Source: Nitrospira sp. (GTDB taxonomy: Bacteria > Nitrospirota > Nitrospiria > Nitrospirales > Nitrospiraceae). From it: 64,000 nucleotides of DNA. The stretch spans positions 1-64,000 of the forward strand of contig JAURZE010000024.1 in NCBI GenBank assembly GCA_030653545.1. The letters run 5' to 3'. Of this stretch, positions 1-64,000 are shown piece after piece (positions within the stretch are counted from its first letter, which is position 1; the number at the start of each line of letters is the position of its first letter). Made by a program: the position numbers and the translations under genes. The notes beneath the pieces were generated by a model. That model did no database searches. It saw nothing but the letters and a program-made list of their open reading frames with translations, and was not told the origin of the DNA.

Positions 1-81
1 GGCCGTATCAAACTCGCTACGATGTGCCTTGATAAACGCGTACTTCACTCGGACGCCCTGCGCTCTGCGTCGATTGCCCAT
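1..81 (-). CDS. IS3-family transposase (OrfB type), N-terminal 27 residues, runs off the window
   Basis: The reverse strand reads in frame from an ATG at 81 to the window edge. The piece KYAFIKAHRSEFDTA is the typical start of an IS3-type OrfB (DDE transposase), where a short HTH-like segment precedes the catalytic core. A strong ribosome binding site (GGGAGG, six bases before the ATG) supports this start. No OrfA reading frame lies upstream, so this is either an element without a separate orfA or a truncated copy. The IS end probably lies between 82 and 180, but I could not define the terminal inverted repeat because the other end is outside the window. Confidence 0.7.
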   Translation of the reverse strand, partial: MGNRRRAQGVRVKYAFIKAHRSEFDTA

Positions 82-179
82 TGAACCTCCCTTTGTGCTA
101 ACGACCCTCTTAAAGGTGTCCGTTAAAGCCTGGGAAGTCCAGAATGTCCCCGTTTAGGGTTCCATAGTGCCCCTGTTTG

Positions 180-1565
180 CTACTCATGTTCCATAGGTGG
201 CAAGACGAGAGGGTTGATTTTAGGGGGCAAGTCCAAACCTGCTCGAAAGGCCCGCCTTCCATTATGGGAGGCACGAATGGGAAGGAGGCTGGGAACCGCA
301 CCAACCTCAAATTTGCGCACATTAACTGTGCAGAGGCCCCCTTCGATAGTGCACTCGAAAACAGAAACGGGAACGCCGGCCACAAGATATTCGCCCGTTT
401 GAGGGAGCAAACCAATTCGGTTGCTTACGGATACTATTGCAGTCCTTTGTAAACGACTGACCTCTAGCAGAAGTTCGGATGGAGTTAGTGAGCTAAGACA
501 AGTATCGCCATGCTGGATCCGGCCCCGCAACGATCGTTGTTGATCAAAATCCGCATCAACACGGGCAGCAGCATACATAGCCTCGAAACTTTTCTTGATA
601 TCCCACCCCACCTCACGCATATCACCACACTTCTGGCAGCTCACCGTTCGCCTTGCTCCAGATTCCCTAGCCTGATCATCTGCCTGCCGCTCAAGAGCAT
701 TCCAATACGATGCCAGGGAAGCCGTCGGAAGCTTTGCACTGAGGCCCTCGCGCAAGAGGCGAAGCGGGAGGTGATCAGCTTCTCCTACCCGAGCATTCTC
801 CAAAGCTTCAGGGTCTATCGGCACAGGGGTATTCTCAATTCGAGCTTGAAGAGTTGCAATTTCAAATGGCAAACCCTCTCGGCAGGTTGAAGGAGATGTC
901 CCCACTACCTCGCATACTGATGCCGCCCCAAAGCCTGCAAGTGCCAAGAGATCAACGAGTCGCTCAGCTCTTTCAAGACCATCATAGATTGCCTCACCGA
1001 TGTTTCTTTCGCGTAAATGATAGAGGTCTACCAGGTGGCGCGTCATTCCATCAGGGAAGTATTGGCGCACCCTGGCATAGGCATGGCACGATTGGTCAAC
1101 TCGATACGCCACATGGCATGTAAGCTCCGTGTAAGATTCGATCCATATTCGAGTCCTCCATCGATTATGCTCATGCTCTGGATCGGCACGTCGATTAGGA
1201 TCATTCTGTGCGTTACGGGTAGCAATAAGTTGATTGCTGTATGCCTCGTTAGCTGAAAGAATCACGCGCTTAAGTTCTTCATACTCTTCCGAAGAAATAG
1301 CTCGATCAAAGGGAAAAACCTGATCGCTATCTACCACTCCTACACCACCGACATAATTCATCCCTTCATAAGGTGATTCAAGAATATGCTCCAAATAGCA
1401 AGCATTCCATTGACTGCGAGGCACCCCCGAATCTTCGCAAGCTCTACACACAGAAACCCATGCTTCATGTCTGCCTTGAAAACAGGGGTGTCTTGGATCT
1501 TCATAGTAGACATGTTCTTTGATGGAGCCTGGCCGATTGCTGCCGTAGTACTTGATGACTGGCAT
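180..1565 (-). CDS. HEPN-like protein (candidate RNase, ApeA/MauJ-like C-terminal half)
   Basis: A 461-residue protein with no signal peptide. Residues 280-360 look like a HEPN domain: a helix with YWNALE (287-292), a CxxC pair (C310, C313) and the pattern R347-x4-H352 followed by G, the Rx4-6H signature of HEPN ribonucleases. The N-terminal 270 residues are not recognised. Start: ATG preceded by GGGGAAAGG. The gene ends about 100 bp before an IS-type transposase gene, so it sits at the edge of a mobile element. HEPN proteins of this type are often stress or defence RNases, but I infer that only from the motif. It could also be a non-catalytic member; no partner antitoxin gene is adjacent. 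Confidence 0.6.
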   Translation of the reverse strand: MPVIKYYGSNRPGSIKEHVYYEDPRHPCFQGRHEAWVSVCRACEDSGVPRSQWNACYLEHILESPYEGMNYVGGVGVVDSDQVFPFDRAISSEEYEELKRVILSANEAYSNQLIATRNAQNDPNRRADPEHEHNRWRTRIWIESYTELTCHVAYRVDQSCHAYARVRQYFPDGMTRHLVDLYHLRERNIGEAIYDGLERAERLVDLLALAGFGAASVCEVVGTSPSTCREGLPFEIATLQARIENTPVPIDPEALENARVGEADHLPLRLLREGLSAKLPTASLASYWNALERQADDQARESGARRTVSCQKCGDMREVGWDIKKSFEAMYAAARVDADFDQQRSLRGRIQHGDTCLSSLTPSELLLEVSRLQRTAIVSVSNRIGLLPQTGEYLVAGVPVSVFECTIEGGLCTVNVRKFEVGAVPSLLPIRASHNGRRAFRAGLDLPPKINPLVLPPMEHE

Positions 1566-1793
1566 GATTGCCTTTCCCCGGTCAGTCTTAAGGGATCCGC
1601 CCCTTTGTTTTGATCGAACAATCCACGTTCACCTCAAGCAACCCAAAGCTTGGCTAAAGAAGAATCCACCTGGTGTCACCAAACAGCGCCCTTCTACTTT
1701 TCCCCAATCATCACGTCGATCTCTGCCTTCAGCTAGAACAGGCAACGGCTCTGGAACCGTGTTCGATCTCCAGGTACGCACAGGGATTCTCTA

Positions 1794-2177
1794 TCAAAGA
1801 TTTGATTGCAAAGACACTGAGGGCTTCGCCGCAGGGGCGTTCAAGCCGGGATACTTTGCCTGAACGAAACTGGCGGCTTGCCATAACACCAACGCATTCA
1901 CCACCGTCGCCACGATCAGCGCGCCGGCAAGCCCCACGCCAACTCGCCGAAGCAGCCACTCGGCTATTCCACCGGTCAGCCCACCTAGTGCGACGCCGGC
2001 CAAGAGACCGGCCACTGCGAACATCGCATAAAACCCCATCGCGAACAGCATCGCAAAGCTATCGGCATTGGGGGCAATCCCGAGATACCCCCCAAATCCT
2101 ATCCACGCGCCCCATAGCCCCCCGAGCACCGGCCAGGAGATGCGGACGGCCCGCCAGAATGCATTTCCGTCCTTCAT
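1794..2177 (-). CDS. Small integral membrane protein, unknown function
   Basis: About 127 residues when started at the ATG that overlaps the upstream stop codon (TGATG, one shared base). Three or four hydrophobic, Gly/Ala-rich helices run through most of the protein (for example around SWPVLGGLWGAWIGF and the GLLAGVALGGLTGG stretch). A reading frame 30 residues longer exists but would run into the preceding gene. The overlap with the exported protein at 2177-2632 suggests translational coupling and a shared role in the envelope. I do not recognise the family. Confidence 0.65.
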   Translation of the reverse strand: MKDGNAFWRAVRISWPVLGGLWGAWIGFGGYLGIAPNADSFAMLFAMGFYAMFAVAGLLAGVALGGLTGGIAEWLLRRVGVGLAGALIVATVVNALVLWQAASFVQAKYPGLNAPAAKPSVSLQSNL

Positions 2178-2632
2178 CACTTGCTTGCTCCCTGCCGCAC
2201 GCTCTCCAGTGTTTGGCGTGCCCCAAGAAGATGCCGTGCGGTTGCATCTATCTTTTGTAAGTGGCACCCGCCGGACGGTTCATTCCACGTCAATTTCAAC
2301 GATTGATTAAATCCGCTGCTGAGGACAAATTGTTTCAATGGCATGACGCGCAGTTGGGCGGAAGCCATGAGCGGGATGATTTGTTCGACTTGCAGGGACT
2401 GTTGCTGATTGCGCCATTGCATGCGGGCGCCCAGCCAGTCGCCCGTCCCGCCATCGATGAACACCCACCCCCAGCCGTCAGCACTCAGGTTCAGATAGCA
2501 ATAGGCGCCATGATGACCCGCCCCCGCCCATTCACCCGAAAAGAAGCCGGGCGAGTTATCTGGCAGAGGCGTCAGCGCTTTCGCAGTCCCCAACCACACG
2601 AATACCAGTATGAGCCCTATGAAATAGCGCAT
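2177..2632 (-). CDS. Exported protein of unknown function
   Basis: 151 residues starting with a clear signal peptide (MRYFIGLILVFVWLGTAKA, cleavage likely after AKA). The mature part is rich in Trp and Gly (GEWAG, DGWGWVF, GDWLGARMQW) and has two cysteines, C44 and a second near residue 124 (SGGCHL), which could pair in the periplasm. It is first in a two-gene unit with the membrane protein at 1794-2177. No known domain is recognised. Confidence 0.65.
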   Translation of the reverse strand: MRYFIGLILVFVWLGTAKALTPLPDNSPGFFSGEWAGAGHHGAYCYLNLSADGWGWVFIDGGTGDWLGARMQWRNQQQSLQVEQIIPLMASAQLRVMPLKQFVLSSGFNQSLKLTWNEPSGGCHLQKIDATARHLLGARQTLESVRQGASK

Positions 2633-2761
2633 GTGCCGACCTTGCCCCTGGATAAGAATACTTGTTCACACATCGTGAAACCGCGCTCCATCAATGCATA
2701 GCGGCAATCACTGGTTTCTGAAACCACTTCCAGCGCCTACACTGTCCGCTGCAGCGCAGTG

Positions 2762-3220
2762 TCAGCGCGCGGCTGTTGGAGTCGCCTGAAATCGACCGCT
2801 CATTCTTATGCCATCGCGGATATTCATGCCCATGAGCGTAAGATTTACAGCTCCGGCGAGAAGCTCTATACCCTGAACCACGTAAAAAGTCGTGTCGAAT
2901 GCACCGGCCGAAGCCAAGCGATCAAGAACAATGGCGCAGGGCAGCAATACCAGCAAGCCGTTCGCAGCAATGAAGGGCATCCGCCTCTTCTTCGCGTCAA
3001 CGAGCCTCCCCTTGCGAGACTTCGCGATGACGAAGCCACTTCCACCAGTAGCCGCAATGGCTGGAATCAGAATAAACAGACCGGGCATGACGATTAGCGC
3101 CTTTACGGTTGCTACTGCCTCATGAGCCCCAAAGAGTTCCACGGCTACAGAGGATAGAAAAAACGTGGCGATTGTTAGCGCCGCCAGTAATCCCGCAACG
3201 AGATGTATTGTCTTTGGCAT
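2762..3220 (-). CDS. Four-helix integral membrane protein, unknown function
   Basis: 152 residues with four predicted membrane helices: roughly 5-28, 40-62, 80-98 and 110-132, separated by short basic loops (AKSRKGRLVDAKKRR between helices 2 and 3). The start ATG follows AGGAG at a normal distance. It stands alone between genes on the same strand. Its family is unknown to me; the small size and topology resemble many uncharacterised inner-membrane proteins. Confidence 0.6.
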   Translation of the reverse strand: MPKTIHLVAGLLAALTIATFFLSSVAVELFGAHEAVATVKALIVMPGLFILIPAIAATGGSGFVIAKSRKGRLVDAKKRRMPFIAANGLLVLLPCAIVLDRLASAGAFDTTFYVVQGIELLAGAVNLTLMGMNIRDGIRMSGRFQATPTAAR

Positions 3221-3462
3221 TGCAGATACTCCTGCCCCCTACGGGCCGACACAAAGGTTTGGAACCGTCAGGCGCGTGAATAGATGTGGAGACGCGACTG
3301 CGAACTAAGAATTCAATGGCCAGACCCCTTTGTGTTCAGGGCCAGAAACCAGCGAACGACCCTGCGCTCGGCGTCACTGGTCGGTTGTGGCGGTTGCATC
3401 CAATTCAAAGAAAGAACAGAACCTCCCGGTTTCGTTCTCACAGTTGCGACCGCAGGCGGCGT

Positions 3463-4350
3463 CTACGGGGCGCGTTCAGCCCGTGCCTTCGACGCCGCAA
3501 CGTCCGGCAGCGGCTGCCCCACGAGTCCCCGCACATAGTCCTTGTCCACTGCGTCGAGCAACGCCTGCCGGGCCGGACCTTCCGGCCCCTCGACGAGCAC
3601 CATCACGTTGTGCACGCGCAAGCCTTCGCTGCGCCGCGCACTCGCGACGCCGAACGTCGCCGTGGTCGGGGCGGCCTCCGGAAAGCGCTCCACATTCATC
3701 GCGAGACGCACCGTGATTTCCTGGGGAAACGTCTCAAGCCGCTTGGCCTGTGCGCGCAGAAGATCGGCCTGCGGTTTGACGCCGGCCTTGTGATCGGTGA
3801 CGAACTTATTGGCGGCCTCCTCGAGCTTTCGGCCTTCGGCATTGGCGCGGTCCGCTTGCGCCTGTTGCTCCGACGTGAAGGGAGGATCTTTTCGCGACCG
3901 CCGTGGCGCGGCGTCGTACGCCGTGCGCATTTGCGCGAGCAACTGCTTGTGCTGCCCCTCTTTCTCCGGCGGGAGCTTTTCTAATTCCTCAATTTGCTTT
4001 TCAAGACTCTTGCGCTCGGCATACATGCGATCGGCCTCGGCCTTGGGGAACTTGTACAGATAGCCGCCGCTCGCATTGGACGAAAACGCCCCTTCCCCTG
4101 TACCACGGCAGAAGGACAGGCGCGGCTGGCGTGAAAAGTCGTACGGAGCACCGCGCCGCTCGCTATTGGCAACCGGAGCGGGCAATGCCGCTGCCAGCGC
4201 CGCTTCAGCTCGAGCCGCGAATCCGAGCTCGGCCGGTGTCGCATCACGTACTCCGTCCACACAGTCGGCCAACCCGACACCGGGCACTCCCCACAACGCC
4301 ATCGTGGCTACCACAGCAACAGCAACGCGAGTCCTCGTCCTGATCATCAT
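3463..4350 (-). CDS. Exported protein with central coiled coil, unknown function
   Basis: 295 residues. A signal peptide (residues 1-28, ending in GVGLAD) is followed by a region with two cysteines and then a charged, heptad-like stretch (about 105-200, for example KSLEKQIEELEKLPPEKE) that should form a coiled coil. The C-terminal part ends in an Ala/Arg-rich tail. The ribosome binding site GGAGG lies just before tandem ATG codons. It is probably periplasmic. No known family is recognised. The 242 bp between this gene and 3220 hold nothing I can identify. Confidence 0.65.
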   Translation of the reverse strand: MMIRTRTRVAVAVVATMALWGVPGVGLADCVDGVRDATPAELGFAARAEAALAAALPAPVANSERRGAPYDFSRQPRLSFCRGTGEGAFSSNASGGYLYKFPKAEADRMYAERKSLEKQIEELEKLPPEKEGQHKQLLAQMRTAYDAAPRRSRKDPPFTSEQQAQADRANAEGRKLEEAANKFVTDHKAGVKPQADLLRAQAKRLETFPQEITVRLAMNVERFPEAAPTTATFGVASARRSEGLRVHNVMVLVEGPEGPARQALLDAVDKDYVRGLVGQPLPDVAASKARAERAP

Positions 4351-4465
4351 GGTCCTCCAATTCTGGCCGTACCTGAAACAGATTTACGGGTCATCCCCCT
4401 TGTTTTTCCTTACCATCTTGCGACTCAGCGACAGCCGGCATCCTACTCACAGCTCATCTCCAGGC

Positions 4466-4912
4466 TCAGGAAATGGGTGGTGCAAAATCGCCCTGAGCTG
4501 ATTGCGCCTGAAGAGCCTGCAATTGAGCGCGCGCCACATTGACGTCGAGGCCTAACCAGGTGCAAGCGATGTCGGGAGAGTTGAAGACGATGACCTTCAC
4601 GCCATAGCCTTCCGCTTCTTTCAAGAGCACCAGGGCTCGTTCATAGGTTTCCCTGTTCACTAGGAGCGCCATCCGGCCCACCTTGAGTCGACCGATGACT
4701 TGACCGTACAGGTCCACGATCTCTTTCACCTCGTCAATGGTCGTGCTGAAGTGAGCCCTCTCGGCGTCGACCAGAACGGCCGCACCGGGCTTCACCAACG
4801 GATCGCTCAAATGCCGTCGTCCATGTGCAAGAACTTCGTCGTGAGTGACCTGCCCTGTCCACAGCTCCACCACCACGCTCCCATCATTCAACACGGCATA
4901 GTTATTGGGCAT
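4466..4912 (-). CDS. Hypothetical cytoplasmic alpha/beta protein, weakly SpoIIAA/STAS-like
   Basis: 148 residues, no signal peptide. The pattern of an N-terminal strand pair (YAVLNDGSVVVELWTGQVT), an Asp-containing central strand (AAVLVDAERAHFSTT) and later helix-strand repeats resembles the STAS-like SpoIIAA domains found singly in many bacteria, in which the protein records who set a value rather than catalysing a reaction. That match is by eye and weak. The gene is monocistronic and divergent from the mntA/hepT pair. Confidence 0.55.
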   Translation of the reverse strand: MPNNYAVLNDGSVVVELWTGQVTHDEVLAHGRRHLSDPLVKPGAAVLVDAERAHFSTTIDEVKEIVDLYGQVIGRLKVGRMALLVNRETYERALVLLKEAEGYGVKVIVFNSPDIACTWLGLDVNVARAQLQALQAQSAQGDFAPPIS

Positions 4913-5103
4913 GCGTCTTCCCCCTTTTCAGCCGACCAGCACATCAACCCACCATTATTTCATGGAACCCTAACGACACGCTTCCGGCCTGTCAATTGTC
5001 TCCTTCTGACGGGCAGGCATTGCCAAGACTGCCCCCATCGGGGATTGCCCCCTCCTCACCCCATATCCTTGCAGCTTTGAGGCAATCGTGATACTCAGGA
5101 ATC

Positions 5104-5523
5104 ATGGCACAACAGGTACCACAAGCCCTTTCCGGCATTGAGCGACAAATCGCTCATGTCATGGCTCGCCACACCGCTGTGGCCATTGCGATCCTTTTCG
5201 GGTCCACAGCCACAGGGCATGCGCGGCCGGACAGCGACCTCGACGTGGCCATTGCCACCGTCACGCCGCTCACGGCCGAGGCTCGTATCGCGCTCATTGA
5301 AGACCTTGCGCTGACATTCGGGCGGCCTGTGGACCTCATCGACCTCGACCAGGTACATAGCCCGCTGTTGCACCGGATCTTCACACAGGGGCACATGATT
5401 CTCTGCAACGATCGGACGCGCTACGCTGAACTCCTCCTGCGCATGATCTATGAAGAGGCCGATGTGATGCCTTACTACCGCCGGATATTGTCCGATAGAA
5501 GGCACGCATGGATCGGGACATAG
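5104..5523 (+). CDS. mntA: MntA-type nucleotidyltransferase antitoxin
   Basis: 139 residues with the minimal nucleotidyltransferase signature: G33-S34, ten residues, then D45-x-D47 (GSx10DxD), and a third acidic residue near D77 (RPVDLIDLDQV). In characterised type VII systems this enzyme adds AMP units to a tyrosine of the HEPN toxin HepT and so silences it. The next gene encodes such a HepT and overlaps by 16 bases, so the two are translated together. All catalytic residues appear intact. The C-terminal Tyr-rich helix (MIYEEADVMPYYRR) is usual for this family. Confidence 0.85.
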   Translation: MAQQVPQALSGIERQIAHVMARHTAVAIAILFGSTATGHARPDSDLDVAIATVTPLTAEARIALIEDLALTFGRPVDLIDLDQVHSPLLHRIFTQGHMILCNDRTRYAELLLRMIYEEADVMPYYRRILSDRRHAWIGT

Positions 5524-5927
5524 TCCAAGCCAAGCTCGAATCACTCCGGCGTTGCGTCGAGCGAATTGCCGACAAGACACCGCCCTCTGCCGACCCGCTG
5601 GCCCACGACCCCGATCTCCAAGACATCATCGCGCTCAATCTTCAGCGTGCCGTCCAACTCTGCGTCGACCTTGCCGCGCATGTCATCGTCGACACCTCCT
5701 CCAAAGCGCCCTCGACCATGGCCGACAATTTCGCCATTCTGCAGGAGGTGAACGTCATTCCCCCCGCCTTGGCAGACCGGATGATGAAAGCCGTGGGATT
5801 TAGAAACATCGCCGTGCATAGCTATCAGACCATCGATTGGAACATCGTCTATCAGATCTGCACCCGCCACCTCGACGATTTCCGGCAATTTGCCAAAGCC
5901 ATTGCCCAGCAACTCGCCAAACGCTGA
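5508..5927 (+). CDS. hepT: HepT-type HEPN toxin
   Basis: 139 residues, all helical. It carries the complete HepT motif R99-x4-H104-x-Y106 (RNIAVHSY). In studied members Arg and His form the RNase site and the Tyr is the AMPylation target of MntA. Start ATG lies inside the 3' end of mntA, preceded by AGAAGG. The pair forms a complete type VII toxin-antitoxin operon. The family length is about 130-145, so the protein looks full length. Confidence 0.85.
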   Translation: MDRDIVQAKLESLRRCVERIADKTPPSADPLAHDPDLQDIIALNLQRAVQLCVDLAAHVIVDTSSKAPSTMADNFAILQEVNVIPPALADRMMKAVGFRNIAVHSYQTIDWNIVYQICTRHLDDFRQFAKAIAQQLAKR

Positions 5928-6021
5928 GCCTCAAACTCCCCCCTCTTTCCCCTGAAAGGATTCCATTCCTCGCGCCATATCGTGGGTAGAAGGCAACGCC
6001 ACTCTACTCACGAGGTGCCTG

Positions 6022-6909
6022 ATGAACCTGCATCGACTCAAGACGCATCTTTCAGCGCTCGATCCCCGTCTGTACCAGATTGCCAGCCTCAGCACACTGC
6101 TCCTGTATGGCCTCGGCTGGCTGCACTTCACGGTGTCGCCCGGGCAAATCGCCCTCACGATCGGCGCGGCGTTACTGACTCAATATGCCGGCACGCGCAT
6201 TTACGATCTACCTGCCTTTGACCCCAAGAGCCCGCTGATCTCGGCCCTCTCTCTCTGCCTCCTGCTCCGCACAGACGACCTCACCCTGGCCGCGTTGGCC
6301 GCCGTCATCGCGATCGGCAGTAAGTTCGTCATCCGCTGGAAAGACAAGCACGTCTTCAATCCGACGAATCTGGCGCTGGTCGTCATGATTGCCGGCGGGC
6401 TCGGCTGGATTTCGCCCGGGCAGTGGGGGCAGGTCGCCTGGTTCGGCTTTCTCATCGCCTGCCTCGGCAGCCTCGTGGTCACCCGGGCGGCGCGGGCCGA
6501 TGTGACCCTCGCCTTTCTTGCCTTCTATGTCGGTCTGTTGTTCGCACGAGCGCTCTGGCTTGGCGATCCGCTCACGATCCCGCTGCATCAGATTGAAAGC
6601 GGCGCACTGCTCATCTTTGCCTTCTTCATGATCTCCGATCCCAAAACGACCCCTGATTCCAGAAGCGGCCGGATCTTCTACGCCCTGCTCGTCACGCTGG
6701 CTGCTCTCTATGTGCAATTCGGCTTATTCAAACCCAACGGCCCGCTCTGGGGCTTGATCGCCTGTGCGCCGCTGGTCCCGGCCATCGACTATTTATTTCA
6801 AGGCGTTCGATACAGCTGGTCAGCCCCATCGAATGGTTCTTCGCCCGGTTCTCCCCTGTGCCCAGCAGCCTGTCGCCTGTCCCTTTCACATCAAAGGAGG
6901 TTCTCATGA
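6022..6909 (+). CDS. RnfD/NqrB-like integral membrane protein
   Basis: 295 residues with about eight to nine membrane helices. The segment DKHVFNPTN (108-116) matches the HxFNP loop seen in RnfD/NqrB proteins, which carry flavin in Rnf and Na+-NQR complexes. No other rnf or nqr subunit is nearby, so it is not part of a normal complex. The last 30 residues (after about 265) are Pro/Ser-rich and not membrane-like. The stop overlaps the start of the DUF2330 gene (ATGA), indicating a two-gene operon. Membrane location and family are fairly sure; electron transport is inferred from the family. Confidence 0.75.
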   Translation: MNLHRLKTHLSALDPRLYQIASLSTLLLYGLGWLHFTVSPGQIALTIGAALLTQYAGTRIYDLPAFDPKSPLISALSLCLLLRTDDLTLAALAAVIAIGSKFVIRWKDKHVFNPTNLALVVMIAGGLGWISPGQWGQVAWFGFLIACLGSLVVTRAARADVTLAFLAFYVGLLFARALWLGDPLTIPLHQIESGALLIFAFFMISDPKTTPDSRSGRIFYALLVTLAALYVQFGLFKPNGPLWGLIACAPLVPAIDYLFQGVRYSWSAPSNGSSPGSPLCPAACRLSLSHQRRFS

Positions 6910-8258
6910 GACGCATCGTTATTCCCATGCTCACATTATTCCTTGGCCTGTGTACCTGGAGCAGCGAAGCTTCCGCGTTCTGCGGCTTCTATGTCGGCAA
7001 GGCCGATACGAAGCTCTTCAACAAAGCGTCGGAAGTCGCCATCGCGCGCCACGACAACAAGACCGTCATCACGATGGCCAACGATTTCAAAGGCGACGTG
7101 AAGGAATTTGCGATGGTGGTGCCGGTGCCGACGGTCCTGGAGAAGGAGCAAATCCACGTCGGCGATCCGGCCGTGCTGAAACATCTGGCCGACTATTCGG
7201 CCCCCCGGCTGGTGGAATACTTCGACGAGAATCCCTGCCGACGCTACGACATGATGCAGGACCGGATGGGCACCATGAAAAGCATGGCCCCGGCCGCCGC
7301 CGAAGCCAAACGCGAACGCGATCAGGTCCTGGGCGTGACGGTGGAGGCGCAGTACCTCGTCGGCGAATACGACATTCTCATCCTCTCGGCGAAGGAAAGC
7401 GCCGGCCTGGAAACCTGGCTGACGGAAAACGACTACAAGATTCCCCACGGGGCTTCGGCCGTGCTCCATAGCTATCTAAAACAAAATCTGAAGTTCTTTG
7501 TGGCCAAGGTCAATCTGGGCGAACAAGCCAAGCTGGGCCTCACGCATCTACGGCCGCTCCAGATTGCCTTTGAATCGCCGAAGTTCATGCTGCCGATTCG
7601 CCTGGGTACGGTGAACGCCGACGGCGCCCAGGAACTGTTCATCTATTTCCTGACCCAGCAAGGCCGCGTCGAGACCACGAACTACCGCACAGTCCGCTTG
7701 CCGGAAGCGCAAGAGATCCCGCTTTATGTGAAGGACAAATTCGGGGACTTCTATCGCGATCTCTTTACGCAACAAGTGAAGCGCGAGAGCGAGCGAGGCG
7801 TGTTTCTGGAATATGCCTGGGACATGAATTGGTGCGATCCCTGCGCGGCCACCCCCCTCTCAGCCGAGGAGCTGCGCGGGCTGGGGGTGTTCTGGCAGGA
7901 CAGCCTCGGCGGCCCACAACGAGGCCGGAGCATGCCGATGGCCCAGAACGTATTCCTGACCCGCCTGCACGTTCGCTATGACGCGGCGCACTTCCCCGAA
8001 GACCTGATGTTCCAGGAAACTTCGGATCGGTCGAATTTCCAGGCACGCTACATCCTACGCCATCCCTGGACCGGCACGGACGAATGCGCGGCGGCGACCA
8101 CCTATCGCCAGCAACTGCGGGAACGCTATGAACGGGAAGCGCAAACGCTGGCCACATTGACCGGCTGGAATATCGGCGAGATCCGCAAGACGATGAACAT
8201 CGCTGCCGTGCCGACCGTCGAGGGGAAGAAGTGGTATCGGCAGTTGTGGGCGAACTAG
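6906..8258 (+). CDS. Exported DUF2330 protein
   Basis: 450 residues from the ATG at 6906, chosen because AAAGGAGG lies six bases upstream and because it overlaps the preceding stop by four bases. A signal peptide of about 22 residues ends at the ASA/FCGFYVGKAD boundary, which is the conserved N-terminus of mature DUF2330 proteins. The rest is a large periplasmic domain of unknown function with several conserved Trp and Cys positions (DMNWCDPCAA, DECAAATTY). Pairing with an RnfD-like protein recurs in this lineage and suggests a shared envelope role. No enzymatic motif is seen. Confidence 0.8.
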   Translation: MRRIVIPMLTLFLGLCTWSSEASAFCGFYVGKADTKLFNKASEVAIARHDNKTVITMANDFKGDVKEFAMVVPVPTVLEKEQIHVGDPAVLKHLADYSAPRLVEYFDENPCRRYDMMQDRMGTMKSMAPAAAEAKRERDQVLGVTVEAQYLVGEYDILILSAKESAGLETWLTENDYKIPHGASAVLHSYLKQNLKFFVAKVNLGEQAKLGLTHLRPLQIAFESPKFMLPIRLGTVNADGAQELFIYFLTQQGRVETTNYRTVRLPEAQEIPLYVKDKFGDFYRDLFTQQVKRESERGVFLEYAWDMNWCDPCAATPLSAEELRGLGVFWQDSLGGPQRGRSMPMAQNVFLTRLHVRYDAAHFPEDLMFQETSDRSNFQARYILRHPWTGTDECAAATTYRQQLRERYEREAQTLATLTGWNIGEIRKTMNIAAVPTVEGKKWYRQLWAN

Positions 8259-8276
8259 CACCGCGCACACACGACA

Positions 8277-8309
8277 ACGGCGAGGCCTGGTATCACCAGG
8301 CCTCGCCGT
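8277..8309 (+). terminator. Strong hairpin behind the RnfD/DUF2330 operon, probable terminator
   Basis: A perfect 14-bp stem (8277-8290 with 8296-8309) closes a 5-base loop, 18 bases after the DUF2330 stop. It is followed by CGTCTTCGCT rather than a run of T, so termination strength is uncertain. It also separates this operon from the convergent gene at 8575-9645. Confidence 0.6.
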
Positions 8310-8431
8310 CGTCTTCGCTCGACGCCAGCCCCGCGGCCGACGCTTCTTGCTCTTGCAGGCTGCGGAAAAACTCGGTGCATGGGAAAACACGGCCCAAATA
8401 CTCGGAGTGGCGCCGCGGCCAGAACGACCAC

Positions 8432-8551
8432 AGGATGCTCAAAAAGGCCGTCCAGCAAGGCCGCAGCGAACGAAGAGGCGAGGCATACAAGTTGGTACGT
8501 TGAGCCTCTTCGTGAAGCGAGAACGCCGCTGGCGGACTTTTTCAGCATCCT
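8432..8551. repeat. ~120-bp imperfect palindromic repeat, copy 1
   Basis: The outer arms (about 8432-8456 and 8528-8551) are inverted copies of AGGATGCT-A5-6-GG/TCCG-CCAGC. The interior holds AAGGCCGCAGCGA and GGTACGTTGAG. Related copies lie at 28665-28790 and 58096-58219. It fills most of the 316-bp gap (8259-8574) between two convergent genes, together with the hairpin at 8277-8309. It has no transposase and behaves like a REP- or MITE-type element. Confidence 0.75.
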
Positions 8552-8574
8552 GCTAGCAGGAGAACGATCCTGCG

Positions 8575-9645
8575 CTATGTCCTGATCGAGAGGGAGACCG
8601 ACGTCAGGCTGACCGATCGATACGCCAAGACTGCGCCGTTGACCGTCGTCGAAGGAGTGCTCACTGGGGACTCCGGTTGTCCGGCAACAGGAGTCGCAGG
8701 AAGGGCGGCTGGAGTTTCCGGTGGTCCGGCGGGGGACGCCTGCGGAGTCCGTTCACGCTCGCCCCTCAATTCCCGGCCAAGATTCTCGCGCAACTTTTTG
8801 AGGAAGTCCGGCAGATACTTCCGGATCTTTTCTGATTCCACCTTCGCCTCGTCAAGCGCGGCTAAGACTTGCTCAACCAGCGACTTCGGCTGCGAGGCAC
8901 CCGGCGCCGGAGCGACGAGGCGAGTCGTCGCGTCCGCTGCCGGAGCCGCTGCATCCGTCGAAGGCTGGGTGGGCGCCGTGGTACCGGTTGACGATTGCGG
9001 GATCGCCGCAACCGTCGAAGGCGCCGCACCCGGGGTAACCGGTGTTGAGGGAATGCGGGATGTCTGGGTTGAGGTTGGAGTCGGAGCCGGTTGATTCTCC
9101 GGCAACGCTGGCTGTCCGGTCACGGACGACGCCACCTGAGCTGCCACAACCGTCACCGATCGTTCGACATTGATACTGAGGTCCAAGCTGGATAGTGATG
9201 ACAGCCCCCCGAACTTGTCGGCGAGCGTGGCCGTCTTGGCCAGCGCTTCGTCGTCCTGGCCGCGGAAATACTTGCGGAAAATATTGCTTACCTTACGGAA
9301 CAGCTTTTCGAGATCGTGCAACTCCTGCTCGTTCAGATCCCCTTCGACCGTCACGCCATACTGCTTCTTCAATGACGCCTCAACGCTCGTGGCCTTGACC
9401 TCGACCGAGCCCTGTTCCGTCTCCGCCTTCGCCTGATAGGTCGCTGCCCGATACCGGGCTTCAAAGTCGGCGGTCAGCGTGATCTTGTCGCCTTCGGCCG
9501 TCGTCACGCTCAACTGTCCGCTCAGGTCCGTCGACGCGGAAATGGCGGACACTTTCGTATCCAACCGCTGAGCGCCCGCCGCATTCGCCGCCGGAGCCTG
9601 GAAGAATTTGGATGGGTCGAACGGGGTCAAAGCTGAGATAGGCAT
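8575..9645 (-). CDS. Hypothetical protein with Pro/Thr-rich linker and C-terminal coiled coil
   Basis: 356 residues. Residues 1-160 form a folded, charged region (with ELHDLEKLFRKVSNIFRKYF, an amphipathic helix). About 175-250 is a low-complexity Pro/Thr/Ser/Ala linker. About 255-300 is a basic helical segment (VEQVLAALDEAKVESEKIRK), followed by another Pro-rich tail. There is no signal peptide. Start ATG follows GGAAGG. I do not recognise the family; the linker suggests a tethered or multi-domain scaffold rather than an enzyme. Confidence 0.65.
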   Translation of the reverse strand: MPISALTPFDPSKFFQAPAANAAGAQRLDTKVSAISASTDLSGQLSVTTAEGDKITLTADFEARYRAATYQAKAETEQGSVEVKATSVEASLKKQYGVTVEGDLNEQELHDLEKLFRKVSNIFRKYFRGQDDEALAKTATLADKFGGLSSLSSLDLSINVERSVTVVAAQVASSVTGQPALPENQPAPTPTSTQTSRIPSTPVTPGAAPSTVAAIPQSSTGTTAPTQPSTDAAAPAADATTRLVAPAPGASQPKSLVEQVLAALDEAKVESEKIRKYLPDFLKKLRENLGRELRGERERTPQASPAGPPETPAALPATPVAGQPESPVSTPSTTVNGAVLAYRSVSLTSVSLSIRT

Positions 9646-9762
9646 AACTGCTGTTCCTTCCTGTGGACCTTATCGGATCCCCCCTAGCTAAACTTAAGGG
9701 GTGCTGTGGTATAGTGCCTCTAGATATTGGCTATTCGACTTCCTCGCGGAGAAGGAGCTCCT

Positions 9763-10182
9763 ATGCGCACACCATCAATTTCGGTACGCCTTGCTCTCAC
9801 GCTCCTGACGCTAACCCTCTCCAGCGGCTGTTCATTCAAGGCCACGCTCGATCAGACGATGGATACGACCTCCAATGTCAGCGGCACCACATCATCGGTT
9901 CATAGCTGGGTTTCAGAAGATGGGCTGGTGAAGCCGGACTACAAGGCGCTTGCCTTAATCGCGGCGAGCCGGGAGAACATGGAGCAGAACATCGCGGCCG
10001 GATCCGGCGAGTATCTGACCGCCGTCGGGACCTTGCTCGGCGTGCCGGAGCCCCGGCGCGCAGACTTCGGCGCCGCGATCCAACGCCGCTATGCCCAAGA
10101 TTGGCCAGGCTCCCATGCGGCCCCGGAGCAGTGGCTCGCGCAGCTTCACGAAACCGCCCAACCCTATCGGCTATCCCACTAA
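9763..10182 (+). CDS. Lipoprotein, resembles DUF3015
   Basis: 139 residues from the ATG at 9763, which has GAAGGAG nine bases upstream. The lipobox LSSGC puts the lipidated Cys at residue 23. The segment with AASRENMEQNIAAGSGEYL followed by a short LGVPEP turn recalls DUF3015 proteins, where this GxGExL region is conserved. It would be anchored to the inner leaflet of the outer membrane. It is 17 bases upstream of the universal stress gene, so co-transcription is likely. Function unknown. Confidence 0.7.
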   Translation: MRTPSISVRLALTLLTLTLSSGCSFKATLDQTMDTTSNVSGTTSSVHSWVSEDGLVKPDYKALALIAASRENMEQNIAAGSGEYLTAVGTLLGVPEPRRADFGAAIQRRYAQDWPGSHAAPEQWLAQLHETAQPYRLSH

Positions 10183-10199
10183 CCCCTGTCGGATCTCGT

Positions 10200-11054
10200 A
10201 TGACCACACCTCAAGCCTCCGCCGCGACACTCCCTTTTCAACGAATCCTCCATCCCTCTGATTTTTCAGAGGACAGCCACACCGGACTGGTCCACGCGGT
10301 GAAACTGGCCGTGGCCGCTCACGGCGAGCTGTCGATCATGCACATTGACCCGGATGTTCCCCGGGCGGATTTCGAAGACTTTCCCAAAGTCCGGCCGTTA
10401 CTTGAACGCTGGGGGCTCCTTCCTCACGGCAGTCCACGCGAGCAGGTGGCCGACCTGGGGATCGCGATCAAGAAGACTCGGACAGTGGCAAAGAACCGGA
10501 CCGAAGCCATTCTCCATTACCTCGCCAAGCATCCGGCCGATTTGCTGGTGATGTCCACGAATCAGCACGAAGGACTCGCCCGATGGCAGCATGAGAGTGT
10601 TGCCGAACCGGTCGCCCGTGAGAGTCAAATGGCCACGCTGTTCGTCCCCGCGCAGGTCGAAGGATTCGTGGCAAAGGATTCAGGACAACCGAAACTCCGC
10701 CGGGTGCTGGTGCCGGTGAGCGCGGAATACAGCCCGCAACTGGCCATCGACATGACCGCGCAGTTGGCGGCCGCCCTGGGCTGCGACAATCTCACGGTGA
10801 TTGTCGTGCAAGTAGGAGACGATCGCACATTGCACTCGCTCCACTACCCGATCAAGACCGGTTGGCTCTGGCACACGATGGCCTGCCAGGGAAATGTCGT
10901 GGAGGTGATTCTCGCGATGGGGAAAGATTTCGATGTCGATCTCATCGTCATGACGACGTCGAAGCAGCATACCTTACTGGATCTCATGCGAGGCAGCACC
11001 ACCGAACGTGTACTCCGCGGCGCCCGCTGCCCGCTGCTGGCCCTACCGGTCTGA
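10200..11054 (+). CDS. Tandem universal stress protein (UspA family)
   Basis: 284 residues from the ATG at 10200. Two Usp domains lie in a row: about 12-150 (FQRILHPSDFSEDS at the start) and about 165-284 (LRRVLVPVSAEYSPQ at the start). Usp domains are alpha/beta Rossmann-like and often bind ATP through a GxxGx9GS/T motif; the C-terminal domain has only a loose form of it (MRGSTTERVLRGARCPLLAL). It is cytoplasmic. The 3' end overlaps the end of the convergent lhr gene by 12 bases. Confidence 0.85.
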   Translation: MTTPQASAATLPFQRILHPSDFSEDSHTGLVHAVKLAVAAHGELSIMHIDPDVPRADFEDFPKVRPLLERWGLLPHGSPREQVADLGIAIKKTRTVAKNRTEAILHYLAKHPADLLVMSTNQHEGLARWQHESVAEPVARESQMATLFVPAQVEGFVAKDSGQPKLRRVLVPVSAEYSPQLAIDMTAQLAAALGCDNLTVIVVQVGDDRTLHSLHYPIKTGWLWHTMACQGNVVEVILAMGKDFDVDLIVMTTSKQHTLLDLMRGSTTERVLRGARCPLLALPV

Positions 11055-14000
11055 CATCCTCCGCACCACACTCACCGGCCCGTCCGACATTCCCGACATT
11101 CCTTCAGACTGCTTTCGCAGCACCGTACGCACGACCACCCCGTCTTTGAGAATGAGAAAATTCGTCGGCACGGCCGGAATTTTCGGCCCCGGCAGAATGA
11201 TTCCGGCGAGATTCAACGGATCGGACGCGGACAGTTTGATCTCTTGTCCCGTCGTAACGCTGCCCACTGACTTGCGCAGCGCGCGCAGGGCCTCCACTGC
11301 TTCCGGCAGCGCGAACTGCTCGCCGACAAAGCCCGTCACAAAGCGACCGCCGCGCAGCTCCCCTTGCAGTTCCAATTTCCGATACACCACGAGCAGGTCC
11401 CGCCACGACTGCACCAACGACTCCCGTACCAACAGATCCCGAAAGACCACCCCGTACCGGCGCAAGAGCTGGCGGGCCGTCTGCTCTGCAGAACTGAGCG
11501 CCGATGGCTGACGGCTGACCGCGTTGCGAAGCAGCGACCAGCGACCCGCTGTATGCCGTGGCCGGCGCGCCCGTTCCCGGCCCTCGGCACGGCGGCGCCG
11601 CGGATCCATGAGAGCGCGGAGATTGTCGAACCCGTCGGCCGTCACCAGGCCCGCCGCGACCAACTCCCAGAGCCCCGCCTCGACTTCCGCCGGAAGATGA
11701 TTAGTCAGCCGCACCAGATCGGCAAAGAAGCTCGCGCCTCGCTCGTGCAATGCACGGCGCAGGTCCTGGGCCACGGCACTCAACTGGCCATAGGGATCAG
11801 GTCCGGCTTGCGCCGCACCCTCTGCGAATGCCGCCATCAACCACTCTCCGTCCTCACGCGGAAACAGACTGATCGGGGCAACGCTCGTGGGCACGATGCG
11901 CCGCGCCTTATCAGCGTCACCTGAGAAGGCCAAACGCGGATGCGGCGAAATACGCCCCCAACTGACCGCGCCGCTGAGACAGAGACGGTCTAGAAACTCC
12001 GGCTCGTATTTCGCCAGGCGCACACGCAAGAGCTGCGGTTCCCAGGCGGAAGCCGCCGCTTCAAACCCAGCCAATTGCGTGATGATCTGCGTGAGTCCGG
12101 CCTCCCCATGCTGCCGAGAGCCCGGCGTCACATGCTGCCACTGAAGCAGAAAGCGCATGAACTCGGCGGCAGTGACCGGCTCGATGTCCTTGCGCAACCG
12201 GCCGATCGTCAATCGATGGATCCGCGCCAGAAGTCGGCGGTGACACCATTCGGAGGCGGAGATGCCGGAGAGTGCTGAGTCCTGGGTACTGAGTCCTGAG
12301 TGTGTTCTGAATTGCCCGCGGAGGACCTGGCCTTGCGTTTCTAATTTCAGCATCGCTGCCATGACACCATCGACAGACACATGCAGCCGGTCGGCCAGAT
12401 GCTGCACCGTCGTCGGTCCGATACTCTCCATCCACCCCTGCACCACCGCGACAAGCACTTCTTCGTCGCCGGCCGCAAGCAATCGTTCAACCCGCTCTCG
12501 ATTCTCCGCCGCCACCCAGCCCTGCACCGCTCGCCCCCCATCGCTCGACGACAACTCCACTATCCGCCCTTCTTCGATAAGGCGCGGCAAACACACGATC
12601 CAAGCCGCTCCCTCTTTGACCGGCACCCACACCAGTGTCAGCAGCGCATCGTGCAGTTCGTCGGCATCTCGCACCACCGGCCACGCCTCCCGCTCGACCT
12701 CCTCAATCGCCGCCGGGTCGAGTGCGCCGACCTGCCCGAGCATCTCCGGCGGTAGCGTCCGCCGCATTTCCACCGCCCGGGCGCGGCGCTCTTCCAGCGG
12801 CGCGTCATCGAGAAACGCGTAGGGGTTGGCGTTCAGAATCTCATGGGAAAAGACCGAGGGCACGGGCGTATCCACCGCGACGCAGCGAATCGTGCCGGCT
12901 TCGATGGCCTGCAGCACGGCCGTCAGCCCCTCCAGATCCATCGCCTCCGTCAGGCAATCTCGGATCGTTTCGTTCACGAGGGGATGATCCGGAATCTGCC
13001 TGGCTGCCCGCTCGCCGGTCAGATTCTCCTGGCAGGCGATCGCATCCGGGAAGACCGCCGCGAGCAAATCTTCCGACTTCATCCGCTGAATCTGCGGCGG
13101 CACCTTCTTGCCGTTGGAAAATCTGAGCAGCGCCAGCGACCGCGATGCATTCCACCGCCAACGCGTCGCGAACATCGGCGCGAGCAAGACTGCTTGAATC
13201 AATACTTCACGGACCGACTTCGAGTGGAGATAGCCGAAGACCGATTCCAGCGGGAAACTGTGCTTCTCGCCCAGCGAAATCACCAAACCATTGTCGGTCG
13301 CCGCGGCCTGCAGCTCGAAATCGAACGTGACGCAGAACCGTTTGCGCAGGGCGAGGCCCCAGGCCCGGTTGATCCGCCCGCCAAAGGGCGCGTGCAAAAC
13401 CAGCTGCATCCCGCCGCTTTCGTCGAAGAACCGCTCAGCGACGATCGTGTCCTGCGTCGGCACGGTCCCCAGTACGGCCTTGCCGGTGAGCACGTACTCG
13501 ATGGCCTGCTGTGCACCACGCTGATCCAATGCACACTCGTTTTTGAGCCAGCCGATGGCTGACACCTGACTGACAGCCGGATCATCAGACAGCGCACGCT
13601 CAGCAATCACGTGCCGTAATGAAGCTACTTCCGCCGATAATTCGGCTGTCCTCGACGGAGCCTCGCCACGCCAGAACGGAATGTTCGGCGGCGCGCCCTG
13701 GGCATCTTCCACACGGACCTTCCCCGCCTCGATCCCTTTGATGCGCCACGACGTATTACCCAACAACATGATGTCGCCGGCCAAACTCTCCACCGCGAAA
13801 TCCTCGTCGACCGATCCCACCACCGTCCCATCGGGCTCCGCCACCACCGCGTAGTTAGCCGTATCTGGAATGGCGCCCCCGGAGGTGATCGCCGCCAGCC
13901 GCGCGCCTCGCCGTCCCTTGATCCGCCCGTTGATCCGGTCATGGAACAGATAGGCCAGGCCCCGCCCCCGCTGAGTGGCGATCCCATCGGCCAGCATATG

Positions 14001-15353
14001 CAGGACGCCATCGAATTCGGCCCGCGACAGATCCCGATAGGAATAGGCGCGACGGACCAAAGCGAACAGCTCTTCTTCCGTCCAGGTCTGAGTGGCCGCG
14101 GCGGCGACCATCTGTTGGGAAAGAATGTCGAGCGGAGCAGGCGGGATCGTGATCTGATCCAGCGTCCCCCGGCGGATCGCGCGCACGAGCGCCGCGCACT
14201 CCAGCAGTTCATCCCGCGTCATGGCAAAGATACGGCCTTTGGGAATCGCCTTGACCCAGTGGCCCGCACGGCCGATCCGTTGCAGCCCGGTGGCGATCGC
14301 TCTCGGCGAACCGATCTGACAGACGAGATCGACCGTGCCGACATCGATCCCCAGTTCCAACGAGGCCGTGGCAATGACGACGCGCGTCTTGCCGGTCTTC
14401 AACCGTTCCTCCGCCGACAGACGAATCTGCCGCGACAGACTGCCGTGATGCGCCGCTACCACGTCAGGGCCCAGATCGTGGAGCCGCTCTTCCAGGTAGT
14501 GCGACACCCGTTCAGCCAGCCGTCGGGTGTTCACAAACACCAGTGTCGACCGGTGCTGCCGCACGAGTTCAGCCACACGGTCATAGACATCGGACCAGAT
14601 GGCGTTCGTGGCCACGGCGCTCAGCTCATCCTTCGGCACCTCAACCGCCAGATCCATCTCGCGGCGATGGCCGACATCGATGATCGTCGGACGCGGGCGA
14701 GCTCCGACCAGAAACTCCGCCACCAATTCGATGGGCCGTTGCGTGGCCGACAAGCCGATGCGTTGCGGCTTCACTAGCGTCAACGCTTCCAGCCGCTCCA
14801 GCGACAGGGCCACGTGAGCGCCCCGCTTGTTCGGCGCCAGGGCATGAATTTCATCGACGATCACCGTTCGCACCGTCTGCAACATGCGACGACTCTTGTC
14901 CGCCGTCAGGAGGATGAACAGCGACTCCGGAGTCGTCACGAGAATATGCGGCGGCCGCTTCAGCATCTGCTGCCGATCCGCCATCGGGGTATCGCCGGTG
15001 CGCACCAGCACGCGCAGCTCCGGCATGAGCAGGCCCGCTTGCAACGCCATCTGCCCGATTTCCGCCAATGGTTTTTGAAGATTTTTCTGAATGTCGTTGC
15101 TCAGGGCCTTGAGCGGCGAGACGTACAACACCTGCGTATGATCGTCGAGTTCACGAGCAAGCGCTTGCTTGAAGAGAGAATCGATGCAGGAGAGAAACGC
15201 CGCGAGGGTTTTGCCCGATCCGGTCGGCGCGGCAATCAGCGCATCCGCGCCGGATTGAATCGCCGGCCAAGCCTGCCGCTGCACATCCGTCGGCTGCCCG
15301 ACCTGCGTCAGGAACCATTCCGCGATGAGGGGATGAAAGCGGGACAGCGTCAT
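11043..15353 (-). CDS. lhr: Lhr-type ATP-dependent helicase, full length with C-terminal extension
   Basis: 1436 residues, close to the long Lhr class (E. coli Lhr is about 1540). Walker A is APTGSGKT (42-49), the DExH box is DEIH (167-170), and motif VI contains GLQRIGRAGH. After the two RecA domains come the winged-helix and Lhr-specific domains and a long C-terminal extension. Lhr is a 3'-5' DNA/RNA-DNA helicase linked to repair. Two short stretches of simple repeat-like DNA lie in frame in the C-terminal half (11493-11520 and 12270-12304) and lengthen the protein without breaking it. The reading frame is otherwise continuous. Confidence 0.92.
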   Translation of the reverse strand: MTLSRFHPLIAEWFLTQVGQPTDVQRQAWPAIQSGADALIAAPTGSGKTLAAFLSCIDSLFKQALARELDDHTQVLYVSPLKALSNDIQKNLQKPLAEIGQMALQAGLLMPELRVLVRTGDTPMADRQQMLKRPPHILVTTPESLFILLTADKSRRMLQTVRTVIVDEIHALAPNKRGAHVALSLERLEALTLVKPQRIGLSATQRPIELVAEFLVGARPRPTIIDVGHRREMDLAVEVPKDELSAVATNAIWSDVYDRVAELVRQHRSTLVFVNTRRLAERVSHYLEERLHDLGPDVVAAHHGSLSRQIRLSAEERLKTGKTRVVIATASLELGIDVGTVDLVCQIGSPRAIATGLQRIGRAGHWVKAIPKGRIFAMTRDELLECAALVRAIRRGTLDQITIPPAPLDILSQQMVAAAATQTWTEEELFALVRRAYSYRDLSRAEFDGVLHMLADGIATQRGRGLAYLFHDRINGRIKGRRGARLAAITSGGAIPDTANYAVVAEPDGTVVGSVDEDFAVESLAGDIMLLGNTSWRIKGIEAGKVRVEDAQGAPPNIPFWRGEAPSRTAELSAEVASLRHVIAERALSDDPAVSQVSAIGWLKNECALDQRGAQQAIEYVLTGKAVLGTVPTQDTIVAERFFDESGGMQLVLHAPFGGRINRAWGLALRKRFCVTFDFELQAAATDNGLVISLGEKHSFPLESVFGYLHSKSVREVLIQAVLLAPMFATRWRWNASRSLALLRFSNGKKVPPQIQRMKSEDLLAAVFPDAIACQENLTGERAARQIPDHPLVNETIRDCLTEAMDLEGLTAVLQAIEAGTIRCVAVDTPVPSVFSHEILNANPYAFLDDAPLEERRARAVEMRRTLPPEMLGQVGALDPAAIEEVEREAWPVVRDADELHDALLTLVWVPVKEGAAWIVCLPRLIEEGRIVELSSSDGGRAVQGWVAAENRERVERLLAAGDEEVLVAVVQGWMESIGPTTVQHLADRLHVSVDGVMAAMLKLETQGQVLRGQFRTHSGLSTQDSALSGISASEWCHRRLLARIHRLTIGRLRKDIEPVTAAEFMRFLLQWQHVTPGSRQHGEAGLTQIITQLAGFEAAASAWEPQLLRVRLAKYEPEFLDRLCLSGAVSWGRISPHPRLAFSGDADKARRIVPTSVAPISLFPREDGEWLMAAFAEGAAQAGPDPYGQLSAVAQDLRRALHERGASFFADLVRLTNHLPAEVEAGLWELVAAGLVTADGFDNLRALMDPRRRRAEGRERARRPRHTAGRWSLLRNAVSRQPSALSSAEQTARQLLRRYGVVFRDLLVRESLVQSWRDLLVVYRKLELQGELRGGRFVTGFVGEQFALPEAVEALRALRKSVGSVTTGQEIKLSASDPLNLAGIILPGPKIPAVPTNFLILKDGVVVRTVLRKQSEGMSGMSDGPVSVVRRMSDR
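11493..11520. repeat. Short dispersed repeat inside lhr (GATGGCTGACGGCTGACC type)
   Basis: This in-frame insert encodes about residues 1277-1287 of Lhr (QPSALSS region). Its CTGA-rich sequence is unlike the flanking codons and resembles the dispersed 'GGCTGATGGCTGA' mini-repeats seen in GC-rich bacterial intergenic DNA. Confidence 0.45.
12270..12304. repeat. Short dispersed repeat inside lhr (CTGAGTCCTG type)
   Basis: Two imperfect units of ACTGAGTCCTGAG/GGTG lie side by side and encode about residues 1016-1028 (STQDSALSG region) in frame. A similar run occurs between genes at 62910-62946. Confidence 0.5.
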
Positions 15354-15525
15354 CGCGGCATCTTAGCACGCACTACAGGGCTGCTCCACCAGGCCAGACC
15401 ACTGGTCTATCCACTCTCTCCGCGAAGTAAAGTCACCGCACCATTGACCGATAGAGGTAGCGAAGAGATCCATTCGCCGGCTGGCGTCATGGACAACCGT
15501 GCCTCAATGGCGCTCACAGGTGACT

Positions 15526-15966
15526 ATGCATACGACGCTGCAGAACACACACTCCGGAGACTCCGCTGAGCCACGGACCACCATGCGGTCGTCGATACTC
15601 CTCCTCATGGCCTTCGGCCTCATCATAGGGCTCATCCTCATGATGGCAACGAGGAGGCCAGCCGTATCTTGCCCGGAGGAGTTGATCGGCACATGGAGTA
15701 CGGCCGCACCGGGCTATGAAAGCGGCATGCTGGTGATGACCAAACACGCCGTCGTTTTCAGTGCAGGGGGGGATCATCTCGATGCTCAAGCGGTTCGTCG
15801 GCTGGAAACCGTCCCTGAGGGGCGCCGCGTGCTCTACACACTCGTCTACGGCAACTCTCGAAACGAGGAACAGACGCTCGTATTCTTCTACGATTCTCGC
15901 GAGCAGACCATCACCTTCAAAAATCAATCCCACCTCATCTGGACCAGAACCATGGTGGAGTCGTGA
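15526..15966 (+). CDS. Membrane-anchored exported protein, unknown function
   Basis: 146 residues with one membrane helix (about 20-42, SSILLLMAFGLIIGLIL) and an extracytoplasmic domain beginning SCPEELIGTWST, which resembles small lipocalin-like 'threshold' proteins with GTW near the start. The ATG at 15526 has AGGTGA close by; a later ATG at 15583 would also keep the helix. Its stop overlaps the next gene's GTG start (GTGA), making it first in the five-gene unit that ends with the hybrid kinase. Family unknown. Confidence 0.6.
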   Translation: MHTTLQNTHSGDSAEPRTTMRSSILLLMAFGLIIGLILMMATRRPAVSCPEELIGTWSTAAPGYESGMLVMTKHAVVFSAGGDHLDAQAVRRLETVPEGRRVLYTLVYGNSRNEEQTLVFFYDSREQTITFKNQSHLIWTRTMVES

Positions 15967-16631
15967 TCGCCTACTTCAAACGGCGACAGCTCTTCGTACA
16001 TCCCATTCAGTACTGGTTTGTCGCCACGACGCTGGTGTATTTCTCATGCCTCTTGATCGTGCTCTACGGCGCGGTCTTCCTCCCGATGGCACAGCCCCTA
16101 GAAACTCCCACGGTCTCCTGGGAAGAACGTGCCCAGGTCGCGACCCAGATTCTGGAGCTGAACACGCGGGTGTGGCCCTGGCTGCTCGTGACGTTCCTCG
16201 GGTTGCTCCTGCACTCCATGTATTTCATGCACCGCATCGCCGGTCCCCTCTATCGATTCGCCACACTCTTCCGATCCATCGGAGCCGGGCACCTTCACCA
16301 ACGCGCCAGATTACGGAAACACGATTATCTCCATCGGGAAGCGCGGGACTTCAACGCCATGCTCGACTATCTGGAACACCACATGGCGCTGCTACATCGG
16401 CATGGCACAGCCATAGCCCAGACCTATGAGGATGCGGTCCGTCCGATCCAACAGCAGTCGTCGAACCAGTTGAACGCTGCGCTCCAAGCGCTCGAAACGG
16501 ATATCTCCCAACTCCAGCTCTGCGTCGCGGCATTCAAGCCACAGGAGGCACCGCTGTCACCCTCTCAACTGTCCCTTGAGTTTGCGGATCGGGTCACCGA
16601 TGACCCACCGGCCAGGTTGAAGGCGGCATAG
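15963..16631 (+). CDS. Two-helix membrane protein with orphan HAMP domain (paralogue 1)
   Basis: 222 residues starting at GTG. Membrane helices at about 18-42 and 72-90 enclose a short periplasmic loop. A HAMP domain follows (about 90-140; HRIAGPLYRF carries the conserved Gly-Pro), then a helical tail (about 140-222). There is no kinase, cyclase or methyl-accepting domain, so any output must pass to a partner. It is clearly paralogous to the next gene: both share FVHPIQ, SWxERAxVAT and HRIAGPLYRF. HAMP relays normally sit in sensor proteins; here it is directly upstream of a pseudopilin and a hybrid kinase. Confidence 0.75.
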   Translation: MIAYFKRRQLFVHPIQYWFVATTLVYFSCLLIVLYGAVFLPMAQPLETPTVSWEERAQVATQILELNTRVWPWLLVTFLGLLLHSMYFMHRIAGPLYRFATLFRSIGAGHLHQRARLRKHDYLHREARDFNAMLDYLEHHMALLHRHGTAIAQTYEDAVRPIQQQSSNQLNAALQALETDISQLQLCVAAFKPQEAPLSPSQLSLEFADRVTDDPPARLKAA

Positions 16632-16633
16632 CC

Positions 16634-17341
16634 ATGAACGACGTGCTTCCCGTCACGAGCAACCCGACTCCGTCCACTGAAGCGCCACCCGCCTCTTCAG
16701 CGGCACATCCGCCCCTGCGCCATCGCCAATCCGGGCTACAGAACCCTCACACACAGAGACGACGGCTGGCCTTCGTGCATCCGATTCAGGCGCGCCTCCT
16801 CATCCTGACCCTCACGTACACAATGATGATCGCGCTGCTGTTGGCCATCCCCGTGTTCAGGCCCCTCATGCAAGCCCTCGACAACCCGGCGCTCTCCTGG
16901 CAGGAGCGAGCCGTCGTCGCAACCGACTTGCTCAATCTGCACGCCCGATACTGGCCTTGGGCACTGGGAGCCGTGGCGGTACTGACCATCCATTGCCTGC
17001 ACTCCCTGCGGGTGGTGCATCGCATCGCCGGCCCCCTCTATCGATTCAAGCAGCTCTACCGAGAGATCGGCGAGGGCGACCTGTCCATCAGAGCGACACT
17101 CCGCCAACACGACTACCTGACGCCTGAAGCAGACCTCTTGAATCGGATGACGGCCCAACTCCAGGCCAGAATCAGCACAAGCAAACAAGCGCAGACAACG
17201 CTGGCGTTGGACGTCGAACGGCTCAAAGAAGCCGTTGCCCGTGAACACAATCCAACCCTCGCCACACTCGTGCAACAGACCGAACAGGATCTGGCGAGCC
17301 TAAAAGAGTCCCTCGATTGGTTCAAAACTCATAGGGGATAG
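16634..17341 (+). CDS. Two-helix membrane protein with orphan HAMP domain (paralogue 2)
   Basis: 235 residues beginning two bases after the previous stop. It has a Ser/Pro-rich cytoplasmic N-terminus (1-42), helices at about 53-75 and 107-128, a HAMP domain (129-175, HRIAGPLYRF) and a C-terminal coiled coil (about 175-235). The architecture and motifs match the upstream gene, so the two arose by tandem duplication and may form a heterodimer. No output domain is present. Confidence 0.75.
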   Translation: MNDVLPVTSNPTPSTEAPPASSAAHPPLRHRQSGLQNPHTQRRRLAFVHPIQARLLILTLTYTMMIALLLAIPVFRPLMQALDNPALSWQERAVVATDLLNLHARYWPWALGAVAVLTIHCLHSLRVVHRIAGPLYRFKQLYREIGEGDLSIRATLRQHDYLTPEADLLNRMTAQLQARISTSKQAQTTLALDVERLKEAVAREHNPTLATLVQQTEQDLASLKESLDWFKTHRG

Positions 17342-17345
17342 ACAC

Positions 17346-18110
17346 TTGGACCGCAGCCTACACAAGACTCGTCAGCGCACAGGTCAGGCAATCCAACAGA
17401 CGGCACCTGGCGCATGGGGTACCGCCACCGGCTTCACGTTGATCGAACTCATGATCGCGGTGGCAATTGCCGGCATTCTGGCTTCCTTGGCCGGGCCGAC
17501 CTATACCGACTTTCTCTATAAAGCACGGATTGCAAGGACCGTCGCCGAGCTTCACGGCCTGGCCAAAGAGCTTCAAGGCTTTGCCCTTTCAGCGGGGCAA
17601 TACCCCGACACCCTGGCGCAAATTGGCCGGAGCACGTTGCTTGATCCATGGGGGAATCCCTATCAGTATTACCGGATTAATTGCGGCCCCGTTGACATCG
17701 GCTATCTCCACCAACCCGATCGTCCTGATGGGGAATCTGAAGGCCGTATCATTCCCGTCGCCGATCCTTCCCCAGCCCATGCAGGACGGATACTCCTCAC
17801 AGTCGGAAACACCCATACCCAGAAATTGATCCAGCTCGTTGCGGGGAGTGGCGGTGGAAGCAGCGCGAGCGGAGGCGGAAGCAGTGCGAGTGGAGGCAGC
17901 AGCACCCCGAGCGGAGGCGGTGGCCCACCCTGCGGCGGGGTCGGAGGAGCACGGAAGGATCGCTTCCTGGTTCCGATCAACTCCGATTTCGATATTTACA
18001 GCATGGGACGGGACGGACAGACCGTCGCTCCTCTCACGGCTCCCAAGAGTCACGATGACATTATTCGCGCCAGCGATGGTGGCTTTTACGGCCTCGCGGC
18101 CTACTTCTAA
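17346..18110 (+). CDS. GspG-like pseudopilin with a Gly/Ser-rich insert
   Basis: 254 residues from a TTG start (no in-frame ATG occurs before the prepilin site). The prepilin peptidase site is G29/F30 with Glu at +5 (GFTLIELM). The GspG hallmark LLDPWGNPYQYYR is at 98-110 and the GspG C-terminal calcium-site region (NSDFDIYSMG) is at about 212-221. Between them sits a ~90-residue insert (112-201) with a Gly/Ser-rich run and two cysteines (C113, C196) not usual in GspG. Major pseudopilins polymerise in type II secretion or related pili; no other gsp gene is here. The leader is longer than usual. Confidence 0.8.
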   Translation: MDRSLHKTRQRTGQAIQQTAPGAWGTATGFTLIELMIAVAIAGILASLAGPTYTDFLYKARIARTVAELHGLAKELQGFALSAGQYPDTLAQIGRSTLLDPWGNPYQYYRINCGPVDIGYLHQPDRPDGESEGRIIPVADPSPAHAGRILLTVGNTHTQKLIQLVAGSGGGSSASGGGSSASGGSSTPSGGGGPPCGGVGGARKDRFLVPINSDFDIYSMGRDGQTVAPLTAPKSHDDIIRASDGGFYGLAAYF

Positions 18111-18122
18111 TTCGCGGGAATC

Positions 18123-21100
18123 ATGAAGGCATTATTCTCCACGTCCCTGCTCCAGAGTCGCATCGCCCGCCGCATGCTGGGGCTCTTCATACTCTGCGCG
18201 CTGGTTCCAACATCGATCCTTGGCTGGGTGTCGTACCGGCAAGTTACCGATCAGTTGATTGCGCAATCCTCGCTTCGCCTCCAACAGGAGAGCAAGGCCC
18301 AGGGGATGGTACTGTACAACCATCTCCTGACACTCAAGGCGGATCTCGATCGCCTCGCCGATGGACTGCCGCAGGACGGACCCGTCGTAGAGGACTCGAC
18401 ACTCACCGCGTCAGTAAAGGAACTGGGGCACCGTTTCCGGGAGCTGCGCCTACTAAAGTACGACAGCCCCTCGCATCACCATCTGAACGAGACGCAGGTG
18501 AGCCACCTCAAGGCAGGCAAGACGCTGCTCCGGTTTCAGTCCGCCGCCAACAACCTTCGGGACATTGTTTTGACTCGCGCCGTCAATCCGGATCGATGGG
18601 AGGCCGGCCTCCTCTCAGCCTCAATCGATGAAACGCTACTCTGGGGCATGCAGTCAAAAGACATGCTGCCGGCAGAAACCGACCTGGCCGTTGAAGGCCA
18701 TGACCGGCGGATCCTCTACTCGACCTTTCAGGAGCGGATCGCGCTCCCGACGCTCCAACGGCAGGACCTGGCCGCCCCTATGACAGAAGCGTTCGTCTGG
18801 CACTCGGGTGAACACGACTACGTCGCGGGCGCCTGGACGGTGCCCCTGCGATACATCTTTCTTGCAGATCCCTGGATCGTCGCGCTGAGCCAAACGAGAG
18901 AGTCTGCCCTCGCTCCAGTTGATCAGTTCCGGCACACCTTTCTTCTGGTCATCGCCTCGGCGTTGAGTCTCGTGGGGCTGCTCAGCCTCTCGCATATCCG
19001 CCGGAGCCTGCAACCGGTGACCCTCTTGCAGGAAGGCACAATGCGCCTCGCCGGCGGAGACTTTACGACTCGCGTCACCGTCACGAGCCGGGACGAGTTT
19101 GAAGACCTGGCCGCCTCGTTCAATCGTATGACCGGCCAGCTCAGCCAACAGTTTCACATGCTGGAAACTCTCTCGGCCATCAGCCACGCCATCCTCTCCA
19201 GTCATGAGCCCAAGGCGATGACGCGGCTCGTGCAGTCTCGCATCTCCGAAACCGTCGCCTGTGACGCCGTGGGCATGGCGCTGATGGAATCGGGCCGCCC
19301 GGGATCGACGAGCCTGTCGGTGCGGCACCTGAACTCCTGGTCGGAAACTGAATTTACCGAGACCGGCTGTCGGTTTACTGAGGCGGATCTGGCCTTTCTC
19401 CAGATTCATCCACACCATGCCATGCTGGGAGCCACCGCCTTGCCCGATTATCTGACGGGCCTCAGAGCGCTCCAGCTCACAAGTTTCGCGGTCTTTCCGA
19501 TCTTCGCAGACACACTCGTCACCGGCGCGCTGGTGCTCGCGTATCGGCCAGGGAAATCCCCTTCCGCCGACGATGTCGTCTCGGCCCGTCGGTTGGCCGA
19601 TCAAGTCGCCGTCGCCCTCACCAACAGCCGTGCCATCGAATCGCGCGTGCGCGCACAGATGGAGCTCGTCGGAGCCGTCGAGGCGAAACACGAGGCCGAG
19701 GAGCGGGCCACAGTGTTGCAAGCCGAGAACCAGTCGCTGGAGACAAAAGAAGAACGGCTGCGGCATCAGCAGACTGCTACTCTGAACCTTGTCAAAGACC
19801 GGACGGTATTTGAAGGCTCACTGGCTGAAGCGGCCCAACTGGTCACGACGACGGCCGCCCAGGCCCTCGGAGTCGAACGGACCAGTGTATGGATCTTTGA
19901 AGCGAGCCGCCGCCTCCTCTACTGCCTCGACAGTTACGAACGGTCCACGGGGCGTCATGGACCGGAACCCACGCGGTCGCTCTCACGATATCCTGACTAT
20001 TTCGAGAAGCTCCAGCGCGGGCAGGTCCTCGCGGCTGCGCAGGCACAGCAAGATCCACCATTTCACGAGTTAACGTCCGACGTCCTTTCGCCGCGTGGCA
20101 TCAGTTCACGGCTGGACGCCCCGTTTCATACCAAGGCAGGCTTGGCCGGAGTGGTGACGGTCGAACATGTGGGGGCTCCAAGAGAATGGGCCGCTGACGA
20201 ACAGCAGTTTGCGCAAGCCCTCGGAAACTTCATGACGCTGGTGCTGGAGGCCGCTCGCCGCCGCGAGGCCGAAGAAGCTCTGGCCATCGCCAAACTCGCG
20301 GCCGAAGACGCGACCAAAGCGAAAGCGGAATTCCTCGCCAACATGAGCCACGAGATCCGGACCCCGATGAACGGCGTGATCGGGATGACCGAGATCCTTG
20401 CGCACACGTCGCTGTCCGACACGCAGCGCCACTAGGTGGAGACCATTCACAACTCCGGCGACACCTTGCTGGCCCTCATCAACGATATTCTCGACTTCTC
20501 GAAGATCGAAGCCGGGAAACTGGAAATCCAGCCGGCCGCCCTCGACCTCCGAGACCTGGTCGAACGCACGGCGGAACAGTTAGCCGAGCGTGCGCAACGG
20601 AAAGGTCTGCAGCTGCTGGCGGAGTATGATCCATCGGCGCCTACCGCGGTCATCGGCGATCCCATTCGCATCCGCCAGATCCTGACGAATCTCCTCGGGA
20701 ATGCCATCAAGTTCACCCAACAGGGGGACGTGCGCGTACACGTCACCGTAGACGTGCCGCCGCCACGAGAAGCCGGGCCGGCAATCTTCCGCATTGCGGT
20801 CAGCGACACAGGAACCGGCATCAGTTCCGAAGGCCAGGCGAGGCTCTTCCAATCGTTTTCTCAAGTGGATGGGTCCTCGACCAGGGTCCATGGCGGCACC
20901 GGCCTGGGACTCAGCATTTGCAAACAACTCAGTGAATTGATGGGCGGCACCATCGGGGTCCACAGCGTCATCGGGCAAGGCAGCACGTTCTGGGTTACGC
21001 TTCCCTTGCCCGTACAAGCCGAGCCCGACGCCTTGCACGTGCCCGATCCTGCACTCACAGGGGTCCGGATTTGCGCCGCCGTGAATCACGCCGTGACTCG

Positions 21101-22316
21101 TCAGCTGCTCACACGGTATCTCGCCCCCTGGGGCATCACCCCCCGAACGGCCGATACAGGCGCGGAATTTCTTGAACAGGTCATGAACGAACTGGCCACG
21201 GAGGGCGGCCAGGTGATCGCGCTCATCGATGAAGCATGCACAGATATGAGCGATATCGAACTCCTGCAGGCCCTGACGTCTGACTCCACTCTTGCCGCGG
21301 TGCCCACGCTGCGGCTGGTGTCCTTCGTCCGCCGGGCCGAGGTCGAACAAGACCCGGTGTTCGGCAGGACTCCCTTCATCACCAAACCGCTCCGCTACGA
21401 TGCTTTTCATGAAGCGCTGCTGGGTTTGCTCGGCAAGATCCCGCTCCCATCCGCATCATCGACTCCGGCGTCGACCGCACAACCTCAACTGACCGGTGCG
21501 GTCCTGTTGGGCGAGGACAATCCCGTCAATCAAGAGATCGCGACGCTGATGCTCGAAAGCCTGGGTTGCTCCGTCACCGTCGCACAGAATGGGCGAGAGG
21601 TGGTCGATTGTGCGAAGAAGAGTCGCTACGATCTCATCTTGATGGATTGTCAGATGCCTGAGATGGATGGGTTCGAAGCGACGCGCCTCATCCGGACATG
21701 GGAAGCCGAACTGGGCGGCGGCACGTCGACGCAACCTATTCCCATTGTGGCACTGACAGCCCATGCGACACCCGGTGATCGCGCCCACTGCCTGGCCTCA
21801 GGGATGAGCGACTACCTTTCTAAACCCTTCACGATGGAACAACTGCAACGGGTGGTGACCTCGTGGCTGGCGCAGAGCGCTGCTCCTGAAATCCCTGCAC
21901 AAACCGGATCCACGCAGGCTGGAGATGCCCCACCGGCAGATGCCATACACGCAGCGCCCCCGACCGTCGACCGTCAAGCATGGCATTCGATTACCGCGCT
22001 GCAGCGGCCCGGGAAGCCGGACATGCTCGCTAAGGTTCTGACGCTCTACCTGAAGGACTCGCAGCAGCTCGTCGACCAGCTTCGTCGGGGAGTTGCCGCC
22101 GGACAAGCCCAACTCGTCAACGAAGCCGCGCACAGCTTAAAATCCCGCAGTGCCGTGCTCGGTGCAGTCTCGCTGTCCGACTTGTGCCAGCAGATCGAAG
22201 CCATCAGTCGTCGAGGATCAGTCATGGATGCCGAGCCATTACTCGATCCACTCGAAGCCTCGTTTGCCGATACCTGCATCGTCTTTCAAGCTGAACTCAA
22301 GAAGAGAGCCGCATAG
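18123..22316 (+). pseudogene. Hybrid sensor histidine kinase interrupted by an in-frame TAG codon
   Basis: One reading frame of about 1397 codons is broken only at 20433-20435 (TAG). Upstream part (770 residues): membrane helix, extracytoplasmic sensor (about 35-265), second helix, HAMP (about 290-345), two GAF-type regions (about 370-520 and 555-690) and the HisKA H-box with phospho-His H743 ([11 protein letters not shown]). The downstream part carries on with SGDTLLALINDILD, an ATPase domain (N box NLLGNAIKF, G boxes DTGTGI and GTGLGL), two receiver domains (the second with DCQMPEMDG) and an Hpt domain (AAHSLKSRS). A Tyr codon is expected where the TAG is. GTG follows at 20436 and could restart translation, but the kinase core would be split. 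Sequencing error or readthrough remains possible. Confidence 0.85.
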
Positions 22317-22420
22317 CTCTGGCCGTAGATCCAACCACCTCTACGTTACCTGCACGTGAAAATTGGAGTCGATCTAGTTCCGGTCGGGGCTGCGATCAGC
22401 ACACTCGAATCGGATTGAGT

Positions 22421-22486
22421 CGTCGGCTGCCCGACCTGCGACCGAAACCAGTCGGCAATGAGGGGATGGAAAGAAGAGAGCGGCAT
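22421..22486 (-). pseudogene. Remnant of the 5' end of a second lhr-type helicase gene
   Basis: Read from an ATG at 22486, the reverse strand encodes M-P-L-S-S-F-H-P-L-I-A-D-W-F and then RSQVGQPT, which matches the first 22 residues of the Lhr at 15353 (MTLSRFHPLIAEWF then LTQVGQPT) with only a few changes. Similarity stops after QPT and the frame soon ends. It lies between the hybrid kinase and the beta-propeller gene. It is best explained as a deleted second copy. Confidence 0.7.
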
Positions 22487-22510
22487 CCCGTGATGCTAGG
22501 ATGCCGCTCT
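22477..22510 (-). terminator. 12-bp stem hairpin downstream of the beta-propeller gene
   Basis: AGAGCGGCATCC (22477-22488) pairs perfectly with 22499-22510 around a 10-base loop. On the minus strand it is followed by TCTTTCC, so it may terminate transcription from 24095-22548. It covers the start codon region of the lhr remnant. Confidence 0.45.
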
Positions 22511-22547
22511 AAGGGAGTCAAGGCCGCGTCCTACCCCGAAAGGCCTA

Positions 22548-24095
22548 CTAGCGACGAGAGGCTAAACGTCCGGTTGTCGCAACTGATGCCGGACCACTAC
22601 CCGCTGCTACCGTAGCCTGGCTGGTTAACGCCCCAGTACTTCCGTCGACGTTGAACTTCGAAATCGTATTCGACCCTGAATTCGTCACATACACAAACCG
22701 GCCCGTCGGATCCACCGCCACGCTGCTCGGCGCCGTCCCCGCTGCTACCGCCGTCCCCGCCGTCAACGCGCCCGTCGTTTGATTGATCGTATAGACCGAC
22801 ACGTTGTTCGACGTCGTATTCCCCGCATACACAAACCGGCCCGTCGGATCCACCGCCACGCTCCGGGGTCCGGTGCCAGAGGAAACTGCTGTTCCTGCAT
22901 TTAAGACGCCACTGTCTTTGTCCCCAGAAAACACAGACACCGTACCGCCAGTGCTGTTGGCAGCATACGCAAATCGTTGCTGTGGATTGGCAACAGCCAC
23001 AGATACAGGAGTCGTGCCTGCCCCAATCGATACCCCAGCGGTCAGTACGCCCGTCGCCGCATCAATAGCGAACACCGACACGTTGTTCGAGTTTCTGTTT
23101 GCCACGTAGAGAAACCGGCCACTTGGATCGACAGACACGGACTTGGGGAAATCGCCGGCATCAAATGGTGAACCGGAGACTTCCGACAAAGCCCCCGTAG
23201 TCGGAGCGATTGAAAACACACGTACATTGTCGGAAGCCACGTTGGTTACTACATAGAGAAATCTCCCCGCTGGATCAACAGACACCGATTGCGGCCCGGT
23301 TACGGTAGAAGCAGACGATCCAAGCGATAACGCCCCACTACTTTGATCAACGCTAAACACTGAAATCGTATTAGCGTTCGCATTTGCCACGTACACAAAC
23401 CGTCCCGTCGGCTCGACAGTCACAGAGCTCGGCGACGAACCAGCTAGGAACGGCGATCCGGCAACACTGCTCAATGCTCCAGTACTCGAGCTGATGGTGA
23501 AGGCAGACACATCACTCGTATTAGCGTTCGTCACATACACAAACCGCCCTGTGGGGTCCACCGCCACACTGCTCGGCGCCGTCCCCGCTGCTACCGCCGT
23601 CCCCACCGTCAACGCGCCCGCCGTTTGATCGATCGTAAACACGGACACGTCGTTGGTCGTAGCGTTCCCCACATACGCAAAGCGGCCCCTCGGGTCAACC
23701 ACCAGAGACGTAGGCCCAGAGAGCGTCGCCGTTACAGTACTACCTGCAGAAAGCAGCCCCGTGGAGGTATCCAACGTATACGGCGTGACAGAGCTCAAGC
23801 CCTTGTTCACGACATACACAAACCTTCCAGTAGGATCCACGGTCACAGACTGAGGGTCTGTTCCGAGCACTGTTGAGGCGGAAAGTAAAGTCAGTGCGCC
23901 AGTCCCCGTATTCGCACTATAAATTGAAAGCGTTCCTGATCCAGCGTTGTTATTATTCACGACATACGCATATTTAGTGGAAGCCGCTCCTGCCCCCAAT
24001 GTGAAATTCCCGCCGACCCCGCCGCCGTCGCTTGGACAGCCGGTGAGAAGAAACAGTCCTGACAACGCGTACATAATCGACAACGATTTCTTCAT
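22548..24095 (-). CDS. YVTN-type beta-propeller lipoprotein (lactonase-like fold)
   Basis: 515 residues with a lipobox (LLTGC, lipid Cys at 20). The rest is about ten or eleven repeats of roughly 43-48 residues, each carrying the motif SVAVDPTGRFVYVxN followed by VSVFTI-type strands. This is the YVTN/6-phosphogluconolactonase-like propeller. No lactonase-specific catalytic residues can be pointed out, so a structural or binding role at the cell surface is equally likely. GGAGG precedes the start. Repeats are nearly identical in DNA, showing recent internal duplication. Confidence 0.85.
   Translation of the reverse strand: MKKSLSIMYALSGLFLLTGCPSDGGGVGGNFTLGAGAASTKYAYVVNNNNAGSGTLSIYSANTGTGALTLLSASTVLGTDPQSVTVDPTGRFVYVVNKGLSSVTPYTLDTSTGLLSAGSTVTATLSGPTSLVVDPRGRFAYVGNATTNDVSVFTIDQTAGALTVGTAVAAGTAPSSVAVDPTGRFVYVTNANTSDVSAFTISSSTGALSSVAGSPFLAGSSPSSVTVEPTGRFVYVANANANTISVFSVDQSSGALSLGSSASTVTGPQSVSVDPAGRFLYVVTNVASDNVRVFSIAPTTGALSEVSGSPFDAGDFPKSVSVDPSGRFLYVANRNSNNVSVFAIDAATGVLTAGVSIGAGTTPVSVAVANPQQRFAYAANSTGGTVSVFSGDKDSGVLNAGTAVSSGTGPRSVAVDPTGRFVYAGNTTSNNVSVYTINQTTGALTAGTAVAAGTAPSSVAVDPTGRFVYVTNSGSNTISKFNVDGSTGALTSQATVAAGSGPASVATTGRLASRR
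22684..22832. repeat. Intragenic repeat of the propeller gene, unit A
   Basis: About 149 bp almost identical to 23530-23678 within the same gene (offset 846 bp), including the stretch encoding AVAAGTAPSSVAVDPTGRF. Confidence 0.7.
23530..23678. repeat. Intragenic repeat of the propeller gene, unit B
   Basis: Second copy of the 22684-22832 unit, in the same orientation and frame. The two differ at scattered bases only. Confidence 0.7.
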
Positions 24096-24164
24096 GGTAC
24101 ATCCTCCACACCTAATCTACTTCACACACTATGCAGTCACGACTGCTCTTGCGATAGCGTAGCA

Positions 24165-24208
24165 CTATGGAAAACTAATGCCAATCGAGAGGTTCATGTT
24201 TTCCATAG
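24165..24208. promoter_or_regulatory. 11-bp inverted repeat in a divergent intergenic region
   Basis: CTATGGAAAAC (24165-24175) and its exact reverse complement (24198-24208) flank 22 bases between the divergent beta-propeller and SDR genes. It could be an operator or a hairpin; no T-run follows. Confidence 0.35.
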
Positions 24209-24264
24209 ACTTTGCCGGTCGTGCGCTGTCAGATTGTGGGTGAAACCGGACGGAGTGTTCCATC

Positions 24265-25056
24265 GTGCTACTCAATCCCCTCGTCATACTTGGCTCCGGC
24301 TACACCGCCCGTTTTCTCTGGCCGCTCATCGCCGATCGTTCGCCAACGGTCTTCGCCACCAGCCGATCCCCGGAGCAGCATCTCAGCTATGTGCCGCCGG
24401 CCCACCGTCTCCGGTTTGACCTGTCCCAGCAGGACACGTGGACGAATATTCCCCGCGATGCCGATCTCCTCTGGTGCTTTCCCGCAACGCCACTTGAGCT
24501 CGTCCGGCAATTCGCTGCGTCGCTGAGCGGCTCAGCCCGCCGCCTGGTGGTACTCGGCAGCACCTCCGCCTATGACACGGGAGTCTCCCACGCATACCCA
24601 CCACCTTGGATCGATGAAACCGCTCCGATCGATCTAAGTAAGCCTCGCGTGCAAGGCGAAGAACACCTCCGCCTGGAACATGGCGCCATCGTGCTGCGCG
24701 TCGCCGGCATTTACGGCCCAGGACGCAATCCCCTCGACTGGATCAGAAGCGGCCGTGTCGGCCCAACGCGCAAATACGTCAACCTGATCCACGTCGAAGA
24801 CCTCGCGGCCATCTGCCTCGCCGCCGTGGAACGAGGGCAGCCCGGCGAAGCCTACAACGTCAGCGACGGCCAGCCCCGCACGTGGGAAGACATCTGCGAG
24901 ACGATGCTGGGCCCTGATGCTTGCCGCGCTGCTGACAACGCCACACAGGAAGAGACGGGGAAACGAATCGTCTCTACCAAATTTCCTCGAGACGCCGGAC
25001 TGCAATTGGCCCACGTCGACCTCTACCGCTCGCTCCGTGAACTCGATTCTCCGTAG
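24265..25056 (+). CDS. NAD(P)-dependent epimerase/dehydratase-like SDR protein
   Basis: 263 residues from a GTG start. The N-terminal dinucleotide motif is ILGSGYTARFL (GxGxxA form), followed by a GSTSAYD strand and RVAGIYGPGR, a typical extended-SDR region. The usual YxxxK catalytic pair is not obvious, as in the YeeZ-like subgroup, so substrate binding rather than sugar epimerisation may be its job. It is cytoplasmic, stands alone and is divergent from the beta-propeller gene. Confidence 0.75.
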   Translation: MLLNPLVILGSGYTARFLWPLIADRSPTVFATSRSPEQHLSYVPPAHRLRFDLSQQDTWTNIPRDADLLWCFPATPLELVRQFAASLSGSARRLVVLGSTSAYDTGVSHAYPPPWIDETAPIDLSKPRVQGEEHLRLEHGAIVLRVAGIYGPGRNPLDWIRSGRVGPTRKYVNLIHVEDLAAICLAAVERGQPGEAYNVSDGQPRTWEDICETMLGPDACRAADNATQEETGKRIVSTKFPRDAGLQLAHVDLYRSLRELDSP

Positions 25057-25131
25057 AGATGAACCCGGCAGTCCTCCATGCCGTAGCAGGCTCGTTATCA
25101 ATACATCGACCGGCCCTGTGAATATGCCCCG

Positions 25132-26874
25132 TTACGCAGGCGACTCCCTATTGATTTCTACGATGGTGATTGATTGGCCCTTGGCGTCGACATCCTGCTG
25201 GAGCTCCCAGCGACTGAAGACCGTGACTTTCGTTCCGTCGCGTCGTTCATGAATCAGGCGCCCCTCCCAAAACCCTTTGGCTAATAGCTCTGATTCAATA
25301 TGCTCGAGCGAAACTGGAAAGACCGTATGGAGAAGCTGGTGGGATACCTTCCCCAGTGCGCTCTTCTTGTCCCATCCGTACAACTCGCTTGCCCTATCGC
25401 TCCAGTAGCGAACGGTCCCGTCCTTATTCCGCACCATCATGGCACCCTTGGCAATGTCCACACTGCCGCCGGCCTTTGCATGCGTCCTGCTTTCATACCT
25501 TACGGGTGATTCCCGTGCCGCGTAGGCGAGTGCGTGGTGCAGCGTCTCGGCCACGACTCGATGGCCATCGCTGGTCCAATGGGTGTCGTCAGGGATAAAT
25601 ACCAGCTGCTTTGCCTTTGCCGCAGCCGACAGTGCAGGCGTGAGGTCGATATAGTGGATGTCCGGTGAAATATCCGCTACCAATCGACGGAGCCGTTCCG
25701 GCAAATCGTTCAACTCCCACCACTTCAGATCTCCCTGTGCATTTCCATCAAACCGGGCAATGTCGTGATACACCCTGAACTTAGTCGGAGCAAATGCGAC
25801 CATAAAGCCTGCGCCCTTGCTCCGAGCCAATTCATAGGCCTCCTTGAGAGTGTTCGCGGTTGTCTGTAACGCCTTCAATTCCTGTCCAGTCGGCACAACG
25901 GATGAAGTGTGGTCCAGGAAATAGATCCGTTGCTCGTGACCGTCCCCGCCATCCATCAAGCCATAATTCCCTGCGATCCGCTGGTTCGGCACACAACCAT
26001 GGATCCATCGTGCCAGCGCCATGAGGCTATTGAGAAAAAACGAACGGTCCCAGGCCAGACTCATCCTATTCCACATGCCGTTCAGAGCAGACACCCGGTT
26101 CTCGTAACTTAGGGCGTCAACAAGATCATTGCCTTCGTAGAAGACCCATACAATCCACTTTGGGCGAAGAGGAAGGGCGTAGCGCTTCAACACCGCCAAT
26201 TCCTGCTGAGGGCCGTAGCCGGATTGTCCGAGGTTAGCGACTGCTCCTCCCGACAGCTCCGCCAATCGAGTCGTCGCAAGAAACGATCCTGGCAACATAG
26301 GGGACTCCACATACGAATCCCCGATGACGGCGATCGCTGCCTCTGCGAGATCCTGATCGTTCCTGAATCCATTCTTGTCATACTTAACGTCGAAAGGTTC
26401 GGCAGGCTGGATCGGAAGGCAGATGCCTTCGCCGATGTTGCCCCGACCGAACACCGTCTTCACGGTAGACCCGGGACGTGGGAGCGCCAGCAACTCACGA
26501 TCCGGAACATAATTGGGCTGTTCCCACGGAAGAAAGCTAGTGGCCCCGAAGGTCTTCCTATAATCGATGAGATTGAGCCAGACAGGAACTTCAGCCAAAA
26601 GGAGCACCGCCGCAAGAGACAGTGTCATCAATACGAATTGGCTTCTGATTTCATCCCGCGGGATATGAGAGAGCAGCGCGTATGCGCCCCATGCGAGAAA
26701 GTAGGATGTACCCAGAATACTAAGCAGATGCCGGGCGTCCGGCACGGCGGTCGACAACCCGAGCTTAAATGCAATGACTGCCCCTCCAACAAACAGCACG
26801 CCGGTGATGAAGAGGATCGTTCGTTTGATGCGAGCTCTTGAAGTGACAGTCATGGGCGCATTGTTCTCTTTCAA
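25132..26874 (-). CDS. Membrane-anchored SGNH/GDSL hydrolase fused to a C-terminal PAS domain
   Basis: 580 residues. Three membrane helices lie at about 18-40, 50-70 and 82-102. An SGNH hydrolase core follows: block I GDSY (185-188, Ser187), a Gly in block II (NLGQSG, 214-219), Asn249 in block III (FYEGND) and the block V motif DDTHW with His432 and H438. This resembles AlgX/AlgJ-type or peptidoglycan O-acetyl hydrolases. Residues about 474-577 form a PAS domain (KGAMMVRNKDGTVRYW ... WEGRLIHERRDGT). That fusion is unusual: PAS is normally in signalling proteins. Which side of the membrane each domain faces was not determined. Confidence 0.75.
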   Translation of the reverse strand: MKENNAPMTVTSRARIKRTILFITGVLFVGGAVIAFKLGLSTAVPDARHLLSILGTSYFLAWGAYALLSHIPRDEIRSQFVLMTLSLAAVLLLAEVPVWLNLIDYRKTFGATSFLPWEQPNYVPDRELLALPRPGSTVKTVFGRGNIGEGICLPIQPAEPFDVKYDKNGFRNDQDLAEAAIAVIGDSYVESPMLPGSFLATTRLAELSGGAVANLGQSGYGPQQELAVLKRYALPLRPKWIVWVFYEGNDLVDALSYENRVSALNGMWNRMSLAWDRSFFLNSLMALARWIHGCVPNQRIAGNYGLMDGGDGHEQRIYFLDHTSSVVPTGQELKALQTTANTLKEAYELARSKGAGFMVAFAPTKFRVYHDIARFDGNAQGDLKWWELNDLPERLRRLVADISPDIHYIDLTPALSAAAKAKQLVFIPDDTHWTSDGHRVVAETLHHALAYAARESPVRYESRTHAKAGGSVDIAKGAMMVRNKDGTVRYWSDRASELYGWDKKSALGKVSHQLLHTVFPVSLEHIESELLAKGFWEGRLIHERRDGTKVTVFSRWELQQDVDAKGQSITIVEINRESPA

Positions 26875-27103
26875 CCATCGAGCTTGAAACTGTCACCTGT
26901 CCTGAGGCCACACTCCCGAAGAAGTACGATAGCAGGCGCATTTCTATTCTGTCGACCCCTCCCCGTACTTGAAAAAGGCTTGGAATTGATACGTAGCAAA
27001 AGTATAGCAACATTCCAAAATCAATTCGTTCACGAGAATAGCTCGCTCTTTCCGGGAATGCCTGTAAGGATAACGATTCGGCACCAGAGAATGCTGAACC
27101 TTT

Positions 27104-28600
27104 TCAGCGGAGCAGGGCCATGACGGCCAGACACACCAGCAGATTGTTCGTTGCATGCGCGATCATGCCGGGGATTAAGCTGCCGGTCCGCTCATAGAGC
27201 CAGGCCCAGAGCACGCCGCTCCACAGCACGCTGAGAAAGCCGATGAGCCCGTACCCGTGCGCCAGAGCGAAAATAGAGGCGCTGAGGAGTGCCGCCGGCA
27301 ATGGATTCAAGCGGCGGCGGAGGATCGCATACAAGATGCCGCGAAACGCCAGCTCTTCGAAAAGCGGCGCAAAGACCACATACTCCAGCAAGCTGATCGT
27401 CAACACCGAGCCCGAGGCCCAGACCAGATCAGGGTCGAACCATTCCGTCCAGTGGTTGGCCAGGTGCAACGACTCGGCGAGCCGCCCCATCACCCACTCG
27501 CCCCACAACCCGGCCGCCACCACCGCGAGCACCACACCCGCCAGCCGCCCGACCTGCCTCCACTGGATCTGCAAGCCAAACCCGGTAAGGAAACTCAGCC
27601 CCGATGGTCTGAGCAGATAGTAGTACGCCATCCCCAACAGCGGCAGGTTCGCCATCGGAATCGCGACGGCGCGCAGCGAGACATTCTCTGCGGGCGCCAT
27701 TGAAATGAATGCCAACGAGAGCACCGCGCCCAGTGCCCCGCCCCGCAAGAGTACTGCCGTGCCGATGCCTCCTGGCCAGGGCGGCGGCACCCCGGGCTGA
27801 TGCAAACGCAGGCCATCGACCCCTCGAATCCCGAGCCAGGCAAATCGCAGCAGCATGAGGGATCCGCAGATCAACCCCAGCAGCTCCAGGCCCGTGAGCA
27901 CTTGCGAGAACCCTTGAACCCGCGCCCCGCGGGCATGCATCTGTTCGCGCACGGTCGCGCCCAAGGCCACGTCACCCGCTCGCTCAGCCAAGGCTGCCGC
28001 GAGATGATTGTAGAACCATCCGGCCGGGAGAACCTCAGCCAAGGCAGACTGCAACTCCACTTCGCGTTCGCTCGTGAGCGAGCCCTCGCCATAGGCGGCG
28101 TCGATGAACGCTGCGTAGAGAGACAGCGGCGCATCCTCCTCGGCCCAGATGTTGGCCGCAGCCAGCGCTTCCGACGGATGACCGGATTCGACCTGCAGAA
28201 TCGCCAATCGCAATTTCGCTTCCGGCGAGGCGGTCGCGGCCACAAGTTCTTGGTACCACTGGATCGCCTGCGCCCGCTCGACATCATTGCTGCCGGCCGT
28301 CCACTCCGTCACTCGCTGCTGCCAGTCCGGCGCCAGCAGCAAGCCGTCTTGCGCCTCCATCGTCCGGCTGACCATCAGGTCCAGCGCCCGCTCAGGATCC
28401 TCGAATCGATCAAGCTTGGGTGAATTGGAGGACAGCCAGAGCAGCGCCCCCAACGCCGAGAGGAGCAGCGTCGCAGCAAACAGACTGACCCCGAACGAAA
28501 AGCGCGGGCGATCGGGCCCGTTAAATGGCGATGGCGTCTCGGCCCTTCCTGTTTCGGCGAAACCTGTCTGGTCGCCCTCTGGTCTGCTTGCAGCAATCAT
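27104..28600 (-). CDS. CPBP-family intramembrane metalloprotease with N-terminal repeat region
   Basis: 498 residues. The N-terminal half has one helix (about 35-52) and an extracytoplasmic helical region (about 60-230) of TPR-like character. The C-terminal half is a CPBP (CAAX-protease and bacteriocin-processing) domain: EELAFRG with Glu415/Glu416 and Arg420, His448 in ALAHG, and H482-xx-N485 in AHATNN, the full set of motif residues. Such proteins cleave or process within the membrane; the substrate is unknown. The start region is followed by a 277-bp gap holding a palindromic repeat. Confidence 0.8.
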   Translation of the reverse strand: MIAASRPEGDQTGFAETGRAETPSPFNGPDRPRFSFGVSLFAATLLLSALGALLWLSSNSPKLDRFEDPERALDLMVSRTMEAQDGLLLAPDWQQRVTEWTAGSNDVERAQAIQWYQELVAATASPEAKLRLAILQVESGHPSEALAAANIWAEEDAPLSLYAAFIDAAYGEGSLTSEREVELQSALAEVLPAGWFYNHLAAALAERAGDVALGATVREQMHARGARVQGFSQVLTGLELLGLICGSLMLLRFAWLGIRGVDGLRLHQPGVPPPWPGGIGTAVLLRGGALGAVLSLAFISMAPAENVSLRAVAIPMANLPLLGMAYYYLLRPSGLSFLTGFGLQIQWRQVGRLAGVVLAVVAAGLWGEWVMGRLAESLHLANHWTEWFDPDLVWASGSVLTISLLEYVVFAPLFEELAFRGILYAILRRRLNPLPAALLSASIFALAHGYGLIGFLSVLWSGVLWAWLYERTGSLIPGMIAHATNNLLVCLAVMALLR

Positions 28601-28664
28601 AGGGGTGACTATACCATCGGCCCCTCGCGGTCACCTATCCCTCGAAATGGCTAGATCCTCCCCC

Positions 28665-28790
28665 CAGGCTATTGAGAAAGTCCGCCAGCGGCGCTCTCGC
28701 TTCATTCAGAGACTCAACGTACCGAAACGTACGCCTCGCCTCTTCACTCGCTGCGGCCTGGCTAAACGGCCCTTCTGAACAGCCTGTCAG
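28665..28790. repeat. ~120-bp imperfect palindromic repeat, copy 2
   Basis: Reverse-oriented relative to copy 1. It contains GTACCGAAACGTACGCCTCGCC and GCTGCGGCC blocks that match copy 1 when reverse complemented, with inverted outer arms (AGGCT...AGCCT). It lies between the divergent CPBP and aminotransferase genes. Confidence 0.75.
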
Positions 28791-28878
28791 CACACGGCCG
28801 AAATCCCGCCACTATCACATGGCCTCTCACGCTGGACTTGGCTATACTTACCCCGCAAAACCGTTCGGAGACTTCGGC

Positions 28879-30078
28879 ATGATGCGTGACTTTGTTCCTC
28901 CCCGGCGCCTGTTGCTCGGCCCCGGTCCCAGCATGGTGCATCCCCGTGTCCTGCAGGTCCTTGCCACGCCATTGCTCGGCCATCTCGATCCCGCGTTCCT
29001 CGGGGTCATGAACGATGTGCAGCAGTTGCTCCGGTTTGTGTTCGCCACCGCCAATCCGTATACCATCGCCGTGTCCGGAACCGGATCGGCCGGGATGGAA
29101 GCGGCCATGGTCAACGTGGTGGAGCCTGGCGATGCCGTCATCGTCGGCGTCAACGGGGTCTTCGGCACGCGGCTCGCGACCATCGTCGAACGATGCGGCG
29201 GCAAAGCGATCAGGATGGAGATACCCTGGGGCCAGGTCATTCCTCCGGATATGATTGAGTCGGCCTTGCGCCGTTCAGGACCGGTGAAAGCCGTGGCGAT
29301 AGTCCATGCGGAAACGTCAACCGGCGCGTGCCAACCGCTTGAGACGATCGGCTCGCTGTGCCGGGACCATAATGCACTGCTTATCGTCGATGCCGTCACC
29401 TCGCTCGGCGGCATTCCGGTCGATGTGGACCGCCTGGGGATCGATGTCTGTTACAGCGCGACGCAGAAATGTCTGAGCTGCCCGCCTGGACTGGCGCCGC
29501 TCACAGTGAGTCCACGAGCCCTGTCCGTCATCAAAGGCCGTCGCACCCCCTGCCAAAGCTGGTACCTGGATCTGGCGCTGGTCGCCGAGTACTGGGCCGA
29601 AGTGTCCCGCGCCTATCATCACACCGCACCAATATCGATGATTTACGCACTGCGCGAAGCGCTGCGACTGGTGGAGGAGGAAGGACTGCCCGCCCGCATT
29701 GCGCGTCACCGGCTCAACAGCGAAGCCTTAGTCGCCGGGCTCATGGAGCTGGAGCTCATGCCGCTTCCCCTCGCGGAGCATCGGCTCCCGATGTTAACCT
29801 GTGTCACGGTCCCTCCGCATATCGATGACGCCGTAGTCCGCCAACAGCTGCTCCAGATCTACGGTATTGAGATCGGCGGAGGACTGGGTCCGCTCAAAGG
29901 CAAGGTCTGGCGTATCGGATTGATGGGGGAGTCCAGCACGGAAGCGAACGTCTTGACGTTCTTGAATGCCCTTGAAGAAGTATTGATCCGATTCGGCTGG
30001 CTCTCGACGCCGGGGGTCGCGCTGCAAGCCGCCGCGCGGGTCTATAGCCGCACTGTGCGAAAGGAGTACCGAGCATGA
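28879..30078 (+). CDS. Class V aminotransferase, alanine-glyoxylate transaminase-like
   Basis: 399 residues when started at the ATG at 28879, preceded by GGAG at 28866-28869; an ATG 60 bases upstream is also possible. The PLP lysine is K197 in SATQKCLS, with Asp171 (LLIVDAVTS) for the pyridine nitrogen and the SGTGSAG loop at 66-72 for the phosphate. These are the marks of the AGXT/serine-pyruvate subgroup. Its exact amino donor cannot be told from sequence. The stop overlaps the next gene (ATGA), forming an operon with a haem protein and an amidohydrolase. Confidence 0.85.
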   Translation: MMRDFVPPRRLLLGPGPSMVHPRVLQVLATPLLGHLDPAFLGVMNDVQQLLRFVFATANPYTIAVSGTGSAGMEAAMVNVVEPGDAVIVGVNGVFGTRLATIVERCGGKAIRMEIPWGQVIPPDMIESALRRSGPVKAVAIVHAETSTGACQPLETIGSLCRDHNALLIVDAVTSLGGIPVDVDRLGIDVCYSATQKCLSCPPGLAPLTVSPRALSVIKGRRTPCQSWYLDLALVAEYWAEVSRAYHHTAPISMIYALREALRLVEEEGLPARIARHRLNSEALVAGLMELELMPLPLAEHRLPMLTCVTVPPHIDDAVVRQQLLQIYGIEIGGGLGPLKGKVWRIGLMGESSTEANVLTFLNALEEVLIRFGWLSTPGVALQAAARVYSRTVRKEYRA

Positions 30079-30668
30079 GCCGTCCGCTCTTAGTGGTGCT
30101 AGGGGCCGTGGTCTTCGCGTTGATGAGTGTCATCCTTTTCTGGGTCTTCAAGCTGACGATGGCCAATTCCATGAAGACGGATATGGTCTCCCCTGAAAAA
30201 GTGGCGGCATTTATCCAAGCCCTGCTCGAAGCCAATCGCAACAACTATACGGACAATGTCGTGGTGAAACTGCAGAAAGAAGGGATTCAGGCGCACGAAC
30301 ATTGGAAAGACGAACGCGGCGTCGCCTTGCCCGCCCAGTATCTGATGGAATCCGGCCGACTGGTGGCGATGAAAGACCTGAAGTTTTCGTTCCGCCTGGC
30401 CAGCCTCACGCCGATCTATGTCTGGAACGGCCCCAACAGCGACTTTGAACGCCTCGGCCTCGCCGCGGTGGACAAGAACCCTGACAAACCGCACTACGGC
30501 TACATCACCAAGGGCGGCACGCGCTACTTCCAAGCCATTTATGCCGACCGGGCCGGCTCCCAAGCCTGCGTCGATTGCCACAACCAGCACTCCAACAGCC
30601 CACGCCGCGATTTCAAGTTGAACGATGTGATGGGCGGCATCGTCATTACCTTCCCAGTCGGAGAATAA
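30075..30668 (+). CDS. DUF3365 (Tll0287-like) membrane-anchored c-type haem protein
   Basis: 197 residues. One N-terminal membrane helix (about 5-28) anchors a periplasmic domain with a single CxxCH haem site (C165-C168-H169) followed by the family's conserved GGIVIT end. DUF3365 proteins, like cyanobacterial Tll0287, are haem sensors or electron carriers. The gene overlaps the aminotransferase and is four bases before the amidohydrolase, so all three are likely one transcript. Confidence 0.8.
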   Translation: MSRPLLVVLGAVVFALMSVILFWVFKLTMANSMKTDMVSPEKVAAFIQALLEANRNNYTDNVVVKLQKEGIQAHEHWKDERGVALPAQYLMESGRLVAMKDLKFSFRLASLTPIYVWNGPNSDFERLGLAAVDKNPDKPHYGYITKGGTRYFQAIYADRAGSQACVDCHNQHSNSPRRDFKLNDVMGGIVITFPVGE

Positions 30669-30672
30669 TTCC

Positions 30673-31881
30673 ATGGCCATCGCCATTCAGCATGTTCGCC
30701 TTATTGACGGAACCGGCTACACGATCGAACGCGCCACGGTTCTGATCCGCGGCAGTAAGATCGTCGCCACGGGGTCGAGCCGCACCATGACGATCCCGAA
30801 AGGCGTGACCAAAATCAACGGCCGCGGCCTGACGGTCATTCCCGGCTTGATCGACTGTCACGTGCACCTCTGTCTGGGAGGAGAGCCGGACGTCGTCGCC
30901 ACGGTCGAGTCGGATACTCCTTCCATGACGCTGTTGAAATCGGCGCGCCATGCAAGACAAACCGTCGAATCGGGCTTCACGACCGTCCGCGATGTCGGCT
31001 CGCGCGACCACTCCATCTTTGCGTTGAAACACGCCATCGATGCGGGAATCCTGCCGGGCCCCCGCATTGTCGGCGCCGGTCTCGCGATCTGTATGATCGG
31101 CGGCCATGCCCGATTCATCGGACAGGAAGTCGAGGGAATCGAGCAGGTGCAGCGGGCCGTCGACGCACAGCTCGCGGCCGGAGCCGGAGTGATTAAAGTC
31201 ATCGCCTCGGGCGGGGTGCTTACTCCCGGGACATCACCCGATCAGGCGCAGATGACCATGGATGAACTCACGGCCGCCGTCGCGACCGCCCGCCGGGCGC
31301 AGAAGAAAGTCGCAGCCCACGCCCACGGGGCGTCCGGCATGAAAAACGCGATTCGCGCGGGCGTCCACTCCATCGAACACGCCACCTTGCTCGACGACGA
31401 AGCCGGCGAGCTGATGAAAACGCACGGCGTCTATATGGTCCCGACGCTCTCCGCCCTCTCGACCACCGCAGCAGGACGGCCGGGTTGCGGCATTCCCGTC
31501 AGCGCGCTCGATAAAGCCAAAGCGATGACCAAGCGCCATCAAGCGAGCTTCAAGAAGGCCCATCAGAGCGGACTCTGCATTGCCATGGGCACCGATGCCG
31601 GAACCCCCTTCAACTACCACGGAGACAATGCGCAGGAACTGGAACGGATGGTGGCGTTCGGCATGAGCCCGATGGAAGCGATTCTCGCCTCAACCGCGGC
31701 CGCCGCGCGCTTGATCGGCATCCATGACACGGTTGGCACTCTGATGCGAGGCCGGCAGGCGGATCTGGTTATCGTGGATGGCAACCCGCTCAAGCGGATT
31801 GAGTACTTGCGGGACCGCAGCAGAATCATGGGAGTGATGCAGGCGGGCAAGTTCGTCGCAGGACCGCTCTCGGAGACGTAA
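30673..31881 (+). CDS. Amidohydrolase-family metal-dependent hydrolase
   Basis: 402 residues. The TIM-barrel metal residues are clear: H63-x-H65 (IDCHVHL), a candidate carbamylated Lys175 (VIKVIASGG), H216/H218 (AHAHG), H236 (SIEHAT) and D308 (GTDAG). The split N-terminal beta sandwich is the usual form. This is the Xaa-Pro dipeptidase/imidazolonepropionase-like subgroup. The substrate cannot be named. It is the last gene of the operon that begins with the aminotransferase. Confidence 0.85.
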   Translation: MAIAIQHVRLIDGTGYTIERATVLIRGSKIVATGSSRTMTIPKGVTKINGRGLTVIPGLIDCHVHLCLGGEPDVVATVESDTPSMTLLKSARHARQTVESGFTTVRDVGSRDHSIFALKHAIDAGILPGPRIVGAGLAICMIGGHARFIGQEVEGIEQVQRAVDAQLAAGAGVIKVIASGGVLTPGTSPDQAQMTMDELTAAVATARRAQKKVAAHAHGASGMKNAIRAGVHSIEHATLLDDEAGELMKTHGVYMVPTLSALSTTAAGRPGCGIPVSALDKAKAMTKRHQASFKKAHQSGLCIAMGTDAGTPFNYHGDNAQELERMVAFGMSPMEAILASTAAAARLIGIHDTVGTLMRGRQADLVIVDGNPLKRIEYLRDRSRIMGVMQAGKFVAGPLSET

Positions 31882-31892
31882 AACGTGAACGA

Positions 31893-32531
31893 TCAGCGTC
31901 TCTCGTAAAAGAGCTCCAGGGCTGACGCGTATCCGTGAATGCGGCCTTTTCTGAAGCTGTCCTCCAGCTGTCCACGCATTGAGCGAAACCCGCCTTCGTC
32001 GCTCTTCTTCACCACTCCTTGCGATACCATCATCTCCGCGGCCACCTCGACAAGTCGCCCCTTGCGTGCTTCCATCTCCTCGGTGAGAAACTCATCCATC
32101 ACTTCCGCCCCCCGTTCTGCGACCAGATCCTCTTTAAACGTGTCATAGCCCTGCGCCGCCACGGTCCGCTCGCGCAGGACAGCCAACTCGGCTTTCACTC
32201 TGGCCACATTCTTCACGAGCAGCGCAAACAGCTCTTTTCGCCCCTCATCGAAGAGCTTCTGCTCCATCTCATGGAAAATGGCGGACAGATCCACGAAGTC
32301 CGCGCGAGGCTCGTCTCCCCAATAAAGCCGGTCATAGCTGCGCCGTTTCTCCGCATCGCCGACAATCTCATAGGCCGCGTTGATCTCGCGGATCTTTGCC
32401 TCCGCATCTTTGGCATCGGGGTTTCGATCGGGATGATGCTGGAAGACGAGCTTTCGATAGGCCTTCTTGATCTCGTCGTCGGAAGCCTCCCGCGAGACGC
32501 CCAACACACGGTAGTAGTCCATTTGCGCCAT
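31893..32531 (-). CDS. J-domain (DnaJ-like) protein
   Basis: 212 residues from the ATG at 32531; an ATG nine codons upstream is also possible, but homologous J domains begin at YYRVLGV. Residues about 3-72 are the J domain with its HPD motif (FQHHPDRNP). The rest is helical and has no Gly/Phe region or zinc finger, so this is a type III co-chaperone that could recruit DnaK for a specific job. Convergent with the amidohydrolase, 11 bases apart. Confidence 0.85.
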
Positions 32532-32622
32532 GCGCGAAACTATAGCACGAGCTTTCATCAGGCTTCACCATGACTGACCCCACCCCCTTGACCTTCTCCT
32601 CATCCGGCTTATCTTATGAATC

Positions 32623-33303
32623 ATGACACACAACACCACGCCCAAAGTACTGACGAACGACGAAAAGAAGGCTGCGGATGCCGCGTTTGCCGGGCGTCCG
32701 TTCAATGATTCCTGGTCCGCCTCTGCGCGGATTGTCTATGATGGTATTGTGAACGCCTTGCCCAAGGAAATCGTTGCAGCAATCCCTGAAGTTGACGCGG
32801 TGCTCGCGGAGCTGGACGCCGGGCTGCCGGCTATTTCAGACGTTGAACGCAAGACTCTTGTCGAGAAGGGCTCGGCGCAGGGAGAATCGGAAGACGAGGC
32901 TAAAACAGGCCCGGCTGTCCCGACCATCAGGGACCGGCAGGAGGCGATTCAGTCTGGAATATTGATCGACGTCACGCCGACCGCCAAGGAACTTGGTCTC
33001 ACCTTTCCGGTCACGATCACCAAGCCCCTGTGGGACATCGGGATTGTCACGAATCACTCGCTCTCCCAGGAGGAGCAGACAGGACGGCTTCGGGATATCT
33101 TGATGGCGTTCAGGCTGAGACTCGCGAGCCTTGCGACTATCTCGCCCTTGATCGATTTTCCGGCGCTCCTGGCGATGCCGCCGAGCACGGTCCCGCAACC
33201 GGTCCCGCTGTTCGCCATTATTCAGCCGGATGCTGGGAACCAGGCCAATGTGACGCTCTTGCTGCCGAACGAAGTGTCGCTGACGATTACACCGTCGAAC
33301 TAA
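32623..33303 (+). CDS. Protein with DUF6573-like C-terminal region
   Basis: 226 residues. The first 100 are charged and Ala-rich without a clear fold. The segment RQEAIQSGILIDVTPTAKEL (about 107-126) followed by the FPVTITKPLW region resembles DUF6573, seen in plasmid, phage and genomic-island proteins of unknown function. The match is by eye. It is alone between a J-domain gene (divergent) and the tRNA nucleotidyltransferase (convergent). No signal peptide. Confidence 0.6.
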   Translation: MTHNTTPKVLTNDEKKAADAAFAGRPFNDSWSASARIVYDGIVNALPKEIVAAIPEVDAVLAELDAGLPAISDVERKTLVEKGSAQGESEDEAKTGPAVPTIRDRQEAIQSGILIDVTPTAKELGLTFPVTITKPLWDIGIVTNHSLSQEEQTGRLRDILMAFRLRLASLATISPLIDFPALLAMPPSTVPQPVPLFAIIQPDAGNQANVTLLLPNEVSLTITPSN

Positions 33304-33317
33304 ACGCAGCTCGACGG

Positions 33318-35966
33318 TCAACGGCGGATCAGCTTCTCGATGAACGACCGCTCTTCTGTCTCTGTCTTGACCAGCCCATCCAAGTGCGCGTCACGAAGCT
33401 GTGCGAGCACCTTGCCGTAGATCGGTCCCGGCTTGATGCCCATTGCTTGAAGTTCTTTCCCGGTGAGCCGAGGCTTAGCCTGTCTCCAGGCCGTGAGATA
33501 CGCCGACACTAGCCGCTTCACCCGTTCGGACGGGCTCTGGGCCATGATGGCCACCAGCGCTTCATCCTGCACACCCTCCAATATCCGGCAGACCCCGGAT
33601 GGTTTCAGCGGTGGTTGCTTGCTCAGCTGTCGTAGCAACCGATGGGCTCCTCCCCGCATGGCTTTCAATGTCGTCGATTCGCGCTCACTGAAGGGAAACC
33701 GTTTCAACAACTCCGTCACGCCACGGTCGGGCAGGACCGCTGCGATCACCATCATATAGACCAGCCAGGCCTCCAGCTTGCGATCCAGATAGAGCAGCCG
33801 GTACCAATCGAGTGTTTCCTCGACGGCGAGCAGCAACTTCTCGAGCCGTGAGGTCCAGACGAGCTTCGGATGGATGAATCGCAGCAGATCAAGCTCCGCC
33901 AACCGCTTCAATCCCGACTTCGGCTCCCGCTCTGAACAGAGCGCCTTCAATTCTTCCAAGAGCCGGTGGCCGGAGAGTTTTTGGAAGAGCGCCATCTTGA
34001 CGGCCGCCTTCACCAGCGCCAAAGTGTCTTTCCCAAGATGGAACCCGAACCTGGTCTCAAAGCGGACCGCACGGAACACGCGCGTGGGATCTTCGACAAA
34101 ACTGAGACTATGGAGCACGCGGATGGCCTGATTCTTCAGATCCCGCTGACCGCCATAGAAATCGAGCACCTCTCCGAATCCACGGCCATTCAAACGAACC
34201 GCCAGCGCGTTGATCGTAAAATCTCGGCGATACAAGTCTTTCTTAATCGAGCTTTGCTCGACGGTGGGAAGCGCAGTCGGATATTCGTAGTACTCGGTTC
34301 GGGCGGTGGCCACATCAAGCTTGAACCCGTTCGGCAGGACGATGACTGCGGTCCCGAATCGCTCATGCACCGTGACGCGCGCCGACTGCTCCGCTGCCAA
34401 CTTTCGCGCAAACGCGATTCCATCCCCCTCGACAACCAGATCGAGATCGAGGTTTTCGATCCCGAGCAACAGATCCCGCACGCAGCCGCCCACCACATAC
34501 AGCGGCAAATCCAGCCGGTCCGCCAACTGCCCGGCTTCCTTGAGCAGCGTGAAGAGGGGCGCCGGCAACTTTTCTTGAAGGGGTCGCTTGAGATTGCGGT
34601 GATGCAGCGGCCCTGGCACGCCGGCCGGGTCCGTAACTTTCGGGCGCATCTTCAAGGAGCGCAGGACATCGTCATGCCACGCCCTGAGCAGATCCGTACG
34701 TGTAATGACCCCGACCACTTTCGTGCCCTCAAGAATCGGCACGAATCGCTGATTGCGCTCCAACATCGCCTGCTCGATGGCATGGAAGTCGGTGTCGGGA
34801 TTCGCGGTGAACTGATCCGCTTGAAGAATGTCGGCCGCCGTCAGCTTGCCCAATCGATGGAACAGCGCCTTCTGTATTTGCTCTCGGCTGACCAACCCGG
34901 CATACCGGTCTTTGCCATCCAGCACCGGCAGAACGTTCACGCCGTAGTTGGTCATGCGCTGTTCCGTTTCAGTTACGGTGGCGTCTCCGCTGACCGTCTT
35001 GACCGGCTTGGTCATGACATCCTTGGCCAACAGCGTCGGCCGGTACCGCTGCGTCAACAACTGGACGAGCCGCTCCTTCACTTCTGTGAGCGTCTGCCCT
35101 TTGACAATCGCGGCCGCCGCCACTGCATGCCCCCCCCCGCCGAACTCCTGCGCGATCCATCCGACATCGATCTCCGGCGCGCGGCTGCGGCCGATCACTT
35201 CCACATGCTCCTCGTTCATCACGACGACCAAGATGGCGTCCACCCCTTCAAGCTCGGCCAACTGATGCACCGCTTCGGCCGCTTCCACACGATCGCGATC
35301 GAAGGTGCTCGTTGCCACCAGCACCTTCCGGCCTTCCAGATAGTGCACCTCACTGTGCTGCAGGAGATCGTTCAGCAACGCGACAATATTCGGATCAAGC
35401 GGCTGGTGCAGCGTCTGAGCGATGAGCTTCAGATCGGCCCCGGCGCCGATGAGAAACGCCGCGGCCTGCAGATCGCGCGGAGTGGTCGAGGAGTATGTGA
35501 ATGCCCCGGTTTCATCGTAGAGGCCGAGCGCCAGGACCGTCGCTTCCACCGGCGTGAGCGGGACACCTGCCTCTCGCACCCGTTCAATCAGCATCGTCGC
35601 CGTCGCCCCGACGGTCTCGATCACCTGATCGATGGATTTCCCGATCGATGGAGCCCCGATCCCTCTGGGGTCTGCTCCATGATGATCGAAGACCTGCACC
35701 TCGACCTTCGGATCCAGCCAACATTGTTTGAATGGACCAATACGATCGGGGTCATGGGTATCGACCAGAATCAACTTCGTCACTTGTGCAAGATCGAGAT
35801 CTTTGAGCTTGGTGAGATTCAGGTCGTGCGCCAGGAGAAAGGCATGCACCGCTTCCTGTGCCCCGCCGGACAGTACCAGCCGTACATCGGGGGACAACTT
35901 GCGCACGGCGACCATCGAGGCCAATCCGTCGAAGTCCGCGTTGTGGTGAGTCGTCACGACTTCCAT
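33318..35966 (-). CDS. tRNA nucleotidyltransferase (CCA-adding type) with N-terminal DHH and CBS domains
   Basis: 882 residues in this order: DHH phosphoesterase domain (HNADFDG at 8-14, DTHDPDR, DHHGADP), DHHA1 region (GGGGHA), two CBS domains (about 310-430), and the class II tRNA nucleotidyltransferase (about 460-860). The nucleotidyltransferase head has VGGCVRDLLLG and the DLDLVV metal Asp pair near residue 490-510. Fusions of this kind are known in several phyla, where the enzyme often adds only A or CC. The CBS pair may sense adenine nucleotides. The gene appears complete. Confidence 0.9.
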   Translation of the reverse strand: MEVVTTHHNADFDGLASMVAVRKLSPDVRLVLSGGAQEAVHAFLLAHDLNLTKLKDLDLAQVTKLILVDTHDPDRIGPFKQCWLDPKVEVQVFDHHGADPRGIGAPSIGKSIDQVIETVGATATMLIERVREAGVPLTPVEATVLALGLYDETGAFTYSSTTPRDLQAAAFLIGAGADLKLIAQTLHQPLDPNIVALLNDLLQHSEVHYLEGRKVLVATSTFDRDRVEAAEAVHQLAELEGVDAILVVVMNEEHVEVIGRSRAPEIDVGWIAQEFGGGGHAVAAAAIVKGQTLTEVKERLVQLLTQRYRPTLLAKDVMTKPVKTVSGDATVTETEQRMTNYGVNVLPVLDGKDRYAGLVSREQIQKALFHRLGKLTAADILQADQFTANPDTDFHAIEQAMLERNQRFVPILEGTKVVGVITRTDLLRAWHDDVLRSLKMRPKVTDPAGVPGPLHHRNLKRPLQEKLPAPLFTLLKEAGQLADRLDLPLYVVGGCVRDLLLGIENLDLDLVVEGDGIAFARKLAAEQSARVTVHERFGTAVIVLPNGFKLDVATARTEYYEYPTALPTVEQSSIKKDLYRRDFTINALAVRLNGRGFGEVLDFYGGQRDLKNQAIRVLHSLSFVEDPTRVFRAVRFETRFGFHLGKDTLALVKAAVKMALFQKLSGHRLLEELKALCSEREPKSGLKRLAELDLLRFIHPKLVWTSRLEKLLLAVEETLDWYRLLYLDRKLEAWLVYMMVIAAVLPDRGVTELLKRFPFSERESTTLKAMRGGAHRLLRQLSKQPPLKPSGVCRILEGVQDEALVAIMAQSPSERVKRLVSAYLTAWRQAKPRLTGKELQAMGIKPGPIYGKVLAQLRDAHLDGLVKTETEERSFIEKLIRR

Positions 35967-36061
35967 AGCGCCATTCTAGCAGGGTCGAGAACCTTCCGAA
36001 ATGCGAGGGTTTACCTTTTCGCCTTCCGCTCGTCTTATTGAGTGACAGGTCGATTGGAGGG

Positions 36062-36082
36062 GGCTCTCCCGATCAGAGAGCC
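36062..36082. other. 7-bp stem hairpin upstream of a small exported protein
   Basis: GGCTCTC and GAGAGCC pair around a 7-base loop, about 70 bases before the ATG at 36153. No T-run follows; it may be part of the leader. Confidence 0.3.
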
Positions 36083-36152
36083 GGACGGGCCTCCCTCAGC
36101 GACAATTGCAACCAGCCTTTACCACGAGCTCTCTCCCACTCAAGGAGGACGA

Positions 36153-36302
36153 ATGATGATGAACACTCTACTGAAAGTCGGAATGTTTGCCAGCCTGGTG
36201 ATGGCCATCGCGGCCCCGGCCATCATGCCGAATGTCGTGTTCGCGCAAGCCGATGTCCGCCAGGAAGACCGGCGCGCGGATCGTCGTGGCCGAGGACGGT
36301 AA
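36153..36302 (+). CDS. Small exported charged protein
   Basis: 49 residues. A ribosome binding site (AAGGAGGA) sits three to four bases before a run of three ATG codons, which supports the call despite its size. A signal-like helix (about 3-27, ending in VVFAQA) is followed by a strongly charged tail (DVRQEDRRADRRGRGR). Similar small secreted basic proteins occur nearby (36383-36709, 36908-37753). Function unknown. Confidence 0.6.
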   Translation: MMMNTLLKVGMFASLVMAIAAPAIMPNVVFAQADVRQEDRRADRRGRGR

Positions 36303-36324
36303 CACATCGGAGCAGAACTACCAG

Positions 36325-36354
36325 AGGGGCGGACGACAGCTCTCGTGCGCCCCT
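36325..36354. terminator. Hairpin between convergent genes
   Basis: AGGGGCG (36325-36331) pairs with CGCCCCT (36348-36354), followed on the plus strand by TCTTG. It lies between the small exported gene and the convergent gene at 36383-36709 and could end transcription from either side. Confidence 0.4.
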
Positions 36355-36382
36355 TCTTGATTACCGATGAACCAAACAGGAC

Positions 36383-36709
36383 CTAGCGATGCCGTTTGCC
36401 CTGGGCATCATGCTTCTCGCGCGCGATATGCCGCGAGGCACGATCCTGCGCGCGATCGATCCTGGCCCGTTCGCCCTTCGTCACGACTCCATCGGCCTTT
36501 GCTTTATCTTCGATCTTATTGATGTGTTCCTGTTGCTTGTTTAACCGGTTCGCTTCCCGCTCATTCAACTGACCGCTGGCAATCCCCTGATCGATCCGCT
36601 TTTCCTGATTCGCCTGTCGTTGATCGATGACAGGCGTCTCCGCCTGGGCAAACGCCATCCCACTCATGCCAAGCGCCAACACGCCAACCGACAGTATCAT
36701 CGTCTTCAT
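36383..36709 (-). CDS. Exported, Lys/Arg/Gln-rich helical protein
   Basis: 108 residues: signal peptide (about 1-21, GMAFAQA) then an almost entirely helical, highly charged domain (RQANQEKRIDQGIASGQLN, HINKIEDKAKADG). The pattern of Q-R-I-D-Q-G and G-V-V-T-K repeats is common in uncharacterised exported proteins of this type. No catalytic motif. Possibly a periplasmic or surface-binding protein. Confidence 0.6.
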   Translation of the reverse strand: MKTMILSVGVLALGMSGMAFAQAETPVIDQRQANQEKRIDQGIASGQLNEREANRLNKQQEHINKIEDKAKADGVVTKGERARIDRAQDRASRHIAREKHDAQGKRHR

Positions 36710-36907
36710 CGATACCCCCTAGGATAAAGGTTGAGCCCCCGTGCTCTCATCAACGCGCAGCCATCTGCGCCGTTGACAGAACCTCTATCCGGGGAACACC
36801 TGACTGGATTTATGTATCAGGAGGCAACTGGGCTGTCCAGATATTCTGAGCAGAGCAAGAAAGAGGAAGGCTATCGAACCAGGTATGGAGCCTGGGGAAC
36901 CGCGCTG

Positions 36908-37753
36908 CTAGCGATCACGCCCGCCGTGACCGCTCCCGCTCCGATCAGGCCGGCTGCCGCGGTCCTCGCGCCCGCCACGATCATCGCGGCCTCCGCGGTC
37001 TGAACTGCCGCTACGATCCATATGATCGCCACCGCCAGATCCGCCTTGATCGCTTTCGCGGAAGATCCGATCCGCACGTTGCCCCTTGGAAACTTGATCC
37101 TTAATGGTCTGTAGATTCATGCGACCTTGCTGAAGGTCGGCTCCCCGCCGCTTGATTTCACGGGCCAGGTCGCTCAGCTCTGCCGACCGATAGCCCTGCC
37201 GCATTCCCTCTGCAATCAGCGCGGTACCGTCTTTCGAGGGAATCTTGGCTTCCTTCAGGATCGCCAGACTCTTGGCCCCGGAGGCTAACGATTCTTGCGA
37301 GACCTCGGCGCCTCCGCCTTGGGCCGTCTTTGCAAGCTCGCGCACGTCTTCGGCGGTCGCCCCGCGGTTCAGCGCCTCCGCCAACCCTTCCAGCGCCCGT
37401 TGCCGATTGCCTTGGGAAACGTCAACCATCCCCTTGCTGATCGATTCCTGCAACACGTCATGAGCCGATTCAAAATGGGAAACCAATTGGCGCAATACCG
37501 GATCGATGCGCTTCGGTTCGACCCCCTTGGCCAAGCCTTCTTTGACTTTGTTCGCCAGCGGTTCGGTCGGGAGACCTTTTTCACCGGCTTTCGTCACCTG
37601 CTCAAGGAGCGCATTCACCTCTTCCGCAGAACGGCCTTGAGCCGAGCGCAGCCGATTGATCTCTTCCCGGTCCTGGGTCGAGAGAGAGTCCGCCAGTGCG
37701 GGCGAAGCACCCAGACACATCGCCAGACCGATCAGCCACACCGGTATGTTCAT
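36908..37753 (-). CDS. Exported protein with Arg/Asp/Gly-rich tail
   Basis: 281 residues from the ATG at 37753; one four codons upstream is also possible. It has a signal peptide (about 1-21, SPALA), a helical middle (about 25-220) and a low-complexity tail (from about 235) of repeated D-R-G-G-R-D and S-G-S units. Such an acidic/basic tail is usually disordered. The start is 17 bases after a CBM48 protein's stop, so the two are co-transcribed. Function unknown. Confidence 0.6.
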   Translation of the reverse strand: MNIPVWLIGLAMCLGASPALADSLSTQDREEINRLRSAQGRSAEEVNALLEQVTKAGEKGLPTEPLANKVKEGLAKGVEPKRIDPVLRQLVSHFESAHDVLQESISKGMVDVSQGNRQRALEGLAEALNRGATAEDVRELAKTAQGGGAEVSQESLASGAKSLAILKEAKIPSKDGTALIAEGMRQGYRSAELSDLAREIKRRGADLQQGRMNLQTIKDQVSKGQRADRIFRESDQGGSGGGDHMDRSGSSDRGGRDDRGGREDRGSRPDRSGSGHGGRDR

Positions 37754-37769
37754 CGTGCTGCGCATAGTC

Positions 37770-38132
37770 TTATCGAACGATCACGACTCCGTTGGTTTGC
37801 CCGAATCCGTCTGTCACAAAATCCTCCGCCAGCGGCGGCACGACCCACTTTTTTCCGTCGACCAGGTACATGAAGGTGTGTTCTCCCGGCCGTAGCATCA
37901 CCTCGGCGACCCAGACCCCCGTCTGCCCTTCTCGCTTCATCGACGTCGCACCCTTGACCCACCCGTTGAACGAACCCACGACATACACGGTAGTGGCCGC
38001 AGGCGCGAGGTAGGCAAACCGCACCCCGCCCGTCACCGGCCTGGGCATATCGGGCTTGAGCGTCGGCGCGCAGGCGCTCATGGCCAGGACCAGCGCCACG
38101 CTCCACATCGCGATTTTGAGTCCGCTCGTCAT
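37770..38132 (-). CDS. Lipoprotein with AMPK-type glycogen-binding (CBM48) domain
   Basis: 120 residues from the ATG at 38132. The lipobox LAMSAC gives lipid Cys21. Residues about 38-118 are a CBM48/isoamylase early-set domain: VYVVGSFNGW (49-58), VWVAEVML, HTFMYLVDGKKWVVPP and the DGFGQTN end. These bind alpha-glucans in glycogen enzymes; here the domain is alone on a lipid anchor, so it probably binds a surface or periplasmic glucan. The next gene upstream is a decayed copy of the same domain. Confidence 0.8.
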   Translation of the reverse strand: MTSGLKIAMWSVALVLAMSACAPTLKPDMPRPVTGGVRFAYLAPAATTVYVVGSFNGWVKGATSMKREGQTGVWVAEVMLRPGEHTFMYLVDGKKWVVPPLAEDFVTDGFGQTNGVVIVR

Positions 38133-38185
38133 GGGCCGCAGAGTACCCGACAGCCGAATGCGATGCAAGGAAGCATGGCCTAGGT

Positions 38186-38450
38186 TCAGATCCTGACATC
38201 AAGCACCGCATTTTCCGCTCCAAAGCCGTCGCCGGAGGCTTCGCCCGCCAGGGGATCGGCGATCCATTGTTTCCCGTCGATCACGAACATGTATTGATAC
38301 CGGCCGGGCTTCAGGGAAATCGTCGCCGTCCACATGCGCCTTCCGACCGCTCCAGCTTCGTCTGCCCGGGATTCCACCCATTGAAATCACCCGCGACTGC
38401 GACCGACTGCGCGCCCGGTTGCAGCAACACCAGCCGGACGAAGACCTTGG
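38186..38450 (-). pseudogene. Decayed AMPK-type CBM48 protein, frameshifted
   Basis: The stretch from VRLVLLQPGAQSVAVAGDFN (reading from about 38437) and the C-terminal half (MWTATISLKPGRYQYMFVIDG down to 38186) lie in different frames, joined only if one base is restored near 38335. Upstream of 38450 the frame soon meets stops. It is a clear second copy of the CBM48 at 37770-38132. A short C-terminal frame (about 63 codons) stays open but has no domain start of its own. The 290 bp from 38451 to 38741 hold no recognisable gene apart from possible further decayed sequence. Confidence 0.7.
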
Positions 38451-38741
38451 CCTCTATTGCCTCCCAAGCTCCCAGTCATTCACCCCGGCACCTGAACCAC
38501 CGACACCGGATATACCGCGAGCGACGAATCGTCCACTCACTCGCTTCCGGCACAATGACCGTCCAACCCTGCCGTTCGCTTCACATCGTCACGAACCAAG
38601 GTTGATGTGCACCCGGATAGCAGCAGAACACCTGAGAGAATACATACTCTTGTTTGTGCATAGACCTGTCGCATAGCCCCCTCCTTCCAACCCTGTTTGA
38701 TGGGTTAGACGAGGGAGCATGGGAAAGGTAAACAATCGGCT

Positions 38742-39419
38742 TTAGCGAATATCCTGAAAGAAGGCTCTGGGGAGGACGGGCAGACGGAATTCGACATGGA
38801 GGATGATGAGGAGAACGCGGAGAAAGCTTCTCCAGACACCCATCTTCAAAAACTTACGCGCATCGGTGACGACGGGAGGCGACAGCAGCAGCGGAGTGGT
38901 GACCGTGATCAGGCGTTCACAAAACGCCACGTCTTCAAGAATCGGCCGGCTGGGGAATCCTCCGAGTTGCTCAAACAAGGCGCGGCGGACAAAGAGTGCT
39001 TGGTCCCCATAGATAATCCGGCTGCGGATACAGCGAATGTTGTCTAAGAGTGAGATCAGCTTCAACCGCCAGTCGTCACCAGAAAACTGATGCATGAATC
39101 CACCGGCCTGGATCGCCGTCTCGAACTCCATCTCGTTTAACCGCTGAATCGCCCCGGACGGCAACAGGGTATCCGCATGGAGGAACAGCAGCCACTCCCC
39201 TTGCGCGATGACAGCTCCGGCATTCATCTGGGAGGCCCGGCCTTTCGGCGCCGTGAGCACGCGCACCGCGGGGACCGCGCCAGCCAACTCCGCTGTTCGG
39301 TCTGTGCTCCCGCCGTCAACGAGAATGACTTCGTAGTCACCAGGTTGCACCACGAGCGCCTGAAGCGTCGCAGGCAGCGCCTTTTCTTCGTTATAGGCGG
39401 GAATGATGACGGAAACCAT
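38742..39419 (-). CDS. TIGR04283-type family 2 glycosyltransferase
   Basis: 225 residues from the ATG at 39419; a GTG three codons upstream is also possible. GT-A motifs are clear: VSVIIPAYNEE at the start, ILVDGGSTD, and a metal-binding LHADT in WLLFLHADT. TIGR04283 proteins are named for arsenosugar clusters but no arsenic genes (arsM, arsS) are seen here. It is the last gene of a radical SAM / DUF547 / ferritin-like / glycosyltransferase operon. The C-terminal helix (SFLRVLLIILHVEF) may touch the membrane. Confidence 0.8.
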   Translation of the reverse strand: MVSVIIPAYNEEKALPATLQALVVQPGDYEVILVDGGSTDRTAELAGAVPAVRVLTAPKGRASQMNAGAVIAQGEWLLFLHADTLLPSGAIQRLNEMEFETAIQAGGFMHQFSGDDWRLKLISLLDNIRCIRSRIIYGDQALFVRRALFEQLGGFPSRPILEDVAFCERLITVTTPLLLSPPVVTDARKFLKMGVWRSFLRVLLIILHVEFRLPVLPRAFFQDIR

Positions 39420-39443
39420 AGTGCACACTTCAGTGATCGGCCG

Positions 39444-40094
39444 CTAAGACTCTGCCCTCGGTTCCACCAGCCACTCTGGCAGAAACTTCCGGACATCCTG
39501 TGCCCAGGCCGTGGGATCTTCGGCGATGGTTTCAAATAAATCGCTCAGCGCCAGCACCATCTGATCGGTCAGCGCGAGGTAGTCTTGGGCACGGCGGCTC
39601 AGGGTCACTGCATCGATACGACCATCGGCCATGGCCCGTTCCAGCATGCGCCGGCCGAAGCCATGATGGGCTTCTTCTTGCTGCAGCAGGATGCGCCGTA
39701 GCCGGCCGAAAGGAGCGGCGCGTTTCACCAACCCGTCCTCGATGCGCGTGAGAATCGCCTCTCCCAATCCTTCGAGAATGACCTGCTCGGCCAGGACGGT
39801 TTCGAGCAAGTCCTGACGGGCCAATGCATCATCGAGTATCTTCCGATACGCTTCCAAGGCCGGAAGAAACGGCGCGTCGCCCAGATGTTTTGGCGCGAGC
39901 CAGGCAATGGCCCCCCGAAACACGAACGCATGCGCCGACTCCTGCCGGGCCTGGCTGAGGAGGAACCGACGCGACGGCGCGTCCGGCGCCAAAGCAGCCT
40001 GCGCCTGCGCACACTCGTTCGCCATCCGTTCACCATGCTCAAGAAACGTCAGCAGCCGCGCGATTGGCACTTTCTCATCGGGGCCTACCAGCAC
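39444..40094 (-). CDS. Ferritin-like (di-iron) protein
   Basis: 216 residues from a GTG start that follows AGAGGTGA, three bases after the DUF547 stop. Four helices carry a likely di-iron set: ESAH (SQARQESAHAFVF), EQVILEGLGE, and QQEEAHHGFGRR, with an early Glu/His helix (LEHGERM). This fits ferritin-like oxygenase or hydroxylase-type proteins (some in this group hydroxylate tRNA or small molecules). Identity beyond the fold is not certain. It sits between a lipoprotein and a glycosyltransferase gene. Confidence 0.65.
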   Translation of the reverse strand: MLVGPDEKVPIARLLTFLEHGERMANECAQAQAALAPDAPSRRFLLSQARQESAHAFVFRGAIAWLAPKHLGDAPFLPALEAYRKILDDALARQDLLETVLAEQVILEGLGEAILTRIEDGLVKRAAPFGRLRRILLQQEEAHHGFGRRMLERAMADGRIDAVTLSRRAQDYLALTDQMVLALSDLFETIAEDPTAWAQDVRKFLPEWLVEPRAES

Positions 40095-40097
40095 ACA

Positions 40098-40868
40098 TCA
40101 CCTCTGCGGTACGGGACCGTTCAGACTCCAGTCATAGTCGAGATACTCGATGCGATACGAATTTTCCGTGAGATCATGAGCTAATTGTTCATCAGCGATA
40201 TACCGCGCCACAAACCGCAGCACGGAGCCGGCTTGCGCGGAAAAGTCGTCCGTAAACCAATCAAAGATCTTGGAGAGATAGGCAACCCTGTTGTCTCGAT
40301 CAAACCGGTTCCTGGACGGATCATTGATAAACCCGCGCGTCACCTGCTCAAGTTGCTGCTCCAACGGTGTCCGGTCATAGGCCCAGGGCTGTAACTTGGG
40401 GCAGGAAGCGGACGCACAGACGATCGCGAAGTGCATCCGCGGCTCATGAAATTGCGCAATGAGAATGTCCCGCTCTAGATCGTACAGATTGATCGAGGCC
40501 CCTCCCGCGCGATAGGCTCGCCCGATGAAGTACCGATACCGCCCGGCCCACGTCCCGGGAGAATAGCCGTCCAAGATCCCCTTGATGGCGTAAGCGTTAT
40601 AGGCATTGATCCAGAGCGCCAATCGATCGTCTTTCGGCAGACTATTCGGATCGACACGGTCCAAGTGATCCAGATACTGCGCGAACCGCCGGTCATCCAT
40701 AATAGCCGGATAATCCACCACCCCGTCCCGCACATGCGCCTGCAATACCTGATCGAACGGCTGATGAGAGAATTCTCCCGGGGCCAAGGGCATGGCTGGG
40801 CGGTAATTCGTGGGCACCGTCGAACAACCGCCCAGCACCGCAATCAGCACAATCATCGCAACTCTCAT
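40098..40868 (-). CDS. DUF547 lipoprotein
   Basis: 256 residues from the ATG at 40868, preceded by AGGAGG seven to eight bases upstream; the GTG overlapping the radical SAM stop would be less well placed. Lipobox GGC gives lipid Cys15. DUF547 marks: LALWINAYNAYAIKGIL (about 91-107) and the SASCPKL pair. DUF547 is widespread and unassigned, often near glycosyltransferases. It is a periplasmic or outer-membrane facing protein, which contrasts with its cytoplasmic radical SAM partner. Confidence 0.8.
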   Translation of the reverse strand: MRVAMIVLIAVLGGCSTVPTNYRPAMPLAPGEFSHQPFDQVLQAHVRDGVVDYPAIMDDRRFAQYLDHLDRVDPNSLPKDDRLALWINAYNAYAIKGILDGYSPGTWAGRYRYFIGRAYRAGGASINLYDLERDILIAQFHEPRMHFAIVCASASCPKLQPWAYDRTPLEQQLEQVTRGFINDPSRNRFDRDNRVAYLSKIFDWFTDDFSAQAGSVLRFVARYIADEQLAHDLTENSYRIEYLDYDWSLNGPVPQR

Positions 40869-40888
40869 CGCAACCCCTCCTGTGCCCC

Positions 40889-41869
40889 TCACAACGTGAC
40901 CGGCGTGCGCAGCGCTGTGAGTGGATGCCGCACAATCGATCCGACAATCCGGCTGTCGAGCCGATTGCAGGATGATCTTCCCGAGCAGCTCGCAATCTTG
41001 TCCCGATCGAACCCTGCCAGAATATCACTCAAGGAGGCCGTCAGCAGATTCCCGGAACAGGGCAAGGAGAGACAGGGCGCCACGTTGCCGGATGCATCGA
41101 TGGCGATACTATAACGCCCCGCATCACAGGGCTCCAAATCATGCCCCTGCAACCAGCGAACATTGTCTTCAGTAAAGCGCTTCAGTGATCCCGACGGGAT
41201 CAGCGCCTCATCGAGCAACTGCTGGAAGAGCATGCCGGCTTGTTGCCGCTGGTACATCAACGCCGGATCCTTCTTCCCGTACAGTCCCACCTCCCAATGA
41301 TAGGCGCCGACCACCGGCAACATTCCTTGCTCCGTTGCAAATCGGACGACCGCGGGAACCTCGGCTCGATTCAGTTCGCTCACAATGCACACCAGACACT
41401 TCTGATGCGGATACTCTTGGAGCAATGCGATCCCCTCACGCACCTGATCGAGTTGATCGGCACCGCGAATCTGCCGATACCGTTCGCGATCCAGCGTATC
41501 CAGGCTCACGGATATCGTCACCCGATGCGGCGCCATTCTGTCCAGCAACGGTGGCGTCAACTTTGTGCCGTTGGTGATGAGGGTAATGAAGAAGCCTAAG
41601 GCGGCAAGGTCCTCGATAATCTCCGGCAGGTCGCGGCGGAGCAACGGCTCCCCGCCCTGGAGGAAAACCATGCGCACTCCGTCCCGGTAGAGCCCGGTGA
41701 AGACCCGCCGGATCTCATCTCTGGTCATTTCATAACGGCCTTGATTGAGCGGCAGATTGCAGTACCCGCAATTCGAGTTGCAGCGCAAACACACCTGAAA
41801 GACGGCCAGCAACGGTTTGCCTCTAAGGAGGTTACGGACCGGAGCATAGAGTGTCCGAATGACGCCCAT
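40889..41869 (-). CDS. Radical SAM protein with SPASM-like C-terminus
   Basis: 326 residues. The radical SAM cluster motif is CNSNCGYC (Cx3CxxC; about residues 30-37) near the N-terminus with a downstream GGEPLL. The C-terminal part has further cysteines (CDAGRYSI, VAPC, CSGRSSC) like a SPASM domain binding an auxiliary 4Fe-4S cluster, as in peptide-modifying or PqqE-like enzymes. The substrate is not known. It heads a four-gene operon; the DUF547 gene follows at 20 bases. Confidence 0.8.
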   Translation of the reverse strand: MGVIRTLYAPVRNLLRGKPLLAVFQVCLRCNSNCGYCNLPLNQGRYEMTRDEIRRVFTGLYRDGVRMVFLQGGEPLLRRDLPEIIEDLAALGFFITLITNGTKLTPPLLDRMAPHRVTISVSLDTLDRERYRQIRGADQLDQVREGIALLQEYPHQKCLVCIVSELNRAEVPAVVRFATEQGMLPVVGAYHWEVGLYGKKDPALMYQRQQAGMLFQQLLDEALIPSGSLKRFTEDNVRWLQGHDLEPCDAGRYSIAIDASGNVAPCLSLPCSGNLLTASLSDILAGFDRDKIASCSGRSSCNRLDSRIVGSIVRHPLTALRTPVTL

Positions 41870-42112
41870 TCTGATTATGTCCCCATCCGATTACACACAT
41901 GCCGACCGGTGCCATATGCTGTCATCCTGATCAGATTTGCACGGGGTACGGCCGTTTTTTTTCCCCTCACCATGTGGTCTACGTGTCCCTCCTTAGAACC
42001 ACATCCTAACCTATTGTTTCTCCAGGAAGTCCTCGACAGCCCGCTTTCGGCATGTGCCTTGCTGTATGGCAAACCAAGAACTATGCACCGTTCATTTCTA
42101 AGGAGGTTGTCG

Positions 42113-42520
42113 ATGAAGAGCCAGATGAAGAGCCCCATGATGACGATCGCTGTTGCCGCCCTCGCCATGGTGGCGCTGGCCGCTGCGCCGGCGTTGGCCA
42201 AAGATAAAGAGGCGAAGAAGAAGTCGTCCGGCATGCACCATTCCTCTGCCGCAGCTGCCGCCTCGTCTACCGGCCATATTCCTGAAGTCGGCCATGCGCC
42301 AAAGGCAGGCGAGCACGACTCAAAGCCGGGTCCGGCCTGGAAGACCGTAGGCGGGACGCTCAAGCACGTGGATGGTAATGCGTACATTGTTGAAGACTAC
42401 GAAGGCAATCAGGTGAAACTGTATGTCGGCCAGGGGACGAAACACATCAAGCAGAAGAAGGTCGGGGACACGGTCCGCGCCGAGATCACGCGGGGTGGCT
42501 TCGCGAATTCCGTGCAGTAA
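42113..42520 (+). CDS. Small exported basic protein
   Basis: 135 residues from the ATG at 42113, with AAGGAGG six bases upstream. A signal peptide (about 8-30, ending in APALA) precedes a Lys/His/Ser/Ala-rich section and a short domain (about 75-135, TVGGTLKHVDGNAYIVEDYE) that looks like a small beta fold. A strong terminator hairpin follows at 42567-42600. It stands alone; function unknown. Confidence 0.65.
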   Translation: MKSQMKSPMMTIAVAALAMVALAAAPALAKDKEAKKKSSGMHHSSAAAAASSTGHIPEVGHAPKAGEHDSKPGPAWKTVGGTLKHVDGNAYIVEDYEGNQVKLYVGQGTKHIKQKKVGDTVRAEITRGGFANSVQ

Positions 42521-42566
42521 CGATGTTTGAATCCGCGCACCCACCCGGGTGCGGAACGGTCCTCGA

Positions 42567-42600
42567 GGGGGGCCGGCCCTGTACAGGCCGGCCCCCTTTG
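42567..42600 (+). terminator. Rho-independent terminator
   Basis: An 11-bp GC stem GGGGGCCGGCC/GGCCGGCCCCC (42568-42578 and 42586-42596) with a short loop is followed by TTTG. It ends the gene at 42113-42520 and separates it from the convergent DUF3047 gene. Confidence 0.75.
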
Positions 42601-42623
42601 CTTTGCCCGGAACCGGCTATCGA

Positions 42624-43376
42624 TTACTTTGCCGTCTTCCTGAATTCAATATCCCCGTAGAACGCGACCGCCCTCTCCTTGGTATTGTCCGTATCACTCA
42701 TGATCGCGACCCCATTGATCAACGGAGGCTCTTCGCCGAACGCCTTTTTGTAGTCTTCATAGATATTCCGCTCCTCTTCTACCCACATCCCCACTTTCGA
42801 CGGTCCGCTTTCGACCACAATCATCTGAGCAAAATCCGTATAGGCATTCTCCACGATCGTGCCGACCGAGGTTTTTGTCTCCCAGATATAGTTCAACGCG
42901 CCGATGGGAATGTCGCCGAAGAGCGCTCGGCCCGCCTTGTACTTCAACTTCCTCCCGAAGCTCACATGGTCGGGATCATAGGCAAACGTAATATAGAGCC
43001 GGGCCGGGTAATCGTCTCCATCCTTCCGGCTCACGTCACTATGCTGAAGCAGATTCTCGACCTTCCAGCGCCAGCGGACAATGGGATAGTCTTTGGGATT
43101 GATGGCCACTTCCTTCGTCAGCCCGGAGGCTGAAGCGTCACTCGTGGCCCTCACCACGACCTGCTCACCCTCTTTCACCAGCGCATATTCCGTCTGCTTC
43201 GGAATCTTCTTGAACGTCAGGGGTTTCCAGCCGCCAGGAAGGCCTGTCCCGGGCTGTTCCGAGGAGAACTTTCCAACCTCGATGACCGGTGCAGATTGCC
43301 CCCAGGACATTACCTGACCACCAAGGCTGCCTGAGATCAGAACCGTAAGCGCAACCACCCTCTGCAAGGCCGTCAT
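42624..43376 (-). CDS. Exported DUF3047 protein
   Basis: 250 residues. A signal peptide (about 1-27) is followed by the DUF3047 domain (about 34-245): IVRWRWKVENLL, RLYITFAYDP and GVAIMSDTDNT are typical. The family is periplasmic and unassigned; the fold is a beta sandwich that likely binds a ligand. AGGAGAGG precedes the start, 12 bases after the reductase-like gene, so it is the third gene of the TVP38 operon. Confidence 0.8.
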   Translation of the reverse strand: MTALQRVVALTVLISGSLGGQVMSWGQSAPVIEVGKFSSEQPGTGLPGGWKPLTFKKIPKQTEYALVKEGEQVVVRATSDASASGLTKEVAINPKDYPIVRWRWKVENLLQHSDVSRKDGDDYPARLYITFAYDPDHVSFGRKLKYKAGRALFGDIPIGALNYIWETKTSVGTIVENAYTDFAQMIVVESGPSKVGMWVEEERNIYEDYKKAFGEEPPLINGVAIMSDTDNTKERAVAFYGDIEFRKTAK

Positions 43377-43388
43377 GCCGTTCCTCTC

Positions 43389-44942
43389 CTACCTCCTCAT
43401 CCAGGCGAAGAGTTTCACGAGCCGATTCCTCGTCGCCTGCGTGAAATGCGCCTTGCGCCAGAGATTGACCACCTTCTTATTGACCTCCGCCTGGGTGGGA
43501 TAGGGATGGATGGTCCCGGCAATCGTCTTGGCCCCGAGTCCGGCTTTCATCAAGACGGAGAATTCACTGATCATCTCGCCGGCATGCGCTGCCACAATCG
43601 TCGCTCCCAGGATCTTGTCCGAACCCTTTTGAATGTGAACCCGCGCAAATCCTTCGTCTTCGCCGTCAAGGATGGCACGGTCGACTTCATCCAACTTGAA
43701 CGTATAGGTTTCGACCTCGAGACCTTTCTCCTGCGCGTCTTTCTCATACATCCCGACGTGTGCAATCTCTGGGTCCGTGAACGTGCACCAGGGCATGATC
43801 AGCGAATCCACGCTGGCATAGCCTAAACCGAACGGATGGGGAAACAGGGCATTTTGGATCACGATCTGCGCCATCGCATCGGCAGCGTGGGTAAACTTGT
43901 GGCGGGAACAGACATCGCCCGCCGCGAAGATGCGTGGATTGCTGGTCTGCAACCGGCCATTCACCTTGACGCCATTCTTATCGAACTCGACCCCGACCGC
44001 ATCCAGCCCCAGCCCCTCCACATTCGGAATGCGGCCGACACCCACCAAAATTTCATCGACCGCCACATCGTACTGTTGGCCATGGGAATCAACCGTGAGA
44101 CGCTTCACGCCGTCCACCCTGCTGACCTTCAGATCTTTGCCGCAACAAAGGAGTTGCACCCCATCCTTCACCATCTGCTGTTCCACGATCTGCGCCGCAT
44201 CTCGATCCTCATTCGGCAGAATGCCGTGCTGGGTTTCGATCAAAGAGACCTGGCTGCCAAACCGGGCAAACGATTGCGCTAACTCGCACCCGATCGGCCC
44301 CGCGCCGATCACCGCGAGACGTGGCGGCAACTCCGTGAGAGAAAACACCGTTTCATTGGTGAGGTAACCCGCCTCTTGCAGCCCGGGAATCTGTGGCGCG
44401 GAGGCGCGCGCGCCGGTGCAAATCGCCGCTTTCACAAACTGCAGCGAGCGATTGCCGGCCGGCCCTTCGACCGTCACCGTCTCCGTCCCTGCGAACCGCG
44501 CGTTGCCGACAAACACATCGACGCCTAGATTTTTATAGCGTTGCGCCGAATCATTGTGGCTGATCTTCGCCCGTAGCTTTCGCATACGCGCCATCGCCGC
44601 ACCAAAGTCATACTTCACGCCGGCGGGAATGTGCAGCCCGAACTCAGCGGCATTGCGGAGGTCGGCCCAGGCCCGCGCAGCGCGAATCACTCCCTTTGAC
44701 GGCACACAGCCTACATTCAGGCAATCTCCGCCCATCAGATGCTTTTCGATCAGCGCGACCTTCGCGCCCAAGCTCGCGGCAATGACAGCCGTGATTAAGC
44801 CGGCTGTCCCAGCCCCAATGACTACCATGTTGTAGCGACCGGGCGGCTCCGGATTGACCCAGTCAGCAGGATGCACATTGGCGACAAGCCGCTGATTATG
44901 CTCATCATCCGGCAGCATCAGGCTCTCATCTTGCTGACTCAT
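43389..44942 (-). CDS. Mercuric-reductase-like FAD/NAD pyridine nucleotide-disulfide oxidoreductase
   Basis: 517 residues. FAD motif GAGTAGL (43-49), redox pair C74-x4-C79 in GGDCLNVGCVPSKG, NAD motif GAGPIGCEL, and the C-terminal HPYPTQAE region with the catalytic His-Glu pair. The extra C-terminal CC pair of true MerA is absent and there is no mer operon, so mercury reduction is unlikely to be its job; the enzyme is close to dihydrolipoamide dehydrogenase. It has a 35-residue N-terminal extension. The ATG overlaps the TVP38 stop (ATGA). Confidence 0.85.
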   Translation of the reverse strand: MSQQDESLMLPDDEHNQRLVANVHPADWVNPEPPGRYNMVVIGAGTAGLITAVIAASLGAKVALIEKHLMGGDCLNVGCVPSKGVIRAARAWADLRNAAEFGLHIPAGVKYDFGAAMARMRKLRAKISHNDSAQRYKNLGVDVFVGNARFAGTETVTVEGPAGNRSLQFVKAAICTGARASAPQIPGLQEAGYLTNETVFSLTELPPRLAVIGAGPIGCELAQSFARFGSQVSLIETQHGILPNEDRDAAQIVEQQMVKDGVQLLCCGKDLKVSRVDGVKRLTVDSHGQQYDVAVDEILVGVGRIPNVEGLGLDAVGVEFDKNGVKVNGRLQTSNPRIFAAGDVCSRHKFTHAADAMAQIVIQNALFPHPFGLGYASVDSLIMPWCTFTDPEIAHVGMYEKDAQEKGLEVETYTFKLDEVDRAILDGEDEGFARVHIQKGSDKILGATIVAAHAGEMISEFSVLMKAGLGAKTIAGTIHPYPTQAEVNKKVVNLWRKAHFTQATRNRLVKLFAWMRR

Positions 44943-45676
44943 CCGCGCGCTCCTCTAAATTTCTTATAGACCGTCGGAATGAGGGCCAACAGCCCCAACA
45001 GCACAAAGGCCCCAATGACATTCGGCGAGGCGATTTCCTTCAACGAGTTGATCGTTCCCAACTGCCGGCCGGCGTAGGCATAGACGAACGAACCCGGAAT
45101 AATACCCAGCGCCGTTGCCGCAACATAGGTTCCCACGTTCATACGGGTGAGGCCGGAGACCAAATTCACTACGAAGAACGGGAACAAGGGAATCAGGCGC
45201 AAGGTCATCAGATAACTGAACGCATTGTTGGTAAAGCCCTGCTGAACGGGTCCCAGCCACTTCCCGAACTTCTGCTCCACCCAGTCGCGCAACAGATAGC
45301 GCGCCGTTAGGAAGGCCAGCGTCGCCCCGGTCGTCGCGCCAAGATTCACAAAGAGGGTGCCCAGGATACTACCAAACAGAAATCCTCCGGCCAGCGTCAG
45401 AATGACCGCACCCGGCAGGGACAAGCCCGTCACCACGATGTAGGTAAGGATGAAAAGACCGACCGCCGTCGCATAATTCGCCTCGGTGAAGGCCAGCAAG
45501 TGGTCTCGATTACTTTTCAAGGCGTCCAGAGACAGGACCCTTCCCAGGTCGAAGTAGAAAAATAGTCCGATAGCCACGACGATACCTGCCATCATGGCGA
45601 ACTTACTTCCGTTTGATTGCTGGGATGGGTTGGTCGTCGGCGCTTGGCTAGTCATAGCGGCTTCATGGAGTATCAT
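44939..45676 (-). CDS. TVP38/TMEM64 (SNARE-associated, DedA-like) membrane protein
   Basis: 245 residues from the ATG at 45676, chosen for AGAGGAG five bases upstream; further upstream codons lack a binding site. Five to six membrane helices and the family motif region GGFLFGSILGTLFVNLGATTG, with FVYAYAGRQLG near the C-terminus. DedA-like proteins are lipid flippases or proton-coupled transporters. It is the first of a three-gene operon with the reductase-like protein and DUF3047, an arrangement seen in many bacteria. Confidence 0.85.
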   Translation of the reverse strand: MILHEAAMTSQAPTTNPSQQSNGSKFAMMAGIVVAIGLFFYFDLGRVLSLDALKSNRDHLLAFTEANYATAVGLFILTYIVVTGLSLPGAVILTLAGGFLFGSILGTLFVNLGATTGATLAFLTARYLLRDWVEQKFGKWLGPVQQGFTNNAFSYLMTLRLIPLFPFFVVNLVSGLTRMNVGTYVAATALGIIPGSFVYAYAGRQLGTINSLKEIASPNVIGAFVLLGLLALIPTVYKKFRGARG

Positions 45677-45909
45677 GGGGACTCCTCTCAGGTCTGTCAA
45701 TGGAACAACCTGCCCGTATAGTCGACGCCGCCGCCGGTTTCTTACAGGAGGGGCGCAGACCAAGCCGCACATGATCGCTATGAAGAGGTACGGACGGGGT
45801 TGGTATCTGGATGTGGGTGGCTGAAACAGAATGAGGACAACGGACCAAAGTCAGAGGAGCCTGCTCAGGGGAAGGGGTCTGGCCTGACCGGCCGGTTCTG
45901 CGTGCAAAT

Positions 45910-46146
45910 CTACGGGCGTGGGAGTCGAACCGCCGTGGCGGCACCACTCAGCGCGTTACCGACGTCGTTCCACCAGGCATGTTGATCGTGGCAGGAACGC
46001 CCACGGATATCGCCACGGTCAGACTGTTGCAGGCGAGAGGCGCACGGATCCTGGCGAGAGGTCTCCGCCAGGTTGTTGGTCGAAGGAGGGGGAGTTCCGG
46101 CACACCCGAAACTGATAAGCAACGCCACACAGAGTCCAATCCGCAT
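45910..46146 (-). CDS. Small lipoprotein
   Basis: 78 residues from the ATG at 46146, which is preceded by GGAGGGG. The lipobox ISFGC places the lipid Cys at 15. The mature part is short and has a cysteine pair; a Thr/Pro-rich stretch follows the anchor. Lone small gene; no family recognised. Confidence 0.55.
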   Translation of the reverse strand: MRIGLCVALLISFGCAGTPPPSTNNLAETSRQDPCASRLQQSDRGDIRGRSCHDQHAWWNDVGNALSGAATAVRLPRP

Positions 46147-46235
46147 CCACCCCTCCCTATCATGCCTACTACGCATACCTAGTGCCTCTATCGGCGGAAG
46201 GAATATTTTCCTGAAGCATCGACAGCCTGACTGAT

Positions 46236-46817
46236 CTACGGCCACTGATGATCAGCGAGGTCGCGCTCAAGATCGAGCCGGCCCAAGGCCCGCTCAAACG
46301 GATCGATCGAGCCGTCTCGATTCTTGTCGAGTTCCTGGAAATGCTCGTGGAGCAGCGCGCCGGCATTCGGGTTTGGAACCCCTCCCTTGCCATGCTCGTA
46401 ATGCGGGGTATACCGCTGCGGCTGCTGAAGCATCCCATGATAGGACACGTCAGGCTTCGGCGTAAGCGTGGCCTGCGGCCTGAGCGGTTTGGTTGCTCGC
46501 GCACGGCGAGGCGCGCGGCGGACAGACTGTTCCTTTGTCGGCCCCTTGCCCTTCTCCAGGGCAGGACCCTTCCTGATGCGCTGTTTCTGGGAAATCCCCA
46601 CATCCTTTTCTATCGGGGCAGACGAGCGCGATGTTTGCTGGCTGACAGCCGCACGATTGCTGGCAACTCCTCCACGTCCCACTGAAGCCTTACGCTCAGC
46701 CCAGGCAACGCTCTCCTCCGCCGCCAAGGCCGACACCAGGACGACCACGAGCACGGCCAAGTCAGCGGCAGGGCGATATCGTCTCACAAGAACTTTGCGC
46801 ATAGGACGGGATCTCAT
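46236..46817 (-). CDS. Exported protein with C-terminal EF-hand
   Basis: 193 residues from the ATG at 46817; other starts at 46802 and a TTG at 46829 are possible. A membrane-like helix (about 20-40, LAVLVVVLVSALAAEE) is followed by a Lys/Arg-rich region and an EF-hand loop near the C-terminus (LDKNRDGSIDPFE, canonical D-x-N-x-D-G-S-I-D positions). Calcium binding at the cell surface or periplasm is likely. Start and export signal are uncertain. Confidence 0.6.
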   Translation of the reverse strand: MRSRPMRKVLVRRYRPAADLAVLVVVLVSALAAEESVAWAERKASVGRGGVASNRAAVSQQTSRSSAPIEKDVGISQKQRIRKGPALEKGKGPTKEQSVRRAPRRARATKPLRPQATLTPKPDVSYHGMLQQPQRYTPHYEHGKGGVPNPNAGALLHEHFQELDKNRDGSIDPFERALGRLDLERDLADHQWP

Positions 46818-46972
46818 AGAGGTATACAAGTGTAGCAGGCCCTATTGTGCCCCCAGGCCGTCGATTCGAGAAGGAAATTCCACGTCTGTGAGATGGTCGA
46901 GCACAGCGGATCAATCGAGGCGACTTGTCAAAAGAGGCCTGATTCCCGTACCCTTCGACTGGAGGCCAGACT

Positions 46973-47617
46973 ATGGACGATGAATCTCGGTTAACACAAT
47001 CCAAAGAGCAGTGGGCGAAAGCCCGGCGCGGAGGCGAAGAACGTGAGGTCTTCTATGAAGGCGACGACCGGCTTCCTCCGGGACAACATCTCGTCGAAAC
47101 CTTTCCGGTGCTGGACCTCGGATTCAAACCGGACATTCCCCTCCAAGAATGGACATTGACCATCGGCGGGTTTGTCACGACTCCGGTCACCTGGACGTGG
47201 GAACAGTTTCTCCAACAGCCCCATATCCAAGACCGTTCGGATTTTCACTGTGTCACCTCCTGGAGCCGGTACGACAACGACTGGGAAGGCGTGAGCTTCC
47301 GGCAGATCATCTCCGTCGTGAAACCGCTGTCGCTCGCCAAATTCGTCCTCTTCAAATCGTACGATGACTACACCACGAATCTGCCGATCGACGTCTGCGA
47401 CGATGCCGACGTGCTACTGACGTATAAGTGGAACGAGAAACCGCTCACCAAGGAGCATGGGGGCCCGGTCCGTGTCATTGTCCCGAAGCGCTACGCTTGG
47501 AAAGGCGCAAAGTGGATCAAGGAGATCACATTTTCAGATAAGGATGAAAAGGGATTCTGGGAAGTGCGGGGCTACTCCAATACCGCGCTGCCGTGGAAGA
47601 ACGATCGCTACGGATAG
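46973..47617 (+). CDS. Sulfite-oxidase-like molybdopterin-binding oxidoreductase
   Basis: 214 residues, the length of single-domain YuiH-type proteins. The molybdenum-ligating Cys is C93 in FHCVTSWSRYD, with the surrounding YDDYTTNLPID and RVIVPKRYAWKGAKW regions typical of the family. No signal peptide, so cytoplasmic. GGAGG precedes the ATG. Substrate unknown; haem and dimer domains of true sulfite oxidase are missing. Confidence 0.85.
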   Translation: MDDESRLTQSKEQWAKARRGGEEREVFYEGDDRLPPGQHLVETFPVLDLGFKPDIPLQEWTLTIGGFVTTPVTWTWEQFLQQPHIQDRSDFHCVTSWSRYDNDWEGVSFRQIISVVKPLSLAKFVLFKSYDDYTTNLPIDVCDDADVLLTYKWNEKPLTKEHGGPVRVIVPKRYAWKGAKWIKEITFSDKDEKGFWEVRGYSNTALPWKNDRYG

Positions 47618-47621
47618 CTGA

Positions 47622-47957
47622 TTATTTCTTTATCCAGCCGCCGGGCCCCTCAACCATATTCCCGGGCTTCGTATTCTGAATGGCCTTCTCTCCAGCCAGG
47701 GTCTCGACGGAATTCACACTGGTACCATTGCGTCTCGCAATCTCTTCGTAGGCCTGCTTCCGCTTCTGATTGATGTCGCTGACCAGCGCCTGCACTTCGG
47801 CGTTCCCTCCGGTCACCGCACCCAAGTACCCGTTGGCCTTTTCTCCTACCTGCCCCTTGGCTTTCGCCTCCTCCAGCGACAAGGCCCAGGCGGGAAGGCT
47901 GATCCCCACGCAGAGCGCCACGAGAACCACACCAACCATCATGCGTATGCGGGCCAT
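47622..47957 (-). CDS. ydbL: YdbL/DUF1318 family exported protein
   Basis: 111 residues from the ATG at 47957 (the earlier ATG touches the binding site AAAGGAG). A signal peptide ends near PAWA and a DUF1318 domain follows (SLEEAKAKGQVGEKANGYLG). In E. coli YdbL is the periplasmic partner of the YdbH-YnbE pair. Here it is the third gene of that trio, 21 bases after ynbE. Confidence 0.85.
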   Translation of the reverse strand: MARIRMMVGVVLVALCVGISLPAWALSLEEAKAKGQVGEKANGYLGAVTGGNAEVQALVSDINQKRKQAYEEIARRNGTSVNSVETLAGEKAIQNTKPGNMVEGPGGWIKK

Positions 47958-47978
47958 CCTCATCTCCTTTGCCGATCG

Positions 47979-48176
47979 TTAAAACAGTCCGCTGTTGTTA
48001 GACAGGACCTGATCAAGATCCTTATCGACCTTCACTCGGATCTCATGATCGATCTTCACATTCAAATTGATGGTAATCGGCTTCTCTGGTGCGGCCACCT
48101 CTACACGGGGCGTGCAGCCGGCCATCCCCCACAGAAGCCAAAGCCCCATCGCAAGTCTTACCCCACATCGTCTCAT
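47979..48176 (-). CDS. ynbE: YnbE-like lipoprotein
   Basis: 65 residues from the ATG at 48176, preceded by AGGGGG. Lipobox MAGC places the lipid Cys at 21 and the tail ITINLNVKIDHEIRVKVDKD is the conserved YnbE core, which forms a continuous beta strand with YdbH in E. coli. Middle gene of the ydbH-ynbE-ydbL operon. Confidence 0.85.
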   Translation of the reverse strand: MRRCGVRLAMGLWLLWGMAGCTPRVEVAAPEKPITINLNVKIDHEIRVKVDKDLDQVLSNNSGLF

Positions 48177-48193
48177 GATATCCCCCTGCCTCG

Positions 48194-50983
48194 TCATCGT
48201 CGTTGCATCTTGCCTTGAAGCGATTCTTCAATATCCTGCACCAGGCGGAGACTTTGCAAGAGCGCGGGAATATTTTCCTGGACGGTCACATTGAAATGGA
48301 TAGGGGGACTCTTTTTCATGTCTGGATTTCTCCCCACCAATTGCGCCGCCAACTGCAACACCCCGTCTTCAGCGTACTGCACCCCGGCTCTCAGGACCGT
48401 GTACTGAAAATTACTGAGCGCCTGCGACACCAGCTTCATACTCGAATCCGCGTCGGTCAGGAGGGCGGCGGACTCCGGTGAGGGCTGGTAGCGAATCACC
48501 CCGCCTGGCGCTTCTGCTTCCACCGTCCCATCCTTGACACTCACCCCTTTCGCCGTCACCGTGAGCGGGATTGTCCCGTTCAACAGGCCTGTCCCTTGCA
48601 ACCCCTTTTGCTGTTCAAGACTCAAGAGCTTCGCCAGATCAAATCGCCGCAACGACAACACGAGTCGGTGGGGCGGCTTAGCGGGGTCAAGGTGAAGACC
48701 GGGACTCGTGACAGATCCTCCGAAGAGACTACCCTGAAAATCCTTGAGATCGAGCACCGGCCAGAGATCTGACAACAACCACTGCAGGTCGGCTGTCACG
48801 GACACATTGGTCAGCGCCACCCCCGTCTGGATGGCCGCCACATTCACCACCGCCGGCTGACTCGATCTCACCCGTTCAAAACCCTGGAGATCAAAATCCA
48901 AGGTCGTGTTGATTCCCTGGACCGCCATCCCCTGGACCGCGGCGGACAGTTGTTCCGCCTGAATCGTGATCTTGCCAGGCTGGAGCACAACCGATGTCGA
49001 GTCCTTCGATCCACTGGGTGTCCACGCAACATCCGTGCTGGCCGTTATCCGACCTGCCGTAAGATCGAACGAAGCGGGCAGACCGGACACCCACTTCTGC
49101 AAACTATTCGCTCCTGAATCGAACTGGAGTGGCCCGAGCACTAGTCGTGCCGATCCATCCCCCCCTCCAAACGATTGCGCAACCGTCCCTGTGACAAGGC
49201 CCTCTCGCCCAGGAAAATCTCCCCGCACATCAGCCTTGAACCCGACCTGGTTCGCTGCAAACTTTACCTGCCACGCAGACGGCGGAAGCCTCACTGGTAG
49301 CGGCTCGACTCGCACCCCGTCCAGATTGATACCGCCTTGGGCCGTCCAGGAACTTCCTTCTGACTCGACACTCTCAAGCGTCACGGTCCCCTCTGCCAAC
49401 TTTACATCATATCCGGCCGAGCGAATGCCCTGCGTCCCGATCCGAAGCGACCCCGGACCGGCCGTGCATCGCCCGGATTTCAGCGCGCAATGGACCGGAA
49501 TCGGCGCAGCCACTTCGACGGTCGCGGACGACATCGCCACAACTCCCTGTTGAAACTGCTTCACCGTCATCACGGAAGGCACGTGCAAGGTGCCATTCAC
49601 GTCGCGCTGCTTAAGCACCACGCGTCCCCACAGATCGCCCCGGGCTTCTCGCACTGAGACCCCCACGATCAAGCTGGGCGGTACCAGCCCCCGCAAATGA
49701 AACTCCCCCTCGGCCGATACGAGGTCTTGGCCGATCAGGTCCGCATGAACGGCATCCACTTCAACGACCAGCGGCCCCGTCACCGCCCCATAACTTACAT
49801 GGACCGGACCATCCACCGTCAGGCGAACCGGCGACTCTGACCAGTAGAGGGCCCCCTGAAGCGGCTGGCGCTGTTCGACACGAATCGGCTGATCGCCGCG
49901 CGGCAGCAACGACTTGACCACATCCGGCACAAAGCGAGGCTGCATATTCACCGTCGCCGTTCCCAACACGCCAGGATCAATCGTCCAGCCCAGCCGCGCC
50001 GGAGACCCCGAAAAATTCCCGGACGAAGACACGGCAATCCGCTTGGCCACGCCTTTCAACGCCGGCAACGTCACCGTGGTCTGAAACGATCCTTGGAACA
50101 TGGATTCAGGACTGTCACGAAGCGCACTCAGTGCCGCGCTGGACGGAGCCATGCCCGTCCATGCGACGGACACGTGCCCTGACACTTGGCTCAGCTCCGG
50201 TCCGATCGGAACGGCCAAGGCAATGAACGGAGCCATCTCTCGAACATTGACCTCTAGTTTTCCCTCGACCTGCACCTGCCCGTCACGCGCCTGCGCCGTC
50301 GACTGCCAGGTAAGAATCGGGGCGGCCTGCGGCCGTTGCGACACCAACGTCGCCGCCCACGTCGTCGCTGAATGACCTGTCAGAGAAAGGATGTACGACG
50401 CCGTCTCCCGCCCCTGAAACGACAAGCGGCCTCCGAGTTCACCGTCCCGCTGTTCGATCACACCCTGAATCGCCACTCTGCGAAGCGGACCTGTCGCCTG
50501 CTCACGAAAGACCGTCACCTGGCTCAGCTCCACTTCCTCGAAGGGCAACACCGGAATTCGTCGCAGCAGATCACCGGCCGTGAGCACATTCCATGGGGAT
50601 CCGCGTCCCTCTTCCAACACAGTTGCGTCGACGGGTACGCCAGTGGAAGACGGGTCCTGATTGTTGAGCATCTGAATAGCCAGATACGGCAGCACCACCC
50701 GCGAGACTCGACCGTGCAAGAGATCAGGGAGTTGATACTCGACCTGAACGTTGGTCACAGACACCATCAAGACTTCATCGCCCAAATCCAGTTGAAACGA
50801 CACGACAGGAATCGAGAGCTCCTGCCATCCGGGATATCCCAACTGCACAATGACATTCCGATACCCCTGGCGACTCAGCCACTGCGTCACTCCGTAAGAC
50901 ACCAGTAAAGGAGCCAGGAGATAGACGCTCAGGAGACCAGTGAGCGCCAATACCAGAATACGTTGATAGCGATAGCGAAGCAT
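48194..50983 (-). CDS. ydbH: YdbH-family AsmA-like intermembrane protein
   Basis: 929 residues with one N-terminal membrane helix (about 8-32) and then a long repetitive beta-strand region (AsmA-like, hydrophobic groove fold), ending in the YdbH C-terminal part (HFNVTVQENI). These proteins act with TamB and YhdP in E. coli to carry phospholipids across the periplasm. The ATG at 50983 keeps the helix; one five codons upstream is also possible. Downstream genes ynbE and ydbL follow closely. Confidence 0.85.
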   Translation of the reverse strand: MLRYRYQRILVLALTGLLSVYLLAPLLVSYGVTQWLSRQGYRNVIVQLGYPGWQELSIPVVSFQLDLGDEVLMVSVTNVQVEYQLPDLLHGRVSRVVLPYLAIQMLNNQDPSSTGVPVDATVLEEGRGSPWNVLTAGDLLRRIPVLPFEEVELSQVTVFREQATGPLRRVAIQGVIEQRDGELGGRLSFQGRETASYILSLTGHSATTWAATLVSQRPQAAPILTWQSTAQARDGQVQVEGKLEVNVREMAPFIALAVPIGPELSQVSGHVSVAWTGMAPSSAALSALRDSPESMFQGSFQTTVTLPALKGVAKRIAVSSSGNFSGSPARLGWTIDPGVLGTATVNMQPRFVPDVVKSLLPRGDQPIRVEQRQPLQGALYWSESPVRLTVDGPVHVSYGAVTGPLVVEVDAVHADLIGQDLVSAEGEFHLRGLVPPSLIVGVSVREARGDLWGRVVLKQRDVNGTLHVPSVMTVKQFQQGVVAMSSATVEVAAPIPVHCALKSGRCTAGPGSLRIGTQGIRSAGYDVKLAEGTVTLESVESEGSSWTAQGGINLDGVRVEPLPVRLPPSAWQVKFAANQVGFKADVRGDFPGREGLVTGTVAQSFGGGDGSARLVLGPLQFDSGANSLQKWVSGLPASFDLTAGRITASTDVAWTPSGSKDSTSVVLQPGKITIQAEQLSAAVQGMAVQGINTTLDFDLQGFERVRSSQPAVVNVAAIQTGVALTNVSVTADLQWLLSDLWPVLDLKDFQGSLFGGSVTSPGLHLDPAKPPHRLVLSLRRFDLAKLLSLEQQKGLQGTGLLNGTIPLTVTAKGVSVKDGTVEAEAPGGVIRYQPSPESAALLTDADSSMKLVSQALSNFQYTVLRAGVQYAEDGVLQLAAQLVGRNPDMKKSPPIHFNVTVQENIPALLQSLRLVQDIEESLQGKMQRR

Positions 50984-51139
50984 GCCGACAGGGCCCATCC
51001 TCTCTTTGGACGCGTTCAGGGTTGTCGACCAATGGCCCCTGCCCTGTCAAGGGCCAGGCCAGCCAAGGGGTCCTCGTGCTCCGCATGCCGCGTATTTCCT
51101 GATGACAGCAGGATCTCCCTCTCGGTACTATCCCGTCCC

Positions 51140-52276
51140 ATGACAGTAATCATGACCACGCCGCAGTTGACGACGATCGTCCGCGATCAGATCGTCAAGA
51201 TCGAGTTCTGGCCCATCGATATCCCGATCACCGACCCATTCGTCGTCGCGACCGGGGCCCGTGTGGTCGCGGAAAACATCTTCGTCCGTATCACGCTGCA
51301 CGACGGAACACAGGGCTATGGAGAATCTGCGCCCTTCCCGGAGGTCGGTGGAGAGACTCGCGAATCCTGCCTGACCACTCTCCGCCAGCTCTCCGCAACG
51401 TTGATCGGCGTATCGGCTGGACACTATGCCCTGCACGCCGCCGACATGGCACAGGCCGCTCCCGCTTATCCTGCGGCCCGGTGTGGGCTTGAGACGGCTA
51501 TGATCGATGCGCACTGCCGATCGACACAGGTTCCCATGTGGCAGCTCTGGGGCGGGCAAGACATCCGCCCGCGGGAAACCGACATCACCATTCCCATCGC
51601 CACCCTTGAAAAATCTGTAGCCTTAGCCAGCGGCTGGTATGCACAAGGCTTTCGCCTCTTCAAAATGAAAGTGGGCAATGATGTGGAGCAGGATATCCGT
51701 CGACTGGAAGCGGTACATCATGCACTGCCGGGCATTTCATTTATCGGCGATGGGAATCAGGGGTTCTCTCGTGAGGAGTGCCTGGCATTTGCCAGAGGTG
51801 TCCGACGATTCGGGGGAACCATGGTCCTCCTCGAACAGCCGGTCGTGCGGGACGATCTCGACAGTATGACGGCAATTCGTCGGGACACCGGTATCCCCGT
51901 GGCCGCCGATGAGTCGGTTCGCTCACTGGCGGACGCCCGCACCGTGATCGCGCAAGCTGCGGCAGACTACATCAATATCAAAATCATGAAGACGGGCGTG
52001 GTCGAAGCGGTCGCCATTGCAGAAACGACACTCGCAGCCGGATTGAAATTGATGGTGGGGGGAATGGTCGAAACTCGCATCGCGATGGGCTGCTCGTTCA
52101 GCCTCGTCCTGGGAATGAAGGGTTTTGCCATCCTGGATCTCGATACGCCATTACTCTTGGCGACTGACCCCGTGCAAGGGGGCTATGGTTATCGAGGGGC
52201 TCACCTTGAGCCCTGGGTCGGACCCGGCCTCGCTCTCGCTGCCCAGCCAAACCACAAGGTTGAAACCGTCCAGTAA
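51140..52276 (+). CDS. Dipeptide (L-Ala-D/L-Glu-type) epimerase, enolase superfamily
   Basis: 378 residues. Muconate-lactonizing-type features: KMKVG (the KxK acid/base pair), metal ligands Asp (GDGNQGF), Glu (LEQPV) and Asp (AADES), and the second Lys in IKIMKTG. The epimerase subgroup swaps the configuration of dipeptides such as L-Ala-D-Glu from peptidoglycan, but substrate identity cannot be set from sequence. It is divergent from ydbH and convergent with the pseudopilin gene. Confidence 0.85.
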   Translation: MTVIMTTPQLTTIVRDQIVKIEFWPIDIPITDPFVVATGARVVAENIFVRITLHDGTQGYGESAPFPEVGGETRESCLTTLRQLSATLIGVSAGHYALHAADMAQAAPAYPAARCGLETAMIDAHCRSTQVPMWQLWGGQDIRPRETDITIPIATLEKSVALASGWYAQGFRLFKMKVGNDVEQDIRRLEAVHHALPGISFIGDGNQGFSREECLAFARGVRRFGGTMVLLEQPVVRDDLDSMTAIRRDTGIPVAADESVRSLADARTVIAQAAADYINIKIMKTGVVEAVAIAETTLAAGLKLMVGGMVETRIAMGCSFSLVLGMKGFAILDLDTPLLLATDPVQGGYGYRGAHLEPWVGPGLALAAQPNHKVETVQ

Positions 52277-52282
52277 TCATCT

Positions 52283-52891
52283 CTATTTTGAGCTCATCCC
52301 GATGGATTGGTTCGAATGTGTGACGGTTCGCTGACCGCTACTGGCTGAAGAGCTCGATCCCAAACTCCCACCGGCCAGCGGGTCATCCCCCAATCCTCCT
52401 CCGTCTCCAGACTGTGACCCCGCAGAGCCTCCCGACCCCGGCAGAGACCCCGCGCTGCCGCCTCCCGCCCCGGAGGACGCCGCTGTTGCAGGCACCACCG
52501 ACTTATCCACGGTCATATGTCCATCCTGATACTGCGTCAACACAAGTCTCGTCGATCCATCCGCATCCCCCTTCGCATAGGCATAGGCCTGATAGGCGAT
52601 CCCATCGGTCCCTCCAAGAAATCGCATTCCGACTGAATAGAATTTTAGCGGAGGAATGGGATTGAAGCCGATCGCACCCAAATCGCCGGCGAAGGATCCG
52701 CTCTGAACATGGTGAAGCTGCTGCAACCGATGGATCTCCGTCAGCGCGACTTCTGCTTCGACTGATTGCGCTTTCTTGGTGAAATGGCGGTAGGACAACA
52801 TGGCCACCGACGCAAGAATCCCGACGATCGTGACCACGACCATCAACTCGATGAGCGTGAAACCCTTCCGGGATACAAGCGTAGCCTTCAT
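52283..52891 (-). CDS. Type IV pilin-like protein with Gly/Ser tail
   Basis: 202 residues. Short basic leader ending RKG, cleavage before F11, Glu at +5 (FTLIELMVVV), N-terminal helix, then a small globular part (about 45-135, HRLQQLHHVQSGSF). The last ~65 residues are Gly/Ser-rich (ASSGAGGGSAGS, SGDGGGLGDD) and lack the GspG C-terminus, so it is pilin- or minor-pseudopilin-like. The gene begins three bases after the HAMP protein, matching the arrangement of 16634-18110. Confidence 0.75.
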   Translation of the reverse strand: MKATLVSRKGFTLIELMVVVTIVGILASVAMLSYRHFTKKAQSVEAEVALTEIHRLQQLHHVQSGSFAGDLGAIGFNPIPPLKFYSVGMRFLGGTDGIAYQAYAYAKGDADGSTRLVLTQYQDGHMTVDKSVVPATAASSGAGGGSAGSLPGSGGSAGSQSGDGGGLGDDPLAGGSLGSSSSASSGQRTVTHSNQSIGMSSK

Positions 52892-52894
52892 AGA

Positions 52895-53497
52895 TCAGCG
52901 GACCTGCTTAAACGAAAACTCGCCGAGGACCTTTTCAAGGGACGCTGCTGCCTGCTGTACCTTCTGAACGGACTCCGGACTCTCCAGTTGGTTCGATGCC
53001 AGAGCCGCCTGAATCACTGCCGTCTGGCGATGGATGTCTCCAAACGCCTGTTCGACCTTGGCCAGCGCCTGGTTGGCCGTTGATGCCAGCTCATCCAGGC
53101 GATCGGACTGCCTAAACTGCAAGCGCCGGCTCAGATTCCCCTTCGCCCATTCCTGGATACTCTGGTCTAGCTGGACCAGCGGCCCCGCCACCCGGCGGGT
53201 CAGAACCAGGCTGAAAATGACGGCCCCAAGAAACAGGACCGGCACGGCCACCGACACAGTTTCGCTGAGCAACAACATCTCGCTGGCGGCGGCCTGACGC
53301 TCTGCAAGCGAGCCGCCGCCGTACAACGTGATCATCGGCCCAAGATGCGGTCCGTAAAAGGCCAGCGTGAAGAACAAGGTGGAATACAAAAAGAGCATGA
53401 AGCCAACCCAGGCCGCATACCCCCGTTGCACGCGATGCAGAAAAAACCCTTTCCGATGTTCCTGCGAGGACGGCACCGTCAACGTCGCGGTAGGCAT
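52895..53497 (-). CDS. Two-helix membrane protein with orphan HAMP domain
   Basis: 200 residues from the ATG at 53497, chosen for GGGAGAGGG upstream. Membrane helices at about 28-48 and 78-100, a HAMP domain (RRVAGPLVQLD) and a coiled-coil tail; no output domain. It resembles the HAMP proteins at 15963 and 16634 in plan (two helices, HAMP, short coiled coil) and likewise precedes a pilin-like gene. Confidence 0.75.
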   Translation of the reverse strand: MPTATLTVPSSQEHRKGFFLHRVQRGYAAWVGFMLFLYSTLFFTLAFYGPHLGPMITLYGGGSLAERQAAASEMLLLSETVSVAVPVLFLGAVIFSLVLTRRVAGPLVQLDQSIQEWAKGNLSRRLQFRQSDRLDELASTANQALAKVEQAFGDIHRQTAVIQAALASNQLESPESVQKVQQAAASLEKVLGEFSFKQVR

Positions 53498-53639
53498 AGC
53501 CCTCTCCCTTCGAACCGCCTGGCAGAGATCAACTCCTGGATGCCAGGCATTATCGGGAAGGCTACCACCGGAAGGTGGCGGCACCAAGCAATTCAGTTAT
53601 TTGAGTGGGGAAAGGCAGCCATGGCGCTGGCAGGAAGAA

Positions 53640-53849
53640 TCATGCGACCGGGGGAGACAGGTCCGGCTCCTGGCAGCGCTTACAAAATAGTAGCTGGCCA
53701 AGCTGGCGCTCCCGGCCTTCCGGTGTGAGCACCCAGGGGCGAGAGAAGAATGGCGGTTGATGGCGCACATGCTGCCCATGGCCGCAAGCCAGGTCGGCGA
53801 CCCAGTCGCGATACTCATCCAGGTGGTACCCGACGATCGGTTGATTCAT
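53640..53849 (-). CDS. DUF3565 protein
   Basis: 69 residues. The family's strongly conserved core is visible: NQPIVGYHLDEYRDWVADL, then CGHGQHVRHQPP and RPWVLTPEGR, and a C-terminal CKRCQEPD metal-binding pair. A small zinc-binding protein of unknown role, always about this size. Starts with ATG at 53849. Confidence 0.8.
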   Translation of the reverse strand: MNQPIVGYHLDEYRDWVADLACGHGQHVRHQPPFFSRPWVLTPEGRERQLGQLLFCKRCQEPDLSPPVA

Positions 53850-53909
53850 ACGCGCTCAGCAGACATCCAATCAGCCGCCCGCGATTCCTTGTTCGCTGGC
53901 GAACGAGGG

Positions 53910-54362
53910 TTACCGCTTTTCAAACGGCCGTTCCGGGCGTTCTGAGGCCGACACAAATCCCCAATGCTCTTCCGCATCCTCATCAAACGCTCCAACGAAG
54001 ATGACGTCTCTCTCGAGGTGCCGGAATTCCGAGAGCGTAATACTGCACTGGCGAACGTCGATCACACGGGCATCGAATTGTCCGACGACATAGACCTGGG
54101 CCTTGGCCGTAACATACACATTGCGGCGACTGGTGTGGCCGGTGTCGGGGAAAAGGTCTACCGTCTCCGTGCAGTTACCCACGCGCTCGATCGTCATGGC
54201 CAGATTATGCCGGGACAGAAACGGATCGGTAGCGACTCGCACGACCGTCAGCCGGAGACCGGTCCCTGGGATTTCAGTGGACGCCGGTTCCGGCACACCG
54301 CTATTACACGCGCTCAACAAGCCAATCGCAGCGACGAGGATATACCGCCGCAGGAGTCGCAT
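53910..54362 (-). CDS. Lipoprotein, unknown function
   Basis: 150 residues with lipobox LLSAC (lipid Cys19). The mature part has a beta-rich domain with two cysteines (GNCTET, VRQCSITL) that may pair. Its ATG overlaps the stop of the GlcG-type gene (TAATG), so the two are one operon. Family not recognised. Confidence 0.6.
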   Translation of the reverse strand: MRLLRRYILVAAIGLLSACNSGVPEPASTEIPGTGLRLTVVRVATDPFLSRHNLAMTIERVGNCTETVDLFPDTGHTSRRNVYVTAKAQVYVVGQFDARVIDVRQCSITLSEFRHLERDVIFVGAFDEDAEEHWGFVSASERPERPFEKR

Positions 54363-54880
54363 TACTTCGCCGCCGGAATCTTCGGGGCAGCGCCAATGGC
54401 ATCCAGACCCGCTTCGGCACAGGCATCGTCAAGATGAGTCCCGGGCGCACCGCCGACACCGATCGCACCAACCACCTCTCCACCGATCTCGATCGGCAAT
54501 CCGCCGCCCAACATCAGAATCTGCTCATTCATATCCCGCAACGCCTGTAGCGTCGGCGTCCGGCTCATGAGATCAGCCAATTCGCTCGTCGCACGACGCA
54601 AACTCGCTGCGGTGTACGCCTTCTTTCGACTGCTATCAATGGTATGAGGACCAGCTCCATCCGCCCGTCCCATCGCGCGCAGCAAGCCCGCGCGATCGAC
54701 GACCGACGCGCTCACGCGATACCCGTCTTTCTTGCAGGCATCGACAGCAGCCTGAGTGGCCCGTTGAGCCAGGCTCAAGGGCAAGACTGATTCTTTCGGC
54801 ATCTCCTGGGCGACCGCAATGCCAGACCCGAACATCAGACTTCCAACAAGGGCAGCACGCCGCAGCAACATGTGATCCAT
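54362..54880 (-). CDS. GlcG/HbpS-type haem- or corrinoid-binding domain protein, exported
   Basis: 172 residues: signal peptide (about 1-25, GIAVAQ) then a GlcG-like domain (about 36-165) with the conserved GGLPIEIGGEVVGAIGVGGA stretch near the C-terminus. HbpS is a haem-sensing protein and GlcG proteins bind haem or related cofactors; here export suggests periplasmic binding. AAAGGGG precedes the start. Confidence 0.8.
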   Translation of the reverse strand: MDHMLLRRAALVGSLMFGSGIAVAQEMPKESVLPLSLAQRATQAAVDACKKDGYRVSASVVDRAGLLRAMGRADGAGPHTIDSSRKKAYTAASLRRATSELADLMSRTPTLQALRDMNEQILMLGGGLPIEIGGEVVGAIGVGGAPGTHLDDACAEAGLDAIGAAPKIPAAK

Positions 54881-55070
54881 ACGACACCCCTTTGTGTATA
54901 AACAATGAGCGCAAGCGAGAATGAATCAAGAGAGTAGTAAGGCGGCCGGGGACTGTCAAGCACGTATCATCCCGCGGAACGGCCTTGATCTCCTCGGAAG
55001 ACTGCTCACGAAAATGATTGGGAGAAAATACTGCCACGGACGGGAAAAGAAGAGCGGAGGAAGCGCAGGA

Positions 55071-55256
55071 CTACATCCAAACGACACGTTCCTGATTGAG
55101 GAGATAATCGATGACTTCGATACTCTCACGCATCTGGGTCTGAGCCTTATCGGACATCGGGAGGACCGCTCCGACGAGCTTCCCAGACTCCATGTCTTCC
55201 AGAGAAGGGATTCCGTCACCGGATCTGGTATCGAAATCCTGTCGGAAGCTGGCCAA
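55071..55256 (-). CDS. Small conserved-looking protein from a TTG start
   Basis: 61 residues. The TTG at 55256 is supported by AGGAGG seven bases upstream. The protein is acidic and helical (IPSLEDMESGKLVGAVLPMS), with no signal peptide or Cys motif. It is alone in a 520-bp stretch between the GlcG and beta-helix genes. Function unknown; a non-coding explanation is possible. Confidence 0.45.
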   Translation of the reverse strand: MASFRQDFDTRSGDGIPSLEDMESGKLVGAVLPMSDKAQTQMRESIEVIDYLLNQERVVWM

Positions 55257-55401
55257 TGGGAACCTCCTGGTAAATGCTTATCGGCCCTACTCTCGGTTTT
55301 CTTGAGAGGCGTGAGGTCGGGAGAGCAGAACCGTAGAGAAAGCATACCACACGGTTTCAATCTGTCAGGGACACAGACCATCGCGTGATGTTTCAACGAC
55401 T

Positions 55402-56424
55402 TTAGCGCTTGGAGGAAAGCTTTTGAACGGGAGGAAGCGCACCGAGAAATGGGAACTGGCCTCTATTAAGAGCCCCGCTATCTGACCGAAGCCGGAAATC
55501 GTCGTGCTCCGCATCGACGAAGCGAGGATCCCCTAAAACGTCCGAATCCTGTTTCAAATCAGGCGCGGGAGTATTCGGAGATCCGGCGCGCATGTAGTCA
55601 CCTTCGCTGTTAAACAGCGCATTGAACGAGGTCGTGACCCGGCTGGACGGAGCGACCAGAAAACCGACCTTATTCAGGCCGATAACATTTCCGGACGCAT
55701 CGCTCTGGGACGCACCGAGAAAGGCTGCTCCGCCTCCGTTTTTCACAAGAGTGTTGCCGACCAGCGAGGCCTTCGCCTTGTCGTTCACCACGACGGCTTC
55801 GAACAGACTCCGGAAAATGACATTCCGTTCCAATCGCACGTCCGACTTGCCGGCGACATTCACCCCATGGTCGTTGTCATGAATCACATTGCCGACCAGG
55901 ACAGCTTGTGAGTCGGAAAATTGCACGCCCGTCGTCTCGCTGCCGCCGATTACACAGTCTTCAATGCGCACATCCTGCACCTGCTGCCCGAAGAGCATCC
56001 CCTTCACGTGAAGGTTGCGCAGCGTGATCCCCTTGCCGTTAAAAATCCCGAGCGCGTGACCGCCATGCTCATTGATCGTCAACCCACTGATTTCGATATT
56101 GGTGGCCCCATACGGCCACTTCCCTACGTGCAGCACCCCCACAAGGTCTTCGCGACCCAACATCGTGACCTTGTCCACTCCGGCCCCGATCAGCTTGATC
56201 TTGTCCTTGCTGTGGATGGTGAGGTCTTGGGCATAGGCGCCAGGCTTTAAGAATACCGTGTCGCCTTTCTTCGCGGCATCCACGGCCTCCTGGATCGACG
56301 TGAAGTCTCCAGTGCCATCGAGCGCGACGGTAATGGTTCGAGGAGCCGTTACTGAAGGCTCTTCCGCCCAAGCCGGACTGGCCAAACTCAACAAGCACCC
56401 GATTGCGAACATCAGATTACGCAT
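55402..56424 (-). CDS. Exported parallel beta-helix protein (NosD/pectate-lyase-like fold)
   Basis: 340 residues: signal peptide (about 1-20, SPAWA), then a right-handed beta-helix with repeated turns (for example SGLTINEHGGHALGIFN, GNVIHDNDHGVN, NVIGLNKVGFLV). This fold is seen in NosD and in pectate lyases and surface adhesins. No pectate-lyase catalytic residues are pointed to; a binding or polysaccharide-acting protein at the surface is the safer call. Confidence 0.75.
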   Translation of the reverse strand: MRNLMFAIGCLLSLASPAWAEEPSVTAPRTITVALDGTGDFTSIQEAVDAAKKGDTVFLKPGAYAQDLTIHSKDKIKLIGAGVDKVTMLGREDLVGVLHVGKWPYGATNIEISGLTINEHGGHALGIFNGKGITLRNLHVKGMLFGQQVQDVRIEDCVIGGSETTGVQFSDSQAVLVGNVIHDNDHGVNVAGKSDVRLERNVIFRSLFEAVVVNDKAKASLVGNTLVKNGGGAAFLGASQSDASGNVIGLNKVGFLVAPSSRVTTSFNALFNSEGDYMRAGSPNTPAPDLKQDSDVLGDPRFVDAEHDDFRLRSDSGALNRGQFPFLGALPPVQKLSSKR

Positions 56425-56507
56425 AGGTTAGGTCTTACAGGCGCACACAGCAGCCTGTCAACCGTGTTTCTTGTGGGGTCGGCACCCCCGTGATAAGCTC
56501 CGCCGCC

Positions 56508-57110
56508 ATGATCCTAGTGGGACTCACAGGCGGCATCGCCACCGGCAAGAGTACGGTCGCCGGCATGTTCAAGCGCTGCGGTGCCGTGATCATCGATGCC
56601 GATGCGCTGGCGCGGGAAGTCGTTCAACCAGGCAAACCAGCCTGGAGGGAGATCGTCAAAACATTCGGCAAAACGGTCCTGAACCCTGATCGCACATTGA
56701 ATCGCCCGGCCCTGGGTGCGAAGGTCTTTGGGCATACTGCCCAGCTGCGCCAACTGGAGCGCATGGTCCACCCTCGCGTCGCGCGTGAGCAGCAGCGACT
56801 GACGCGCCTGGCCGCCCTAAACGATCCGAATGCCGTGGTGATCTACGATGTCCCCCTCCTCTTCGAAGCCGGCATCGACGCGCGCGTGGACACCACCATC
56901 GTCGTCACGGCCGATCGCAAAACCCAGATCGCTCGCCTCAAACTGCGCAACGGCCTCTCCCGCGCCGAAGCCCTTCGACGGATCAAGAGCCAGATGCCGC
57001 TGACAAACAAATGCCGCCGCGCCGACTATGTGCTAGATGGAACTCTTTCGCTTCCACAACTCAAAAATCAGGTTCGGTCGCTGTACCGATCAATACGTAC
57101 GTCAACCTGA
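56508..57110 (+). CDS. coaE: Dephospho-CoA kinase
   Basis: 200 residues. P-loop GGIATGKST (8-16), the DADALAREVVQPG region that binds CoA, and VPLLFEAGIDA are all typical. It catalyses the last step of CoA synthesis, ATP + dephospho-CoA. Full length for the family. It lies 50 bases upstream of trxB. Confidence 0.95.
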   Translation: MILVGLTGGIATGKSTVAGMFKRCGAVIIDADALAREVVQPGKPAWREIVKTFGKTVLNPDRTLNRPALGAKVFGHTAQLRQLERMVHPRVAREQQRLTRLAALNDPNAVVIYDVPLLFEAGIDARVDTTIVVTADRKTQIARLKLRNGLSRAEALRRIKSQMPLTNKCRRADYVLDGTLSLPQLKNQVRSLYRSIRTST

Positions 57111-57160
57111 CTTCCCCTCCCCATGCATTCTCTTTTCTCACTGTGTTAGATTCCATTCCC

Positions 57161-58087
57161 ATGCACAACGTTGTCATCATTGGTTCAGGACCGGCCGGAT
57201 TGACCGCCGCCATCTATACGGCGCGCGCCAATCTGTCCCCCCTGCTCATCGAGGGCTGGCAATCCGGCGGTCAACTCACGACGACGACCGAAGTTGAGAA
57301 CTATCCCGGTTTCGCCAAAGGCATCATGGGCCCGGAGTTGATGAAAGAAACCCGGGCGCAAGCCGAGCGGTTCGGCACCGAGTTTCTCACCGGCGATGTC
57401 ACAGCCGTGGACCTCGCACAACGGCCGTTCACCTTGACCATCGATGGGGAACGAACCGTCCAAACCCAGACGGTCATCATTGCGACCGGCGCCTCGGCCA
57501 TTCCGATCGGCCTCAAAAACGAATCAAGACTGACCGGCCACGGCGTCTCCACTTGCGCGACTTGCGATGGCTTTTTCTTCAAGGGAAAGGAACTCATCGT
57601 CGTCGGCGGGGGCGACAGTGCACTGGAGGAAGCAAACTTCCTGACCAAATTCGCCACGAACGTTTCGATCGTCCATCGGCGGGACAAACTGCGCGCCTCA
57701 AAGATCATGCAAGACCGGGCTCTGCATAATGAGAAGATCAGTTTCATCTGGAACACGGTTGTCGAAGACATCCTGGGCTCGGAAATCGTCACCGGCGCGC
57801 GGCTCAAGAACGTGGTAACCGGAAAAATCACTGATGTTCCTTGTGCCGGCGTCTTTGTCGCCATTGGCCATCGACCCAACACCGCGCTCTTTGCAGGGCA
57901 GATCGACATGGACGAAAAGGGGTATATCCGGACGCACACCGGCACGGCTACGAATGTCCCGGGCGTCTTCGCCGCCGGCGACGTGCAGGACTCGACCTAT
58001 CGCCAAGCCGTCACCGCCGCAGGCTCCGGCTGCATGGCCGCCATCGACGCGGAACGTTTTCTAGAAACACCTGGCCATAACCTCTGA
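57161..58087 (+). CDS. trxB: Thioredoxin reductase
   Basis: 308 residues. FAD motif GSGPAGL, redox pair C132-AT-C135 (STCATCDG), NADPH motif GGGDSA, and GVFAAGD near the C-terminus. Start at 57161 agrees with the family N-terminus (MHNVVIIGSGPAG). A palindromic repeat follows the gene. Confidence 0.95.
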   Translation: MHNVVIIGSGPAGLTAAIYTARANLSPLLIEGWQSGGQLTTTTEVENYPGFAKGIMGPELMKETRAQAERFGTEFLTGDVTAVDLAQRPFTLTIDGERTVQTQTVIIATGASAIPIGLKNESRLTGHGVSTCATCDGFFFKGKELIVVGGGDSALEEANFLTKFATNVSIVHRRDKLRASKIMQDRALHNEKISFIWNTVVEDILGSEIVTGARLKNVVTGKITDVPCAGVFVAIGHRPNTALFAGQIDMDEKGYIRTHTGTATNVPGVFAAGDVQDSTYRQAVTAAGSGCMAAIDAERFLETPGHNL

Positions 58088-58095
58088 ACTTCCTG

Positions 58096-58219
58096 GGGAT
58101 GCTGAAAACAGTCGTCCAACAAGGCCGCAGGCGAGACAAACACCGGAGGCGTACCCTCTGGGGTACGTTGAGGATGTTGGCAAGCCGAGAACGAAGTTGG
58201 CGGCTGTTTTCAGCATCCC
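58096..58219. repeat. ~120-bp imperfect palindromic repeat, copy 3
   Basis: Outer arms GGGATGCTGAAAACAG and CTGTTTTCAGCATCCC are perfect inverted repeats. The interior contains AAGGCCGCAGGCGAG and GGGTACGTTGAGG blocks shared with copies at 8432 and 28665. It lies between trxB and thiI and fills the gap. Confidence 0.8.
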
Positions 58220-58228
58220 ACTAACACC

Positions 58229-59407
58229 ATGCGCTGCGCCATCGTCCACTACCACGAACTTGCCCTCAAAGGTCGCAATCGCGACTACTTCGAGGATCTC
58301 CTGGTTCGCAACATCCAGTTGGCCCTCAGCGATCTTGGGGTCAGGCAGGTCGAAAATCTTCGCAGCCGCATCCGGGTGATCCTTCCGTCAGAAGCCAACC
58401 GTGACATCATTCGCCAGCGGCTGTCCCGCGTCTGCGGCATTGCGAACTTTTCACTGGCCGACTCCGTCCCGCTCGATCTGGCGCACCCCAACTTCGAGGC
58501 TCTCAGCGCGGCCATCATTGACGAGCTTCGAACGAAATCCTATTCAACCTTCCGCGTGACGGCGAAGCGCGCCGATAAGCGCCTGCCGTTGACGTCAATG
58601 GACGCGGAACGCATCGTCGGCGCTGCCATCCACGAACGGACGGGCAAAGCCGTCAGCCTCAGAGACCCCGACATCACCGTCTATCTTGAGATGCTTTCCC
58701 GGGATGTCTATTTCGCAATCGAAAAGACCCCGGGCCCCGGAGGCATGCCGGTGGGAGTGAGCGGCAAAGTCGCCTGCCTCATCTCCGGCGGGATTGACTC
58801 GCCGGTCGCGTCCTACCGCATGATCAAACGCGGCTGCCGCGCTCTCTTCGTTCACTTCTCGGGCCGGCCACTCGTCAGTCGCGACTCGGAAGATAAGGTC
58901 CGCGATCTCGTGCAGACGCTCACCGCCTACCTGCACAAGTCCCGGCTCTACGTGATTCCTTTCGGAGAAATTCAACGCGAGATCGTCCTGAACACCCCGG
59001 CGCCGTTTCGCGTGGTGCTCTATCGCCGCATGATGCTCCGGATTGCGGAGGAACTCGCGAGGCGGGAACAGTGTTGGGGCCTCGTCACCGGAGACAGCTT
59101 AGGCCAGGTGGCGTCTCAGACCCCTGAGAACATTTCGGTAGTCGAAGAGGCGGCAGGGTTGCCGATCCTCCGGCCGCTCATCGGCATGGACAAACTGGAA
59201 ATTACGGACGATGCGAAACGGATTGGCACGTACGAGACATCCATCGAACCGGATCAGGACTGCTGCAAACTGTTCACCCCGCCGCACCCCAGCACCAAGA
59301 CACGCCTTGAGGAACTCCTCACCATCGAACGCGCGCTGGATATCCCCCGTCTGGTGAAACAGGGAGTCGAGAAAGCCGAGCTGTCGGAATTCATCTTCCC
59401 TGCGTAG
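58229..59407 (+). CDS. thiI: tRNA 4-thiouridine synthase ThiI, without rhodanese domain
   Basis: 392 residues: N-terminal ferredoxin-like region and THUMP domain (about 60-165), PP-loop SGGIDSP (about 187-193), GQVASQT, and a cysteine region (EPDQDCCKLFTPPHPS) near the C-terminus. It adenylates tRNA U8 for sulfur transfer. The C-terminal rhodanese domain of E. coli ThiI is missing, as in many Gram-positives and archaea, so sulfur must come from another carrier. Its 3' end overlaps the convergent SRPBCC gene by 17 bases. Confidence 0.9.
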   Translation: MRCAIVHYHELALKGRNRDYFEDLLVRNIQLALSDLGVRQVENLRSRIRVILPSEANRDIIRQRLSRVCGIANFSLADSVPLDLAHPNFEALSAAIIDELRTKSYSTFRVTAKRADKRLPLTSMDAERIVGAAIHERTGKAVSLRDPDITVYLEMLSRDVYFAIEKTPGPGGMPVGVSGKVACLISGGIDSPVASYRMIKRGCRALFVHFSGRPLVSRDSEDKVRDLVQTLTAYLHKSRLYVIPFGEIQREIVLNTPAPFRVVLYRRMMLRIAEELARREQCWGLVTGDSLGQVASQTPENISVVEEAAGLPILRPLIGMDKLEITDDAKRIGTYETSIEPDQDCCKLFTPPHPSTKTRLEELLTIERALDIPRLVKQGVEKAELSEFIFPA

Positions 59408-59948
59408 CCCGGACCAACGCCTTCTCTTTGACAATCCGAAAATGCGTTTCCAGCTCCTGGCGCATCGCGACGGCAATGACCCAATCGGGCACAAACGTCT
59501 CAATCTCGACCAGCAACTCGAATTCCGCCTTCGTGTGTGTCCCGCCTTCTGCCGGAGACAAGGTCCACACGCGGCGATATTGCTTGAAATCTCCGCCCTT
59601 CAGTTCGGTCAACAGCCCACCGGTCACCAGCGTCCGGGACTCGCTCAGCAGACGCCGCTCGCCGGGGAGCAGGGCATGTTCGATCCGGATATCGGTAAAC
59701 ACGCTGCCTGGCTGCTCACGAATCTCCGCCATCCGCATCCGCGTGTCAAAAAGGTTTGGCCAGTGGGCATAGTCAGTCAAGAGCTGCTGTATGATCCCCG
59801 GTTCGACCGGAAAAAGCACCGTGGCTGTCGCCTTTACCCCGCCGGTGGCCTGCACCTTCACCTCAAGCGAGACAGGATCACCGGGCCAGCACCAGATCGG
59901 GCTCAAGACACCTATCACGGCGAGATACGAAAGCAGTCGTTTGACCAT
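59391..59948 (-). CDS. Exported SRPBCC/START-like protein
   Basis: 185 residues from the ATG at 59948. A signal peptide or anchor (about 1-22) is followed by an SRPBCC fold (VSLEVKVQATGGVKATATVL, LTDYAHWPNLFDTR) found in polyketide cyclase and START-type lipid-binding proteins. Likely binds a hydrophobic ligand in the periplasm. Convergent with thiI. Confidence 0.75.
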   Translation of the reverse strand: MVKRLLSYLAVIGVLSPIWCWPGDPVSLEVKVQATGGVKATATVLFPVEPGIIQQLLTDYAHWPNLFDTRMRMAEIREQPGSVFTDIRIEHALLPGERRLLSESRTLVTGGLLTELKGGDFKQYRRVWTLSPAEGGTHTKAEFELLVEIETFVPDWVIAVAMRQELETHFRIVKEKALVRATQGR

Positions 59949-60032
59949 GGCGCGATTATACCGGCCCCTCCCAGGGCCCGCGAGCAGGAATCTCAATTGA
60001 CCGGGGCAAATCACTCTGTGCTAGGATGCATC

Positions 60033-60407
60033 ATGCATCGTGCGTACTCAATTCTGCTGTGTTTGTTCGTGACGACCGGGCTTCAGTTTCCCCTGGCCGA
60101 TACCGCCTCTGCCCAGCTGATGCAGGAATCGACCGCGACCACCGAACAGTCCTGCAGCTTCGGCATGGGAAAAGGTGAGCCCTCCCACAGTTGCACTGTG
60201 CCGTTTCCCCCGGGCTGCCGGGTGGCCCAGGCCCCAGGCTCCTCCAAACCCTGGACGACCATCTCAACCGGCGGCCGACTGTTATGCCGATTCGATGACA
60301 AACAGACCGACTGGAAGACCAAGATCACCGGAGCCTGCAATCGCTGCCAGTCCGGTCATTGTTCCGCCCAGTTCAGCGTCCGCTACGATTGTTCGCCCCA
60401 ACAGTAA
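60033..60407 (+). CDS. Small exported Cys-rich protein
   Basis: 124 residues from the ATG at 60033 (AGGATG just upstream). A signal peptide (about 1-28, SAQ) precedes a domain with seven cysteines, including SCSFGMG, HSCTVPFPPGC, LLCRF, CNRCQSGHC. Such a layout suggests a disulfide-rich or metal-binding secreted protein. No family recognised. It is four bases before queG. Confidence 0.65.
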   Translation: MHRAYSILLCLFVTTGLQFPLADTASAQLMQESTATTEQSCSFGMGKGEPSHSCTVPFPPGCRVAQAPGSSKPWTTISTGGRLLCRFDDKQTDWKTKITGACNRCQSGHCSAQFSVRYDCSPQQ

Positions 60408-60411
60408 TCCT

Positions 60412-61368
60412 ATGCCCCTCACTCGGGCGATCAAACAAGAAGCCCTCGCGCTCGGATTCGACGCCGTCGGGATCGCCCGCGTCGACACCCCCTGCTCCCC
60501 GCAAACAACGCTCGCCACACGGCTGACCCAGTGGCTCCGGCGCGGCTACCACGCCACCATGGCCTGGATGGAGCGAGCGCCGGAGAAACGGGCTGACCCG
60601 CGCATCGTCTTACCTGGCTGTCGCTCCATCATTTGCGTTGGAATGAATTACCTGACCGACGAACGGGCCGACGAACAGCCGGGATATGGCCGCATCGCCC
60701 GCTATGCCTGGGGGCGGGACTATCACGACGTACTCGGCGCGAAACTCAAACAGCTGGAAGCACGAATCGCCACATTGGCCCCTCAAGCGATCACCCGGTC
60801 CTACGTCGATACCGGGCCGATCATGGAAAAGGCCTGGGCCGAACAAGCAGGGCTGGGCTGGATCGGCAAACATTCCAATCTCGTATCCCCGGACCATGGA
60901 TCCTGGCTGCTTCTGGGAGAAATTCTCACGACCCTGGAATTGGAGGCCGACGAACCGGCAACGGACCTCTGCGGGAGTTGCACCCTCTGCATGCAGGCCT
61001 GTCCTACCCAGGCCATCACAGATCCGTATGTCGTCGATGCCAACCGCTGCCTCTCCTATCTAACGATCGAACATCGCGGAGAAGCCGCCACGATCCCGAC
61101 CGACCTGCAGCGGCAATTCGCCAATCATATTTTCGGCTGTGACGATTGCCTTGATGTCTGTCCGTTCAATCTGCGGGCGGGCTTCACGCGGGAACCGGCT
61201 TTTCAGCCCTCACCGCTCACACAAGCGCCCTCTCTGGAAAAACTGGCCCATATGGATGAGGCGACCTTTCGTTCATCCTTTCAACACAGCCCCATCCGCC
61301 GGGCAAAACTGGTCGGACTCCAACGAAATGTAGCCATCGCCAGAGCAAACCAGCCGCCTTCTCCCTGA
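60412..61368 (+). CDS. queG: Epoxyqueuosine reductase QueG, short form
   Basis: 318 residues. The cobalamin domain has the catalytic Asp in RSYVDTGP; two 4Fe-4S clusters are bound by CGSCTLCMQACP and CDDCLDVCPF with a nearby NRC. The family ends in HEAT repeats in longer members (about 375); here the protein stops after RNVAIARAN, so those are missing. Catalyses the last step of queuosine synthesis in tRNA. Confidence 0.92.
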   Translation: MPLTRAIKQEALALGFDAVGIARVDTPCSPQTTLATRLTQWLRRGYHATMAWMERAPEKRADPRIVLPGCRSIICVGMNYLTDERADEQPGYGRIARYAWGRDYHDVLGAKLKQLEARIATLAPQAITRSYVDTGPIMEKAWAEQAGLGWIGKHSNLVSPDHGSWLLLGEILTTLELEADEPATDLCGSCTLCMQACPTQAITDPYVVDANRCLSYLTIEHRGEAATIPTDLQRQFANHIFGCDDCLDVCPFNLRAGFTREPAFQPSPLTQAPSLEKLAHMDEATFRSSFQHSPIRRAKLVGLQRNVAIARANQPPSP

Positions 61369-61471
61369 GTTCGGCCCCCCCCTCCCCCTCTTTCATTCGG
61401 CCACAATGAGGAGTAGGCTATTTCTAGTCGATCGGTGGTTCGCCAGGAGTCCTAACCAAGGAGCCCTCCGA

Positions 61472-62815
61472 ATGAACCCTACGACAGTCCTTCTGATTTC
61501 ACGTGATCCTCACATCCGGCGTGCCCTTGAGCAGGTCGTCCCCTCCCATACCACTCTGCTCAACGTATCCGATGTGGCAGCGGGCCTACGAGAACTCCAC
61601 CGTCAGAACCTCGCACTCATTCTGTGCGAAGGCAGCCCAGAAACCGGCAAACCCCTACTGCACCAGACCATCCTGCATCCAGGTTCTCCACCCGTCATTC
61701 TGATCGGACCGCGTGATTCGGCACGAGACGCGGTCGATGCCATGCGCGCCGGCGCCGCTGACTATCTGACCGCGCCTATCACGGTAGCCGACCTTGATGC
61801 TGCCGTTCGCCGCGCACTGTCTCTATCGAGCCCGCCGCTCACCGCCAAGCGGCCGGCGGACCGCTTCGACCTCATCATCAGCCGGTCCCCGCAGATGCAG
61901 CTCGTCAAACAATTGGCCCGTGAAGTGGCGCTGACTGACGCCACCGTCCTGATCACCGGGGAGAGCGGCACGGGCAAGGAACTCTTCGCCCAGGCCATTC
62001 ACTATGCCAGTCCACGAGCGCTCGGCCCGCTCATCGCGCTGAACTGTGCCGGCATTCCCGAACATCTGCTCGAATCGGAACTCTTCGGCTATCACCAGGG
62101 CGCCTTCACCGACGCCAAACACACGAAGCCCGGACGGTTCCAACTCGCCGAAGGCGGCACGTTGTTCCTCGACGAAATCGGGGAGATGAGCGCCGCGGCT
62201 CAGGCCAAACTACTGCGGGTCCTCGAAGATCACACGGTCGATCCGCTCGGCGATACGCACAGCCACAGGGTAAACATCCGAATCATCGCCGCGACCAACG
62301 AAGACCTCCCGGCTCATATCAAGACCGGGCGATTCCGTCTCGATCTCTACTATCGGCTCAATGTGTATCAGCTCCGCATTCCTCCGCTACGCGAACGGCT
62401 GGAGGACATCGAGCCGATCCTGCATTACTTTCTGGCCCAAGCGCGCCGCGACCACGGCTGTCGCATCACCGGCATCAGCCCGGAGGCGTCAACCGTCCTC
62501 CGGCGTCATCATTGGCCGGGCAACGTCAGGGAGCTTCACAACGTGGTCGAGTGGCTTACGATTACCTGCAAGGCCAATCATATCGAACCCCAGCACCTCC
62601 CGGCCTCCGTCAAAACCGGCAAAGCGCTCGAGCAGCCGAACGCCGAACTCAAGCCCTCTCTGCTCGCCTTCGGTCTGTCGTTTCAAGACATGGAGAAGAA
62701 GCTGCTGGAGGAAGCCCTCAGCAAATCAGGCGGAAATGTCTCAGAAGCGAGCCGCCTTCTCAAAATCACACGAAATACCCTACGCTACCGTATGGCTAAG
62801 CACCACATGTCCTGA
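61472..62815 (+). CDS. Sigma-54-dependent NtrC-type activator with degenerate receiver
   Basis: 447 residues from the ATG at 61472, with AAGGAG upstream. A receiver-like domain (1-125) lacks the phospho-acceptor: the usual Asp position is C52 (LILCEGSP) and the conserved Lys is A101 (YLTAPI). The AAA+ domain has Walker A GESGTGKE (163-170), a GAFTDA loop (210-215) in place of GAFTGA, and Walker B TLFLDEIGEM (230-239). A Fis-type HTH ends the protein (GGNVSEASRLL). Regulation must be phosphorylation-independent or use another signal. Confidence 0.9.
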   Translation: MNPTTVLLISRDPHIRRALEQVVPSHTTLLNVSDVAAGLRELHRQNLALILCEGSPETGKPLLHQTILHPGSPPVILIGPRDSARDAVDAMRAGAADYLTAPITVADLDAAVRRALSLSSPPLTAKRPADRFDLIISRSPQMQLVKQLAREVALTDATVLITGESGTGKELFAQAIHYASPRALGPLIALNCAGIPEHLLESELFGYHQGAFTDAKHTKPGRFQLAEGGTLFLDEIGEMSAAAQAKLLRVLEDHTVDPLGDTHSHRVNIRIIAATNEDLPAHIKTGRFRLDLYYRLNVYQLRIPPLRERLEDIEPILHYFLAQARRDHGCRITGISPEASTVLRRHHWPGNVRELHNVVEWLTITCKANHIEPQHLPASVKTGKALEQPNAELKPSLLAFGLSFQDMEKKLLEEALSKSGGNVSEASRLLKITRNTLRYRMAKHHMS

Positions 62816-62909
62816 TTCCCGCCCACTACCACCGCCGCACGCGACACGCCGCAACCTTTGAGTACCTGTCTCAGAGAACGGCCATATCCTCCGAAATCCT
62901 GCCTGCTCA

Positions 62910-62946
62910 CTGCGACTGAGTACTGACGGGTCAGACTCAATACTGT
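62910..62946. repeat. Short CTGAGTACTGA-type dispersed repeat, intergenic
   Basis: Contains ACTGAGTACTGACGGGTCAG and resembles the in-frame insert of lhr at 12270-12304. It lies in the 221-bp gap between the activator and the Lon-like gene; nothing else is seen there. Confidence 0.35.
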
Positions 62947-63036
62947 CCGGCTTTTCACAGGGCTCAAGCCTCAGGCAGGAGCACCGATAAATAAGACACG
63001 CCATCCGACCCACCGCAGACTCAGAAAAGGCGTCAT

Positions 63037-63720
63037 ATGTTCAAGAATCGACGTCAGCCCAAGATTAATCTCCTTGCGTGTCATGCAATGATCCCAATAC
63101 TCCTCCTGATCATCTCGTTCATCGGCACGGTCTCCGCGACTTCCGCTACCGCCGCCCCACGCGAACAGATGATTCCAGTCTTAAGTCAAGTGGGGGAAGC
63201 AAGCGCACGAGGGACAGTAGGGTATGTGCACATCACATTCGACCGGCGGTCGGACGCGGCGGGATTAGCCATCCGATTTAATACCGAGCCGGGACGCTTT
63301 TCTCGTTCAGCCCAGGCCTCCATCGAAGAGGCCATTCGCCGCACCGCCCACTCGTTGAAACTCTCGACTGATTCCTGGACGGTGGTGCTGACCGTTCCCT
63401 ATTCGGATATTGTGGTCTCCGGTGGGCACTTGTCTGGAATGGTAGGGCTAAGTGTTGCCGCAATGGCAACAGGACGCACGATCGACCCGGGACTCCTCGT
63501 GACAGGCAGGATTACTCAAGAAGGAAAGATTGGACCAGTGGGGTCTGCTCCCCTACAGGTGCCCGCGCCAGGACGTGCACGGTTGCGGCGGGTCGTCGTA
63601 TCAAAAGAACAGTCGCTCGTCGAGCGCGACCAACCGGCGCGTGAGCTCGTACAGGTCACGCCCGTTAGTTCTGTCACCCAAGCGTTTCAAGAACTCACTG
63701 GCGAACCACCCAAGCCCTAA
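63037..63720 (+). CDS. Exported Lon-like (S16-type) protein, probably inactive
   Basis: 227 residues with a signal or anchor helix (about 17-40) and a Lon-type proteolytic domain (about 100-195). LSGMVGLSVAAMATGRTI followed by GRITQEGKIGPVGS matches the S16 pattern (PSAG, TGR, TGEI, LPIGG). The Ser region is HLSG (S133), and the catalytic Lys of the dyad is replaced by Gln174 in the APLQVPA stretch. It is therefore a likely pseudo-protease, and export is unusual for Lon-type domains. Confidence 0.7.
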   Translation: MFKNRRQPKINLLACHAMIPILLLIISFIGTVSATSATAAPREQMIPVLSQVGEASARGTVGYVHITFDRRSDAAGLAIRFNTEPGRFSRSAQASIEEAIRRTAHSLKLSTDSWTVVLTVPYSDIVVSGGHLSGMVGLSVAAMATGRTIDPGLLVTGRITQEGKIGPVGSAPLQVPAPGRARLRRVVVSKEQSLVERDQPARELVQVTPVSSVTQAFQELTGEPPKP

Positions 63721-63747
63721 GCGTGATTCTTAATTTTACCCGTCTCT

Positions 63748-64000
63748 CTACCGAAGCGTCGCAATCGACACCCCGTCTCCCCCTTCAGCCCGATCACCGG
63801 GACGGAACCCTGCAACATAGGGCGACTCCGACAGATACTTACGTAATGCGGATTTCAAACGTCCTGTCCCATGTCCATGAATGATGCGCAGAAACGGCGC
63901 GCCCTCAAGCGTCGCCCGATCCAGCGCGGCAATGACGTGATCAAGCGCCTCATCAGCCGCCTGCCCGCGCACATCGACCACCGTCTGTTCGTCGAGACCC
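63748..64000 (-). CDS. mutS2: MutS2 C-terminal end (Smr domain), runs off the window
   Basis: 84 codons to the window edge. The Smr core is clear: VDVRGQAADEALDHVIAALD and the IIHGHGTGRLKSALRKYL end, which is the nuclease motif (HGxGxG). MutS2 ends in an Smr domain that cleaves DNA or RNA at collided ribosomes and recombination intermediates. The rest of the gene lies beyond 64000. Confidence 0.8.
   Translation of the reverse strand, partial: GLDEQTVVDVRGQAADEALDHVIAALDRATLEGAPFLRIIHGHGTGRLKSALRKYLSESPYVAGFRPGDRAEGGDGVSIATLR

Follow-up and report, generated by a model that had tools for sequence, protein, structure and literature searches.

Four adjacent genes, for a radical SAM (rSAM) enzyme, a DUF547 lipoprotein, a ferritin-like protein and a glycosyltransferase (GT), lie close together on the minus strand between positions 38742 and 41869 of the 64,000-nt stretch of Nitrospira DNA analysed here (the window). 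Such packing may reflect a shared function or chance, and the combination raises the question of what a set of this kind could make. We consider first whether the genes form a unit, then what the individual proteins tell about their chemistry, and finally how the possible functions compare.

A conserved cassette in Nitrospirales

All four ORFs are present, and the families named in the original prediction held up throughout, three by their Pfam and NCBIfam scores and the ferritin-like protein by its fold and metal ligands (Table 1). Judging from the sequence, the start of the DUF547 gene is likelier to be the ATG at 40868-40866, behind AGGAGGGG, than the GTG at 40892, and the alignment of the GT begins from the ATG at 39419. 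With these starts, the rSAM and DUF547 genes are separated by 20 bp and the DUF547 and ferritin-like genes by 3 bp, while 24 bp lead to the ATG of the GT; with intergenic gaps of at most ~24 bp, there is no room for a precursor-peptide gene inside the cassette. The spacing suggests that the four genes are co-transcribed; a scan of the cassette for promoters and terminators gave no more matches than were found in shuffles.

Table 1. Genes of the cassette and of its surroundings, with window coordinates
Feature	Coordinates	Strand	Basis or remark
GT2 glycosyltransferase, cassette-specific clade of TIGR04283	38742..39419	-	219 bits, cut-off 182
Ferritin-like di-iron oxygenase (predicted), aldehyde-deformylating oxygenase (ADO) fold	39444..40094	-	AlphaFold2 model, PDB fold matches, profile match to ADO
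DUF547 lipoprotein (predicted), start re-set to ATG 40868	40098..40868	-	PF04784 2.6e-23; lipobox Cys near 40826-40824
rSAM enzyme, short SPASM/twitch-type C-terminus, optional cassette member	40889..41869	-	PF04055 1.7e-24, PF13186 1.8e-4
Small exported protein, divergent to cassette	42101..42520	+	conserved at locus, also without cassette; no Pfam match
DUF3047 protein, neighbouring block, not obligate partner	42624..43376	-	PF11249 1.2e-77
MerA-like FAD oxidoreductase (FADox), neighbouring block	43389..44942	-	NF004991 785 bits, cut-off 620
VTT-domain (TVP38/DedA-type) membrane protein, neighbouring block	44939..45772	-	PF09335 4.9e-26

The order rSAM-DUF547-ferritin-like-GT was found at 29 of 30 loci, nearly all from the same family. 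A scan of a species-level genome collection gave 79 loci, 45 of them with the exact four-gene order and 13 with DUF547-ferritin-like-GT without the rSAM gene; nearly all are titled Nitrospira, Nitrospirae or Nitrospirales, and among the exceptions are one contig from Nitrospinota and one of 3 kb from Verrucomicrobiota, the second of which may be contamination. Across 117 genomes of the family, the four genes are nearly coincident in their distribution: the GT clade of the cassette occurs in 58 genomes, the ferritin-like gene in 56, DUF547 in 54 and rSAM in 41 (P 1e-19 to 1e-29, a statistic that ignores relatedness), and several of the discrepancies come from solo paralogues or fragmented assemblies. 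All 41 rSAM-bearing genomes also carry the ferritin-like gene; the rSAM gene is missing from 15 of the 56 genomes that have the ferritin-like gene. The dN/dS values of all four genes, 0.05-0.28, indicate purifying selection, though some of the dS values exceed 1.5 and are rough, and the divergences of the four proteins are correlated (r 0.66-0.88 over 51-54 loci), as relatedness alone would also make them. In the sister family, the order is DUF547-rSAM-ferritin-like-GT, sometimes with bufferin genes in between; since the genes are still together in a different order, the conservation of the set goes beyond simple synteny.

The conserved order, co-distribution and dN/dS exclude chance packing, and the four genes form a real cassette that, across Nitrospirales, has for the most part been inherited, lost and rearranged as one. 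The order and co-distribution thus bear out the original prediction of a functional unit. Not all four are obligate members: the core of the cassette is DUF547, the ADO-like protein and the GT, while rSAM is an optional fourth member, added in most lineages. The three core genes, without rSAM, are also present in cultured N. moscoviensis.

The surroundings of the cassette behave differently. In a close relative (G115), the alignment with the window runs up to position 36962 on one flank and resumes at 41921 on the other, 77 bp separating the two. The whole cassette and most of the neighbouring x37-CBM48 genes are absent from the site; the 3' end of x37 survives there as a remnant, which suggests a loss. 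Another genome (G009) has ~3 kb of other genes in place of the cassette. Both retain in place the block DUF3047-FADox-VTT that lies on the same strand beside the cassette in the window, and in which the VTT and FAD oxidoreductase genes overlap by 4 bp. Since it stays where the cassette is missing, the block is a neighbour and not an obligate partner; with DUF3047 itself nearly universal (115 of the 117 family genomes), its membership in the unit was rejected. In G236 and L120, VTT-FADox-DUF3047 precedes the core, all on one strand. Second DUF3047 copies, mostly together with a FAD oxidoreductase, were seen at eight loci near arsS/arsM or MNIO genes. On the other side, downstream of the cassette, window positions 36908-38390 hold two short ORFs, one or both of them similar to CBM48/AMPK-glycogen-binding domains, and 36908-37765 encodes a protein that is exported and belongs to no known family; these were lost with the cassette in G115.

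An ADO-like protein and its partners

The ferritin-like protein, for which no model matched in Pfam or NCBIfam, was placed by its predicted structure (AlphaFold2, pLDDT 87.8). In a fold search against the PDB, the best 21 entries were all ADO, with Z from 24.9 to 21.4 over ~203 residues, followed by R2-like ligand-binding oxidase (R2lox) with Z 20.7; the top ADO match covers the full length (rmsd 2.4 Å over 203 residues), the identity to ADO is 15-19%, and Foldseek gave E 2.4e-5 and TM 0.79 against ADO. By sequence, too, a profile of the family hits ADO chains (E=5e-4), and the Glu/ExxH/Glu/ExxH ligands line up. All six predicted metal ligands, E22, E52, H55, E108, E140 and H143 as numbered from the GTG start, align with those of ADO, and among 17 homologues E51, H54, E107 and E139 are invariant and H142 is conserved in at least 90% (here counted from residue 2). 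On the strength of the modelled fold, we take the protein to be a homologue of cyanobacterial ADO, and because that fold is matched and the metal ligands are aligned, it is very likely an oxygenase with a di-iron (or Mn/Fe) centre, in agreement with its earlier assignment to the di-iron proteins. The fold does not fix the reaction, however: R2lox and other ferritin-like oxidases score only ~4 Z units lower, and R2lox shares the ferritin-like architecture (Z about 20), although it is a larger protein and scores below ADO.

ADO itself acts on fatty aldehydes, and its ligand spacing is E60-E115. An ADO-like centre is also found in BioE, an enzyme that acts on acyl chains (PMC12915131). A role as BioE in biotin synthesis was rejected, the ligand spacing being E53-E125 in EmBioE (PMC12915131) versus E52-E108 here and the gene context unrelated. 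At four loci, the genes after a stand-alone paralogue of the ADO-like protein encode a PPDK_N/PEP-utilizer phosphotransferase and a CarS-like CDP-lipid-synthase homologue, one of these loci (L124) having a 42-residue GT-like remnant between the paralogue and the following genes. This PPDK-CarS neighbourhood points towards lipid chemistry, but it does so for a paralogue of 60-63% identity and not for the cassette protein.

The partners are less easily matched to proteins of known function. The rSAM enzyme has its CxxxCxxC cluster motif at 41782-41759, and this and four C-terminal cysteines are kept in 11 homologues; among NCBIfam models none passed its cut-off, and the protein matches the general rSAM core only. 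The DUF547 protein is a predicted lipoprotein, in line with the export that had been proposed, and both the lipobox Cys and an HFAIVCASxSCP motif are invariant in 17 homologues. Its AlphaFold2 model (pLDDT 88.4) found no convincing match in the PDB, the best Foldseek E being 1.7 and the best Z in a second look with VIA 5.2, which does not show that the fold is new. The GT keeps the GT2 motifs and passes the TIGR04283 model; with 61-81% identity to other cassette copies versus 37% to other Nitrospira copies of TIGR04283, it forms a clade of its own within that family.

Possible functions of the cassette

The original prediction of a modified glycoconjugate or small-molecule product remains a reasonable reading. 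With a confidence somewhat short of even, we favour a function in which a lipid-like compound of the envelope is oxidised and glycosylated, perhaps in connection with metal stress. In such a pathway, the rSAM enzyme would act first, making a C-H or C-C change in a hydrophobic substrate that is probably lipid-like; the di-iron protein would carry out an O2-dependent oxidation that leaves a hydroxyl or carbonyl handle; the glycosyltransferase, working on the cytoplasmic side, would attach a sugar; and at the envelope the product would be handled or processed by the DUF547 lipoprotein. The substrate class, the order of the steps and the glycosylated envelope product are all inferred. A lipid-like substrate is favoured because ADO-fold enzymes are known to act on fatty aldehydes or acyl chains and because the stand-alone paralogue adjoins the phosphotransferase and CarS-like genes; an envelope role, because of the DUF547 lipobox and the placing of the core after the VTT-FADox-DUF3047 block in G236 and L120. 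As a counterweight, the bufferin genes inside some sister-family cassettes would be just as compatible with a function that involves a peptide or the handling of metals.

That counterweight leads to the strongest alternative, by which the cassette serves under metal or copper stress, either alongside copper-binding peptides of the bufferin type or by making a glycoconjugate that binds metal, the FADox-DUF3047 block belonging to the same response. Five sister-lineage loci have MNIO and/or DUF2063 genes in or adjoining the cassette; one locus (L045) encodes a BufA2-type precursor (NF050166, 68.7 bits against a cut-off of 60) and another (L044) a similar Cys-rich ORF; bufBC adjoins the block in one genome (G105, L034/L111); and second DUF3047 copies lie near MNIO genes in five genomes. 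A further sister Nitrospirales locus, L046, is also among those with bufferin-type genes inside or beside the cassette. However, while bufferin (BufABC) clusters are adjacent to or interleaved with the cassette in sister-family loci, BufA, BufB (MNIO) and BufC (DUF2063) are absent from the cassette in the window and from most cassettes of the family. In the genome that contains the window, a BufB-type MNIO is absent, there being just one weak match of 52 bits, most family cassettes likewise lack one, and the main text of a survey of MNIO clusters contains no DUF547, ferritin, glycosyl- or Nitrospir- term (PMC12452194). We therefore regard this explanation as unlikely, if not markedly so.

The bufferin genes in sister loci, together with the rSAM/SPASM architecture, could also be taken to indicate a unit for the maturation of a ribosomal peptide (RiPP), in which the rSAM/SPASM enzyme would be the maturase, and the TIGR04283 assignment of the GT raises the question of arsenic. 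In the latter case, the cassette would be a branch of an arsenosugar or other organoarsenical pathway, the GT acting on the product of ArsS. The original prediction had set this link aside as there is no arsM or arsS in the window; the absence from the window stands, but the dismissal does so only in part, an arsM-arsS pair being found elsewhere in the same genome, on contig C33 (ArsS 447 bits, cut-off 300; an ArsM-type methyltransferase 234 bits, cut-off 263), and arsS in every one of the 44 genomes that carry the cassette and are at least 90% complete. The six genomes of that completeness without arsS all lack the cassette (Fisher p=0.027, in a test that ignores relatedness), the five sister-family genomes with the cassette all have arsS, and DUF3047 lies near arsS in two genomes (G167 and G145). 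On the other hand, arsS passes its cut-off in 104 of the 117 family genomes, about half of these without the cassette, and the arsM-arsS pair is unlinked to the cassette, which lies on contig C24. While the cassette GT passes the TIGR04283 model of the arsenosugar cluster (arsM, arsS, TIGR04283), the cassette rSAM is not ArsS, and the GT is a separate clade, with its 37% identity to other copies. Because the arsM-arsS pair lies elsewhere in the genome with a separate TIGR04283 copy, ~39 kb away on C33, that scores higher than the cassette GT, the arsenosugar label on the latter is doubtful, and we consider the pathway itself improbable. The automatic name 'arsenosugar glycosyltransferase' should thus not be taken as the function of the cassette GT clade.

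RiPP maturation is slightly less probable again: the cassette has no space for a precursor gene, its rSAM gene is dispensable and passes the cut-off of no RiPP maturase model, and the small exported protein upstream occurs also without the cassette. Alkane biosynthesis of the cyanobacterial ADO type, which the ADO fold and ligands would suit, is very improbable because no acyl-ACP reductase (TIGR04058), the partner of ADO, passed its cut-off in eight cassette-positive genomes, and the GT, DUF547 and rSAM found beside the cassette protein set it apart from cyanobacterial ADO, the co-occurrence with a GT and DUF547 not being part of the alkane pathway as known.

Lipid oxidation and glycosylation thus remains our preferred reading. 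The ADO fold, the same-strand VTT/FAD-oxidoreductase/DUF3047 block beside the cassette and the bufferin link in the sister family go beyond what had originally been noticed at the locus. In a wider and more speculative form, the cassette may represent a Nitrospirales pathway to a glycolipid or glycoconjugate: an ADO-fold di-iron oxygenase, joined in most lineages by an rSAM enzyme, would functionalise a lipid, a TIGR04283-type enzyme would then glycosylate it, and in sister lineages the pathway would be tied to copper-buffering peptides; we hold this only tentatively. Searches of the literature on TIGR04283, on DUF547 with radical SAM and on the gene combination in Nitrospira returned nothing relevant, the work on DUF547 being mostly from plants, and such a pathway, if true, would not have been described previously. 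Nitrospira are major nitrite oxidisers and complete ammonia oxidisers, and their envelope chemistry is poorly known. Whatever its product, the cassette is conserved and bound to its lineage and contains an ADO-like enzyme outside alkane synthesis, and the presence of its core in cultured N. moscoviensis provides a concrete target.
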